A stretch of 44,960 nucleotides of DNA from Bacillota bacterium (GCA_012841305.1 DUVA01000141.1:1-44960); one strand, 5' to 3'. Counted from the first letter of the stretch, positions 1 through 44,960 are shown. Program-made: numbers and translations. Notes: generated by a model not told the origin, from the sequence alone.

Positions 1-284
1 CAACTCAGTGGAGGCCTTCAAATTCGCCGGAGTGGCTCTCAGGAAGAGCCACTCAACTCAGTGGAGGCCTTCGAATCGGTCCGACTGGCTCTCAGGAAGA
101 GCCACTGAAGCGGATCTGAAGGTCTCTCAGCAGTCTACTGGCTCACGTGGTGAGCCAGTCAGGGTAATCTGAAGGTCTCTCAGCAGTCTACTGGCTCACG
201 TGGTGAGCCAGTCAGGGTGATCTGAAGGTCTTTTAGGGCGATTTGATGGCTTCCGGACGGTAGATTGGTTCTCCAGAAGAGCCA
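1..284. repeat. Array of five hairpin repeats, about 53-bp period
   Basis: Two 53-bp units (1-53, 54-106) are near identical, and two more units of another subtype (114-166, 167-219) are also near identical to each other. Each carries a hairpin near its 3' end: 31-53 (9-bp perfect stem, loop CAGGA), 84-106, 137-159 (10-bp perfect stem, loop GTG), 190-212, and a diverged copy at 266-284. The stem core TGGCT/AGCCA is shared. G32-C52 in the first hairpin is replaced by C138-G158 in the third, a compensatory change, while the second copy has a C85 x C105 mismatch. No T-run follows, so these are not ordinary terminators. The left end is cut by the window edge. Function unknown. Confidence 0.85.
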
Positions 285-307
285 TGTTCCGCTGAGACAT
301 CCTGTAA

Positions 308-397
308 GGGAGCTTTAGGATGGTCAATAAGGCATCACCCGGGTAGGGGAAAGGGGACCCTATACGTTCTTTCGTAGATGGGTAAAGCTCCCATCTA
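308..397 (+). other. Possible structured RNA or attenuator-like element upstream of smc
   Basis: GGGAGCTTTA at 308-317 is perfectly complementary to TAAAGCTCCC at 383-392. The same 3' arm also takes part in a competing local hairpin, TAGATGGG (375-382) with CCCATCTA (390-397), 8 bp with a 7-nt loop. The two pairings cannot coexist. Inside the long-range pairing, TAGGG (344-348) can pair with CCCTA (358-362) and GATG (319-322) with CATC (333-336). The arrangement resembles a switch, but there is no T-run after 397 and I recognise no known riboswitch core. No gene is visible in 1-649. Confidence 0.35.
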
Positions 398-472
398 ATC
401 TGGCGGCCACAACCAGAGCGCTAGTTGGAACGCATATCCAGGAAAAACGGCGCTTGCGGAATTCCTGCGTAA

Positions 473-498
473 TGACGCTGTAACATGACGCTGTAACA
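473..498. repeat. 13-bp perfect tandem duplication
   Basis: TGACGCTGTAACA occurs at 473-485 and again directly at 486-498. It lies just upstream of the probable extended -10 element for smc, roughly where the -35 region would be, so it could be a pair of protein-binding half sites or a simple replication-slippage duplication. Confidence 0.8.
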
Positions 499-513
499 TT
501 CTCTTTTGGTTTA

Positions 514-522
514 TGCTATGAT
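514..522 (+). promoter_or_regulatory. Probable extended -10 promoter for smc
   Basis: TGCTATGAT matches the extended -10 form TGnTATAAT at eight of the nine defined positions, with G for A inside the hexamer. The -35 region is poor, as is common for extended -10 promoters, and overlaps the 13-bp duplication. Transcription would begin near 529, leaving a leader of about 120 nt before the smc start. Confidence 0.45.
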
Positions 523-649
523 ACAATACCATTGTACATTGGTAAAATTGGTTAAGAATTCATATGACTTGTGCGTCATCGGCCGCCCGGTACTCTGAAA
601 ATTCAGTGTGTGGGCAGGTGGCGCCATATTAGAACTAGGGTGATTTTGC

Positions 650-3600
650 TTGTACCTCAAGCGAGTGGAGGCCTACGGATTCAAATCCTTCGCGGACAAA
701 ACGGAACTTGCCTTTTCTCCGGGTATCACCTCAATTGTGGGTCCCAATGGATCAGGGAAGAGCAATATTGCCGATGCAATCAGGTGGGCCCTAGGAGAAC
801 AAAGCGCAAAGACTCTCCGCGGTTCCAAAATGGAAGACGTAATCTTCTCCGGCTCCGGCTCTAGGAAGCCTTTGGGGTTTGCCGAAGTTACGTTGGTATT
901 TGATAACAGCGATCGCTATCTTCCCGTTGACTTTCTGGAGGTTCAAGTCACGAGACGTGTCTACCGGTCAGGCGCAAGTGAATTCCTCATATCAGGCGTG
1001 CCGTGCCGGCTCAGAGACATTCACATTCTTTTCATGGACACAGGGCTCGGAAAGTCCGGCTACTCCGTTATCGAGCAAGGTAAGATCGATGGGATCTTAG
1101 CCGCCGGATCAGAACAGCGCAGAGCGTTTTTCGAGGAAGCTGCAGGAATTCATAGATACAAGACCCGGCGTAATGAAACAGAAAGACGGCTCGACGCTGT
1201 TGGTAAAATCCAGGAACGCTTAAGGGATCTTGTTGCAGAACTCGGAAGGCAACTTGAACCCCTGGCCAAGAGGGCAGACGAAGCCCGCAAGTTTCAAAAT
1301 TACAGTAATGAGCTTTCGGCGCTTGAGATAGGCCTCATCCTGACTGAACTTGACAAGTCCGAGACGGTTAAGGGTGGCCTCCTGGACAAGTTGACTCACG
1401 CAGAAGCCAGGCTCAGTGACATGAAGCGACAGCACAGTATGCTCGAGGATCAGCTCGTGCGTGAGAAAGCAAGCCTTGCTGAACTGGAGGATGTGCGTGA
1501 AGAGATACATACTCAGTTAACTGAGTTGGGATCCGAGATAGAGGGAACTGAAAGCAAGGTCGGAACTGCGTCTGTCCGGCTGGCTAGTCTAGAGGATCAA
1601 CTGGTCTCCCTGAAAGCGTCGAGTGAAAAGAATATGACAGCCCTCACCCATTCTCAACGAGAGCTTGAGAAAATGCGATCTCTTCTCATAGGGCTCAATG
1701 CTGAACTGGAAGAGGCAAGAGAACACCTTAAGGCAGGAGAGTCCGGAGAGGAGAGTATCACCGGACAGTTGGACGAGGAGAGGGAGAGGGAGGAGCGTCT
1801 CAAAGTAGACGTTATTGACGTCCTTTCTGAGCTGGCTGAAGTTAAGAATGAATTGGCCAGAAGAAAGATGGCGGATGAGGCAGAGGAGCGTCAGGTCGAG
1901 AGGGACAGGCAGCTGCTGGAACAGGCCCAACAAGAGCTTGATAACCTTTCTTCTCAACTGGAACATAACACCGGGTGCCTGGAAGAACTGAACACTAGAA
2001 AACAAAGGCTGTCACAGGAGATGGCGAAGGCTGAGGAAGAGCTGCAATACGCCAGAGACCGGCTGGGAAGGCTCTATGAAGTCCAGAGGGAACTGGAAAG
2101 GCAGACTCAGGCCAAATCGTTGGAACTGGAAGCCTGTAGACTACAGGCGAGGAAAGGCAGGTTGTACCCGGAAGGCACTCGGGCTGTTATGACTGCAGTT
2201 CGGCGTGGTGCCCTTGATGGGGTCATCGGGACGCTTGCTGATGTCATTCAGGTTCCCGGTGAATATGAGCATGCTATTGAAGCTGCATTAGGACGATCTC
2301 TCTACAACATTGTTGTGGAGACGGAAAACAATGCCAAAGCTATAGTGGCATATCTGAAAGAGCGTAAGCTGGGAAGAGCCACTCTACTACCGCTTGACCT
2401 TATTAACCCTTTTGGATTTCCCACGAGGCACAGTCATGTTTTGAAGATGCCGGGAGTTCGTGGTATCGCATCCGGGCTTGTGTCTTATGATGAGACTGTC
2501 AAAAAGGCAGTAGAGTTTTCATTAGGGCGTATCTTGGTTGCAGATGACTTGGATGTAGCTGTTATGGCAGCTCGAGCTTCAAATAGATCCCTGAAAATCG
2601 TCACACTTGACGGAGATGTTGTTTTCCCGGGTGGAGCGATTTCCGGTGGCAGCAAAGCAGCAAGGCCTGAGACGAGATTGCTTGAGGCCAGACGACGCCT
2701 TAGTGACTTGGAACTCGATGAAAAGCGTTTGCGTGAGGAAGGCGCTAGAGTAATACAACAGATAGAACAGGCAAAAGATATGATTCGAGGCAGAGAAAAA
2801 CTATGCAATGACTTATCTTCAGAATGGAGAAGCATTGAACTGGAAAATGCGAGCCTCCGGGCTGTGCAGGCTGAAAGACGCAGGGAGCTGGATAAGAGTC
2901 GTCTCCGGGTGGAGATGCTTCGTTCTGAGTTGGAATCAAGGGTCAGAAGTTGCATATCCCCTGATGACACAGGACCGAGATTGGAGCAAAGGTACGAGGA
3001 GCTTACCGTCACAGCCGAGGAGATGTCGGAAATCCAAGCCAAGCTTTCAAAGAGAATCAGGGAGTTGTCTTCTGCCCGCGATGAGGCGATGCGTGATATC
3101 ACTGCTACTAAAGTAACAATCGCGGCCAAAAGTCAAGAAGCTGAGAACCTAAGGCGGCAAATCTCAGCCGTGGAGGCGTCCATTTTTGAGCTGGCCTCTG
3201 AAGTTGACGCTACCCGGAGAGAAATAACAAGATTAGACGACCTCATTTCAGAGGCTTGTCCGCGACTTGAAGAGAGCAAGGCTCATCTGGATGCACTCAG
3301 GAAGATGAGACTTGAATTAGATGGGAAGCTTTCGTCTGTGAGAGACCGTCGCAGGGGGGCAATTCGGAGTATCAGTGAGAAAGAAGGTACTTCCAAGGCG
3401 CTACAGGTAGAAATCGGAGAGCTTGAGAAGGACGAAACCGCGCTTCGTCTCCGAAGAGTCGAGGTGCTGGAAGGAACTCGCCGTATGGTGGATGAGCTTG
3501 CGCGGATCTATAGGATGACACCTGAAGAAGCGAGACGACAGGTGGGTCCTGCCCAATATGAGAATATTAGGCATCGAGATGATGTAAGAGAAGAGATTCG

Positions 3601-4249
3601 AATGCTCCGTGACAAGATGGATACTATAGGCGCTGTTGATCTCGGTGCGATTGAGATATATGAGTCTATGAAATCAAGACAGGAATACTTGGAGGAAGGA
3701 CTAAGCGATATTGAAGACGCCATGGAATTCCTCGGGCGGATCATACAGCGCTATGATAACGAAAGTGAAAGGCGCTTTAGGGAAACCTTCGATGCAGTGA
3801 GACGAGAATTCAACACGCTGTTTGCAAGGCTTTTCAGAGGCGGAAGTGCTGACTTGATTCTGGTTGACTCTGAAGGCTCAGGCCTTCCCGGGGTTGAAAT
3901 CGTGGCTGAGCCGCCCGGCAAGAAACTGCAGAATCTTACCCTTCTGTCTACAGGTGAAAGGGCCTTATCCGCCATAGCTCTGGTATTTGCAATTCTTAAG
4001 ATTCGTCCGAGTCCATGCTGTATTTTGGATGAGATCGATGCAGCGCTGGATGAGGCTAATGTAGGAAGATTTGCGGATCTTCTGCGGGATTTCGCCAAAG
4101 AAGGTCAGTTCATCGTTGTGACACACAGGAAGGGTACAATGGAGAGCGCTGATGCGCTTTATGGAGTTACAATGGAGGAATCAGGCGTGTCAAGGTTAGT
4201 TTCACTCAATTTGGAGGATGCGCCATATCTTCGACAAGAGACAGCTTAA
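650..4249 (+). CDS. smc: Chromosome segregation ATPase SMC
   Basis: Structural maintenance of chromosomes protein, the ATPase core of bacterial condensin (partners ScpA and ScpB), which loads on and compacts the nucleoid. The 1199-residue product has the full SMC order: N-terminal ATPase half with Walker A GPNGSGKS at 31-38, a long coiled coil, a hinge at roughly 505-665, the returning coil, then the signature LSTGERALSAI near 1098 and Walker B CILDEIDAALDEAN near 1123. The start is TTG 650, with AGGGTGA eight bases upstream and the canonical MYLKRVEAYGFKSF beginning. Length is normal for the family. First gene of a co-directional run with ftsY 23 bp downstream; the usual upstream neighbours acpP and rnc are not in the window. 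Confidence 0.97.
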   Translation: MYLKRVEAYGFKSFADKTELAFSPGITSIVGPNGSGKSNIADAIRWALGEQSAKTLRGSKMEDVIFSGSGSRKPLGFAEVTLVFDNSDRYLPVDFLEVQVTRRVYRSGASEFLISGVPCRLRDIHILFMDTGLGKSGYSVIEQGKIDGILAAGSEQRRAFFEEAAGIHRYKTRRNETERRLDAVGKIQERLRDLVAELGRQLEPLAKRADEARKFQNYSNELSALEIGLILTELDKSETVKGGLLDKLTHAEARLSDMKRQHSMLEDQLVREKASLAELEDVREEIHTQLTELGSEIEGTESKVGTASVRLASLEDQLVSLKASSEKNMTALTHSQRELEKMRSLLIGLNAELEEAREHLKAGESGEESITGQLDEEREREERLKVDVIDVLSELAEVKNELARRKMADEAEERQVERDRQLLEQAQQELDNLSSQLEHNTGCLEELNTRKQRLSQEMAKAEEELQYARDRLGRLYEVQRELERQTQAKSLELEACRLQARKGRLYPEGTRAVMTAVRRGALDGVIGTLADVIQVPGEYEHAIEAALGRSLYNIVVETENNAKAIVAYLKERKLGRATLLPLDLINPFGFPTRHSHVLKMPGVRGIASGLVSYDETVKKAVEFSLGRILVADDLDVAVMAARASNRSLKIVTLDGDVVFPGGAISGGSKAARPETRLLEARRRLSDLELDEKRLREEGARVIQQIEQAKDMIRGREKLCNDLSSEWRSIELENASLRAVQAERRRELDKSRLRVEMLRSELESRVRSCISPDDTGPRLEQRYEELTVTAEEMSEIQAKLSKRIRELSSARDEAMRDITATKVTIAAKSQEAENLRRQISAVEASIFELASEVDATRREITRLDDLISEACPRLEESKAHLDALRKMRLELDGKLSSVRDRRRGAIRSISEKEGTSKALQVEIGELEKDETALRLRRVEVLEGTRRMVDELARIYRMTPEEARRQVGPAQYENIRHRDDVREEIRMLRDKMDTIGAVDLGAIEIYESMKSRQEYLEEGLSDIEDAMEFLGRIIQRYDNESERRFRETFDAVRREFNTLFARLFRGGSADLILVDSEGSGLPGVEIVAEPPGKKLQNLTLLSTGERALSAIALVFAILKIRPSPCCILDEIDAALDEANVGRFADLLRDFAKEGQFIVVTHRKGTMESADALYGVTMEESGVSRLVSLNLEDAPYLRQETA

Positions 4250-4272
4250 CAGTAAAGGTGTGAACTTTCCGA

Positions 4273-5271
4273 ATGAACGCAGCAAACAGGCTGGATAAGC
4301 CAACACAGAATCATAATCCGGACGCAAAACCTAAAGGCCTGCTGGCCGGCCTTTCTGAAAGGCTGGCGCGCACCCGTCAGAGCATAGTGGGACAGGTGCA
4401 ATCACTGATTAGAAGGAAGCCTGTCCTTGATGCGGAGTTCCTTGATGAGCTGGAAGCTATACTTCTGCAGGCCGATGTAGGAGTCAATACCACTGAACGG
4501 CTGCTCTCAGGGATTTCTCGGAGCTTGAAAGAAGGTGGGCAGGGACAGGCCTTAAGCGGGGAAGATGTCCTAGGAAGCCTAAAGGAAGAGATAGTCGAGG
4601 TTTTGGGACCTCCTGAACCTCTTGGAAAGGCAGTGGAAGGCCCTACCGTTATCATGGTTGTAGGAGTCAACGGGACGGGTAAGACTACAACTGTGGGAAA
4701 GCTATGTCATAGATTCAGGGCCCGAGGCGCAGATGTCATCTTAGGGGCGAGTGACACTTTCAGAGCTGCTGCCATAGATCAACTGGAAATCTGGGGTAAG
4801 AGAGCCGGCGCCAAAGTCATACGGCACGAAGAAGGCGCAGACCCTGCTGCAGTTGCCTATGATACGTGTCAAGCTGCAAAGGCAAGAGGAGTTGACTATG
4901 TGATTCTAGATACTGCAGGAAGACTTCACACTCATGTAAACCTCATGAGGGAACTGGAGAAGGTTAAGCGCGTTGTTGAGAGGGAGATTCCAGGCGCTCC
5001 TCATGAAGTCTTGCTTGCCCTTGACGCTACATCAGGTCAGAATGGGCTTAGTCAGGCTACGACATTTAAGGAAGCGGTAGAGGTTACAGGTATTGCCCTG
5101 ACAAAGCTGGACGGTACTGCTAAGGGCGGTATCATCTTGGCAATCAGGGACAGTCTCGGGATTCCTGTGAAACTTATCGGGATTGGCGAAGGGATTGATG
5201 ATCTCAGGGATTTTGATCCGAAAGAGTTTGCTGACGCGATTTTTCATACTCAAGATACCGAGGCGAGATAG
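4273..5271 (+). CDS. ftsY: Signal recognition particle receptor FtsY
   Basis: GTPase receptor for the signal recognition particle at the inner face of the membrane; it docks Ffh-ribosome complexes onto the Sec translocon. The 332-residue product has a short, weakly charged N-terminal segment, an N domain (about 30-115) and a G domain with G1 GVNGTGKT at 131-138, DTFRAAA at 161-167, G3 DTAGR at 213-217 and G4 TKLD at 277-280. It lacks the long acidic A domain of enterobacterial FtsY, as is usual in Bacillota. ATG start with AAAGGTG upstream. Sits between smc and its GTPase partner ffh, the standard order. Confidence 0.97.
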   Translation: MNAANRLDKPTQNHNPDAKPKGLLAGLSERLARTRQSIVGQVQSLIRRKPVLDAEFLDELEAILLQADVGVNTTERLLSGISRSLKEGGQGQALSGEDVLGSLKEEIVEVLGPPEPLGKAVEGPTVIMVVGVNGTGKTTTVGKLCHRFRARGADVILGASDTFRAAAIDQLEIWGKRAGAKVIRHEEGADPAAVAYDTCQAAKARGVDYVILDTAGRLHTHVNLMRELEKVKRVVEREIPGAPHEVLLALDATSGQNGLSQATTFKEAVEVTGIALTKLDGTAKGGIILAIRDSLGIPVKLIGIGEGIDDLRDFDPKEFADAIFHTQDTEAR

Positions 5272-5340
5272 TTGGACTGAGTTGACGCTCCTAGTTGCGA
5301 AGTGTATACTACTTGCGTGAGTAAAAGGGGGTTGGGCCTG

Positions 5341-6687
5341 ATGTTCGAAAACCTGACTGCGAGACTTCAGGAAACCTTCCGCAAGCTGCGAGGGAAAGGC
5401 AAGTTAAGTGAAGCCGATGTGGACGAGGCCCTACGCGAGATTCGCATAGCTTTGCTGGAAGCTGATGTCAACTTCAAAGTAGTTCGGGATTTTGTAGCAA
5501 AAGTCAGGGAGCGAGCTGTGGGCAGCGAGGTAGCAGCAAGCCTCACCCCGGGTCAACAAGTAATCAAGATTGTTAACTCTGAACTTACGCAGCTTATGGG
5601 TGGGCGTGAGAGCAAGATCCAGTATGCGCCAAAGCCTCCTACTGTCATTATGATGGTTGGACTGCAGGGCTCAGGGAAAACAACAACCGCTGCAAAACTT
5701 GGGTATCTTCTTAAGAAGCAAGGACGGAAACCTTTACTGGTTGCAGCCGACACTTGGCGGCCTGCAGCCATAAAACAGCTTCAGGTTCTCGGCGAGAAGA
5801 TCGGTGTCGAGGTCTTTTCCACTCACGAAGGCGACGATGCGGTCAAAGTGGCGTCTGCCGGTGTTGCACGAGGGAAGTTCTTAGGTTGTGACATAGTGCT
5901 TGTGGATACCCAGGGTAGACTGCACGTAGATGACGAACTCATGGCTGAGCTCGGTGGTATGCAGAAGGCGATTTTGCCGCACGAAGTTCTTCTCGTGGTG
6001 GACGCTATGACCGGCCAGGATGCTGTTAATGTAGCATCTTCTTTTGACAAACGATTGGAGCTTTCCGGGGTCATTTTGACCAAACTTGACGGGGACGCCA
6101 GGGGAGGCGCTGCTTTATCCACGAGAGCGGTGACAGGCAAACCCATAAAGTTTATAGGAGTCGGCGAAAGAATCGACGCTCTGGAGCCCTTCCATCCGGA
6201 TCGTATGGCATCGCGCATACTTGGCATGGGTGACATCCTCAGTCTGATTGAGAAGGCAGAGGCTACTTATGACCAAACGAAGGCTGTCCAACTTACGGAG
6301 AAGCTGAAAACTGCTGAATTCACTCTGGAGGACTTCCAGGATCAGTTGGAGCAGATGCAGAAAATGGGTCCGCTAGATGAAATCCTCCGAATGATTCCAG
6401 GCATGAGCCGCATAAAAGGTGCAGGCGACATGAAAGTTGATGAACATCGTCTCGGGCAAGTGGGGGCAATAATAAGCTCCATGACTCCTGAGGAACGGCG
6501 GAATCCCGAAGTCATAGACGGGAGCCGGCGGAGGAGAATCGCCAGGGGCAGCGGGGTCAAAGTCCAGGATGTCAATGTACTGCTGCGCCAATTCAATCAA
6601 GTAAAGGGATTCCTGAAGCAATTCGGCGGCGGAAGTAAAGCCGGGCGTCGCGCCATGCGAAAAGGGATAATTCCTTTCATGCAGTGA
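5341..6687 (+). CDS. ffh: Signal recognition particle protein Ffh
   Basis: SRP54-type GTPase that binds SRP RNA and signal sequences and delivers nascent membrane proteins to FtsY. From ATG 5341 (SD AAGGGGG upstream) it is 448 residues and begins with the canonical MFENLTARLQ. A TTG at 5302 is in frame but adds 13 atypical residues. G1 is GLQGSGKT at 107-114, DTWRPAA at 137-143, G4 TKLDGDARGG further on, then a Met-rich M domain ending GRRAMRKGIIPFMQ. Oddity: the G3 motif reads DTQGR where DTAGR is expected (FtsY in this window has DTAGR); the codon is CAG. Confidence 0.97.
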   Translation: MFENLTARLQETFRKLRGKGKLSEADVDEALREIRIALLEADVNFKVVRDFVAKVRERAVGSEVAASLTPGQQVIKIVNSELTQLMGGRESKIQYAPKPPTVIMMVGLQGSGKTTTAAKLGYLLKKQGRKPLLVAADTWRPAAIKQLQVLGEKIGVEVFSTHEGDDAVKVASAGVARGKFLGCDIVLVDTQGRLHVDDELMAELGGMQKAILPHEVLLVVDAMTGQDAVNVASSFDKRLELSGVILTKLDGDARGGAALSTRAVTGKPIKFIGVGERIDALEPFHPDRMASRILGMGDILSLIEKAEATYDQTKAVQLTEKLKTAEFTLEDFQDQLEQMQKMGPLDEILRMIPGMSRIKGAGDMKVDEHRLGQVGAIISSMTPEERRNPEVIDGSRRRRIARGSGVKVQDVNVLLRQFNQVKGFLKQFGGGSKAGRRAMRKGIIPFMQ

Positions 6688-6742
6688 CACGTTAGGTTAG
6701 TATTGTAACAGGAGTAACGGTAGGAAATAGGAGGTGACAACA

Positions 6743-7024
6743 TTGGCGCCTAGAATAAGACTTGCAAGAACCGGAGCGAAGGGGCAACCTTCGTACAGGA
6801 TTGTTGTGGCTGATTCCCGCTTTCCTAGAAATGGGCGGTTTATTGAGATCCTTGGACACTATAATCCCAGGACTAATCCGGTGACTATTGAGGTTGACCG
6901 GGAAAAAACCCAGGAGTGGCTAGATAGGGGCGCGCTTCCCACAGAATCCGCAGAATCAGTTCTTGTCAGGGCAGGTATTATCAATCAGACAACTGAAGCT
7001 TCCGGGGGAGTTGACGCTAGATGA
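6743..7024 (+). CDS. rpsP: Ribosomal protein bS16
   Basis: Small-subunit ribosomal protein, 93 residues, beginning MAPRIRLARTGAKG and containing the conserved PSYRIVVADSR stretch, which identifies bS16. The start is TTG 6743: GGAGGTG sits six bases upstream. An in-frame GTG at 6734 overlaps that SD and so cannot be the start. The gene overlaps khpA by four bases (ATGA), implying translational coupling. Followed by the khpA-rimM-trmD-rplS order typical of Bacillota. Confidence 0.97.
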   Translation: MAPRIRLARTGAKGQPSYRIVVADSRFPRNGRFIEILGHYNPRTNPVTIEVDREKTQEWLDRGALPTESAESVLVRAGIINQTTEASGGVDAR

Positions 7025-7251
7025 AGGAACTAGTGGAATTTATCGCAAAGAATCTCGTTGATAATCCTGAAGAGATCTCTGTGGTAGATACGACTGATGA
7101 AGAAGGAGTCACTGTGTACGAGGTCTCATGTAACCCTGATGAGAAGGGTAAGCTCATTGGGAAATCAGGCAGGACAGCCAAAGCCATAAGGACTTTGGTT
7201 CGGGCTTGTTCTGCACGGCACGGAAAGAGAGCCACAGTGGAGATTGTTTAA
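7021..7251 (+). CDS. khpA: KH-domain RNA-binding protein KhpA
   Basis: Small single-KH-domain RNA-binding protein of the KhpA (YlqC) family, 76 residues, with the GxxG loop GKSG at 47-50 followed by RTAKAIRTLVRA, the helix that contacts RNA. In other Bacillota KhpA pairs with KhpB/Jag and influences cell-size and division transcripts; that role is inferred here from family membership. Start ATG 7021 overlaps the rpsP stop and its stop codon abuts rimM, so it is embedded in the ribosomal operon. Confidence 0.95.
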   Translation: MKELVEFIAKNLVDNPEEISVVDTTDEEGVTVYEVSCNPDEKGKLIGKSGRTAKAIRTLVRACSARHGKRATVEIV

Positions 7252-7274
7252 TGGAACATCGCCGGGGGAGTGAG

Positions 7275-7799
7275 ATGCCGGGAGATTTCATTGCAGTGGG
7301 GAGGGTGACTACCTTCCAAGGCAACCGCGGTGAAGTAAGGGTTTTGCCTTTTACTGATTCTCCGGAGCAGTTCTCGCCCGGCACAAAGCTTCGGGCAACT
7401 CGGAAAGGCGTAGCCAAGGCCTTAGAGGTCGAAAGCGTAAGGTGCCACAAGAGGTTCATTATTGTGAAGTTTGCCGGCATCCAGTGCATAGATGACGCTA
7501 AGCTCCTTCGAGGGGCACAGCTTGAAGTTGATAAATCACAACTTGTCGCGCTCCCCGAAGGTGAATACTACGTTTTTCAGATTGAAGGCTTAGAGGTTTT
7601 GACAACTGAAGGAAGGTATCTAGGCAAGATAGTGAGGGTTGTCGAAGGGGTGGCGCACGACATTTACGAGGTTGCCCCGGGGCAAGGCAAGTCAGGCGGG
7701 CAAGAGAAGATACTAATACCTGCAGTGCGGGAGATAGTGAAGAGCATTGACCTTGAGCAAGGTCACGTGATCGTAGATCTTATCCCAGGCCTCGAGTAG
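7275..7799 (+). CDS. rimM: 16S rRNA processing protein RimM
   Basis: Ribosome maturation factor that binds uS19 and assists maturation of the 30S head. The product, 174 residues from ATG 7275, opens MPGDFIAVGRVTTFQGNRGEVRV, with an N-terminal RimM barrel (about 1-85) and a PRC-barrel domain (EGEYYVFQIEGLEV onward) ending IVDLIPGLE. Start choice: ATG 7275 has GGGGGAG just upstream. ATG 7251, which overlaps the khpA stop, is also in frame with a weaker GGAG and would add eight residues. Confidence 0.93.
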   Translation: MPGDFIAVGRVTTFQGNRGEVRVLPFTDSPEQFSPGTKLRATRKGVAKALEVESVRCHKRFIIVKFAGIQCIDDAKLLRGAQLEVDKSQLVALPEGEYYVFQIEGLEVLTTEGRYLGKIVRVVEGVAHDIYEVAPGQGKSGGQEKILIPAVREIVKSIDLEQGHVIVDLIPGLE

Positions 7800-7808
7800 G
7801 TGTGTGAA

Positions 7809-8585
7809 TTGAGGATTGATATACTCACAATTTTCCCTGAGATGTTTGAGGCGACGCTTTCCGGGAGTATTGTGGGGAAGGCCCGTGAGAGAGGGCTTGT
7901 GGAGATCAACGTCCACAACATAAGAGACTTTGCCGTGGATAAGCACAAGGTAACTGATGATTACCCTTTCGGCGGCGGAGTGGGCATGATTATGAAACCG
8001 GAGCCGATATTCGCCGCAACTGAACATGTGCTTCAAGAAGCGAAAAGAGGGCCTGCCAGGATCATTTTGATGACGCCTCAGGGGAAGACCCTTGATCAAG
8101 ATATGGTCAGGCGCCTTGCCAAAGAAGATCACGTGGTAATCATCTGTGGGCGCTATGAAGGTATAGACGAACGCTTAAGACGCGCATTGGTGACTGATGA
8201 AATATCTATTGGAGACTATGTACTGACAGGCGGAGAACTGCCTGCCATGGTCCTTGTGGATGCAGTAACCAGATTTGTGCCGGGAGTTCTAAGTGAGGAC
8301 GCGCTTATCAGCGAGTCCTTCACAAGTGACATCTTGGATTATCCACAGTATACACGGCCCAGAGAGTTCAGAGGGATGGCTGTGCCGGATGTTCTGGTCT
8401 CAGGGGATCATGAGAAAGTCAGGCTTTGGAGAAGGAAGCAAGCACTGGCCAGGACATTGGAAATGAGGCCTGACTTGCTGGAGCAAGCTTCTTTGAGTAG
8501 TGAAGACCTTAAGTTGCTCGATGACATCAAGAGAGAGCAATTGGCCGACTTAACGAGGGAGGATCCTGGAAATGAATATGATTGA
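7809..8585 (+). CDS. trmD: tRNA (guanine37-N1)-methyltransferase TrmD
   Basis: SPOUT-fold enzyme that methylates G37 of tRNAs with S-adenosylmethionine, preventing +1 frameshifting. The 258-residue product begins [13 protein letters not shown] and shows [27 protein letters not shown] and the trefoil-knot SAM loop [15 protein letters not shown], all diagnostic. Start TTG 7809 has AGGTG six bases upstream; an in-frame GTG at 7800 directly after the rimM stop overlaps that SD and would add three residues. The 3' end overlaps rplS by 14 bases. Confidence 0.96.
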
Positions 8586-8919
8586 CATTATTGAACAGGA
8601 ACAGTTGCGCAATGATATCCCTGATTTCGGACCCGGGGATTCAGTTAAGGTGCACGTAAAGGTAGTTGAAGGCGGAAGAGAAAGGGTCCAGGTTTTTGAA
8701 GGGATCGTGCTTTCGCGTAGGGGGAGCGGCACCCGCGAGACATTTACCGTCAGAAAGATATCAGCAGGGATAGGTGTGGAGAGGACTTTCCCGCTTCACT
8801 CCCCTAGGATAGCCAAGATCGAAGTTGTGCGCTACGGCAAAGTACGCCGAGCAAAGCTTTATTATCTGAGAGAGCGTGTGGGCAAGCGCGCCAGGGTAAA
8901 AGAAGCGAGGAGAAGGTGA
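8572..8919 (+). CDS. rplS: Ribosomal protein bL19
   Basis: Large-subunit ribosomal protein at the subunit interface, 115 residues, with the family features [26 protein letters not shown] and a basic C-terminus [17 protein letters not shown]-like (here [13 protein letters not shown]). GGAGG lies inside the end of trmD, upstream of ATG 8572. The stop overlaps the lepB GTG start (GTGA), so lepB is probably translationally coupled. Confidence 0.97.
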
Positions 8920-9653
8920 AATCCAAAGTGATCCCAGATGAGCCTGGTCTGAAAGGCAGAGATTCTGAGGCCGGAGACTGCGATACGGAGCACTGTGAAT
9001 GCGAAGTTAAAGACGGGAATAGCTGCTGTGAAACATGCTTAGCATCCGGCATGGAGCCTCTTGAACAAGAAGCCATGGCTGAAGCAGGAGCAAGGCCTCT
9101 TCTATCTGCTGAGATGAAGGCGGAGATACTTGAGTATGTACAGGCCTTTGCTGTTGCCATTGTGCTTGCTGCTTTTATTATTACTTTTATTGCCCAGTCA
9201 TTTGTGGTCGAGGGGAGCAGCATGGAGCCGAGCCTTCATAATCGTGAGAGACTCCTTGTAAATAAGCTCGTGTACAGATTTAGGAAGCCGCAGTACGGAG
9301 ACGTTGTGGTCTTTAGATATCCTGCAAACCCGAAGCGTAGATTTATCAAAAGGGTTATCGGCATCCCCGGCGATGAGGTGGAGGTTCGGGACGGATTTGT
9401 CATTGTTAATGGGATGGCCCTTGATGAGGATTACACTATGGACCTTACTTACGGCTACTTCGGGCCCAAGACTGTGCCGGACGGGCACTACTTTGTGCTA
9501 GGTGATAACAGGAATAACAGCGATGACTCCAGATATCCTGACGTCGGTTTCGTCCCTATGGCCAATATTGTGGGGAAAGCGAGTTTCATCTGGTGGCCGC
9601 CGCGTAGAATAAGCCTTGTCAGAAATCCTGAGGCCCGTCTCGTGAACCCATGA
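8916..9653 (+). CDS. lepB: Signal peptidase I with cysteine-rich N-terminal extension
   Basis: Membrane serine-lysine protease that removes signal peptides on the outer face of the membrane. One transmembrane helix lies at about 77-95, followed by the nucleophile in GSSMEPSL (Ser102), the general base in [13 protein letters not shown] (Lys145), and [16 protein letters not shown] near the end. Unusual is a roughly 65-residue N-terminal extension carrying six cysteines (22, 27, 29, 37, 38, 41) and His26, predicted cytoplasmic. GTG 8916 has GAGGAG just upstream and overlaps the rplS stop. Later ATG codons (9051, 9075, 9114) have no convincing SD, so I keep the long form. Confidence 0.93.
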
Positions 9654-10528
9654 AGTTACCGTGGTATCCCGGTCACATGGCGAGAGCCAGACGAACGATG
9701 AAACAGCACCTCTCCGGGATCGACTTGGTTGTAGAGGTGCTTGACGCCAGAATTCCCAGGACAAGCAGGAATCCTGACATCGCGGGTATCACTGAGATGA
9801 GACCTCGCGTTGTGGTGCTGGCAAAAGAGGATTTGGCTGATCCTAACGAAACAAAAGCCTGGCTTAAGATTCTAAAGGCTGACGGGCTTGCCTGTTACGC
9901 GGTAAATGCGGAAACAGGCGAAGGCGTCCAAGATGTCGTGTCCGGTATCTCCCGCTTGGCTTTAGAGATTATGATGAAGCTTCAAGACCGCAGGCGCAGG
10001 CCACGGCCGTTCAGAGTCATGGTTATCGGTATTCCTAATGTGGGAAAGTCCTCATTGATAAATCGAATAGCCGGGAGAAAATCCGCCAAGACCGGGGCGA
10101 AGCCGGGGATTACCATGGGTAAGCAGTGGATAAGAGTGGGAAGAGCCGTAGAGCTCCTAGATATGCCCGGTGTCCTATCCCCGAGAATGGATGATCCTTC
10201 GGATCTTTTTAAGCTTGCCGCCACCGGCGCGCTCACAGAAGAAAGTTACGATGAGGTGCAGGTGGCTGAAGGCCTTCTTGAAACGCTTCGAGACAGAACC
10301 TGCCACACTCTTGCCGCACGTTTCAAATTAGGAGATATTAAAGGCCAAGAAGGCCACGCGATTCTCCGAGCAATAGGTGAGGGGAGAGGCTGTCTCGGCT
10401 TGGGCGGCACAGTAGATGTTTCCAGGGCAGCAGTAATAGTATTATCAGAGTTCAGGAAAGGGCTGCTTGGGAAGGTGACCCTGGATAGCGCGGCAGATGA
10501 TCAACGGGAAGCCGATTCTGATGAATGA
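9650..10528 (+). CDS. rbgA: Ribosome biogenesis GTPase RbgA (YlqF)
   Basis: Circularly permuted GTPase needed for late 50S assembly. The 292-residue product begins [17 protein letters not shown], typical of RbgA, and shows the permuted order G4 (58-61) - G1 GIPNVGKS (127-134) - G3 DMPGVL. Oddity: the G4 motif reads AKED where NKxD is normal, so the guanine-contacting Asn is replaced by Ala. Start overlaps the lepB stop by four bases (ATGA). The 3' end overlaps rnhB slightly, consistent with one operon. Confidence 0.95.
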   Translation: MKLPWYPGHMARARRTMKQHLSGIDLVVEVLDARIPRTSRNPDIAGITEMRPRVVVLAKEDLADPNETKAWLKILKADGLACYAVNAETGEGVQDVVSGISRLALEIMMKLQDRRRRPRPFRVMVIGIPNVGKSSLINRIAGRKSAKTGAKPGITMGKQWIRVGRAVELLDMPGVLSPRMDDPSDLFKLAATGALTEESYDEVQVAEGLLETLRDRTCHTLAARFKLGDIKGQEGHAILRAIGEGRGCLGLGGTVDVSRAAVIVLSEFRKGLLGKVTLDSAADDQREADSDE

Positions 10529-11192
10529 CGAAGTGGATAGCCAGGATATTTCCGGTAATCGCAAACTGGATCATGAGACCAGACTGTGGCGGGAAGGCTT
10601 TAAGAATGTAGCAGGGATAGACGAGGCGGGTAGGGGTTCCCTGGTAGGTTCAGTTGTGGCTGCTGCAGTAGTCTTGCCGCAAGGGACATTCATTGACGGT
10701 GTCCGTGATTCAAAGGCTCTATCCGCAAGCAAGCGTGAAGTCCTGTATGAAGTCATCACGCATACCGCATTGGCATGGGGTATTGGAATTGTGGACGAGG
10801 TGATGATAGATAAGATCAACATTAAGCAGGCTGCAAGACTCGCTATGAAACTTGCTGTAGAAGATTTGGATATCGAGGTTGACCATCTTCTGGTCGACGC
10901 GGAGACAATCCCGGTTTCCATTCCACAGACGAAACTTATCCACGGAGATGTAGTATCTCACAGCATCTCTTGTGCGTCCATCATTGCAAAAGTCACCAGG
11001 GACAGAATGTGCAGGCTGTGGCATGAAGAATTCCCTGACTACGGTATTTTCGCTAATAAAGGATATTGCACAAATGAACACGTTGAAGCCCTTCTTGCGC
11101 ATGGACCTTCGCCAATCCACAGGAAAACCTTCATACGAAAACTGCTTCTAAAACATGCAAACCTTACCCTTGATCTCGATATGCAAGACTAG
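10521..11192 (+). CDS. rnhB: Ribonuclease HII
   Basis: Metal-dependent endonuclease that nicks RNA-DNA hybrids and removes misincorporated ribonucleotides. The 223-residue product has the catalytic DEAGRG at 34-39, the third acidic residue in LLVDAE (Asp126), ASIIAKVTRDR, and the C-terminal GYCTNEHVEALLAHGPSPIHRKTF motif. ATG 10521 overlaps the rbgA stop with GGGAAG upstream; an earlier in-frame ATG at 10497 would add eight residues. Last gene of the smc-to-rnhB run; 155 bp of non-coding DNA follow. Confidence 0.94.
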   Translation: MNDEVDSQDISGNRKLDHETRLWREGFKNVAGIDEAGRGSLVGSVVAAAVVLPQGTFIDGVRDSKALSASKREVLYEVITHTALAWGIGIVDEVMIDKINIKQAARLAMKLAVEDLDIEVDHLLVDAETIPVSIPQTKLIHGDVVSHSISCASIIAKVTRDRMCRLWHEEFPDYGIFANKGYCTNEHVEALLAHGPSPIHRKTFIRKLLLKHANLTLDLDMQD

Positions 11193-11302
11193 GAATTCCA
11201 CCCATATGCCCTAACCCAATATATGGAAGGAAAATCAAAGCGCGCCAGAGAAGTAGTGCCGTGAATAGACCGCCATGGATGCTGCCGGGAAAAGGGTAAG
11301 GA

Positions 11303-11330
11303 TTTGTGGCGCCATAGTCACAGATATACT
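11303..11330 (+). promoter_or_regulatory. Weak candidate promoter before yraN
   Basis: A good -10 hexamer TATACT at 11325-11330 lies a few bases before the yraN SD, but the upstream TTTGTG (11303-11308, 16-bp spacing) is a poor -35. The 155-bp gap after rnhB would be a sensible place for a promoter. Otherwise I see nothing recognisable in 11193-11340. Confidence 0.3.
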
Positions 11331-11347
11331 TTGAAGGAGCGAGTAAA

Positions 11348-11719
11348 GTGTGTCAATCCAGCAGGGAGCTAGGCGCCCGTGGAGAGGATATCGCCATAGA
11401 GCATTTGGAGTCATTGGGATTCTATGTTGTCTCAAGGAACTTCCGCACCAGGTTCGGCGAAATCGACCTTATTGCCAGAGACGGTGACACTATCGTATTT
11501 GTTGAAGTCAAAGCCAGGAGAAGCCGGCAATTTGGACGGGCTGTGGAGCAGATTACCAAGGGAAAGCAAAGGAAGATAGTTAAGACAGCCGGTGAGTATC
11601 TTCGAAGATCCGGATCTCTCGAGAGTTGCGTAAGATTCGATGTTCTGGCTATTGACATATTGCCCGGGGGAGAGGTGCGAATTGAGCACGTAAAAGGCGC
11701 ATTCAATGGGTGGAGGTGA
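11348..11719 (+). CDS. YraN/UPF0102 family endonuclease-like protein
   Basis: Member of the YraN (UPF0102) family, 123 residues, with the PD-(D/E)xK nuclease-like core GEIDLIARDGDTIVFVEVKAR, in which Asp and ExK are the presumptive metal ligands. It starts at GTG 11348 with GAAGGAG eight bases upstream and the family-typical RELGARGEDIAIEHLESLGF. The biochemical role of the family is unsettled; a link to DNA processing is suggested by its frequent pairing with comM and rnhB, as here. The 3' end overlaps the ComM SD region. Confidence 0.92.
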   Translation: MCQSSRELGARGEDIAIEHLESLGFYVVSRNFRTRFGEIDLIARDGDTIVFVEVKARRSRQFGRAVEQITKGKQRKIVKTAGEYLRRSGSLESCVRFDVLAIDILPGGEVRIEHVKGAFNGWR

Positions 11720-11724
11720 AGTTA

Positions 11725-13254
11725 TTGCCGGCGAAAGTCCCCGGTGGCGCTGTGCTCGGTGTCGAAGGATACATAGTATACGTAGAAGTCGATGTATCAT
11801 CGGGGTTACCCTTTTTTGAGATAGTTGGGTTGCCTGATACGGCTATCCGCGAGGCCAGGGAGAGGGTTAGGGCGGCTCTTAGGAATTCCGGTTATGAATT
11901 TCCTTTGAGGAGGATAACCGTGAACCTGGCGCCTGCGATGATACGAAAAGAAGGTGCGGGTTTTGATTTGCCCATAGCTGTCGGCATCCTGTCCGCTATC
12001 GGAGAAGTTGACCACAGGAAGGCTCAACAATCGGTATTCGCAGGTGAGTTGTCCCTAGACGGGCGTGTCAGAGGAACACCCGGTGTGCTGTCGATTGCAT
12101 TTGCCACAAAGAAGCAGGGATTCAAAGACATGATAGTGGCTGAAGATAATGTGGGAGAGGCTGCATTAGTTGATGGGCTGAATATCTACGGGGCAGGCAC
12201 GCTCAGGGAAGTGGTAAGACACTTAAACGGCGTAGCGCGTATGGAAAAGGCGGAGAAGACATGGGTTATGCTGTCCTGTGGCAGTTCGGATCATGTAGAC
12301 TTTGCCGACGTAGCCGGCCAGGAACATGCAAAACGTGTACTGGAAATAGCTGCGGCAGGAGGTCACAATGTTCTGATGGTAGGGCCTCCGGGTTCAGGCA
12401 AGACTATGCTGGCGAGACGGTTTCCGACGATCCTCCCTCCGCTGTCCAGGGAGGAGGCGCTTGAAGTGACCAGGGTGTACAGCGCTTCAGGATTGCTTCC
12501 TGCAGGTAGCAGCATAATCTCTAAGAGGCCTTTTCGAAGTCCTCACCATACGATTTCTCCTGCAGGCCTTATCGGAGGAGGCCGTCTTCCGAAGCCTGGT
12601 GAGATTTCCCTGGCCCACCGGGGAGTCCTTTTCCTTGACGAGCTTCCGGAATTCGGCAGCCACGTGTTGGAGGCACTCAGACAGCCGATGGAAGACGGAT
12701 TCGTGACTGTGGCAAGAGTTAGGGGCGTAGCTGCATTCCCCAGTGAATTCACACTGTTGGCAGCTATGAATCCATGCTTATGTTTTAGGAGGCCCAATCC
12801 TCGAGCAACGGCATCCTGCACGTGTTCACCGGGAGTGGTGAGACGCTATCTTAGCAGGATTTCAGGCCCACTGCTGGACAGAATAGACCTCCATGTTGAA
12901 CTGGGACAAGTTGAGGTCCATGAGCTTCATGCAGTAAGAGACAGGGAGACATCACGAGATGTTCGAAAGAGAGTCATAAAGGCGGTAGATGTGCAAATCA
13001 GGCGATTTCAAGGGACCCGGCTCCACAGAAATGCGGAGATGGGCCCGGTGGATATGGAAACCCACTGTCACCTGGCGAAGGATGCCAGGACTTTTCTCTA
13101 TTCTGCCATGCGCAAGCTGGGGCTATCGGTTCGCTCATACACAAGGACTCTGAAAGTCGCAAGGACCGTTGCAGATCTTGAAGGAAGCGAAGGAATACAT
13201 GTGCACCATGTAGCAGAAGCTATCGGCTATAGAATGCCGGTTCTCGGTGTCTAG
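11725..13254 (+). CDS. comM: ComM/YifB family AAA+ ATPase (Mg-chelatase-like)
   Basis: 509-residue AAA+ ATPase of the ComM family, a helicase-like factor that promotes branch migration in natural transformation in studied Proteobacteria; the role in Bacillota is less clear. It has an N-terminal Lon-protease-like domain (DVSSGLPFFEIVGLPDTAIRE), the AAA+ domain with Walker A GPPGSGKT near 220 and SPHHTISPAGLIGGG, then AAMNPCLC and SGPLLDRIDLHVE, and a C-terminal Mg-chelatase domain. Start TTG 11725 has GGAGGTGA seven bases upstream; the in-frame GTG at 11710 precedes that SD. Sits next to dprA, which also acts on incoming DNA. Confidence 0.94.
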   Translation: MPAKVPGGAVLGVEGYIVYVEVDVSSGLPFFEIVGLPDTAIREARERVRAALRNSGYEFPLRRITVNLAPAMIRKEGAGFDLPIAVGILSAIGEVDHRKAQQSVFAGELSLDGRVRGTPGVLSIAFATKKQGFKDMIVAEDNVGEAALVDGLNIYGAGTLREVVRHLNGVARMEKAEKTWVMLSCGSSDHVDFADVAGQEHAKRVLEIAAAGGHNVLMVGPPGSGKTMLARRFPTILPPLSREEALEVTRVYSASGLLPAGSSIISKRPFRSPHHTISPAGLIGGGRLPKPGEISLAHRGVLFLDELPEFGSHVLEALRQPMEDGFVTVARVRGVAAFPSEFTLLAAMNPCLCFRRPNPRATASCTCSPGVVRRYLSRISGPLLDRIDLHVELGQVEVHELHAVRDRETSRDVRKRVIKAVDVQIRRFQGTRLHRNAEMGPVDMETHCHLAKDARTFLYSAMRKLGLSVRSYTRTLKVARTVADLEGSEGIHVHHVAEAIGYRMPVLGV

Positions 13255-13325
13255 GTAGATCACCATCAGTAATCGCCGGTTCCAGAAAGTGTACGTACCG
13301 TGCAGGATTGCCGATGTATCACTCG

Positions 13326-13388
13326 GGGACGGCGCCCCAAGCGGGTCGCCTTGGCAAAATCCGGCCCGTAGGCTAGTGGCCGAATTTT
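13326..13388. other. Cluster of inverted repeats between comM and dprA
   Basis: Three consecutive inverted repeats occupy the intergenic space: GGGG (13326-13329) with CCCC about 6 bases later, CCAAG/CTTGG around 13337-13354, and AAAATCCGGCC (13356-13366) with GGCCGAATTTT (13378-13388), an 11-bp stem with one wobble. The last may end the comM transcript, since the AT-rich arm gives a short T-run. I recognise no riboswitch core here. Confidence 0.45.
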
Positions 13389-13442
13389 GACACCCCTCCT
13401 TAGACGCTTGTCTGCCTATGGTGACCGAGCGGAGTGTGTCAC

Positions 13443-14528
13443 GTGGAGGAGAGAGAATGCGCTATTGCCCTTAACACAGTGGCCTCTGTCGGAGGGCGGA
13501 GGTTTGCCGATCTTATACAGAGATTCGGGTCAGCGTGTGCCATAATAAGGGCTAAGGAAGAAGAGTTGCTACAGGTAAAGGGGATCGGCAAAAAGACTGC
13601 CGGACGTATCCAGGCGCTCCGCGATGGAACGGTACTTATGCGAGAGCTTCAGAAGGCTGAGGAATTGGGTGTCAAAATAGCTGTCTGGAATGAGCCTTCG
13701 TATCCTGCTGCCTTACTGAACCTGGCGTATCCTCCTCCTGCTGTCTACATTTTCGGAGAAGTCCTGCCGTCTGACGCATTCTCCATTGCGGTTGTAGGCT
13801 CCAGGAGGCCCAGCTACTATGGAAGAAGAGCAGCCAGGCTTTTGTCGAAGAATGCAGCGAAGGAAGGGCTCACCGTAGTGTCAGGCATGGCCAGAGGCAT
13901 CGATTCTGCTGCGCATGAAGGAGCTCTCGAAGGCGGGGGGCGAACAATCGCAGTCCTTGGCAGCGGTATTGATGTCATATATCCCCCTGAGAACAAGAAT
14001 CTTGCGGAGAGAATAGCGAACAACGGGGCGATCGTAAGCGAGTTCCCTTTTGGCTCATGCCCTTTCCCTCAGAACTTCCCCAGGCGGAATCGGATTATCA
14101 GCGGGCTGGCTCTTGGTGTTGTGATAGTACAAGCAGGAGAGACCAGTGGGGCGCTTATTACCGCGGATTTTGCCTTGGAGCAAGGGAGAGAGGTTTTTGC
14201 CGTTCCAGGCGAAATTGGGAACCCTCTTTCCAGGGGAACTCATAATCTTATTAGGCAAGGAGCGAGGCTTGTAGAAGGAATCGCTGATATCCTTGAAGAA
14301 CTTGGGATACCGGCTACAAGAGATCACGATTCGGAAAATAATTCCAAAGCAATGAGGCTTTCTTCCCATGAGAAGAGAGTCTTAGCGCAGCTGGGCTTTT
14401 CACCTATGTCTACTGATGATATAGTAATCGCGACAGGGTTCTTCCCGTCACAAGTCACGACAACCCTTGTCTCCTTGGAATTGAAGGGAATAGTAACAAG
14501 GGTTGTAGGTGGTTATGTGAGAGCTTGA
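13443..14528 (+). CDS. dprA: DNA-processing protein DprA
   Basis: Single-stranded-DNA-binding protein that loads RecA onto incoming DNA in transformation. 361 residues from GTG 13443 (GGAG eight bases upstream; GTG 13434 is in frame but abuts the SD). The N-terminal SAM/helix-hairpin-helix region (LLQVKGIGKKTAGRIQAL) is followed by the Rossmann-like core with VVGSRRPSYYGRRAA, VSGMARGIDSAAHEGAL, VLGSGIDVIYPPEN and FPRRNRIISGLA, and by a C-terminal winged helix. With comM nearby this suggests a DNA-uptake or DNA-repair role, though no pilus genes are in view. Confidence 0.96.
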   Translation: MEERECAIALNTVASVGGRRFADLIQRFGSACAIIRAKEEELLQVKGIGKKTAGRIQALRDGTVLMRELQKAEELGVKIAVWNEPSYPAALLNLAYPPPAVYIFGEVLPSDAFSIAVVGSRRPSYYGRRAARLLSKNAAKEGLTVVSGMARGIDSAAHEGALEGGGRTIAVLGSGIDVIYPPENKNLAERIANNGAIVSEFPFGSCPFPQNFPRRNRIISGLALGVVIVQAGETSGALITADFALEQGREVFAVPGEIGNPLSRGTHNLIRQGARLVEGIADILEELGIPATRDHDSENNSKAMRLSSHEKRVLAQLGFSPMSTDDIVIATGFFPSQVTTTLVSLELKGIVTRVVGGYVRA

Positions 14529-14615
14529 AAAGGAAGTTTAATGAGTAGTAGCCATGATTGATGTGCGATGAACAGCAGGCTGATGAGGGATGCCATACAT
14601 TAGGGGAGTGTAACA

Positions 14616-16718
14616 ATGTCAAAAGGTCTTATTATCGTGGAATCACCTGCCAAAGCCAAAACAGTCGAGAGAATGCTGGGCGGGAAATACCAAGTGAAAG
14701 CTTCCATGGGCCACGTAAGGGATTTACCCAAGAGCAAGCTTGGGGTAGACGTGGAAAACAACTATGAGCCCCATTACATCACAATACGGGGCAAGAGCGA
14801 TACCATTAAGGAGCTCAAAGGCGCAGTCAAGAATTCCGACCAAGTGTTGCTTGCCACTGACCCTGACCGTGAGGGGGAGGCAATATCCTGGCACCTCTCG
14901 AAGGCTCTGGATCTTGATGCTGATGCTTCTTGTCGTATTGAGTTTCACGAGATCACTCAGAAGGCGGTAAGGGATGCAGTTGCCAACCCGAGGCCTATTC
15001 ATATGGAGAGAGTCAATGCTCAACAGGCGCGGAGAATCCTTGACAGGCTTGTCGGATATACCCTCAGCCCATTTCTATGGAAGAAGGTTCGCAGGGGACT
15101 GTCTGCAGGCAGAGTTCAGTCTGTTGCAGTCAAGCTGATATGCGACAGAGAGAGGGAAATCGAGGATTTTGTGCGTGAGGAGTACTGGTCAATTACTGCT
15201 TTCTTGAAAGCAGACGCTGACTGCCCTGAGTTTCCTGCAAAACTTCTTCGGAAAGCCGGAAAGAAGATAGACATTAGCACAGGTGATGAAGCCCGGGAAG
15301 TCCTCAGGGATTTAGAGGGAGAGCAGTATGAAGTCATCAAAGTGCTTGAGAAGGAACGAAAGCGGAATCCTCAGCCTCCTTTCACCACAAGCACGCTCCA
15401 GCAGGAAGCCTCAAGGAAGTTGGGATTCGGAGCTCGCAAGACTATGCAAATTGCCCAACAGTTGTATGAGGGTTTGGAGATTGGCCCCCAGGGCAACACC
15501 GGCCTGATTACTTATATTCGAACTGACTCAGTCCGCGTCGCGGCTGAAGCTGAAGTCTCAGCCAGGTCTTTCATTAAGGATATATTTGGGAAGGACTACG
15601 TCCCTGACAGGCCCAGGCGGTACAAGAAGAAGGCTACCAGTCAGGATGCGCATGAGGCTATTAGGCCTACACTGGTTACGCGTCGCCCGGATGACCTGAA
15701 GAAACACTTGTCCGGGGATCAGTTGAGACTATACAGGCTCATATGGGACAGGTTTGTGGCAAGCCAAATGGAATCAGCGGTCTTGGATACTGTCCGTGTA
15801 GACATCAAAGCCAAGAACTATCTGTTTCGGGCTACAGGGTCCAGAGTAAAGTTCCCAGGGTTTACCGTCCTATATCAGGAAGGGTCGGATAATGCTGAAG
15901 AGGATGACTCGATTCTCCCTGAGATCTCTGAAGGACAAAGACTGGTTCTTTCAAGGCTTGAGGACAAACAGCATTTTACTGAACCGCCGCCGCGTTACAG
16001 CGAGGCTACACTTGTACGGGCTCTTGAGGAAAACGGTATAGGCAGACCAAGCACATATGCGCCTATCATCGAAACAATCCTCAAACGAGACTACGTAGTG
16101 CTTGAAGATAAGAGATTTCACCCAACGCAACTAGGGTTTGTAGTAGTGGATGTCCTGAACCAGGTCTATCCGAATGTCGTTGACGTAACGTTTACAGCCA
16201 ACATGGAAGCCAGGTTGGATGAGATCGCTGAAGGCAAGCTTGAGTGGATCAGTGTTATAGACGAGTTTTACCCGCCTTTCAAAAAGACAGTGGATGCTGC
16301 TGAGGAACATGTCGGAAGAGTGAAGATCCCGGAGGAAGTCACTGATGAACTTTGTCCTGAATGTGGTCGAAACCTTGTAGTGAAGCACGGCAGATTTGGT
16401 GCGTTCCTTGGGTGCCAAGGCTACCCTGAATGCAAATTCACCAAGAAAATCGTCCGCTCAACCGGTGTTAATTGCATTGTGTGCGGACGTGAGATAGTTG
16501 AGCGAAAGACCAAAAAAGGCAGGAAATTCTATGGATGCAGCGGGTATCCTGAGTGCACGTTTACCACGTGGTACCTGCCGGTTAAGAAGTCCTGTCCGAA
16601 ATGCGGAGCGTTTCTTGTAAGGCGCGGCGGTAAGAAGGGTTATCTCGCCTGTGTAAGGGAAGGGTGTGACTTTCGACAAGATGCGCCTGTTGCCGGTAAG
16701 TCCAAATCTTCTTCTTAG
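14616..16718 (+). CDS. topA: DNA topoisomerase I
   Basis: Type IA topoisomerase that relaxes negative supercoils. The 700-residue product has the N-terminal TOPRIM domain (MSKGLIIVESPAKAKT, TDPDREGEAISWHL), the active-site Tyr300 in GLITYIRTDS, and three C-terminal CxxC...C...C zinc ribbons starting CPECGRNL, CIVCGREI and CPKCGAFL. ATG 14616 with GGGGAG upstream. Length and layout are normal for Bacillota. Begins the topA-trmFO-xerC-hslV-hslU-codY order familiar from Bacillus. Confidence 0.97.
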   Translation: MSKGLIIVESPAKAKTVERMLGGKYQVKASMGHVRDLPKSKLGVDVENNYEPHYITIRGKSDTIKELKGAVKNSDQVLLATDPDREGEAISWHLSKALDLDADASCRIEFHEITQKAVRDAVANPRPIHMERVNAQQARRILDRLVGYTLSPFLWKKVRRGLSAGRVQSVAVKLICDREREIEDFVREEYWSITAFLKADADCPEFPAKLLRKAGKKIDISTGDEAREVLRDLEGEQYEVIKVLEKERKRNPQPPFTTSTLQQEASRKLGFGARKTMQIAQQLYEGLEIGPQGNTGLITYIRTDSVRVAAEAEVSARSFIKDIFGKDYVPDRPRRYKKKATSQDAHEAIRPTLVTRRPDDLKKHLSGDQLRLYRLIWDRFVASQMESAVLDTVRVDIKAKNYLFRATGSRVKFPGFTVLYQEGSDNAEEDDSILPEISEGQRLVLSRLEDKQHFTEPPPRYSEATLVRALEENGIGRPSTYAPIIETILKRDYVVLEDKRFHPTQLGFVVVDVLNQVYPNVVDVTFTANMEARLDEIAEGKLEWISVIDEFYPPFKKTVDAAEEHVGRVKIPEEVTDELCPECGRNLVVKHGRFGAFLGCQGYPECKFTKKIVRSTGVNCIVCGREIVERKTKKGRKFYGCSGYPECTFTTWYLPVKKSCPKCGAFLVRRGGKKGYLACVREGCDFRQDAPVAGKSKSSS

Positions 16719-16742
16719 GGCGATTCAGGGCGCTTCAGGATA

Positions 16743-18092
16743 GTGGGTGTTGATAAATTGACGAACGACAGCGGTGTTGTGGTTGTAGGCGGAGGACTTG
16801 CAGGTAGTGAGGCAGCATGGCAGATAGCCAGGAGAGGTGTCCCGGTCAGCCTTATTGAAATGAGGCCGCATGTGATGACGCCTGCTCATACCACATCCGG
16901 CTTGGCGGAGCTGGTATGCTCCAATTCACTGGGGTCTGACAGCTTTCGGAATGCATCCGGTATTCTCAAAGAAGAATTGCGAATCTACGGCTCGCTAATC
17001 ATGAGATGCGCGGAAGCAGCCAGGATCCCTGCAGGGTCAGCTCTGGCAGTGGAAAGGGATAGATTTTCGCATCTTGTAAGCTCATACATCAAAAGATCCT
17101 CCAATATCCGCCTGGTAAGGGAAGAAATTATTGATATCCCATTGCAAAGGCCTTGCATCATAGCCAGCGGCCCGCTGACTTCCCCGGGTCTTACCGGGTC
17201 TGTTGCAGAGTTGACAGGTGAAGACAATCTATACTTCTATGATGCTGTAGCTCCCATTGTGACCTTGGAGTCTTTGGATATGTCCCGGGTGTTTTGGGGT
17301 TCCCGGTATGGGCGGGGCGGGGATGACTATCTCAACTGTCCCATGACGGAAGACGAATATAACCGCTTCCATGATGCTTTGGTCTCTGCAAAGACAGCGC
17401 CGTTACACGAATTCGAGGACGTAAGGGTTTTTGAAGCTTGTATGCCTGTAGAGACTCTGGCGATGCGCGGGCGGGAATCGCTGGCTTACGGCCCTCTGAG
17501 GCCGGTTGGGCTAAGAGACCCCCGTACGGGAGAGCGCCCTTATGCGGTAGTGCAATTAAGACCGGAGAATATCTCGCGTTCCTTATTGAATTTGGTAGGC
17601 TTTCAAACGCGACTTACATGGGATGAACAGCGTCGGGTCTTCCGCATGATTCCCGGTCTGGAACAGGCTGAGTTTGCCAGATACGGAGTTATGCATAGAA
17701 ATACGTTTATTAACTCGCCTCGGATCCTCCTTCCTACACTACAGTGTCGGCACGACGAAGGCCTTCTATTTGCAGGGCAAATCACAGGAGTTGAGGGATA
17801 CCTGGAGTCAGCTGCGTCCGGACTGGTTGCCGGGATAAATGCAGCCAGGCTTGTGCTGGGTTTGCCTTCCCGCCAGTTTCCGAAAGAGACAGTCATCGGC
17901 GCTCTTTGCCACTATGTATCCGCCTCACAGTCTGAGGCCTTTCAACCTATGAATGCCAACTTCGGGATTCTGCCAAAACCTGACAAAAAACGACATAGAA
18001 AAGCTGATAGGCTAGCAATTGCGGCATTTTCTTTGGAAATTGCACACGACTTCGAGAAAACCTTCGGTTCCAGACTTGATCAACAATTATGA
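16743..18092 (+). CDS. trmFO: Folate-dependent tRNA (uracil54-C5)-methyltransferase TrmFO
   Basis: Flavoenzyme that makes ribothymidine at position 54 of tRNA using methylenetetrahydrofolate and FAD. The 449-residue product has the N-terminal dinucleotide-binding motif VVVVGGGLAGSEAAWQIA, then VCSNSLGSDSFRNASG and IEMRPHVMTPAHTT, which are specific to TrmFO and separate it from MnmG. GTG 16743 is the best available start, with AGGA a few bases upstream. Lies 24 bp after topA in the usual order. Confidence 0.96.
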   Translation: MGVDKLTNDSGVVVVGGGLAGSEAAWQIARRGVPVSLIEMRPHVMTPAHTTSGLAELVCSNSLGSDSFRNASGILKEELRIYGSLIMRCAEAARIPAGSALAVERDRFSHLVSSYIKRSSNIRLVREEIIDIPLQRPCIIASGPLTSPGLTGSVAELTGEDNLYFYDAVAPIVTLESLDMSRVFWGSRYGRGGDDYLNCPMTEDEYNRFHDALVSAKTAPLHEFEDVRVFEACMPVETLAMRGRESLAYGPLRPVGLRDPRTGERPYAVVQLRPENISRSLLNLVGFQTRLTWDEQRRVFRMIPGLEQAEFARYGVMHRNTFINSPRILLPTLQCRHDEGLLFAGQITGVEGYLESAASGLVAGINAARLVLGLPSRQFPKETVIGALCHYVSASQSEAFQPMNANFGILPKPDKKRHRKADRLAIAAFSLEIAHDFEKTFGSRLDQQL

Positions 18093-18167
18093 TTGTGATA
18101 CAATTCTGAAATGAGGGAGTCCCTTTAAACGGCTTAATGCTGGGTTCTCCATAAGGGAGCTGTATTT

Positions 18168-19073
18168 GTGTTGACTGGTGATGTTGACGGTTTTCTCGGA
18201 TATCTTTCCGTTGAAAAGGGCCATTCATCTAATACGATAAACGCCTATGCCTCTGATATTCGAACATTCATAGATTTTGTCGAGGATATGCATGGGGACA
18301 ATGAGAATCCGGATCTGTCGAACATTACTTATCGTGAGATCAGGGCGTACCTGGCGTATCTTCAAAAAGCGAATTACTCCAGGCGAACAATTGCCAGGAG
18401 ACTTGCGGCTGTTAGAGCCTTTTTTTCTTATCTTTGCAGGAAAGGGATTGTCTCCCAGAATCCTGCAAAAGGCGTCAGGACTCCAAAAGAAGGGCGCAGA
18501 ATACCGCCTTTTCTTCGCGAGGATGAGGTCGTATCCTTGTTGGAGTCTCCTTCGGGAGACACACCTCTGGAACTCCGCGACAGGGCTATTTTGGAAACCC
18601 TTTATGCTGCAGGCCTTCGTGTCGGCGAGCTGGTCGGGCTCAACCTTGACAGTGTTGAGCTCTCTACCGGCTATGTTAGAGCGTACGGAAAGGGATCTAA
18701 AGAGAGAATAGTCCCAATAGGAGCAAAGGCTGTAGAAGCATTGGTGGAGTACTTGGAACGTGGAAGGCCCAAGATTGTGTCAAAAGGGCAAGAATCTCGT
18801 GCCCTTTTCCTAAACTGTAACGGAACAAGGCTTTCCGGGCGCGCTGTTCAAATCATGGTAAACAAGTACATAGATAGGGCGTCTGTCGATAAGGAGATCA
18901 GTCCTCATGCCTTGAGACATTCCTTTGCTACTCATCTCCTGGATCATGGAGCCGATCTCCGGGCTGTCCAGGAATTGCTAGGTCACGCCAGTGTTTCCAC
19001 GACTCAACTCTATACGCATATGACCAGGAAGAGACTTCGTGTAGTCTACGACAAGGCCCATCCACGGGCATAA
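18168..19073 (+). CDS. xerC: Tyrosine recombinase XerC (CodV)
   Basis: Site-specific recombinase that resolves chromosome dimers at dif with a XerD partner. All catalytic residues are present in the 301-residue product: Arg151 (YAAGLRVGELVG), Lys175, His247-Arg250 (HALRHSFATH), His273 (LLGHAS) and nucleophile Tyr282 (TTQLYTH). The N-terminal SAM-like core-binding domain spans about 5-95. Start GTG 18168 follows AAGGGAGC. Position between trmFO and hslV matches codV of Bacillus, so I read it as the housekeeping recombinase rather than an integrase. Confidence 0.95.
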   Translation: MLTGDVDGFLGYLSVEKGHSSNTINAYASDIRTFIDFVEDMHGDNENPDLSNITYREIRAYLAYLQKANYSRRTIARRLAAVRAFFSYLCRKGIVSQNPAKGVRTPKEGRRIPPFLREDEVVSLLESPSGDTPLELRDRAILETLYAAGLRVGELVGLNLDSVELSTGYVRAYGKGSKERIVPIGAKAVEALVEYLERGRPKIVSKGQESRALFLNCNGTRLSGRAVQIMVNKYIDRASVDKEISPHALRHSFATHLLDHGADLRAVQELLGHASVSTTQLYTHMTRKRLRVVYDKAHPRA

Positions 19074-19097
19074 TACAGCGTGATTAGGAGGTAGGCC

Positions 19098-19637
19098 GTG
19101 GTGAAACATGAGTTCTATGCAACAACTATAGTTGCGGTGAAGCGCGGTGAACATGTGGCTATTGCCGGGGACGGACAGGTTACCATGGGCAACACCGTAA
19201 TGAAGCATAAGGCAAAAAAAGTTCGAAGGCTCCACGAAGGAAAGGTCGTGGCAGGCTTTGCAGGGACTGCGGCTGACGCTTTTGCGCTGTTTGAACGATT
19301 TGAAGGTAAGCTCGAGGAGTACCATGGAAACTTGCAGCGAGCCTCGGTGGAGTTGGTAAAAGAGTGGCGTTTGGATCGTGCCTTGAGAAGACTTGAAGCT
19401 CTGTTGGTTGTTGGAGATAAGTCCGGCTTACTGGTGATTTCAGGTAATGGAGACCTTATCGAGCCTGACGACGGCATCACGGCAGTGGGTTCAGGCGGGC
19501 CTATGGCCCTGGCAGCAGCAAAGGCGCTGATTCGCCACACAGACCTCAACTGTGGTGAAGTTGCCACGGAAGCACTGCGAATTGCGTCTTCCATATGCAT
19601 ATATACAAATGAGGAGATCGTGTGTGAGGAAATATGA
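19098..19637 (+). CDS. hslV: HslV (ClpQ) protease subunit
   Basis: Proteasome-like threonine peptidase that forms the chamber of the HslUV ATP-dependent protease. 179 residues; the conserved [10 protein letters not shown] puts the likely nucleophile at Thr9, with a short leader to be removed, followed by AGDGQVTMG and the C-terminal [16 protein letters not shown] precedes GTG 19098 (GTG 19101 would remove one residue). B. subtilis ClpQ is reported to use an N-terminal serine; residue 2 here is valine, so processing to Thr9 is the simpler reading. Overlaps the hslU region. Confidence 0.96.
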
Positions 19638-19651
19638 AAGGGGGCTTACAC

Positions 19652-21052
19652 GTGGAGCGGCTCGAAGAGCTGACACCCAGGGCTATTGTGGCGGAACTCG
19701 ATAAATTCATCGTCGGACAGGATCGGGCCAAGAGGTCTGTGGCAATCGCTCTTCGCAACAGGTACCGCAGGCTGAACCTTAAAGGGTCTCTCCGCGACGA
19801 AGTGATCCCTAAGAATATCCTGATGATAGGCCCTACGGGGGTAGGTAAGACTGAAATCGCTCGCAGGCTGGCGAGGTTGGTTAATGCCCCGTTTACGAAA
19901 GTCGAGGCTACGAAGTTTACTGAAGTAGGATACGTCGGTAGGGATGTGGATGCCATTATCAGGGATTTGGTGGAAAACGCCATTCGAATGGTGAAGTCTG
20001 AGAAAATGGCAAGAGTCTATCATAAGGCTGAAGCCGTTGTTGATGACAGGCTTTTGGATCTTCTGGCTCCCCTGCCCTCCCGCGAATCCGGCAAGAATCC
20101 CTTTGCCATGCTTATGGGGGGATTCGGCGTTCAGCGAGATGACGATGCTTTCGAACGGAGACTGGAAGAAGCAGAACGCAAACGTGAGGACGTGAGAGCC
20201 AGGCTTGTTGCGGGAGAGCTGGAGGACACAATCATCGAAGTGTCCATAGAGGATAAGACCCCCCCTATGCTTGAGGTCTTTAGCGGTGCCGGGGTAGAGG
20301 AGATGGGCATCAACATGCAAGACCTTTTTGGAGGGGCCTTCCCGGGGAAGACCAGGCGGAGGCGGGTTCCGGTAAGAGAAGCCAGGAAAATCATAGCTCA
20401 TGAAGAAGCGCAAAACCTAATCGATATGGCAGAAGTAGAACAAGAAGCAATCACCCGTGTTGAGCAAACAGGAATTGTCTTTATCGATGAGTTAGATAAG
20501 ATAGCAGGCAAGGAAAGGGGTATGGGTCCTGATGTCTCCAGGGAAGGGGTGCAACGGGACATCCTGCCCATCGTTGAAGGTTGTACTGTCACAACCAAGT
20601 ACGGCCCTGTAAAGACTGACCATGTGTTGTTTATTGCTGCAGGCGCTTTTCACGTATCAAAGCCTTCAGACCTTATTCCGGAACTCCAAGGAAGGTTTCC
20701 GATTCGTGTTGAGCTGGACAGTCTTACCAAAGAAGATTTCAAGCGCATCCTCTGCGAGCCTGAGAACGCCTTGATTAAGCAGTATATTGCGCTTCTTGCT
20801 ACAGAAGGCATTGAACTGGTATTTACGTCGGATGCCGTAGACGAAATTGCAGCCATTGCCAGTGAGGTCAATGAAGAGACTGAGAATATCGGTGCCAGGC
20901 GATTACACACTGTGATGGAGCGGCTCCTTGAGGATGTGTCTTTTAATGCTCCGGATCTCTCTTCCAAGAAAGTAGCAATTGACAGAGAATATGTACGGGA
21001 GAAGCTCCGGGATATTGTCGGTAACAAGGATCTGAGCAGGTTTATCTTATGA
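19652..21052 (+). CDS. hslU: HslU (ClpY) AAA+ ATPase subunit
   Basis: Unfoldase that feeds substrates to HslV. 466 residues from GTG 19652 (AAAGGGGG upstream, typical start [17 protein letters not shown]); an ATG at 19634 overlapping the hslV stop is in frame and would add six residues. Walker A GPTGVGKT is at 60-67, the I domain occupies roughly 110-240, Walker B is [14 protein letters not shown], and the C-terminus DLSRFIL is the tail that inserts into HslV. Complete and normal. Confidence 0.97.
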
Positions 21053-21060
21053 TTGCTCGT

Positions 21061-21206
21061 CCGGGGCCGGATCATGCCCCGGCCGAGGGAAGTCAGAGGC
21101 ATGAATCGCGGTGTCATACTTAGGTTCGGACTACTCTACCCTTTGGGCCGGACAAGCCCGGAAAGGAGACTGTCAGTCTGAAGCATCAAAGGGAGGGCAA
21201 AGCCCT
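21061..21206. other. Four hairpins in the hslU-codY intergenic region
   Basis: CCGGGGC/GCCCCGG at 21061-21082 may end hslU transcription, though no T-run follows. Before codY lie CCTTTGGGC (21140-21148) with GCCC and AAAGG (21156-21166), AGACTG/CAGTCT (21167-21179) and AGGGC/GCCCT (21194-21206). The last hairpin ends about 10 bases before the codY SD. The leader could carry regulation, but no known motif is recognised and no CodY-box-like AATTTTCWGAAAATT is visible. Confidence 0.4.
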
Positions 21207-21231
21207 GAGGCAGCTAAAGGAGGTAATAAAC

Positions 21232-22017
21232 ATGAGAGAACTATTGGAGAAATCGCGAAGAATCAGTCGGTTTGTGCAGGAGTCTCAAGGTCACACATTG
21301 AGCCTCAAGGAACTCGCGGAGGTCTTATCTGAGGAAGTCGGAGCGAACGTCTATGTAGTAAGTCGCAGAGGTAAGTTACTGGGATTTGCGACGATGGAAA
21401 GCTTCGAATGTGATGTAGTCGCCCGGCTCGTAGGCAATGGTGAAGCTTTTCCTAAGGAGTGCATGGATTGGCTTCTCAGGATTATCGAAGCATCGGACAA
21501 CCTCCGGCAGGACGAAGGCAAATGTTTCCTCGATGCAGACAGCCGGTGCCCGTTTGGGGAAGCTCTCATAACGGTAGTCCCGGTCTATGCAGGTGGAGAC
21601 AGGCTGGCTACCCTTGTGATGGCCAGGTTCGAGCCTGATTTTGAAGAGGACGAACTGATTCTTGCAGAGTTCGCCGCAACAATCATTGGATTGGAAGTCC
21701 TACGCTCAAAAGCCGATAAGGTTGAAGAAGAAGCAAGGAAACAAGCCTCAGTGCAGATGGCCCTTGATACTTTGTCCTTCTCTGAGCAGGAAGCTGTTGA
21801 GCATATTTTCAGAGAACTCAACGGAGAAGAAGGCTTGCTCGTGGCAAGCAAGATTGCGGATAAGGTCGGTATTACCAGATCCGTTATTGTCAATGCGCTC
21901 CGCAAGTTTGAGAGCGCAGGTGTGATCGAGTCTCGTTCCTTGGGAATGAAAGGGACTTATATTCGAGTGCTTAATGATAAACTCTTTGATGAACTGGAAC
22001 GTTTGCGCGCGCGTTGA
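21232..22017 (+). CDS. codY: GTP- and branched-chain amino acid-sensing repressor CodY
   Basis: Global regulator that represses stationary-phase and nutrient-acquisition genes when GTP and branched-chain amino acids are plentiful. The 261-residue product has the N-terminal GAF ligand-binding domain (about 1-155), a linker helix and a winged helix-turn-helix with the diagnostic ASKIADKVGITRSVIVNAL and SAGVIESRSLGMKGTYI near the C-terminus. ATG 21232 follows AAAGGAGGT. It ends 10 bp from the convergent germination operon with no clear terminator between. Confidence 0.96.
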   Translation: MRELLEKSRRISRFVQESQGHTLSLKELAEVLSEEVGANVYVVSRRGKLLGFATMESFECDVVARLVGNGEAFPKECMDWLLRIIEASDNLRQDEGKCFLDADSRCPFGEALITVVPVYAGGDRLATLVMARFEPDFEEDELILAEFAATIIGLEVLRSKADKVEEEARKQASVQMALDTLSFSEQEAVEHIFRELNGEEGLLVASKIADKVGITRSVIVNALRKFESAGVIESRSLGMKGTYIRVLNDKLFDELERLRAR

Positions 22018-22027
22018 GGCGCTGGGA

Positions 22028-22204
22028 TTATCCTCTGAGTATCAAGAGAGCAAGAGGGGCCACAACGCAGATTGCAGCAACAATGAATACACCTATGGCC
22101 CCTCTGATGTTCCCTTCTTTTGCGAGCCAACGGCCGAAGTTCACTGTATAAATGGCCACCAGTGTCGGAGCTGTCATTAACATCAAGATCATGCTCAATC
22201 TCAC
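22028..22204 (-). CDS. Small two-helix membrane protein, candidate germinant-receptor D subunit
   Basis: 58 residues from GTG (22204 on the reverse strand), preceded by GGGAGGA with five-base spacing. The sequence has two hydrophobic helices (roughly 2-20 and 33-56) joined by a short charged loop RWLAKEGNIRG. It is the last gene of the gerA-gerB-gerC operon. Bacillus ger operons often carry a short two-helix D gene that modulates receptor function (gerKD-type); size, topology and position fit, but the sequence itself is too short for me to assign by similarity. A longer in-frame extension to 22288 overlaps gerC and lacks an SD. Confidence 0.7.
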   Translation of the reverse strand: MRLSMILMLMTAPTLVAIYTVNFGRWLAKEGNIRGAIGVFIVAAICVVAPLALLILRG

Positions 22205-22232
22205 TTTGTTCCTCCCTACAGGCCGGCTGAGT

Positions 22233-23570
22233 TTAGTCTGCCGAAGGTTGCGGCGACTTAAAAAGCAGGCCAGTCCTGCGTAACTCAACTTGTACCGTCA
22301 CTTTGACATCTGCATTGGGAAACTTCTCACTCCATTTTAGATCTTGCCATTCATTCCATGTCATAGTCAGGTGCCTGGCCTTGTTCCCAAACCCAAAAAT
22401 GTCAGATGAGAATTCAGTTTGAGCTCTTCTGATAATATCCTTGCAACCTTTTTCTACCTCGTGGGCCAGTTTCATTTCAACAGCTCGAAGCGCCTTTGGG
22501 TTGGTATAGTCTTGATCTTCTTGACTCCCTACAAGGCCTCCTTCCAGTGTAACGTTGACCTTGATCCTGAATTCATCTCCGTCTCTTTCTATACGAATTT
22601 GCGTAGGACGGGCGAGTCGCAGGTCGGCTGAGACAAACCTGTCATCTGCCTCAGTACTCCGTACCACAGTAATGCCCTGCTTGAAGGTTCCCCTGAGGTA
22701 AAGGACGTGTCTTACCTCTTCTCCTGTGATTTCTCCTACCATCTTATCACCGCGAAAGACTGCTGCACCCAACAGTTCAACGGGATTCCCGCCTATTGAC
22801 GGAGATTCGCCGGCAAGATAGCGGATGTCTGACGCATTTATCGGTATGTTTGGTTGTGACGTGCTGTTGCCCTCGCCGGCTTTTGCTTTCTCGTCGCCTT
22901 CGCTTTGCTTTTCTGCTTGCTCCTTCGCGGACTGCTGTTCTTTGTTGATTCCGGCAAGGATCACCAAGGGTTCTTCAGCCAAAGACTGCATTTCCACGAG
23001 AAATCTATTAATCTGGGATGGAGGTATCAGCCCTGCTTTTCTGCTGGCAAGGGTAAGTAGCTCCAAGTTCTTTGCGGGGTTCTGCTCAAGAACAGGCTTG
23101 TTTTCAGTGAGGAATTCCCGTGCGGTGCCTTTAGCTACTGCGAGGAACATAGTCCTCCTGATTTCATGAAATCGCACCAGCTCTGACACGTAAGGCGCTA
23201 GGCCTTGCCGGGCAAGGTCTTCACTGACGATCAGCACCTTGCTGTGCACAAAGGACAGGCGTCGGTCTATATATGTATTGGCCATATCAACGAGGCCTAG
23301 GATAGACCTACCCCGCATGGTAGTAATGAGACTTGCACCGGCGCCTCCCCCGCCTGCGCTCGGTCCTCCTCCCTCTGCACCGCCGCTTGCTACAGCTCGC
23401 GGGACTGCAATCTGCAATGTCACGTACACAGTATTGTCTTCTCCCTTATCCAGGCCAATTGCCATTACCAATGCCAGGTCATCCACTTCGGTTCTACCCC
23501 AGCACCCTCCTATTACTACTGTGCATGCTGTGATAAGCATGGCGATTATCACGATTTTCGTACAGTGCAA
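22233..23570 (-). CDS. Spore germinant receptor lipoprotein, GerC family
   Basis: C subunit of a Ger-type nutrient germinant receptor in the spore inner membrane. The 445-residue product has a signal peptide with lipobox VIGGC (Cys23), then the family opening GRTEVDDLALVMAIGLDK. Two low-complexity inserts are visible: a Gly/Ala-rich stretch at about 65-80 and a Glu/Lys-rich stretch at about 215-240. The C-terminal region ends with the GerC domain (VKVTVQVELRRTGLL). Start TTG 23570 follows AGGGGG that overlaps the end of gerB; starts at 23552 or 23540 are possible but shorten the signal peptide. Confidence 0.9.
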   Translation of the reverse strand: MHCTKIVIIAMLITACTVVIGGCWGRTEVDDLALVMAIGLDKGEDNTVYVTLQIAVPRAVASGGAEGGGPSAGGGGAGASLITTMRGRSILGLVDMANTYIDRRLSFVHSKVLIVSEDLARQGLAPYVSELVRFHEIRRTMFLAVAKGTAREFLTENKPVLEQNPAKNLELLTLASRKAGLIPPSQINRFLVEMQSLAEEPLVILAGINKEQQSAKEQAEKQSEGDEKAKAGEGNSTSQPNIPINASDIRYLAGESPSIGGNPVELLGAAVFRGDKMVGEITGEEVRHVLYLRGTFKQGITVVRSTEADDRFVSADLRLARPTQIRIERDGDEFRIKVNVTLEGGLVGSQEDQDYTNPKALRAVEMKLAHEVEKGCKDIIRRAQTEFSSDIFGFGNKARHLTMTWNEWQDLKWSEKFPNADVKVTVQVELRRTGLLFKSPQPSAD

Positions 23571-23578
23571 GAGCCTAC

Positions 23579-24676
23579 TTACCCCCTGTTAGTGTTGTGG
23601 TCTCCTCTTAGCCGGGAGACCAAAAGCAAGATCAAAGGTACAGCGAATAGCACGAGTCCACCGTAAGTTTTCACTATCATGAAATCGATATACGTCGCTT
23701 GAGGTACGTCAGAAGGCACCAACGCGAGAGTAAATCCAAGGATTGCGAAAGCCGGCAAAAGGGGTTTGTGAGACGGGAGTTTCAGCATGTCTTTGATAAT
23801 TACAGTCGCTGTGTACCCGCTAAGTGCCAGGTGGATACATGCACTGATGACCCAAAGAAAAACGAAGGCCACTTCAATGCGTTGGAGGAATCGTCCCATG
23901 TATACTAAAGTCGAGGACTCGTATCCCGGATAGGCTATATGCAAGCTCAAAGGATAAGGAAATACTGCCGAGTAGGTAAGTGTCGACACAATCATGAAAA
24001 CAGCTGATACGGCAAGACTTGTGAGTCCCATCCTCTGCACTTTATGTCTTTCGTCAAGTTGTCCTGCTATGATACAAAGAAACATGATTTCGCCTGCAAT
24101 TCCCGAATGGACTACGCCGCCATAGACTATCTTCCCGATGCCTGGCCCAAACAGGGGGAATATTGTGTCGAAGTTGCTTTGAGGCAGCAACAAGAGATTA
24201 AGCAGGACAAGTGTGCCGATAATAAGAGGCATGCCGACTAAGGAGGCTCTGGTTATTGCTTCTGGCCCCATGGATGTGGCAACAAGGGTTGCGATGATGA
24301 AAACTCCCATAATCACCGAAAGCGGGGTGCGCGGAAGTAAGGCAGTGCTGACTGTCTCTGAGAATTCCCGGATTAATAAGACTGTAGTGGCAAAGAAGAA
24401 AAGGAAATACCCAAGCGAGGCAATTACGCCAAGTATTGGCCCGCCTGCTTTTTCGCTTGCTTCTACAATGTTCATTCCCGGGTAACGTCTTAAGAGGGCT
24501 ACTATCACGAGAAACCCTAAGGTTGCAGTGGCAAAGCTTATGGCAGGAACTATCCAGGCTGCAGTTTGGCCTATTTCGGCCATATGCTGCGGGAAGGAGA
24601 TCAAGAGTTTCGTGGACAGAAAGTAGATGGTGGCTGCTACAGCCTCTCTGGTGCCAATCTTGTCGTTACTTGCCAT
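23579..24676 (-). CDS. Spore germinant receptor permease, GerB family
   Basis: B subunit of the Ger receptor, an APC-superfamily membrane protein that binds the germinant. From ATG 24676 it is 365 residues with about ten transmembrane helices, beginning MASNDKIGTREAVAATIYF; GGGGAAG lies just upstream. A longer open frame to 24880 exists only because gerA overlaps in another frame. The start overlaps the gerA end by 11 bases, indicating coupling. Length is normal. Confidence 0.93.
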   Translation of the reverse strand: MASNDKIGTREAVAATIYFLSTKLLISFPQHMAEIGQTAAWIVPAISFATATLGFLVIVALLRRYPGMNIVEASEKAGGPILGVIASLGYFLFFFATTVLLIREFSETVSTALLPRTPLSVIMGVFIIATLVATSMGPEAITRASLVGMPLIIGTLVLLNLLLLPQSNFDTIFPLFGPGIGKIVYGGVVHSGIAGEIMFLCIIAGQLDERHKVQRMGLTSLAVSAVFMIVSTLTYSAVFPYPLSLHIAYPGYESSTLVYMGRFLQRIEVAFVFLWVISACIHLALSGYTATVIIKDMLKLPSHKPLLPAFAILGFTLALVPSDVPQATYIDFMIVKTYGGLVLFAVPLILLLVSRLRGDHNTNRG

Positions 24677-26600
24677 TTTCTTCCCCTTTCGAGGCTCCTG
24701 ATTTCGCCCTGTTATTCTTGCCTTGCTCCTTAACCCATCCACGGGATATCCGAGGCTGTCTTTCTTTCTGCTGAGGTTCGAGAAAAGAAGGGCGAATCTC
24801 TGATTTCCACAGAGGATATCGGAAAAGTGCGTCCCCGCTGGAACGCGTATATGGGGCCACAGGCGACATGTACGGTACACCGAATGATTTGAGGTTCACA
24901 TATGTTACAAGTTGAATGAACACGCCTATGGCAACACCGTAGAAGCCCAGAGCTGCTGCAAGCAGTATGTACACAAAGCGATAGAGACGAATCGCGAAGG
25001 CCATGTTGAAATTGGGGACTGCAAACGCCCCTAAAGCCGTAATGGCTACGATAACCACCAGTATAGGGCTGACTATTGACGCTGCGACAGCTGCCTGTCC
25101 CAGGATAAGCGCGCCTACTATTCCAAGGGTGGGCCCGATCACGCCAGGGATTCTAATCCCTGCTTCGCGTATTAGTTCGATAGCGATCTCCATTATCAGC
25201 ACTTCAGTAACAGTGGGGAAAGGTACTTTTTCTCGACTGGCAGCGATGGCTAAAAGGAGATCCGTCGGGATCATTTCCGGATGGAAGTTGGTCAGCGCAA
25301 GGTATATGGCAGGCAAGAATATCGCCAATATGAGTGCGAGTATCCTGACTACCCGAAGAAATGCCCCAAAAGGCCATCTGAGGAAGTAGTCTTCCGCTGA
25401 CTGCAGGAGTGACCAGAAGGTCGCGGGGAGCACCAGCCCAAACGGACTGCCGTCCAACATGATCCCAACGTACCCTTCTGCGAGAAATGCTGCCATTCTG
25501 TCCGGCCGTTCTGTGGAAAGGGTTTGCGGGGCCAGGACGTAAGGCTTTTCCTCTATGAATTGCTCAAGAATTCCTGTGTCCTGTATATGGTCTGACTTCG
25601 TCTCTGATATTCTTCTTCTGACTTCATCTACCAGCTGTGGATTGGTTAGGCCTTCTATGTAGAGGATGGCGCAGTCCGTCTTTGACAGGGTGCCTACTTT
25701 CAACATTTCGGTGATGAGATCAGGTGTTCGCATTCTCCTTCTAATCAGTGCCAAGTTGCTTCGGAGAGTCTCATTGAAAGCTTCTTGAGGGCCTCGGACT
25801 ACCATTTCAGCAGAAGGCTTGTCTATGCCCCTGTGCTCCCAGGCTCGGGTCTCTACGGAGAGAGCGATGTCGCTTCCATCGATAAGCAGGCATGTAGTGC
25901 CTGAAAGAATACCTTCGATTACTGCTCGAAGGTTGTTGCTCTCCGTGACCTGATTGCCAGGAAGTAACCTTCGTTTGACCAGTTCCAGGCGACTGTCTGC
26001 TTCTCCGTCATCGTCCAAATTGGCGATAAGCATAAGGGGCTGAAGAATAGAGAAGTTGATTGCATCCCTGCCCGCCAATCCTTCCATAAATATGATTGCC
26101 GCTGCTGTCTTTGGCTCAGTGGGTATGTCAAACTCCCTTACCACCACATCTGCGTTAGTGCCATGGTGAAGAAGCCTTTTTACGATCTCCAGGTTCTCAT
26201 CGAGGCTTTCCGTAAGCGGTTTCACTTCGTCTCCGCCTGCCTTGCCGGCAAAAGGAGAAACCTCAGATGATGTCTCGGAGGCAAAAATATCAGGAGAAAT
26301 CTCAGACGTGTCTCGAGTGAGACCGGCAGGCAAAGAGCCGCCGAAACCGAATCCTGACCTTGGTTTGACGCCTTCAAGTCGTTTTGGCTGCACCCTACTT
26401 GGGCGGGACCGAGCCTTACGTCTGTCTTTGATGCGCTGCCCGGCAGATCTTGCGTCCTGCCCGAATTCTGACAGCTCCTTCTCGGCGACGGCAGAATCCA
26501 GTTGGACACCGGTGTTATGCCGGGCTTCGGTTTTGTCTTCCGGAGGGTCAAATGACAGAAGCGAAATGAACTTCTGAAGCAACATGTCAATTAATCCCAC
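24666..26600 (-). CDS. Spore germinant receptor subunit A, GerA family, with long N-terminal linker
   Basis: A subunit of the Ger nutrient receptor. 644 residues from GTG 26600, which has GGAGG seven bases upstream; ATG 26627 and TTG 26633 are in frame but lack an SD. After about 20 residues comes a hydrophilic, low-complexity segment to about 135 (many Arg, Ser, Gly, Glu), longer than in typical GerA proteins of about 480-550 residues. The GerA N-terminal domain follows (about 135-400), then the membrane domain (about 405-575) with ILALILAIFLPAIYLAL and GVIGPTLGIVGALILGQAAV. Divergent from rpsB. Confidence 0.93.
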   Translation of the reverse strand: MGLIDMLLQKFISLLSFDPPEDKTEARHNTGVQLDSAVAEKELSEFGQDARSAGQRIKDRRKARSRPSRVQPKRLEGVKPRSGFGFGGSLPAGLTRDTSEISPDIFASETSSEVSPFAGKAGGDEVKPLTESLDENLEIVKRLLHHGTNADVVVREFDIPTEPKTAAAIIFMEGLAGRDAINFSILQPLMLIANLDDDGEADSRLELVKRRLLPGNQVTESNNLRAVIEGILSGTTCLLIDGSDIALSVETRAWEHRGIDKPSAEMVVRGPQEAFNETLRSNLALIRRRMRTPDLITEMLKVGTLSKTDCAILYIEGLTNPQLVDEVRRRISETKSDHIQDTGILEQFIEEKPYVLAPQTLSTERPDRMAAFLAEGYVGIMLDGSPFGLVLPATFWSLLQSAEDYFLRWPFGAFLRVVRILALILAIFLPAIYLALTNFHPEMIPTDLLLAIAASREKVPFPTVTEVLIMEIAIELIREAGIRIPGVIGPTLGIVGALILGQAAVAASIVSPILVVIVAITALGAFAVPNFNMAFAIRLYRFVYILLAAALGFYGVAIGVFIQLVTYVNLKSFGVPYMSPVAPYTRSSGDALFRYPLWKSEIRPSFLEPQQKERQPRISRGWVKEQGKNNRAKSGASKGEENGK

Positions 26601-26651
26601 ATAGGAACCTCCACTCTTGCTACTCATTGGCAACCACGGAGCTGCTCAATT

Positions 26652-26681
26652 TAGGTATTCCCTTGCGATGCTCAAGTATTC
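26652..26681 (-). promoter_or_regulatory. Candidate sigma-G-like promoter for the ger operon
   Basis: On the reverse strand GAATA (26681-26677) and AATACCTA (26659-26652), separated by 17 bases, partly resemble the sigma-G elements gHATR and CATxHTA. The -35-like part matches; the -10-like part is imperfect. Expected biologically, because ger operons are forespore-expressed, but the sequence match alone is modest. Confidence 0.3.
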
Positions 26682-26734
26682 TCATATAGCACATGATGAG
26701 CGAGTCATTGACATAAGTTCTTGGCGCAAGTTCG

Positions 26735-26763
26735 TTGATATGGCTATTGTAGTGTGGTATACT
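26735..26763 (+). promoter_or_regulatory. Strong sigma-A promoter for rpsB operon
   Basis: TTGATA (26735-26740) and TATACT (26758-26763) are separated by exactly 17 bp, close to the housekeeping consensus. Transcription would begin near 26770, giving a leader of about 110 nt before the rpsB ATG. Confidence 0.8.
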
Positions 26764-26878
26764 ACGCATTGGCGTTATCACGCACGCTTTTGGACCTTGG
26801 TATCGGTGCCCTTGATACGGGTCATACCAGGGAATGAGGGAAGCGGAGGAAAAAACCGAACAGGGAGGAGGTGAGATT

Positions 26879-27730
26879 ATGGCAGTAGTCACTATGAAGC
26901 AACTACTTGAGGCCGGCGTCCATTTTGGGCATCAGACCAGGCGTTGGAATCCTAAGATGAAGCCGTATATCTTCACCGAGCGCAACGGAATATACATTAT
27001 CGATCTACAGAAGACTGTGAGGATGATGGAGGACGCATATGCATTCGTGAAGGATGTAATAGCGGACGGAGGTACTATCCTATTTGTTGGTACAAAGAAG
27101 CAGGCTCAGAGCACCATCAGAGAGGAAGCCGAACGGTGTGGCATGTTCTACGTTAACGTGCGGTGGCTGGGCGGAATGCTTACCAACTTTCAAACCATAA
27201 GAAAACGCGTCCGGCGTTTCCAAGAAATTGAGCGAATGGAAACCGATGGTTCCTTTGGGGTGTTACCGAAGAAGGAAGTCCTTCAACTTATGAAGGAGAA
27301 ACAGAAGCTTGAGAAGTTCTTAGGTGGCGTCCGTGATATGGCGAAATTACCTGATGCGGTCTTCGTAGTGGATCCACGTAAGGAGCGAATAGCAGTGCAA
27401 GAAGCGAGAAAGCTCAATATCCCAATAATTTCTATAGTAGACACAAACTGCGATCCAGACGAAATTGACTATGTCATTCCCGGTAATGACGACGCTATCC
27501 GTGCCATCAAATTGATATGTGGCAGGATATCAGATGCGGTCATCGAAGGCCTAGAAGGCTTGGATGCAGGGCCCATAGAAGCCGGTTCTCCAGTCGGAGA
27601 AATCAGAGAGGACGAGATTGTCAGTGAGATCGAAGACAGCGTAACTGACGTTCTGGAGATGCCTCTTGATAACGATGTAGTTGAGATAGTCGAGACGGAT
27701 AGCCTTAGTGACGGCGGTGACGACCGATAG
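26879..27730 (+). CDS. rpsB: Ribosomal protein uS2
   Basis: Small-subunit ribosomal protein. 283 residues from ATG 26879, with GGAGGAGGTGA seven bases upstream; the frame is open to 26834 but without an SD. Diagnostic stretches are [32 protein letters not shown] and [13 protein letters not shown]. The last 50 residues form an acidic tail ([15 protein letters not shown] onward) beyond the conserved core, as in some other Bacillota. First gene of rpsB-tsf-pyrH-frr. Confidence 0.97.
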
Positions 27731-27752
27731 TCTATATGAGGAGGTAGGACTT

Positions 27753-28385
27753 GTGGCTATTAGGGCCGAACATGTTAAGGAACTACGGGAAAGAACCGGC
27801 GCCGGTATGATGGACTGCAAGAAAGCGCTTGCTGAGACCGGCGGCGATATGGAAAAGGCCGTGGCCTATCTCCGTGAGAAGGGCCTGGCGAAAATGGTGA
27901 GGAGAGCCGGCAGGGTAGCTGCAGAAGGGATCATCGAATCTTACATCCACCACGGGAGCAAGATCGGAGTTCTGGTTGAAGTCAACTGTGAAACTGACTT
28001 TGTGGCCCGGACAGATGATTTCCAGGCGCTTGCCAAAGAAATCGCTCTTCAGATTGCAGCCACCAGGCCTCTTTTCGTATCACGAGAAGATGTCCCCGAG
28101 TCGGTGCTGGAGAACGAGAAAGGAATCCTGAAGGCTCAGGCGCTGAATGAAGGTAAGCCTGAGAAGATTGCAGAGAAGATCGTGGAAGGACGAATTGAGA
28201 AGTTCTACAAAGAAGTGTGTCTTTTGGAACAACCCTATATTCGTGATTCTGAGAGAACTGTGCAAGATCTGGTCATGGAAGTCTCAGCTAAGACCGGCGA
28301 GAAGATGGAGATTAGCCGGTTTACCAGATATGAAATCGGGGAAGGCGTAGATAAGGCTGAAAAGCAGGAGTGCGCTCTTAGCTAG
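27753..28385 (+). CDS. tsf: Elongation factor Ts
   Basis: Nucleotide exchange factor for EF-Tu. 210 residues from GTG 27753, with GAGGAGGT seven bases upstream; the frame extends back into rpsB (27708) but without support. The N-terminal UBA-like helix region ([19 protein letters not shown]) is followed by the core with CETDFVAR. The protein is the short form, with one core subdomain, typical of Thermus and many Clostridia rather than the approximately 280-residue E. coli type. Confidence 0.96.
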
Positions 28386-29150
<765 letters not shown>

Positions 29151-29151
29151 T

Positions 29152-29709
29152 ATGCCGGACGACGATTATAACAAGACTGAAGGAAAAATGAAGGATGTTG
29201 TGGAGGCAACTCGGAAGGAGTTTGCATCAATCAGGACAGGCAGAGCGAATCCTGCCTTGCTGGACAGGGTCAATGTAGAGGCTTACGGTGATGTTTACCC
29301 CATAAATCAAGTGGCCAGCGTTTCTGTGCCTGAACCTCGTCTTCTCGTAATTCAACCGTGGGACCGCAAACTTGTCCCTGACATCGAGCGCGCTATTCTC
29401 AAGTCAGACCTGGCTCTGACGCCTATGAGCGACGGATCAATTATTAGAATACCCATTCCTACACTTACTGAAGACAGGCGCCGCGAGTTGGTGAAGGTAG
29501 CCAGGAAGGTTGCTGAAGAGATGCGCATTCGCGTACGGAATATCAGGCGCGAGGCCATTGATATCCTACGCGAAAAAGAGAAGAACAAAGAAATTACCGA
29601 GGATGACTTGAGGCGGGGACAGGACGATGTTCAAAAGCTGACTGACGCATTTATTGCTGAGATTGACAGTCTGCTCGAAACTAAAGAAGCTGAAATTATG
29701 GAATTTTGA
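29152..29709 (+). CDS. frr: Ribosome recycling factor
   Basis: Releases ribosomes from mRNA after termination together with EF-G. 185 residues, with the conserved FASIRTGRANPALLDRV, QPWDRK and DGSIIRIPIPTLTEDRRREL; the fold is a three-helix bundle plus a beta/alpha/beta domain. GGGGGGAG precedes ATG 29152. Normal length. Confidence 0.97.
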   Translation: MPDDDYNKTEGKMKDVVEATRKEFASIRTGRANPALLDRVNVEAYGDVYPINQVASVSVPEPRLLVIQPWDRKLVPDIERAILKSDLALTPMSDGSIIRIPIPTLTEDRRRELVKVARKVAEEMRIRVRNIRREAIDILREKEKNKEITEDDLRRGQDDVQKLTDAFIAEIDSLLETKEAEIMEF

Positions 29710-29730
29710 GTTTGAGAGGGGGTGGCCGGG

Positions 29731-29904
29731 TTGCCACATTTTATCACTGATGAGTGCACGAAGTGCGGAACATGCGCTGATGTGTGTCCCTTTGAAGCAA
29801 TCAGCGAAGGAGACGACAAGTATGTGATAGACCCTGACATCTGCACTGATTGCGGAATGTGCGCGGAGGAGTGTCCGGAGGACGCAATAATAGAGGAAGA
29901 ATAA
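29731..29904 (+). CDS. 2[4Fe-4S] ferredoxin
   Basis: Small clostridial-type ferredoxin of 57 residues (start TTG 29731 with GAGAGGGGG upstream; GTG 29722 is in frame but overlaps the SD). Two CxxCxxCxxxCP clusters are present, CTKCGTCADVCP and CTDCGMCAEECP, with an acidic tail. It would carry low-potential electrons in anaerobic metabolism. Unusually, it lies between frr and uppS, which are normally adjacent; a terminator follows it, so it may be read as the last gene of the rpsB operon. Confidence 0.95.
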   Translation: MPHFITDECTKCGTCADVCPFEAISEGDDKYVIDPDICTDCGMCAEECPEDAIIEEE

Positions 29905-29926
29905 TTCGCATAATCCTGATTTTCAA

Positions 29927-29944
29927 GGGGAGGTTTACCTCCCC
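29927..29944 (+). terminator. Candidate intrinsic terminator after ferredoxin gene
   Basis: GGGGAGG/CCTCCCC forms a perfect 7-bp stem with a TTTA loop. The downstream tract TAAAGATTTTATAT is T-rich but interrupted, so termination may be incomplete and read-through into uppS is possible. Confidence 0.6.
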
Positions 29945-30011
29945 TAAAGATTTTATATAGGTTATATTTGCGTGACATATTAATTGAACTGAGGAGGTTA
30001 GAGACAGAAAG

Positions 30012-30833
30012 GTGCTTAGGCAAGTTTTCTCCCGCTTGTTTTCGGGCGCAGGACGGTATGCAGAACGACCCGCAGGACGACGCGTTGACAATACTGTAAA
30101 AGACACAGATTCGCTAAAGGCGGAAGTCGGCCGGGGTAAGCTCCCTTTGCATGTAGCCATAATCATGGACGGTAACGGACGGTGGGCCCAGCGCCAACGG
30201 CTTCCGCGGCTGTCAGGCCATGCAGCAGGCGGCAAAAAAGCGGAAGAGATTGTTAAGTTCGCCCAAGACATAGGGATAAAACATATGACGCTCTACGTGT
30301 TTTCCACTGAAAACTGGAGAAGGCCTAAAGATGAAGTTAAAGGTCTTATGAGCCTTCTTGTGGATATGTTCGAGAGGAGACTTGAGGACCTGGTTGATTA
30401 TGGGGCCAGGATTAGAGTCATCGGACGTAAGGACAGGTTGCCGCAGCATGTGCTTCGTGCGATAATCAAGGTTGAAGAGAGAACTCAGGCAAATGCCAAA
30501 ATATTTGTAAATCTTGCCATAGACTACGGCGGCCGTGACGAGATAAGTAGGGCTGCACAAGAACTGGCAAAGAAGGCGGTTCTGGGTGAAATTCTTCCTG
30601 AGGCTATTCGGGAGGAACATGTAAGTTCTCATCTTGACACTGCCGGTGTTCCTGATCCTGATCTAGTAATCCGCACCGGGGGGGAGATGAGGATATCAAA
30701 CTTTCTCATCTGGCAGTCCGCCTACGCTGAACTGGTAGTTTCTCCTGTGCTCTGGCCGGATTTCTCCGGACGGGATCTTCTTTTGGCAATATCAGAGTAT
30801 CAGCGCAGGGATCGAAGATTCGGGAGCGTGTAG
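30012..30833 (+). CDS. uppS: Undecaprenyl diphosphate synthase (isoprenyl transferase)
   Basis: cis-Prenyltransferase that makes the lipid carrier precursor for peptidoglycan. 273 residues; the catalytic Asp53 lies in IIMDGNGRWAQRQ, followed by SGHAAG, YVFSTENWRRP and the C-terminal DPDLVIRTGGEMRISNFLIWQSAYAE-like motif that is diagnostic. The first 40 residues before the catalytic core are longer than usual and basic. Start GTG 30012; GGAGG lies 14 bases upstream and AAAGG is closer, so the start is less certain than the gene. Confidence 0.95.
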   Translation: MLRQVFSRLFSGAGRYAERPAGRRVDNTVKDTDSLKAEVGRGKLPLHVAIIMDGNGRWAQRQRLPRLSGHAAGGKKAEEIVKFAQDIGIKHMTLYVFSTENWRRPKDEVKGLMSLLVDMFERRLEDLVDYGARIRVIGRKDRLPQHVLRAIIKVEERTQANAKIFVNLAIDYGGRDEISRAAQELAKKAVLGEILPEAIREEHVSSHLDTAGVPDPDLVIRTGGEMRISNFLIWQSAYAELVVSPVLWPDFSGRDLLLAISEYQRRDRRFGSV

Positions 30834-30868
30834 AATGCCCGTTATCTCCTTGATAGGAGGGTTCTGAC

Positions 30869-31684
30869 TTGAACCAAAGAGTCTCGAGTGCGCTTATCGC
30901 AATACCCCTTGCACTCCTGGTCATAATCTTAGGTAGAGCCTATCTGGCTGCCACCTTGCTTGTGTTCGGAGTAATGGCTGTAAGAGAGTTCTATGACCTG
31001 GCTCAATTCTCAGGTTACGGTCCTTTGGAACAAGTAGGGATCTTAGGAGTCATAGCTTTCGTGGCTTTCGGTTATCTAGGCATGCAGCAGACTGTAGGCA
31101 TTGTTGTGACCTGCATAGTCATCTTGAGTCTGACATGGCAGACATTAGCCTTCGGAGGTCAGAACTCCATTGCTAATTCCGCCATAACTTTGCTGGGATC
31201 GGTCTACGTCGGTCTGCCTATGGCCGGTGCGCTTATGCTGCGCTACACCGGCGGAGAGCAGGCCGGGTTCGGCTACCTTTTAATGGCTATTCTCACTGTG
31301 TGGGCTACAGACACAGGAGCGTATTACGGCGGCAAGGCCCTGGGTAAGCGTAGGCTCGCGCCCAGAGTAAGCCCAAACAAGACTTGCGAAGGGGCGATCA
31401 TCGGTTTAGCCTGTGGTGTGGCAACAGGCGTTGTTGTAAGGTGGTTAGGCGCTGCCCTAATGTGGTGGCCACATCTTGGTCTCGGCCATAGTCTTGTCCT
31501 TGCTGTCATAACGTCGCTTTCGGGACAGATGGGAGATTTGGCGGAATCGGCGTTCAAGCGAAGTGCAGAGGTCAAAGACTCAGGCGTCTTCATGCCAGGC
31601 CATGGCGGGGTCTTGGACAGACTTGACAGCTTGCTTCTTGCCATTCCTTTAGTGTACTATTATGTACGACTTTTTCTATCGTGA
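30869..31684 (+). CDS. cdsA: Phosphatidate cytidylyltransferase
   Basis: Membrane enzyme that makes CDP-diacylglycerol, the precursor of phosphatidylglycerol and phosphatidylethanolamine. 271 residues with about eight transmembrane helices and the family signature SAFKRSAEVKDSG...PGHGGVLDRLDS at about 227-255, including the metal-binding aspartates. TTG 30869 with GGAGGG upstream. Standard position after uppS. Confidence 0.96.
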   Translation: MNQRVSSALIAIPLALLVIILGRAYLAATLLVFGVMAVREFYDLAQFSGYGPLEQVGILGVIAFVAFGYLGMQQTVGIVVTCIVILSLTWQTLAFGGQNSIANSAITLLGSVYVGLPMAGALMLRYTGGEQAGFGYLLMAILTVWATDTGAYYGGKALGKRRLAPRVSPNKTCEGAIIGLACGVATGVVVRWLGAALMWWPHLGLGHSLVLAVITSLSGQMGDLAESAFKRSAEVKDSGVFMPGHGGVLDRLDSLLLAIPLVYYYVRLFLS

Positions 31685-31721
31685 CTAAGTTGCGCTCTTG
31701 CGCTTCTCTGAGGTAGACGCC

Positions 31722-32768
31722 ATGCAAAAAGTATCCGAGGGTTGGAGATATTTTCTCATATGGAGTGCTGTGCTGGCCACATGCTATCTTGTGGCCAGAT
31801 ACGTGTTGTCTCTTTTTACCCCTTTCATAGCTGCCTTTCTCTTAGCAGCCATTATTGATCCGGTTGTGGAACTACTGACAAGGCGCTATCGTTTTAGGAG
31901 AGGGGTATGTACGTCTGTCTGCCTCATGCTTGTATTCGTCTTGTTGTCAGTTGTTATTGCCTTGGTTGTTGTCAGAATCATCGCTGAAGTGCAGGACCTA
32001 TATCGCGCGTTGCCGCTCTATAACATGAATCTTGAAGAAATCCTTGGTAAGGTTGTTTTGCAGATAAGAAACGTAGCTGAGGACCTGCCGGATTCTGTGA
32101 TAGAGGCGGTGAGAAGAATGCAGTCCAGACTATACGCAGGCGTTGAGGGACTTCTTTTGGGTGTAACCGGTGTTATCATGAGTCTCCCGCGACTCAGTAT
32201 TAATGTCATTATCAGCTTCTTTGCTGCATTCTTCATAAGCCGTGACAAAAAAGAGCTTTCAGGGTACGTAGCGAATCTCGCGCCTGTAAAATGGCGTGAG
32301 AGGGCGACGAAGGCAAGAGCAGGGCTAATCTCAGCGTTACTGGGGTTCATTCGGGCTTATCTCATTCTGATTAGCATAACAATTATTGTGAGCATAGTCG
32401 GTTTTACAGTTGCCAACATCAGGTATGCTTGGATACTAGGAATCATTGCAGGTATCTTGGATCTTATTCCGCTGGTCGGACCGGGATTGCTGTATGTGCC
32501 TTTGATTATCTTTTATCTTGTGGTAAGACAGTTTCATCAGGCTATAGTAATCGCGGTTCTAATGGCGATCCAGTTTTTCGTCCGGAAAGGCTTGGAGCCG
32601 AAAGTGCTCGGGAGTAATTTGGGCATTCATCCCCTCTGGGTGCTTGTTTCCATGTACCTTGGGTATAGACTGCTCGGTGCTGTCGGAATGTTCATCGGAC
32701 CGCTCATTGCAGTCATATTGAGAGTAATGGTTACAGTAGGGATATTGCCTTCATGGCCCAAGGAATAG
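31722..32768 (+). CDS. YtvI-like AI-2E/PerM family membrane protein
   Basis: 348-residue polytopic protein of the AI-2E transporter (PerM) superfamily. The pattern of hydrophobic segments (about 10-65, 70-100, 150-180, 210-345) and motifs such as ILDLIPLVGPGLLYVP and GIHPLWVLVSMYLG fit the YtvI group, whose Bacillus member is a sporulation-related membrane protein. Its substrate is unknown. ATG 31722 follows GAGGTAG; the frame opens 24 bases earlier without an SD. Its 3' end comes within 12 bp of the dxr start, so the two are likely coupled. Confidence 0.88.
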   Translation: MQKVSEGWRYFLIWSAVLATCYLVARYVLSLFTPFIAAFLLAAIIDPVVELLTRRYRFRRGVCTSVCLMLVFVLLSVVIALVVVRIIAEVQDLYRALPLYNMNLEEILGKVVLQIRNVAEDLPDSVIEAVRRMQSRLYAGVEGLLLGVTGVIMSLPRLSINVIISFFAAFFISRDKKELSGYVANLAPVKWRERATKARAGLISALLGFIRAYLILISITIIVSIVGFTVANIRYAWILGIIAGILDLIPLVGPGLLYVPLIIFYLVVRQFHQAIVIAVLMAIQFFVRKGLEPKVLGSNLGIHPLWVLVSMYLGYRLLGAVGMFIGPLIAVILRVMVTVGILPSWPKE

Positions 32769-32779
32769 GAGGAGACTTA

Positions 32780-33943
32780 TTGGCTCGATCTGTTGTGGTG
32801 TTAGGCTGCACAGGGTCTATCGGAACGCAAACTCTTGAGGTGGCTAAATGGCACCGAAGTGACATTAAAATAGTGGGGCTTGCAGCCGGCAGGAATATAG
32901 ATATTTTGGAAGACCAGGTGAGAACCTGGCGTCCTCATATTGTAGGAATAGCTCATCCTGATGCAGCTGAGATGTTCAGGGAGAGAGTCCGCGATCTCGA
33001 TGTAGAGATTGTATCCGGAAAGGATGCAGCTTCCGACGTTGCATCTTATGACCATGCAGATCTGGCAGTCTGTGCCATCGTTGGAATAGACGGACTTATT
33101 CCGACGATCCGAGCTATTGAGAGTGGAAAAACCATAGCTCTTGCCACGAAGGAAGCTTTGGTGACAGCAGGGCGAATAGTCATTGATGCAGCGTCTCGCC
33201 ACGGTGTGCCACTTCTGCCTATCGACAGCGAACACTCTGCGATATTCCAGTGCCTCCAAGGGCACGATATACTCAGTGTGAAAAGACTGATTCTTACCGC
33301 GTCAGGCGGCCCTTTTCTCAGGTTCTCGAAAGAAGAAATGGAGACTGTCACACCGATGGAGGCTCTTCGTCATCCAACGTGGTCTATGGGCCGAAAGGTC
33401 ACAATAGACTCTGCAACCTTAATGAACAAAGCGCTTGAACTCATAGAAGCAAGGTGGCTTTTTGGAATGAGTCCTGATAAGATCCGTGCAGTAATCCACA
33501 GGCAGAGTATTGTCCACTCCATGGTGGAGTTTATTGACGGGTCTATATTGGCTCAGCTTGGCTCACAAGACATGAGACTTGCTATTCAGTACGCTCTCTG
33601 TTTTCCAAGACGGGTTAAGGGGTGTTGTGATAAGATTGACCTTACAGAATCGGGAGCCCTCACGTTTGAGGAACCCGATTTGGAGAGGTTCCCCGCTCTT
33701 CGCCTGGGCTACGAGGCTCTGCGAGTTGGAGGCACTCTTCCTTGCGTTCTGAATTCCGCTAATGAAGAGGCGGTAGGCTTGTTCATGTCAGGTCACATTG
33801 GGTTTTGTGATATTGCAAGACTTGTGGAAGACGCTATGTTAAGCCATGAGGTGCTGGAGTGTTCTTCATTGGATCAAGTGCTGGCTGCTGACTCCTGGGC
33901 CAGAGAGCACGTTCTGAGACACGCTGGAATGATAAGGAGATGA
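32780..33943 (+). CDS. dxr: 1-deoxy-D-xylulose 5-phosphate reductoisomerase
   Basis: Second enzyme of the MEP isoprenoid pathway; converts DXP to MEP with NADPH. 387 residues with the NADPH loop GCTGSIG at 9-15, ATKEALVTAG, the metal-binding DSEHSAIFQCL near 149 and ATLMNKALELIEARWLF. Start TTG 32780 has GGAGGAGA upstream; ATG 32753 lies inside the preceding gene and would add nine residues. Together with ispG and uppS, it places isoprenoid and cell-wall lipid synthesis in one run. Confidence 0.96.
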   Translation: MARSVVVLGCTGSIGTQTLEVAKWHRSDIKIVGLAAGRNIDILEDQVRTWRPHIVGIAHPDAAEMFRERVRDLDVEIVSGKDAASDVASYDHADLAVCAIVGIDGLIPTIRAIESGKTIALATKEALVTAGRIVIDAASRHGVPLLPIDSEHSAIFQCLQGHDILSVKRLILTASGGPFLRFSKEEMETVTPMEALRHPTWSMGRKVTIDSATLMNKALELIEARWLFGMSPDKIRAVIHRQSIVHSMVEFIDGSILAQLGSQDMRLAIQYALCFPRRVKGCCDKIDLTESGALTFEEPDLERFPALRLGYEALRVGGTLPCVLNSANEEAVGLFMSGHIGFCDIARLVEDAMLSHEVLECSSLDQVLAADSWAREHVLRHAGMIRR

Positions 33944-33947
33944 TTCT

Positions 33948-35006
33948 GTGCTTAGCTCTGCGCTTGTGATAATTATCGCTTTTGCGTTTGTATTTCTCAC
34001 CTTTGCTCTGTCCCACGAATTCGGGCATTTCATTGTGGGCAAAGCTGCAGGTGTACGCGTGTACGAATTCAGCTTGGGTTTCGGCCCCAGTATTCGTCAA
34101 TTCAAGCGAGGAGAGACTGTATACTCCTTAAGGACTCTTCCCGTTGGGGCATTTGTGAAGTTTGCAGGTCTGGATGAACCATCTGATCCTGATGATGATG
34201 TTGAGGACGAAGATCCCAGGAGTTTTCGGTCAAAGCCTATTATCCTACGAATCCTCACTATCCTGGCAGGTCCTTTCATGAATTTCGTTGTGGCTTTCGT
34301 TCTGTTTGCCATAGTCTTTGTATCAGTGGGTGTGCCTTCAGCTGTGATTGGAGAGGTGTACCAAGACACACCTGCTTGGCGCGGAGGCATCATAGCAGGG
34401 GATAGGATTATCTCAATCGATGGCACGCGTACTGACACTATTACTGATGTGAAGGACAAGATTTGGCAAAGTCCCGGACGCCAATTGACTTTCACAATTG
34501 AGCGGGACGGAGCAATAATTGGGCGTGTAGTGACTCCGGAGAGAGATGAGAGTGCCCATGGCGGAGTCATAGGCGTAATGCTTTCAGAAATCTGGGCGCG
34601 TAGAGGTTTTCTTGAATCTGTAAGTCGAGGCGCAAGTTTCACCAGGAGCATGTCAAGGAATCTCCTTGTTACTCTCTGGAGAATGATCACAGGTAAGGTG
34701 AAACCGGATGTAGCAGGCCCTATAGGGATCGCTCAAGCAGTAGGACAGACCGCGAAGTTAGGTTTTGTCAATGTCCTTTACCTTGCAGCCTTACTCAATG
34801 TGAATCTTGGACTCCTGAACCTTCTTCCAATACCTGTTCTTGACGGAGGATGGATCGTACTCCTTCTGCTCGAGGCTATACGCAGGAAGCCTCTCAGTGT
34901 AGAGCAAGAGGCGTTTGCCAGAATGATTGGCATGGCTATCCTCGGACTCTTGATAGTCTTTGCCACATTCTCTGACATTGCCAGGCTGGGCGTGCTGGGA
35001 GGTTGA
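33948..35006 (+). CDS. rseP: Site-2 protease RseP (RasP)
   Basis: Membrane zinc metalloprotease that carries out intramembrane cleavage of anti-sigma factors and signal-peptide remnants. 352 residues with the zinc motif HEFGH at 23-27, one PDZ domain (about 120-195), and the second catalytic motif NLLPIPVLDGG. GTG 33948 follows AAGGAGATG. Standard position between dxr and ispG. No anti-sigma target gene is in view. Confidence 0.95.
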   Translation: MLSSALVIIIAFAFVFLTFALSHEFGHFIVGKAAGVRVYEFSLGFGPSIRQFKRGETVYSLRTLPVGAFVKFAGLDEPSDPDDDVEDEDPRSFRSKPIILRILTILAGPFMNFVVAFVLFAIVFVSVGVPSAVIGEVYQDTPAWRGGIIAGDRIISIDGTRTDTITDVKDKIWQSPGRQLTFTIERDGAIIGRVVTPERDESAHGGVIGVMLSEIWARRGFLESVSRGASFTRSMSRNLLVTLWRMITGKVKPDVAGPIGIAQAVGQTAKLGFVNVLYLAALLNVNLGLLNLLPIPVLDGGWIVLLLLEAIRRKPLSVEQEAFARMIGMAILGLLIVFATFSDIARLGVLGG

Positions 35007-35026
35007 GCATGAAGGAGGAGTGATCC

Positions 35027-36172
35027 TTGCTCGGGATTACAAGACGTAGATCCAGACAGGTTATGGTGGGGCAGGTAGGCATAGGAGGAAACGCTCGTAT
35101 CTCCGTCCAGTCAATGACGAAAACTGATACCCGGGATGTCGATGCAACCCTATCTCAGATACGGAGTCTTAAGGACGTGGGCTGTGACATAGTAAGGTGC
35201 GCTGTCCCTGATATGGAAGCAGCCATGGCCTTACAGGAAATCAAGAAACGTTCCCCTCTTCCCGTGGTAGCGGACGTTCATTTTGATTATCGGTTAGCCC
35301 TGGCTGCTGTCAGGGCAGGCGCTGATAAGCTACGGATAAATCCGGGTAATATCGGAGGTAGAGAAAGAGTTGCCAAAGTGGCTGAAGCTGCTAAGGCACA
35401 AGGGATTCCCATAAGGGTCGGTGTCAATTCAGGCTCCATACCCAGGGACGTACTGCAGAAATACTCAGGGCCCACCTGGGAAGCTTTGGCAGAAAGCGCT
35501 AAGAGGAGCATATCTCAACTGGCAGATGAAGACTTCGAGGACATAGTGGTGTCATTGAAAGCATCAGATGTAATGACCACGATCGAAGCTTACCGAGCTT
35601 TGGCCGGGCTTTGCGATTTCCCGCTTCACTTGGGTGTTACTGAAGCCGGCGGAGTCAGAACAGGTACAGTGAAGTCTTCAATTGCCCTTGGAACACTACT
35701 TATGGAAGGTATAGGCGATACGATTCGCGTATCACTTACCTGTAAGCCTGAGGAAGAAGTGCGAGTGGGCATTGCAATCCTTTCAGGCGTAGGAATCGCG
35801 GTAGATAGCGTAGAAATAATATCATGTCCTACTTGCGGACGCTGCCGCGGAGATCTTATGACGATTCTGAAGGATGTGGAGGAAAGGCTTGAGGGATTCA
35901 GGTATCCGATTAAGGTTGCTGTAATGGGATGTGAAGTCAACGGTCCGGGTGAGGCAAGGGAAGCAGACGTCGGGGTAGCGCTGGGTGAGAAATCAGGATT
36001 GATTTTTTCTGAGGGTCGTCCTCGCGGACGTGTTTCGTCTGAAGACATTGTGCCAAGATTAGTGGAAGAAGTTGTAAAAATAGGCAAGCAAAAAGCCAAA
36101 GCAAAAAATTCTTTAAAGTCTTCCAGGGAGATGGGTTCAAGTGAAAGTATCGGTAATAATACCTGCTTATAA
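35027..36172 (+). CDS. ispG: 4-hydroxy-3-methylbut-2-en-1-yl diphosphate synthase
   Basis: Iron-sulfur enzyme of the MEP pathway that converts MEcPP to HMBPP. 381 residues. The [4Fe-4S] ligands lie in ISCPTCGRC near 266-273 and MGCEVNGPGEARE near 302; the N-terminal TIM-barrel includes SVQSMTKTDTRD. TTG 35027 follows AAGGAGGAG. After the core comes an extra hydrophilic tail (about 25 residues, Lys/Ser-rich) whose end overlaps the next gene by 32 bases, suggesting the frame has drifted past its ancestral stop. Confidence 0.95.
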   Translation: MLGITRRRSRQVMVGQVGIGGNARISVQSMTKTDTRDVDATLSQIRSLKDVGCDIVRCAVPDMEAAMALQEIKKRSPLPVVADVHFDYRLALAAVRAGADKLRINPGNIGGRERVAKVAEAAKAQGIPIRVGVNSGSIPRDVLQKYSGPTWEALAESAKRSISQLADEDFEDIVVSLKASDVMTTIEAYRALAGLCDFPLHLGVTEAGGVRTGTVKSSIALGTLLMEGIGDTIRVSLTCKPEEEVRVGIAILSGVGIAVDSVEIISCPTCGRCRGDLMTILKDVEERLEGFRYPIKVAVMGCEVNGPGEAREADVGVALGEKSGLIFSEGRPRGRVSSEDIVPRLVEEVVKIGKQKAKAKNSLKSSREMGSSESIGNNTCL

Positions 36173-36764
36173 CGAAGGCGCTCGCATACAAAAAGTAATC
36201 TCTGCTGTAAAGAGAGCCGGCTTGCCTTCGGAGATCATAGTAGTAAGTGACGGCTCGACAGATGATACAGTGGAAATTGCAGGTTCTGAGGGAGTGAACG
36301 TTATAGAGCTTCCGCACAACCAAGGAAAGGGAGCTGCTATGAAGGCAGGTGTGTGTTCTACAGACGCTGAAATCTATGTATTCATAGATGCGGATTTGGT
36401 AGGCCTTACCCCCGGGCATGTGGACAGCCTGATTCGTCCTATTGCGGAAGGAGAAGCCGACGCGACTCTGGGGGTTTTCGGAGGAGGAAGAGTTGCTACG
36501 GATTTTGCCCAGAAGATGACTCCCGGGCTTTCGGGCCAGCGTGCGGTGAAGGCTGAATTCCTCAAGAACCTTCCTAGTATTGAGGAGTCAGGGTTCGGGG
36601 TTGAGGTCATGCTGAATAAACATCTTGAGCGGCAACATGCTAAGGTTAAGCGAGTTGAACTTCACGGAGTATCCCAGATCCTCAAAGAGGAGAAAATGGG
36701 AGGTCTGGAAGGTTTGGCTGCCCGCATTAAGATGTATAAAGATATTGTGACCCACATGAAATAG
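36141..36764 (+). CDS. Family 2 glycosyltransferase
   Basis: 207-residue GT-A glycosyltransferase with the canonical VSVIIPAYNEGARI opening, IIVVSDGSTDDT, and the metal-binding DADL (here FIDADLVGL); a short acceptor region SGQRAVKAEFLKNL follows and resembles the dolichyl-phosphate-mannose or glucosyl-phosphoglycerate synthase branch. It lacks membrane helices, so substrate and acceptor are unknown. GTG 36141 with GGGAG 10 bases upstream, inside the end of ispG. Last gene before the valS leader. Confidence 0.88.
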   Translation: MKVSVIIPAYNEGARIQKVISAVKRAGLPSEIIVVSDGSTDDTVEIAGSEGVNVIELPHNQGKGAAMKAGVCSTDAEIYVFIDADLVGLTPGHVDSLIRPIAEGEADATLGVFGGGRVATDFAQKMTPGLSGQRAVKAEFLKNLPSIEESGFGVEVMLNKHLERQHAKVKRVELHGVSQILKEEKMGGLEGLAARIKMYKDIVTHMK

Positions 36765-36847
36765 GGCAAGACTCTTGCGTAGCCGGTACCCTCAATGTAG
36801 CGAATTTCGCTGTGGCGCGACACGTAGAGTAGAGGAGCAGAGGCTAC

Positions 36848-36876
36848 TTGACGCATGGCTTTGCCTGAGGTATCAT
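36848..36876 (+). promoter_or_regulatory. Sigma-A promoter of the valS T-box unit
   Basis: TTGACG (36848-36853) and TATCAT (36871-36876) are separated by 17 bp. Transcription would start near 36883, just before the T-box stem I. Between the glycosyltransferase stop and this promoter (36765-36847) I see nothing else. Confidence 0.75.
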
Positions 36877-36883
36877 ATCCACA

Positions 36884-37190
36884 ACTGAATATCTCGTGAG
36901 ATTAGATTCGATGATGAAGAGGAGTAGGGTGACGCTGCCCGAAGAGAGGGAGGCCGGATTGAGGTGGGAGCCTCCTGGGATAAGCGCACGTCGAAGGTCG
37001 CTTCTGAGTGTTAATATCCAACAAGATACGCCTACCGGCGTATCTTCAGTAGATGTTGACGGGAGGCCCGTTACAGCCGAAAGAGAGTTCGTAGTATCAG
37101 GCCGGAGAATTGTGCGCTGATCTACGAGAAACAAGGTGGTACCGCGGAAGCAGGCTCCTTTCGCCCTTGAGGTGAAAGGGGCCTTTATGA
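36884..37190 (+). promoter_or_regulatory. Valine-specific T-box leader
   Basis: tRNA-sensing leader that antiterminates valS when uncharged tRNA-Val accumulates. The T-box core AAGGTGGTACCGCGG is at 37134-37148; its TGGT (37138-37141) would pair with the tRNA ACCA end. Stem I features include GGAGTAGGGTGACG, an apical GGAGGC/GCCTCC stem (36949-36975) and the closing CTGAGTG; the specifier codon I assign is GTC at 36997-36999 (Val). A perfect 10-bp hairpin AAGATACGCC/GGCGTATCTT lies at 37023-37046. An open frame of 74 codons here (36896-37120) is non-coding RNA, not a gene. Confidence 0.92.
37154..37187 (+). terminator. T-box controlled intrinsic terminator
   Basis: GGCTCCTTTC (37154-37163) pairs with GAAAGGGGCC (37175-37184), 10 bp with one wobble, followed by TTTATGATTT. 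In the antiterminated state, upstream T-box bases pair with the 5' arm instead. Confidence 0.85.
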
Positions 37191-37233
37191 TTTCCAGAAG
37201 AATTAGCACGTGAAAGGGGGAAGACACGAGGCT

Positions 37234-39933
37234 ATGAGAGATGAAAAGAAGGCTCCGGAAGAGAAAAATCAAAGCAACATGCCTACTGTCTATGATCCTT
37301 TGGAATTTGAGGACAGGATCTATGAGAAATGGGTCGAGAGCGGGCTTTTTCATCAAGAAGTCCATCCCGGAAGTGAGCCTTTCTGTATAGTGATTCCGCC
37401 ACCGAACGTTACAGGGGCGTTGCACATAGGGCATGCTCTCGATAACACTCTCCAAGATATACTGACAAGGTGGCACAGAATGCTTGGGCACAACACCATA
37501 TGGATTCCAGGGACGGACCACGCAGGCATTGCCACGCAGGTTAAGGTTGAAGCCTCCCTTGCAGAGGAAGGCTTGACCCGGCACGACCTAGGAAGGGAAA
37601 AATTCATAGAGCGTGTCTGGGAATGGAAGCACAAGTACGGCGGGGCTATCAGACATCAACTTGAGAGGCTTGGCGCGTCCTGTGATTGGCAAAGGGAAAG
37701 GTTCACTATGGATGAAGGCCTTTCCAGAGCCGTCCGCCGGGTTTTCGTAAGTCTTTATGAGAAGGGGCTCATATACAAAGGAGCCTACATTGTGAATTGG
37801 TGCCCGAGGTGCCACACGTCTTTGTCCGACCTTGAAGTCGAACATGAAGAGACAGAAGGGGCTCTTTACTATATTAATTATCCCTTCTCCGACGGAGAGG
37901 GTCATGTACAAGTTGCGACGACACGCCCTGAGACAATGCTGGGTGATACTGCGGTTGCTGTAAACCCGGGTGACGCGCGATATAAGGACGTCATCGGCAG
38001 GCATGTCATCCTCCCTATCATGGACAGGGAGATACCGGTTATCGCTGATGAATGGGCAGACCCTGAATTCGGGACAGGAGCTGTCAAGGTCACTCCTGCC
38101 CATGATCCGAATGACTTTGAGATTGGACTTAGGCATTCTTTGCCTTTAGTTAAGGTTATTGACGAGAATGGCCAAATGACTGAAGAGGCAGGGAAATACC
38201 AAGGCATCGACAGGTACAAATGCCGGGAGGAAGTAGTATCCCAGCTGCAAGCTACAGGGCGCTTGGCCAAGATTGAAAAGCGCGCCCACTCTGTGGGACA
38301 TTGTCAGAGGTGTCATACATCCGTTGAGCCTTTGGTTTCCAAGCAATGGTTCGTGAAAATGAAACCCCTTGCAAAGCCTGCAATCAAAGCTGTTGAAGAA
38401 GGCAGAATCAGGTTTGTGCCTGAGAGGTTCCGCAAAGTCTATCTCAACTGGATGGAAAACGTCCATGATTGGTGCATATCAAGGCAACTCTGGTGGGGAC
38501 ACAGAATCCCGGTATGGTACTGCGACGAGTGCAAAGAGGCAATTGCAGCTGTGGATACTCCCAGCAAATGCCCGAAGTGTGGCTCAGGTACCTTAACCCA
38601 GGATCCCGATGTGCTGGACACATGGTTTTCTTCTGCCTTGTGGCCGTTTTCCACTATGGGGTGGCCTGACGAGACTCCTGAGCTCAGGCATTTCTATCCT
38701 ACTTCAGTTCTAGTGACCGCATATGACATTATCTTCTTCTGGGTAGCCAGAATGATCGTAATGGGCCTGGAGTTTATGGAAGATGTGCCGTTTCATGATG
38801 TGTTGATTCATGGGTTGGTAAGGGCGTCCAGTGGCAAGAAAATGAGCAAATCCCTTGGCACAGGAGTAGATCCCCTGGAGATAGTTGATAAGTACGGCGC
38901 AGACGTGCTTAGGTTTACTCTGGTCATGGGTAATACACCAGGTAATGACATGAGATTCAGAGAAGAGAGGCTGGAGGCAAGCAGGAACTTCGGGAACAAG
39001 TTGTGGAACGCGTCAAGATTTGCCATTATGAATCTTGATGACTTCAGCCTTGATTCACCGGGGGACGACAGTCTTTCCGCGTCGGACATAGGTTCAAACT
39101 TGACATTGGCTGACAGGTGGATAAGGAGCAGAGCCAACAAGATTGCAGGTGAAGTATCCGGGTACCTGAATGAGTATGAAATCGGCGAGGCTGCCCGAGC
39201 CTTGTATAATTTCACATGGGACGAATTCTGTGACTGGTACATTGAAATCGCAAAATCAAGGCTATATTCCAGTGACGCAAAGGCCAGGAAGTGCGCACAG
39301 TACGTCTTATGGGAGACTCTTAAGAAAACGCTCGCACTTCTCCACCCGTTTATTCCCTTCATCACTGAGGCGATATGGGGCTTGCTGCCTGAGACTGAAG
39401 GAAGCGTCATGATTTCCGAGTGGCCTATGCCTGATAACAGCCTGGATGATCCTGAAGCTGAGGAGGCTATGGGTGTCTTGATGGACACGGTCAGGGCTAT
39501 TAGGAATATCCGTTCAGAGATGAACATACCTCCCCATAAAAAAATCGAAGCCGTTATTGTGGCAGACAGTTTCACCGGTCGTATCCTAAGGGACAATAGT
39601 CAGCTGGTGACTGCGCTTTCCGGACTTAGCGGTATGATGATAAAAGAGCGTCTGGACATGCGGCCTGAGAAAGCAGCTTCGCAAATAATATCCGGCGCCG
39701 AAATATATGTACCGCTTGTAGGAATTATTGACATTGATGTTGAAATTCAGAAATTAGAGAAAGATTTAGATGCCACACGAGCGGCAGCCGCCAGATCTCA
39801 GAAAAAATTAAGCAACAAAGGGTTCTTGGAAAAGGCGCAAGAAGAGATTGTGGAGAAGGAAAGAGAAAAGCTGGCAGAGTTTCTAGGAAAAGAGGAAAGG
39901 CTCCGAAAACGCCTAAACGAACTCAAGGAGTGA
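37234..39933 (+). CDS. valS: Valyl-tRNA synthetase
   Basis: Class Ia aminoacyl-tRNA synthetase. 899 residues with HIGH in NVTGALHIGHALDN, KMSKS in SGKKMSKSLGTG, an editing domain between them, a CDEC...CPKC zinc ribbon near 430-450, an anticodon-binding domain and a C-terminal coiled-coil arm (EKDLDATRAAAARSQKKLS). Start: ATG 37234 is chosen, with GGGGGAAG 13 bases upstream and GAGG nearer. GTG 37210 and ATG 37279 are alternatives in frame; the family core begins at the latter. Controlled by the T-box leader; folC follows four bases after its stop. Confidence 0.96.
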   Translation: MRDEKKAPEEKNQSNMPTVYDPLEFEDRIYEKWVESGLFHQEVHPGSEPFCIVIPPPNVTGALHIGHALDNTLQDILTRWHRMLGHNTIWIPGTDHAGIATQVKVEASLAEEGLTRHDLGREKFIERVWEWKHKYGGAIRHQLERLGASCDWQRERFTMDEGLSRAVRRVFVSLYEKGLIYKGAYIVNWCPRCHTSLSDLEVEHEETEGALYYINYPFSDGEGHVQVATTRPETMLGDTAVAVNPGDARYKDVIGRHVILPIMDREIPVIADEWADPEFGTGAVKVTPAHDPNDFEIGLRHSLPLVKVIDENGQMTEEAGKYQGIDRYKCREEVVSQLQATGRLAKIEKRAHSVGHCQRCHTSVEPLVSKQWFVKMKPLAKPAIKAVEEGRIRFVPERFRKVYLNWMENVHDWCISRQLWWGHRIPVWYCDECKEAIAAVDTPSKCPKCGSGTLTQDPDVLDTWFSSALWPFSTMGWPDETPELRHFYPTSVLVTAYDIIFFWVARMIVMGLEFMEDVPFHDVLIHGLVRASSGKKMSKSLGTGVDPLEIVDKYGADVLRFTLVMGNTPGNDMRFREERLEASRNFGNKLWNASRFAIMNLDDFSLDSPGDDSLSASDIGSNLTLADRWIRSRANKIAGEVSGYLNEYEIGEAARALYNFTWDEFCDWYIEIAKSRLYSSDAKARKCAQYVLWETLKKTLALLHPFIPFITEAIWGLLPETEGSVMISEWPMPDNSLDDPEAEEAMGVLMDTVRAIRNIRSEMNIPPHKKIEAVIVADSFTGRILRDNSQLVTALSGLSGMMIKERLDMRPEKAASQIISGAEIYVPLVGIIDIDVEIQKLEKDLDATRAAAARSQKKLSNKGFLEKAQEEIVEKEREKLAEFLGKEERLRKRLNELKE

Positions 39934-39937
39934 CACT

Positions 39938-41926
39938 ATGAATTATGAAGAAGCCATAGCCTTTCTGCGGGAACTCGGCAAGTTCGGCATACATGTAGGC
40001 CTTGAGCGAAGTGTTGCCTTGTCGCGGGAAACCGGTAACCCTGAACAGAGCTTCTCCATAGTGCACGTGGCAGGCACCAACGGAAAAGGTTCAGTGTCTG
40101 CTATGATTGACTCTGTGCTCAGAGCCGGTGGTTTTCGCGTTGGCCTTTATACATCTCCGCATCTTTCGTCCTACAATGAGCGAATTCGGGTCGGGGGGCG
40201 CTCAATTCCCAAAGCAAGATTAGCGGAGCTAATGACCGAATTAAGACCTGTTTTCCAGAAAATTGCGGGGGACCCTGAACTGGGCCCCCCAACTGAGTTT
40301 GAAATGGGAACCGCACTTGCTTTTCTGCATTTCGCCTGTGAGAAGGTGGATTTTGCCGTAGTTGAGGTGGGACTTGGTGGCAGGTTGGACTCAACTAATA
40401 TAGTAATGCCGAAGGTTTCAGCGATTACAACCATCAGCTTGGAACATACAGGTATACTTGGGAACACGCTGAAGGAAATCGCCCGAGAGAAAGCGGGAAT
40501 CATCAAACAAGGTGTCCCGGTTGTTGTGGGACGTCAAGATCCCTCTGCCCTCCAAGCGATAGAGGAAACAGCAGCCATGAAGTCTGCACCTGTAACACTG
40601 TTCGGCAAGGACATAGAGTTACACAGGAAGTCCAAATCCGTGGAGGGACAGTCCTTCTCAGTGAAGGTCGGAGACCGCATCTATGACTCCCTGGAGATTC
40701 CCCTTATTGGGGCACACCAGGTCGACAATGCGGCTGTCGCAGTAGGTGTCATAGACGCCTTGCGGCAACTAGGGGTAGATATAGGGGAAGGACAGCTCAG
40801 AACCGGGCTTAGGCTTGTATCATGGCCTGGAAGACTCGAGATACTACAACGGCGGCCGCTCGTTTTGGTTGACGGCGCCCATAATCCGGACGGTGTCAGG
40901 AGACTCCGGGAGGCAATTCCCGAGATAGTCGGTAAACGGCCTGTTACTGCCGTGGTCGGTATATCCCGGGATAAGCCGGTTCAGGAGATGGTATGTGAAA
41001 TCTCAAAATTCGCCGATTCCTTCATTGCCACAGAAGCGTTATCATCAAGGAGCGGTATGACAGACCCTTATCAGCTTCTGGAACTTGCCGAGAGAAACGG
41101 GGTTCCGGCTAAGGTTGTAAGCAATCCGTTGGAGGCTGTAGACAAAGGGCTGGGAGAAGCAGGGGACAACGGTGCGTTGGTGGTCTCGGGATCCATCTAC
41201 CTTGTGGGTAATGTGCGCAGGCACCTTTTGCAGACGGCAGGGGAATTTCCTATGAGCCACAGAGTAGTGATATTCGTCGGCGCTTTTGGGTCCGGGAAGA
41301 CTGAGGTTGCGCTGAATTTCGCAAAACACTTGCAGGCGCCTGGCAAGGAAGTTGCCATCGTTGACTTTGATATTGTGAATCCATATTTCAGATCCCGTGA
41401 AGTTGCTTCAGTTATGAAAGACCTTGGGATAGGCGTCATCTCGTCCAGCCCCGGCCTGGAGGCTGCTGATCTGCCGTCAATTTCTCCTGCCGTACTCCGG
41501 GCTTTTCAAGATCCCGCACTTCAAGTAGTGTTTGATGTGGGGGGAGATCCTGTAGGCGCTAAGGCGCTTTCCGGGTTCAGACGGCAATTTAAGGCTGCAG
41601 GTTATGATATGTATTTCGTGGTAAATGCGAATCGCCCTTTTACTCAGGATGTAGCAGGCGCTTTGGCGATGCTTGAATCAATTGAGAGAGCATCTCAGCT
41701 TTCTGCAACAGGGATAGTCAGCAATACCCACTTGGGCAAAGATACCAAACCAGAGGATATCCTGAGAGGAATAGAGATTTCTGAGTCCCTTGGCAGAGAG
41801 CTGGATCTTCCTTTGGTATTTGCATGCGCCGGGCCTGATATAGCTGAGAGCGTCGGAAATTCCCTCGGGACCAGGCTGTTGACACTTGATCTTCATATGC
41901 GTCCTCCTTGGGAGCGGATCTCTTAA
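39938..41926 (+). CDS. folC: Folylpolyglutamate synthase fused to a P-loop ATPase
   Basis: 662-residue fusion. Residues 1-430 are FolC (adds glutamate to folates): VHVAGTNGKGS (P-loop, 46-52), EVGLGGRLDSTN, and DGAHNPDGV near 312, ending with the usual SGSIYLVGNVR. Residues 439-662 are a SIMIBI-type ATPase: Walker A GAFGSGKT, VAIVDFDIVNPYFRSRE and VFDVGGDP. That ATPase is usually a separate protein. No stop codon separates the two, but ATG 41252 at the junction is preceded by AGGGGA at eight-base spacing, so a separate ATPase may also be made by internal initiation. AAGGAG precedes ATG 39938. Confidence 0.93.
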   Translation: MNYEEAIAFLRELGKFGIHVGLERSVALSRETGNPEQSFSIVHVAGTNGKGSVSAMIDSVLRAGGFRVGLYTSPHLSSYNERIRVGGRSIPKARLAELMTELRPVFQKIAGDPELGPPTEFEMGTALAFLHFACEKVDFAVVEVGLGGRLDSTNIVMPKVSAITTISLEHTGILGNTLKEIAREKAGIIKQGVPVVVGRQDPSALQAIEETAAMKSAPVTLFGKDIELHRKSKSVEGQSFSVKVGDRIYDSLEIPLIGAHQVDNAAVAVGVIDALRQLGVDIGEGQLRTGLRLVSWPGRLEILQRRPLVLVDGAHNPDGVRRLREAIPEIVGKRPVTAVVGISRDKPVQEMVCEISKFADSFIATEALSSRSGMTDPYQLLELAERNGVPAKVVSNPLEAVDKGLGEAGDNGALVVSGSIYLVGNVRRHLLQTAGEFPMSHRVVIFVGAFGSGKTEVALNFAKHLQAPGKEVAIVDFDIVNPYFRSREVASVMKDLGIGVISSSPGLEAADLPSISPAVLRAFQDPALQVVFDVGGDPVGAKALSGFRRQFKAAGYDMYFVVNANRPFTQDVAGALAMLESIERASQLSATGIVSNTHLGKDTKPEDILRGIEISESLGRELDLPLVFACAGPDIAESVGNSLGTRLLTLDLHMRPPWERIS

Positions 41927-41956
41927 TTGCTTAGAAGGAAAGTCTCGTTACATGAG

Positions 41957-41966
41957 GTAATATTAC
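41957..41966. promoter_or_regulatory. Short palindrome upstream of the SPOR gene
   Basis: GTAATATTAC, a perfect 10-bp palindrome, lies 30 bp upstream of the next start in the folC-SPOR gap. It could be an operator half site or overlap a promoter; a -35 element is not clear. Confidence 0.3.
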
Positions 41967-41996
41967 TAGATAGACGGCGCTAAGGAGGGATGCAGG

Positions 41997-42545
41997 ATGC
42001 CGGAGCGAAAAACCAGATCCAAGGAGCAATCCATATGGCTTGTGTTGGTATGGGTCGTGACTCTTGCAGCCATGGTAGGACTTGGTGTCTTGCTTGGTAA
42101 GTATGTGTTGAGTTATTGCGCATCGTCTTTGCAGACGCCACGGTCCAGCCAGACCCCGACAACCAAATCGACTTTAGCAGGTAGCAATGACTCACAAAGT
42201 GGCGGAATGTCAGCATCTCCGATTTCTCCCGGGTCACAGCATGTGCCAACCGCGACTCAGCCGGAAGAGCCGGATGTTACTGCTCACGGAACGACAGAGA
42301 CTGCGTCAGGAACAGGTGGGTTGACAAGCGAGTCTGTCCTTTACAAAGTCCAAGTGGGAGAGTTCTATGACAGAAGTGAAGCAGAGAAAGTCGGCCGTGT
42401 GCTTGAAGGAGCAGGATATCCTGTTTTCATTACGCCTGGGACACCACATAGGATTCAAGTAGGCGCATTTCAGAACAAAGCTAACGCTGATTCCCTTAGA
42501 GAAGAGTTGGAAGCTAAAGGGTATTCTGTGGTCATCCAAAGATGA
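41997..42545 (+). CDS. SPOR-domain membrane protein
   Basis: 182 residues: a basic cytoplasmic start, one transmembrane helix (LVLVWVVTLAAMVGLGVLLGKYVL at about 14-37), a Ser/Thr/Pro-rich linker (about 45-110), then a SPOR domain (about 113-182, SVLYKVQVGEFYDRSEAEKV and HRIQVGAFQNKANADSLREEL). SPOR domains bind glycan strands lacking stem peptides, often at the septum or in spore cortex. ATG 41997 follows AAGGAGGG. The residues are well formed for a functional domain. Role unknown, plausibly cell-wall or sporulation related. Confidence 0.88.
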   Translation: MPERKTRSKEQSIWLVLVWVVTLAAMVGLGVLLGKYVLSYCASSLQTPRSSQTPTTKSTLAGSNDSQSGGMSASPISPGSQHVPTATQPEEPDVTAHGTTETASGTGGLTSESVLYKVQVGEFYDRSEAEKVGRVLEGAGYPVFITPGTPHRIQVGAFQNKANADSLREELEAKGYSVVIQR

Positions 42546-42576
42546 ATTACGGTTCCGGACGGAGGGTTGAAGCCAG

Positions 42577-42960
42577 GTGCAACTAAGGGATGTAGCCAGA
42601 ATTCTTGAGGCGGAAGTCCTGACATGCGAGGATAAGCTGGATCTTACGGTTGAAGCAGGTTGTGGGTGCGATCTCATAAGTGACATGTTAGCGTTTACGA
42701 AAGAGAGGATGATTGTCCTCACCGGGTTAGTATCGCCGCAAATTATCCGTGCGGCGGAGATGGTAGATCTTGTTGCTGTTGTCTTTGTTCGCGGCAAGCG
42801 GCCTACTCCTGACATTATCGAATTGAGTAATGAATTAGGCCTCCCAATCATGTGCACGCATTATCCGTTGTATGAGTCAGCCGGCCTTCTGTTTACTGCA
42901 GGCTTGCCCGGCTGGCGGCATTGGCCGCGTGCTGTGGGAGGAGCAAAGGATGCACCTTGA
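42577..42960 (+). CDS. DRTGG-type domain protein (first copy)
   Basis: 127-residue soluble protein resembling the DRTGG domain found in HprK, PTA and CBS-associated proteins: GCGCDLISDMLAF, IVLTGLVSPQIIRAAEMVDLVAVVFVRGK, and LPIMCTHYPLYESAGLLFTAGL. The typical ending after the last motif is replaced by a Trp/Arg-rich tail that overlaps the next gene. GTG 42577 follows GGAGGGT. Its neighbours are a GHKL ATPase, an [FeFe]-hydrogenase-like protein and a second DRTGG protein, so I infer a shared sensory role. Confidence 0.85.
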   Translation: MQLRDVARILEAEVLTCEDKLDLTVEAGCGCDLISDMLAFTKERMIVLTGLVSPQIIRAAEMVDLVAVVFVRGKRPTPDIIELSNELGLPIMCTHYPLYESAGLLFTAGLPGWRHWPRAVGGAKDAP

Positions 42961-43378
42961 GTACCATGTTGTGGGAAGGGACTTTCAAGCTGCAGGAGGG
43001 GCAGCGGCAAAGATTAAAAGGACGCTCCGTCAGATAGGCATAGACGCAGAAACCGCCAGACGCGTGGGCATAGTAGCGTATGAGGCAGAGATGAACATAG
43101 TGATACACGCCTACCGCGGCACAGTCGGTATAGACATATTACCTGAACGAGTCAATATCTATGCTGATGATGAGGGTCCGGGTATTTCTGACATTGCCTT
43201 GGCAATGCAGGTGGGATACTCTACAGCTCCTGAGGATATCAGGGAGATGGGATTTGGGGCCGGCCTGGGCCTTCCCAACATGAAACGGTATTCTGACGAG
43301 CTTGAGGTGGAGTCGCAAGTAGGCTCCGGGACGAGTATTAGAGCAGTGATAAACTTACCGACGAAAGAAGGAAGTTGA
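42950..43378 (+). CDS. GHKL ATPase, RsbW/SpoIIAB-like anti-sigma factor family
   Basis: 142 residues from ATG 42950 (GGGAGGAG upstream; the frame extends to 42872 without support). N box EMNIVIHA (47-54), G1 box DDEGPGI (73-79) and G2 box GFGAGLGL (101-108) define the Bergerat ATP fold. In this family such proteins are serine kinases of anti-anti-sigma factors or bind sigma factors; here no sigma or STAS gene is adjacent. Overlaps the first DRTGG gene by 11 bases and ends 2 bp before the hydrogenase-like gene. Confidence 0.9.
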   Translation: MHLEYHVVGRDFQAAGGAAAKIKRTLRQIGIDAETARRVGIVAYEAEMNIVIHAYRGTVGIDILPERVNIYADDEGPGISDIALAMQVGYSTAPEDIREMGFGAGLGLPNMKRYSDELEVESQVGSGTSIRAVINLPTKEGS

Positions 43379-43380
43379 TC

Positions 43381-44730
43381 ATGGGCCAGTTATTTCACTC
43401 AGTCTTGCTGATCGAGGAGAAGTGCCGTGGATGCACCAGGTGCATCAAGAACTGCCCGACTGAAGCTATTAGAGTGAGAGCCGGCAAGGCCAGGATCAAC
43501 GCAGAAAGATGCACTGATTGCGGTGAGTGTATCAGGACTTGTGATAACCACGCGAAAACGGCTATTACGGATTCACTGTCCAGGTTGAAAGACTTCGAAC
43601 ATGTCATTGCTTTACCTGCTCCTGCCTTATTTTCGCAGTTCGGCAGGGAAGTTGACCCTCAAAGAGTGTTAGCCGCGCTCATAGACATTGGATTTGATGA
43701 TGTCTTCGAAGTGGCTTATGGCGCAGATATAGCTACTTTCCTGACTGTAGAGTATCTCAAAAGAAGGCGCAAGAGAGGGCCTGCAATTTCTGCTGCATGT
43801 CCCGCTGTGGTAAGACTGATTCAAGTTCGCTTTCCTGCATTGATAGACTGCCTGATTCCGGTGGATTCACCTATGGCCTGCTCAGGCAAGCTTGCCAAGG
43901 AGATAAAAAGCCAGGAGCTTGAGATCCCCAAAGAGAACGTCGGTGCTTTCTTCATTACTCCGTGTCCTGCAAAAGTGACTTGGGTTCGTGAAGCTAACAA
44001 GCTTGGGACTTTTCCCGTAGACGGCGCCATATCCATCTCTGATGTCTATGGAGAGATTTCGAAAAGGCTTCCTGAGGTTTCGCCACCTTATCCTAAACTC
44101 AAAGCATCACCGACAGGAGTGGGTTGGGGGCGCTCCGGGGGGGAGCGTATTGCAGCCAGGATCGCCAAGAGCCTTGTGGTGGATGGAATACACAATGTCA
44201 TAGACGTTCTGGAGCAATTGGAAATGGGCAAGTTGCCTGACATAGAATTCGTGGAAGCGCAGGCATGCATAGGGGGATGCGTCGGCGGGGCTCTGACTGT
44301 ACTCAACCCGTTCATAGGCCGGATGAATTTGGAGGCTCTTGTGGATAAATCAGAGACGCCTCCTAACTTGTTTGAGGAGCTTGACAAAGGTTTTAATCTC
44401 CGGAATCGCCTCGGTGAGTTTGCGATACAACCTGATATTGTGGCAGTCCCTGCTTTCAGGCTTGATCAAGATGTGTCTCGGGCTATTACCAAAGCTGAGA
44501 TGATAGAGAAGGTAGTCAGCGAGCTGCCTGGGCTCGACTGCGGTTCGTGTGGCAGCCCGCACTGTCGCGCACTGGCTGAGGATATTGTTCAGGGATTGGC
44601 AGTTGACACTGACTGCGTCCTTAAACTGCGCGAGGAAATTGAAATCCTTGCTGAGCAGCTCCTGGAAATGGCAAAGAAGAGCCCACCTGCTCTAAAGGAG
44701 AACGATACTTTCTCAAAGCCTGGGGAGTGA
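43381..44730 (+). CDS. [FeFe]-hydrogenase-like iron-sulfur protein, probable sensor
   Basis: 449 residues. N-terminal 2[4Fe-4S] ferredoxin (Cys15/18/21/25 and 44/47/50/54), then an H-cluster-like domain: SAACP (Cys140), ITPCPAK (Cys195, Lys198) and EAQACIGGCVGG (Cys296, Cys300), and a C-terminal Fes cluster motif Cys387/390/395/412. The four H-cluster ligands are kept, but Ala139 replaces the proton-relay Cys299 of CpI, Thr193 the Met of the MPC motif and Trp201 the Glu361. This fits a regulatory rather than fast catalytic protein. Start ATG 43381 has AAGGAAG six bases upstream; TTG 43375 is also open. C-terminal tail ends without a PAS domain. Confidence 0.9.
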   Translation: MGQLFHSVLLIEEKCRGCTRCIKNCPTEAIRVRAGKARINAERCTDCGECIRTCDNHAKTAITDSLSRLKDFEHVIALPAPALFSQFGREVDPQRVLAALIDIGFDDVFEVAYGADIATFLTVEYLKRRRKRGPAISAACPAVVRLIQVRFPALIDCLIPVDSPMACSGKLAKEIKSQELEIPKENVGAFFITPCPAKVTWVREANKLGTFPVDGAISISDVYGEISKRLPEVSPPYPKLKASPTGVGWGRSGGERIAARIAKSLVVDGIHNVIDVLEQLEMGKLPDIEFVEAQACIGGCVGGALTVLNPFIGRMNLEALVDKSETPPNLFEELDKGFNLRNRLGEFAIQPDIVAVPAFRLDQDVSRAITKAEMIEKVVSELPGLDCGSCGSPHCRALAEDIVQGLAVDTDCVLKLREEIEILAEQLLEMAKKSPPALKENDTFSKPGE

Positions 44731-44734
44731 TGGT

Positions 44735-44960
44735 ATGAGTCATCAGGTGAGGGTGCGAGATATTGTAAACGAGCTGGGGTGCGAAGTAGCAGCCGGCCGA
44801 GGGTGGTTGGACAACCAGGTATCATTTGGGTACTCGTCAGATCTTCTGAGCGATGTCATGGCAGGCGCCGGGCCGGGCGATGTCTGGATTACTGTGCAGA
44901 TACACCAGAATATCGTCGCTGTCGCAAGCCTTACGGGCGTTTCCGCAGTTGTAGTGGCAG
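44735..44960 (+). CDS. Second DRTGG-type domain protein, partial at window edge
   Basis: About 75 codons are visible from ATG 44735, with GGGGAG seven bases upstream. The sequence shows VRDIVNELGCEVAAGR, then FGYSSDLLSDVMAGAGPGDVW and ITVQIHQNIVAVASLTGVSAVV, the same DRTGG pattern as the gene at 42577 with an N-terminal difference. It runs off the right edge. Lies four bases after the hydrogenase-like stop. Confidence 0.85.
   Translation, partial: MSHQVRVRDIVNELGCEVAAGRGWLDNQVSFGYSSDLLSDVMAGAGPGDVWITVQIHQNIVAVASLTGVSAVVVA

Follow-up and report, generated by a model that had tools for sequence, protein, structure and literature searches.

The stretch of DNA analysed here (the window) is 44,960 nucleotides long and spans contig C64, one of 278 in a MAG, from end to end. 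Four closely spaced genes on the plus strand occupy its 3' end. DRTGG-1 (DR1; 42577..42960; 127 amino acids, GTG start) is a stand-alone DRTGG domain recognised by Pfam. GHKL1 (42950..43378; 142 amino acids) is a SpoIIAB/RsbW-like ATPase matching Pfam HATPase_c_2 with 39.5 bits. HydS-D (43381..44730; 449 amino acids; Fer4, Fe_hyd_lg_C and FeS domains) is a putative sensory [FeFe]-hydrogenase of Group D (M2e). The last gene, DRTGG-2 (DR2; 44735..44960), is represented by its 5' part of 75 codons, truncated because the window is the whole of contig C64. The first-pass annotation had described four tightly packed genes at this position, and all of them are present, with small corrections to their boundaries. 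The most likely GHKL1 start is the ATG at 42950, which has a ggagg just 5' of it and creates an 11-nt overlap with DR1. Given this packing, co-expression of the four genes is very likely. A gene for a SPOR-domain protein (41997..42545, plus strand; SPOR, 48.4 bits) ends 31 nt 5' of DR1; it was recovered by phmmer in 16 loci only and is probably a neighbour, outside the module. Also 5' of the module, a single 662-aa frame (39938-41926) combines a FolC-type Mur ligase with a ParA/P-loop NTPase domain, and the same apparent fusion is seen in the related loci L010 (662 aa) and L012 (667 aa).

The operon of the window very probably continues on another contig of the same MAG, C117, which carries the remainder of DR2 followed by genes for a PHP protein, a second GHKL ATPase (GHKL2), RseC, a [2Fe-2S] protein, HydC, HydB, HydA and Rex. 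The overlap between the ends of C64 and C117, about 29 bp, contains mismatches, and the join was for that reason made by way of L010, a near-identical genome whose locus is 98% identical over the Group D protein; the mismatches read as strain variation within the MAG. Full-length DR2 in L010 (11355-11717, 120 aa) matches DRTGG with 25.8 bits, marginally over the cut-off, while the 75-codon fragment alone matched no Pfam family. The downstream PHP and hydABC genes that had been predicted from the window were found in L010 and relatives as well as on C117. The genes hydC, hydB and hydA all lie downstream on C117 and in L010-L013, as in operons of bifurcating group A enzymes, and HydA of relative L012 belongs to group A6 by model NF040763 (897.9 bits, above 765). 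The usual order is DRTGG-ATPase-Group D-DRTGG-PHP-second ATPase-hydC/B/A, often with Rex. In most relatives the module lies 5' of hydCBA or is embedded in it, and HydB is present in 46 of the 52 loci whose downstream sequence reaches 7 kb or more. The PHP metal ligands and the ATP motifs of GHKL2 are conserved across relatives. In this lineage a gene for an RseC/MucC-like membrane protein (PF04246, 83 bits; L010 13106-13573, and C117) follows GHKL2 and precedes the hyd genes.

Both small proteins are DRTGG domains, DR1 by profile and predicted fold and DR2 by the profile match of its full-length relative, which agrees with the original reading of two DRTGG proteins flanking the other two genes. 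DR1 matches Pfam DRTGG with 35.3 bits (cut-off 25.2), and its AF2 model (pLDDT 96.7) has as best fold matches the solved DRTGG domains of AF1212 (TM 0.83) and the C. perfringens CBS-DRTGG protein; a DRTGG sequence search of the PDB matched nothing. In 54 DR1/DR2 proteins, residues D32, S35 and T49 never vary. A role for DR1 as a STAS-like antagonist was ruled out, its predicted fold being that of DRTGG. GHKL1 appears to be an ATP-binding protein: E45, N49, D74, G76, G78, G101, G103, G105, G107 and T128 are invariant in 81/81 proteins.

The iron-sulfur protein, for which an H-cluster-like site had been proposed, proves to be a Group D homolog with the cubane cysteines present, and it has each testable sequence hallmark published for that group. 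Its Pfam architecture, without PAS, is Fer4, Fe_hyd_lg_C and a C-terminal FeS domain, and it has the Group D plan of two N-terminal 4Fe-4S motifs, an H-domain and a C-terminal Cx2Cx4Cx16C motif. The last of these, formed in the window by C387, C390, C395 and C412, is found in 110 of 117 relatives. The cubane cysteines are C140, C195, C296 and C300, accompanied by K198. Diagnostic residues were taken as defined in PMC8163306 and PMC10407848. The position of the proton-relay cysteine C299 is alanine (A139 in the window; alanine in 70/81 proteins), and that of M353 is threonine (T193; serine or threonine in 72/81). The Group D proton path, E252, S249, D265 and E289 in TamHydS, corresponds with the published spacings to E255, S252, D268 and E292; of these, E255 is conserved in 79/81 proteins and D268 and E292 in 81/81. 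Equivalence to TamHydS was set by spacing because insertions shift the numbering, and the best relative fits the published numbering at 10/18 positions. Profile scores are bimodal, with full-length Group D proteins at 428 bits or more and the PAS-type group at 207 or less. In a tree that held two group C rows only, both of them long branches, and no row for the named TamHydS sequence, 26 HydS-D relatives fall on one side of a branch with 100/98 support, apart from group A and C. In three loci the Group D gene is broken by a stop or frameshift and the rest of the module is retained (L137 in G001, L136 in G091, L155 in G063).

The first-pass annotation had made its module depend on co-occurrence of the genes across genomes, and this was found. 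Among 250 genomes of the phylum, a Group D protein occurs in 92, the GHKL1 family in 98 and both in 91 (Fisher p 1.5e-58, shared ancestry ignored), so that 91/92 Group D genomes carry GHKL1. The association is also one of position, since 90/99 GHKL1 copies lie within 300 bp of the Group D gene, with a median gap of 34.5 bp. In the related loci, retrieved with the iron-sulfur protein alone as query, DR1 and GHKL1 lie directly 5' of the HydS-D gene in 80/80 cases, and a DRTGG gene lies 3' of it in 71 of these 80, some of the others stopping at contig ends. One copy of the module (L024) sits in a contig labelled Armatimonadetes, which may be an inter-phylum transfer or a binning error.

Gene fusions were read from the DNA, and representatives were verified with Pfam. 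DR1 is fused to GHKL1 in seven loci (L105, L106, L111-L114 and L128, the DRTGG part of L128 being seen by the custom profile only), GHKL1 to HydS-D in one (L127) and HydS-D to DR2 in two (L107, L115). On the GHKL1 tree, the DR1-GHKL1 fusion takes two changes to explain, and 0% of bootstrap trees recover it as arising once. Further downstream, custom profiles alone show PHP sharing a frame with GHKL2 in five loci (L150, L157, L161, L163, L198), and GHKL2 doing so with the [2Fe-2S] protein in L177. Very long GHKL frames were retained as fusions only where Pfam verified a second domain; the others were start-codon artefacts. Because each adjacent pair of the four-gene chain is fused somewhere, DR1, GHKL1, HydS-D and DR2 probably form one complex. 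The fusions support proximity and do not bear on the direction of signalling. Of the proposed passage of a signal from sensor to ATPase to DRTGG protein, physical association is argued for by the fusions; the anti-sigma identity of the ATPase did not stand at ortholog level.

On balance, the conserved operon whose 5' part lies in the window probably encodes a sensor-switch complex that serves electron-bifurcating NADH/ferredoxin enzymes. In this model HydS-D would be the input. Where maturases exist it would report H2 or the redox state of electron carriers by means of an H-cluster, and elsewhere perhaps by its iron-sulfur clusters. It would act in a complex with GHKL1 and the two DRTGG proteins, the state of the sensor altering the binding of GHKL1 to a DRTGG partner, or the phosphorylation of that partner. 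The PHP phosphoesterase, perhaps with GHKL2, would reset or relay the switch, and the switch would tune the synthesis or the activity of the co-encoded HydABC. The Group D sequence identity, the constant neighbourhood, the fusions of gene pairs and the intact ATP-binding and PHP metal-site motifs are observed; complex formation, H2 or redox sensing, the direction of the signal, phosphorylation, PHP as eraser and the output are inferred.

What HydS-D senses is the point at which the strongest alternative departs. It assumes a redox sensor without H2, in which HydS-D uses its iron-sulfur clusters to report ferredoxin/NADH poise, an H-cluster being unnecessary or missing in vivo, and all else works as in the sensor-switch model; we think this reading unlikely but give it real weight. 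The genome under study has HydF and HydG, so assembly of an H-cluster is possible. K198 is the lysine that, judging from structures of group A enzymes, should contact the cyanide of [2Fe]. HydG was found in 63/92 Group D genomes, and K198 is kept in 64/64 intact HydS-D proteins from HydG-positive genomes, this one included, against the redox-only reading. In HydG-negative genomes it is replaced in 5/29 proteins, the five keeping the four cubane cysteines, and one more protein is broken. The association of K198 with HydG has p = 0.003, uncorrected for relatedness, and three of the five changed proteins are one family. As K198 changes only in HydG-negative genomes, a native H-cluster is suggested where maturases exist. 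TamHydS, moreover, has a working H-cluster after artificial maturation (PMC8163306), and its C-terminal cluster is not reduced at 1 atm H2 (PMC13104023), both of which speak against sensing by iron-sulfur clusters alone.

The redox-only reading draws its support from Group D lineages that appear to have no HydG. In the family of three just mentioned (f29; G028, G174, G224), K198 and E255 are both replaced by glutamine, D268 being unchanged in the alignment, while every intact protein in the comparison retains the four cubane cysteines. HydS-D is the sole PF02906 protein of this family, and HydG was not found. The same holds for G155, which is of the genus of the window, and G104: both retain HydS-D without HydG or HydA, and their H-cluster residues look intact, so residue conservation is no proof of an H-cluster. 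The operon of G155 (L146) is otherwise collinear but has no hydA between hydB and rex. On the other side, HydG was called absent from MAGs, and a group A HydA is present in several further HydG-negative genomes, so the call may be leaky, HydG perhaps being partly missed or lying in missing sequence. We regard these HydG-less lineages (G155, G104 and f29) as a lead.

Variation in the operon bears on a further alternative, which we consider distinctly unlikely: that the GHKL ATPases, DRTGG proteins and PHP protein assemble or protect the HydB/HydC-type flavin/iron-sulfur complex and sense nothing. In seven operons (L145, L148, L160, L164, L166, L200, L136) a NuoG-like formate dehydrogenase replaces hydA beside hydB/hydC and the same module, so that the module accompanies HydB/HydC even where the catalytic end is different, as an assembly factor would. 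These genes, two of them supported by Pfam, carry an in-frame TGA in HCARL*HAPTVAGLA or a close variant, which is read as selenocysteine. Some modules that lack a Group D gene lie near rnfC-type genes, which have a NuoF-like domain in common with HydB, again as assembly would predict. The opposite arrangement also occurs, however: DR1, GHKL1 and HydS-D stand alone, with no HydB found downstream, in L039, L043, L086 and others. A hydrogenase-like member would also be superfluous for assembly, and the two CBS domains that Pfam finds on GHKL1 in some Group D-less modules resemble sensory input.

These modules come from seven genomes in which DR1 and GHKL1 occur with no detectable HydS-D (the copy in G237 is near a contig end), and HydS-D is thus not obligatory for the module. 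Loss of the Group D gene through loss of [FeFe] hydrogenases was ruled out, as other PF02906 proteins persist in all seven genomes, and HydG in most. The idea that CBS domains strictly substitute for the Group D protein likewise failed: both occur in L020, and neither in L133-L135. The CBS calls rest on Pfam, a custom CBS profile having also labelled plain GHKL proteins (L128, L138, L139).

A classical partner switch, in which GHKL1 sequesters a sigma factor encoded elsewhere, is quite improbable. It is favoured by the nearest solved relatives of GHKL1 in sequence and fold, SpoIIAB (the fold was examined on a relative's DR1-GHKL1 fusion), and by RsbW, also among its best relatives. Yet GHKL1 scores 57.5 bits against the spIIAB model, whose equivalog cut-off is 135, and 25.2 and 19.9 bits against RsbW models with cut-offs of 145 and 155.05. 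It is, on these scores, SpoIIAB/RsbW-like and not an anti-sigma ortholog; of the original description as an anti-sigma-type ATPase, the GHKL fold and ATP-binding motifs stand, and the ortholog-level match does not. Among the downstream genes scanned in L010/L012 there is no sigma factor or STAS gene, and the constant partner has a DRTGG fold, not STAS. Since no such gene is among the scanned neighbours, post-translational control or another regulator is as likely as sigma control. Finally, it is highly improbable that HydS-D serves HydABC as an alternative electron-transfer subunit or is simply a further catalytic hydrogenase: its conserved H-domain, iron-sulfur clusters and place in the same operon would fit, but its proton-relay cysteine is alanine, the Group D enzyme that has been characterised turns over very slowly (PMC10407848), and the fusions seen are to GHKL and DRTGG only, none to HydA, HydB or HydC.

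The variants lead us to a broader proposal, offered tentatively and as possible rather than probable. It assumes a DRTGG-based, SpoIIAB-like switch with interchangeable sensors on the ATPase, either a hydrogenase-like protein or CBS adenylate domains. Such a switch would serve HydB/HydC-type bifurcating machines with a hydrogenase or a selenocysteine formate dehydrogenase end, and in some lineages the hydrogenase-like sensor would have lost its H-cluster and act as a plain iron-sulfur redox sensor.

The first-pass annotation spoke of uncharacterised synteny, which is fair, although parts of it were already published (PMC3561251, PMC3608648, PMC8163306, PMC4237134). The position of Group D genes beside kinases and bifurcating hydrogenases was noted in PMC3561251 and PMC3608648, most of the present genes appear in a Halanaerobium operon listing (PMC4237134), and the interaction partners of Group D proteins, whose biochemistry has been studied with a view to H2 sensing, were called unidentified in 2026 (PMC13104023). 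The DRTGG pair and the fusions are likely new: no paper found by keyword in the open-access literature named them, and searches for DRTGG or PHP together with hydrogenase were mostly empty. Near-invariant adjacency and the fusions, which suggest pairwise contacts among the four proteins, nominate GHKL1 and the two DRTGG proteins, plus PHP and the second ATPase, as candidate partners of the Group D protein. If the sensor-switch model is true, hydrogen or formate metabolism in many fermentative Bacillota, among them gut and rumen lineages, would be adjusted to redox state by a switch with a non-STAS partner. The variants linked to formate dehydrogenase, linked to CBS domains or devoid of HydG raise the question whether "H2 sensor" suits the whole family as a name.

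The best-studied counterpart of HydS-D is TamHydS of Thermoanaerobacter mathranii, which binds an H-cluster after artificial maturation and combines low activity with an increased affinity for H2 (PMC8163306); its secondary structure is reported to change with H2 (PMC13104023). The two proteins share the PAS-less domain plan, the Cx2Cx4Cx16C motif, alanine for C299, serine/threonine for M353 and the proton path E252/E289/S249/D265 (PMC8163306, PMC10407848, PMC13104023). Both genes lie 5' of a bifurcating hydrogenase and beside a histidine-kinase-like ATPase. The TamHydS papers name no partners and give an AraC-type flanking gene, whereas here the neighbours are two DRTGG proteins, a SpoIIAB-like ATPase, PHP and a second GHKL protein, linked by fusions. 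The PAS-type sensory [FeFe]-hydrogenases of Group C (M2f), such as TmHydS (PMC10055695), are likewise putative H2 sensors with Fer4, H-domain, FeS and alanine at C299. Unlike HydS-D, they have a fused PAS domain and form a separate clade. The genome under study also has such a protein (contig C174 of G000; L008, L091); its gene adjoins one for a group A HydA, and a gene for a SpoIIE phosphatase follows a short way 3'.

The Halsa_1862-1871 operon of Halanaerobium hydrogeniformans (PMC4237134) resembles the present one in having an anti-sigma-type kinase, an Fe-S hydrogenase-like protein, PHP, NuoE, a histidine kinase, a ferredoxin-like protein, an NADH dehydrogenase and hydA; there the genes are only listed, with DRTGG unnamed and neither a function nor a cross-genome comparison given. 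The partner-switching kinases SpoIIAB and RsbW share the fold and ATP-binding motifs of GHKL1, which differs in falling below their ortholog cut-offs, in its DRTGG-fold partner and in the lack of a STAS or sigma gene among the scanned neighbours. The DRTGG fold itself recurs in the CBS-DRTGG region of a clostridial pyrophosphatase (PDB 3l2b, 3l31). Here there is no pyrophosphatase, and the domains are on separate proteins together with a GHKL ATPase; where CBS domains are fused to GHKL1 (L020, L129-L132), the CBS and DRTGG set of the clostridial enzyme is recreated.
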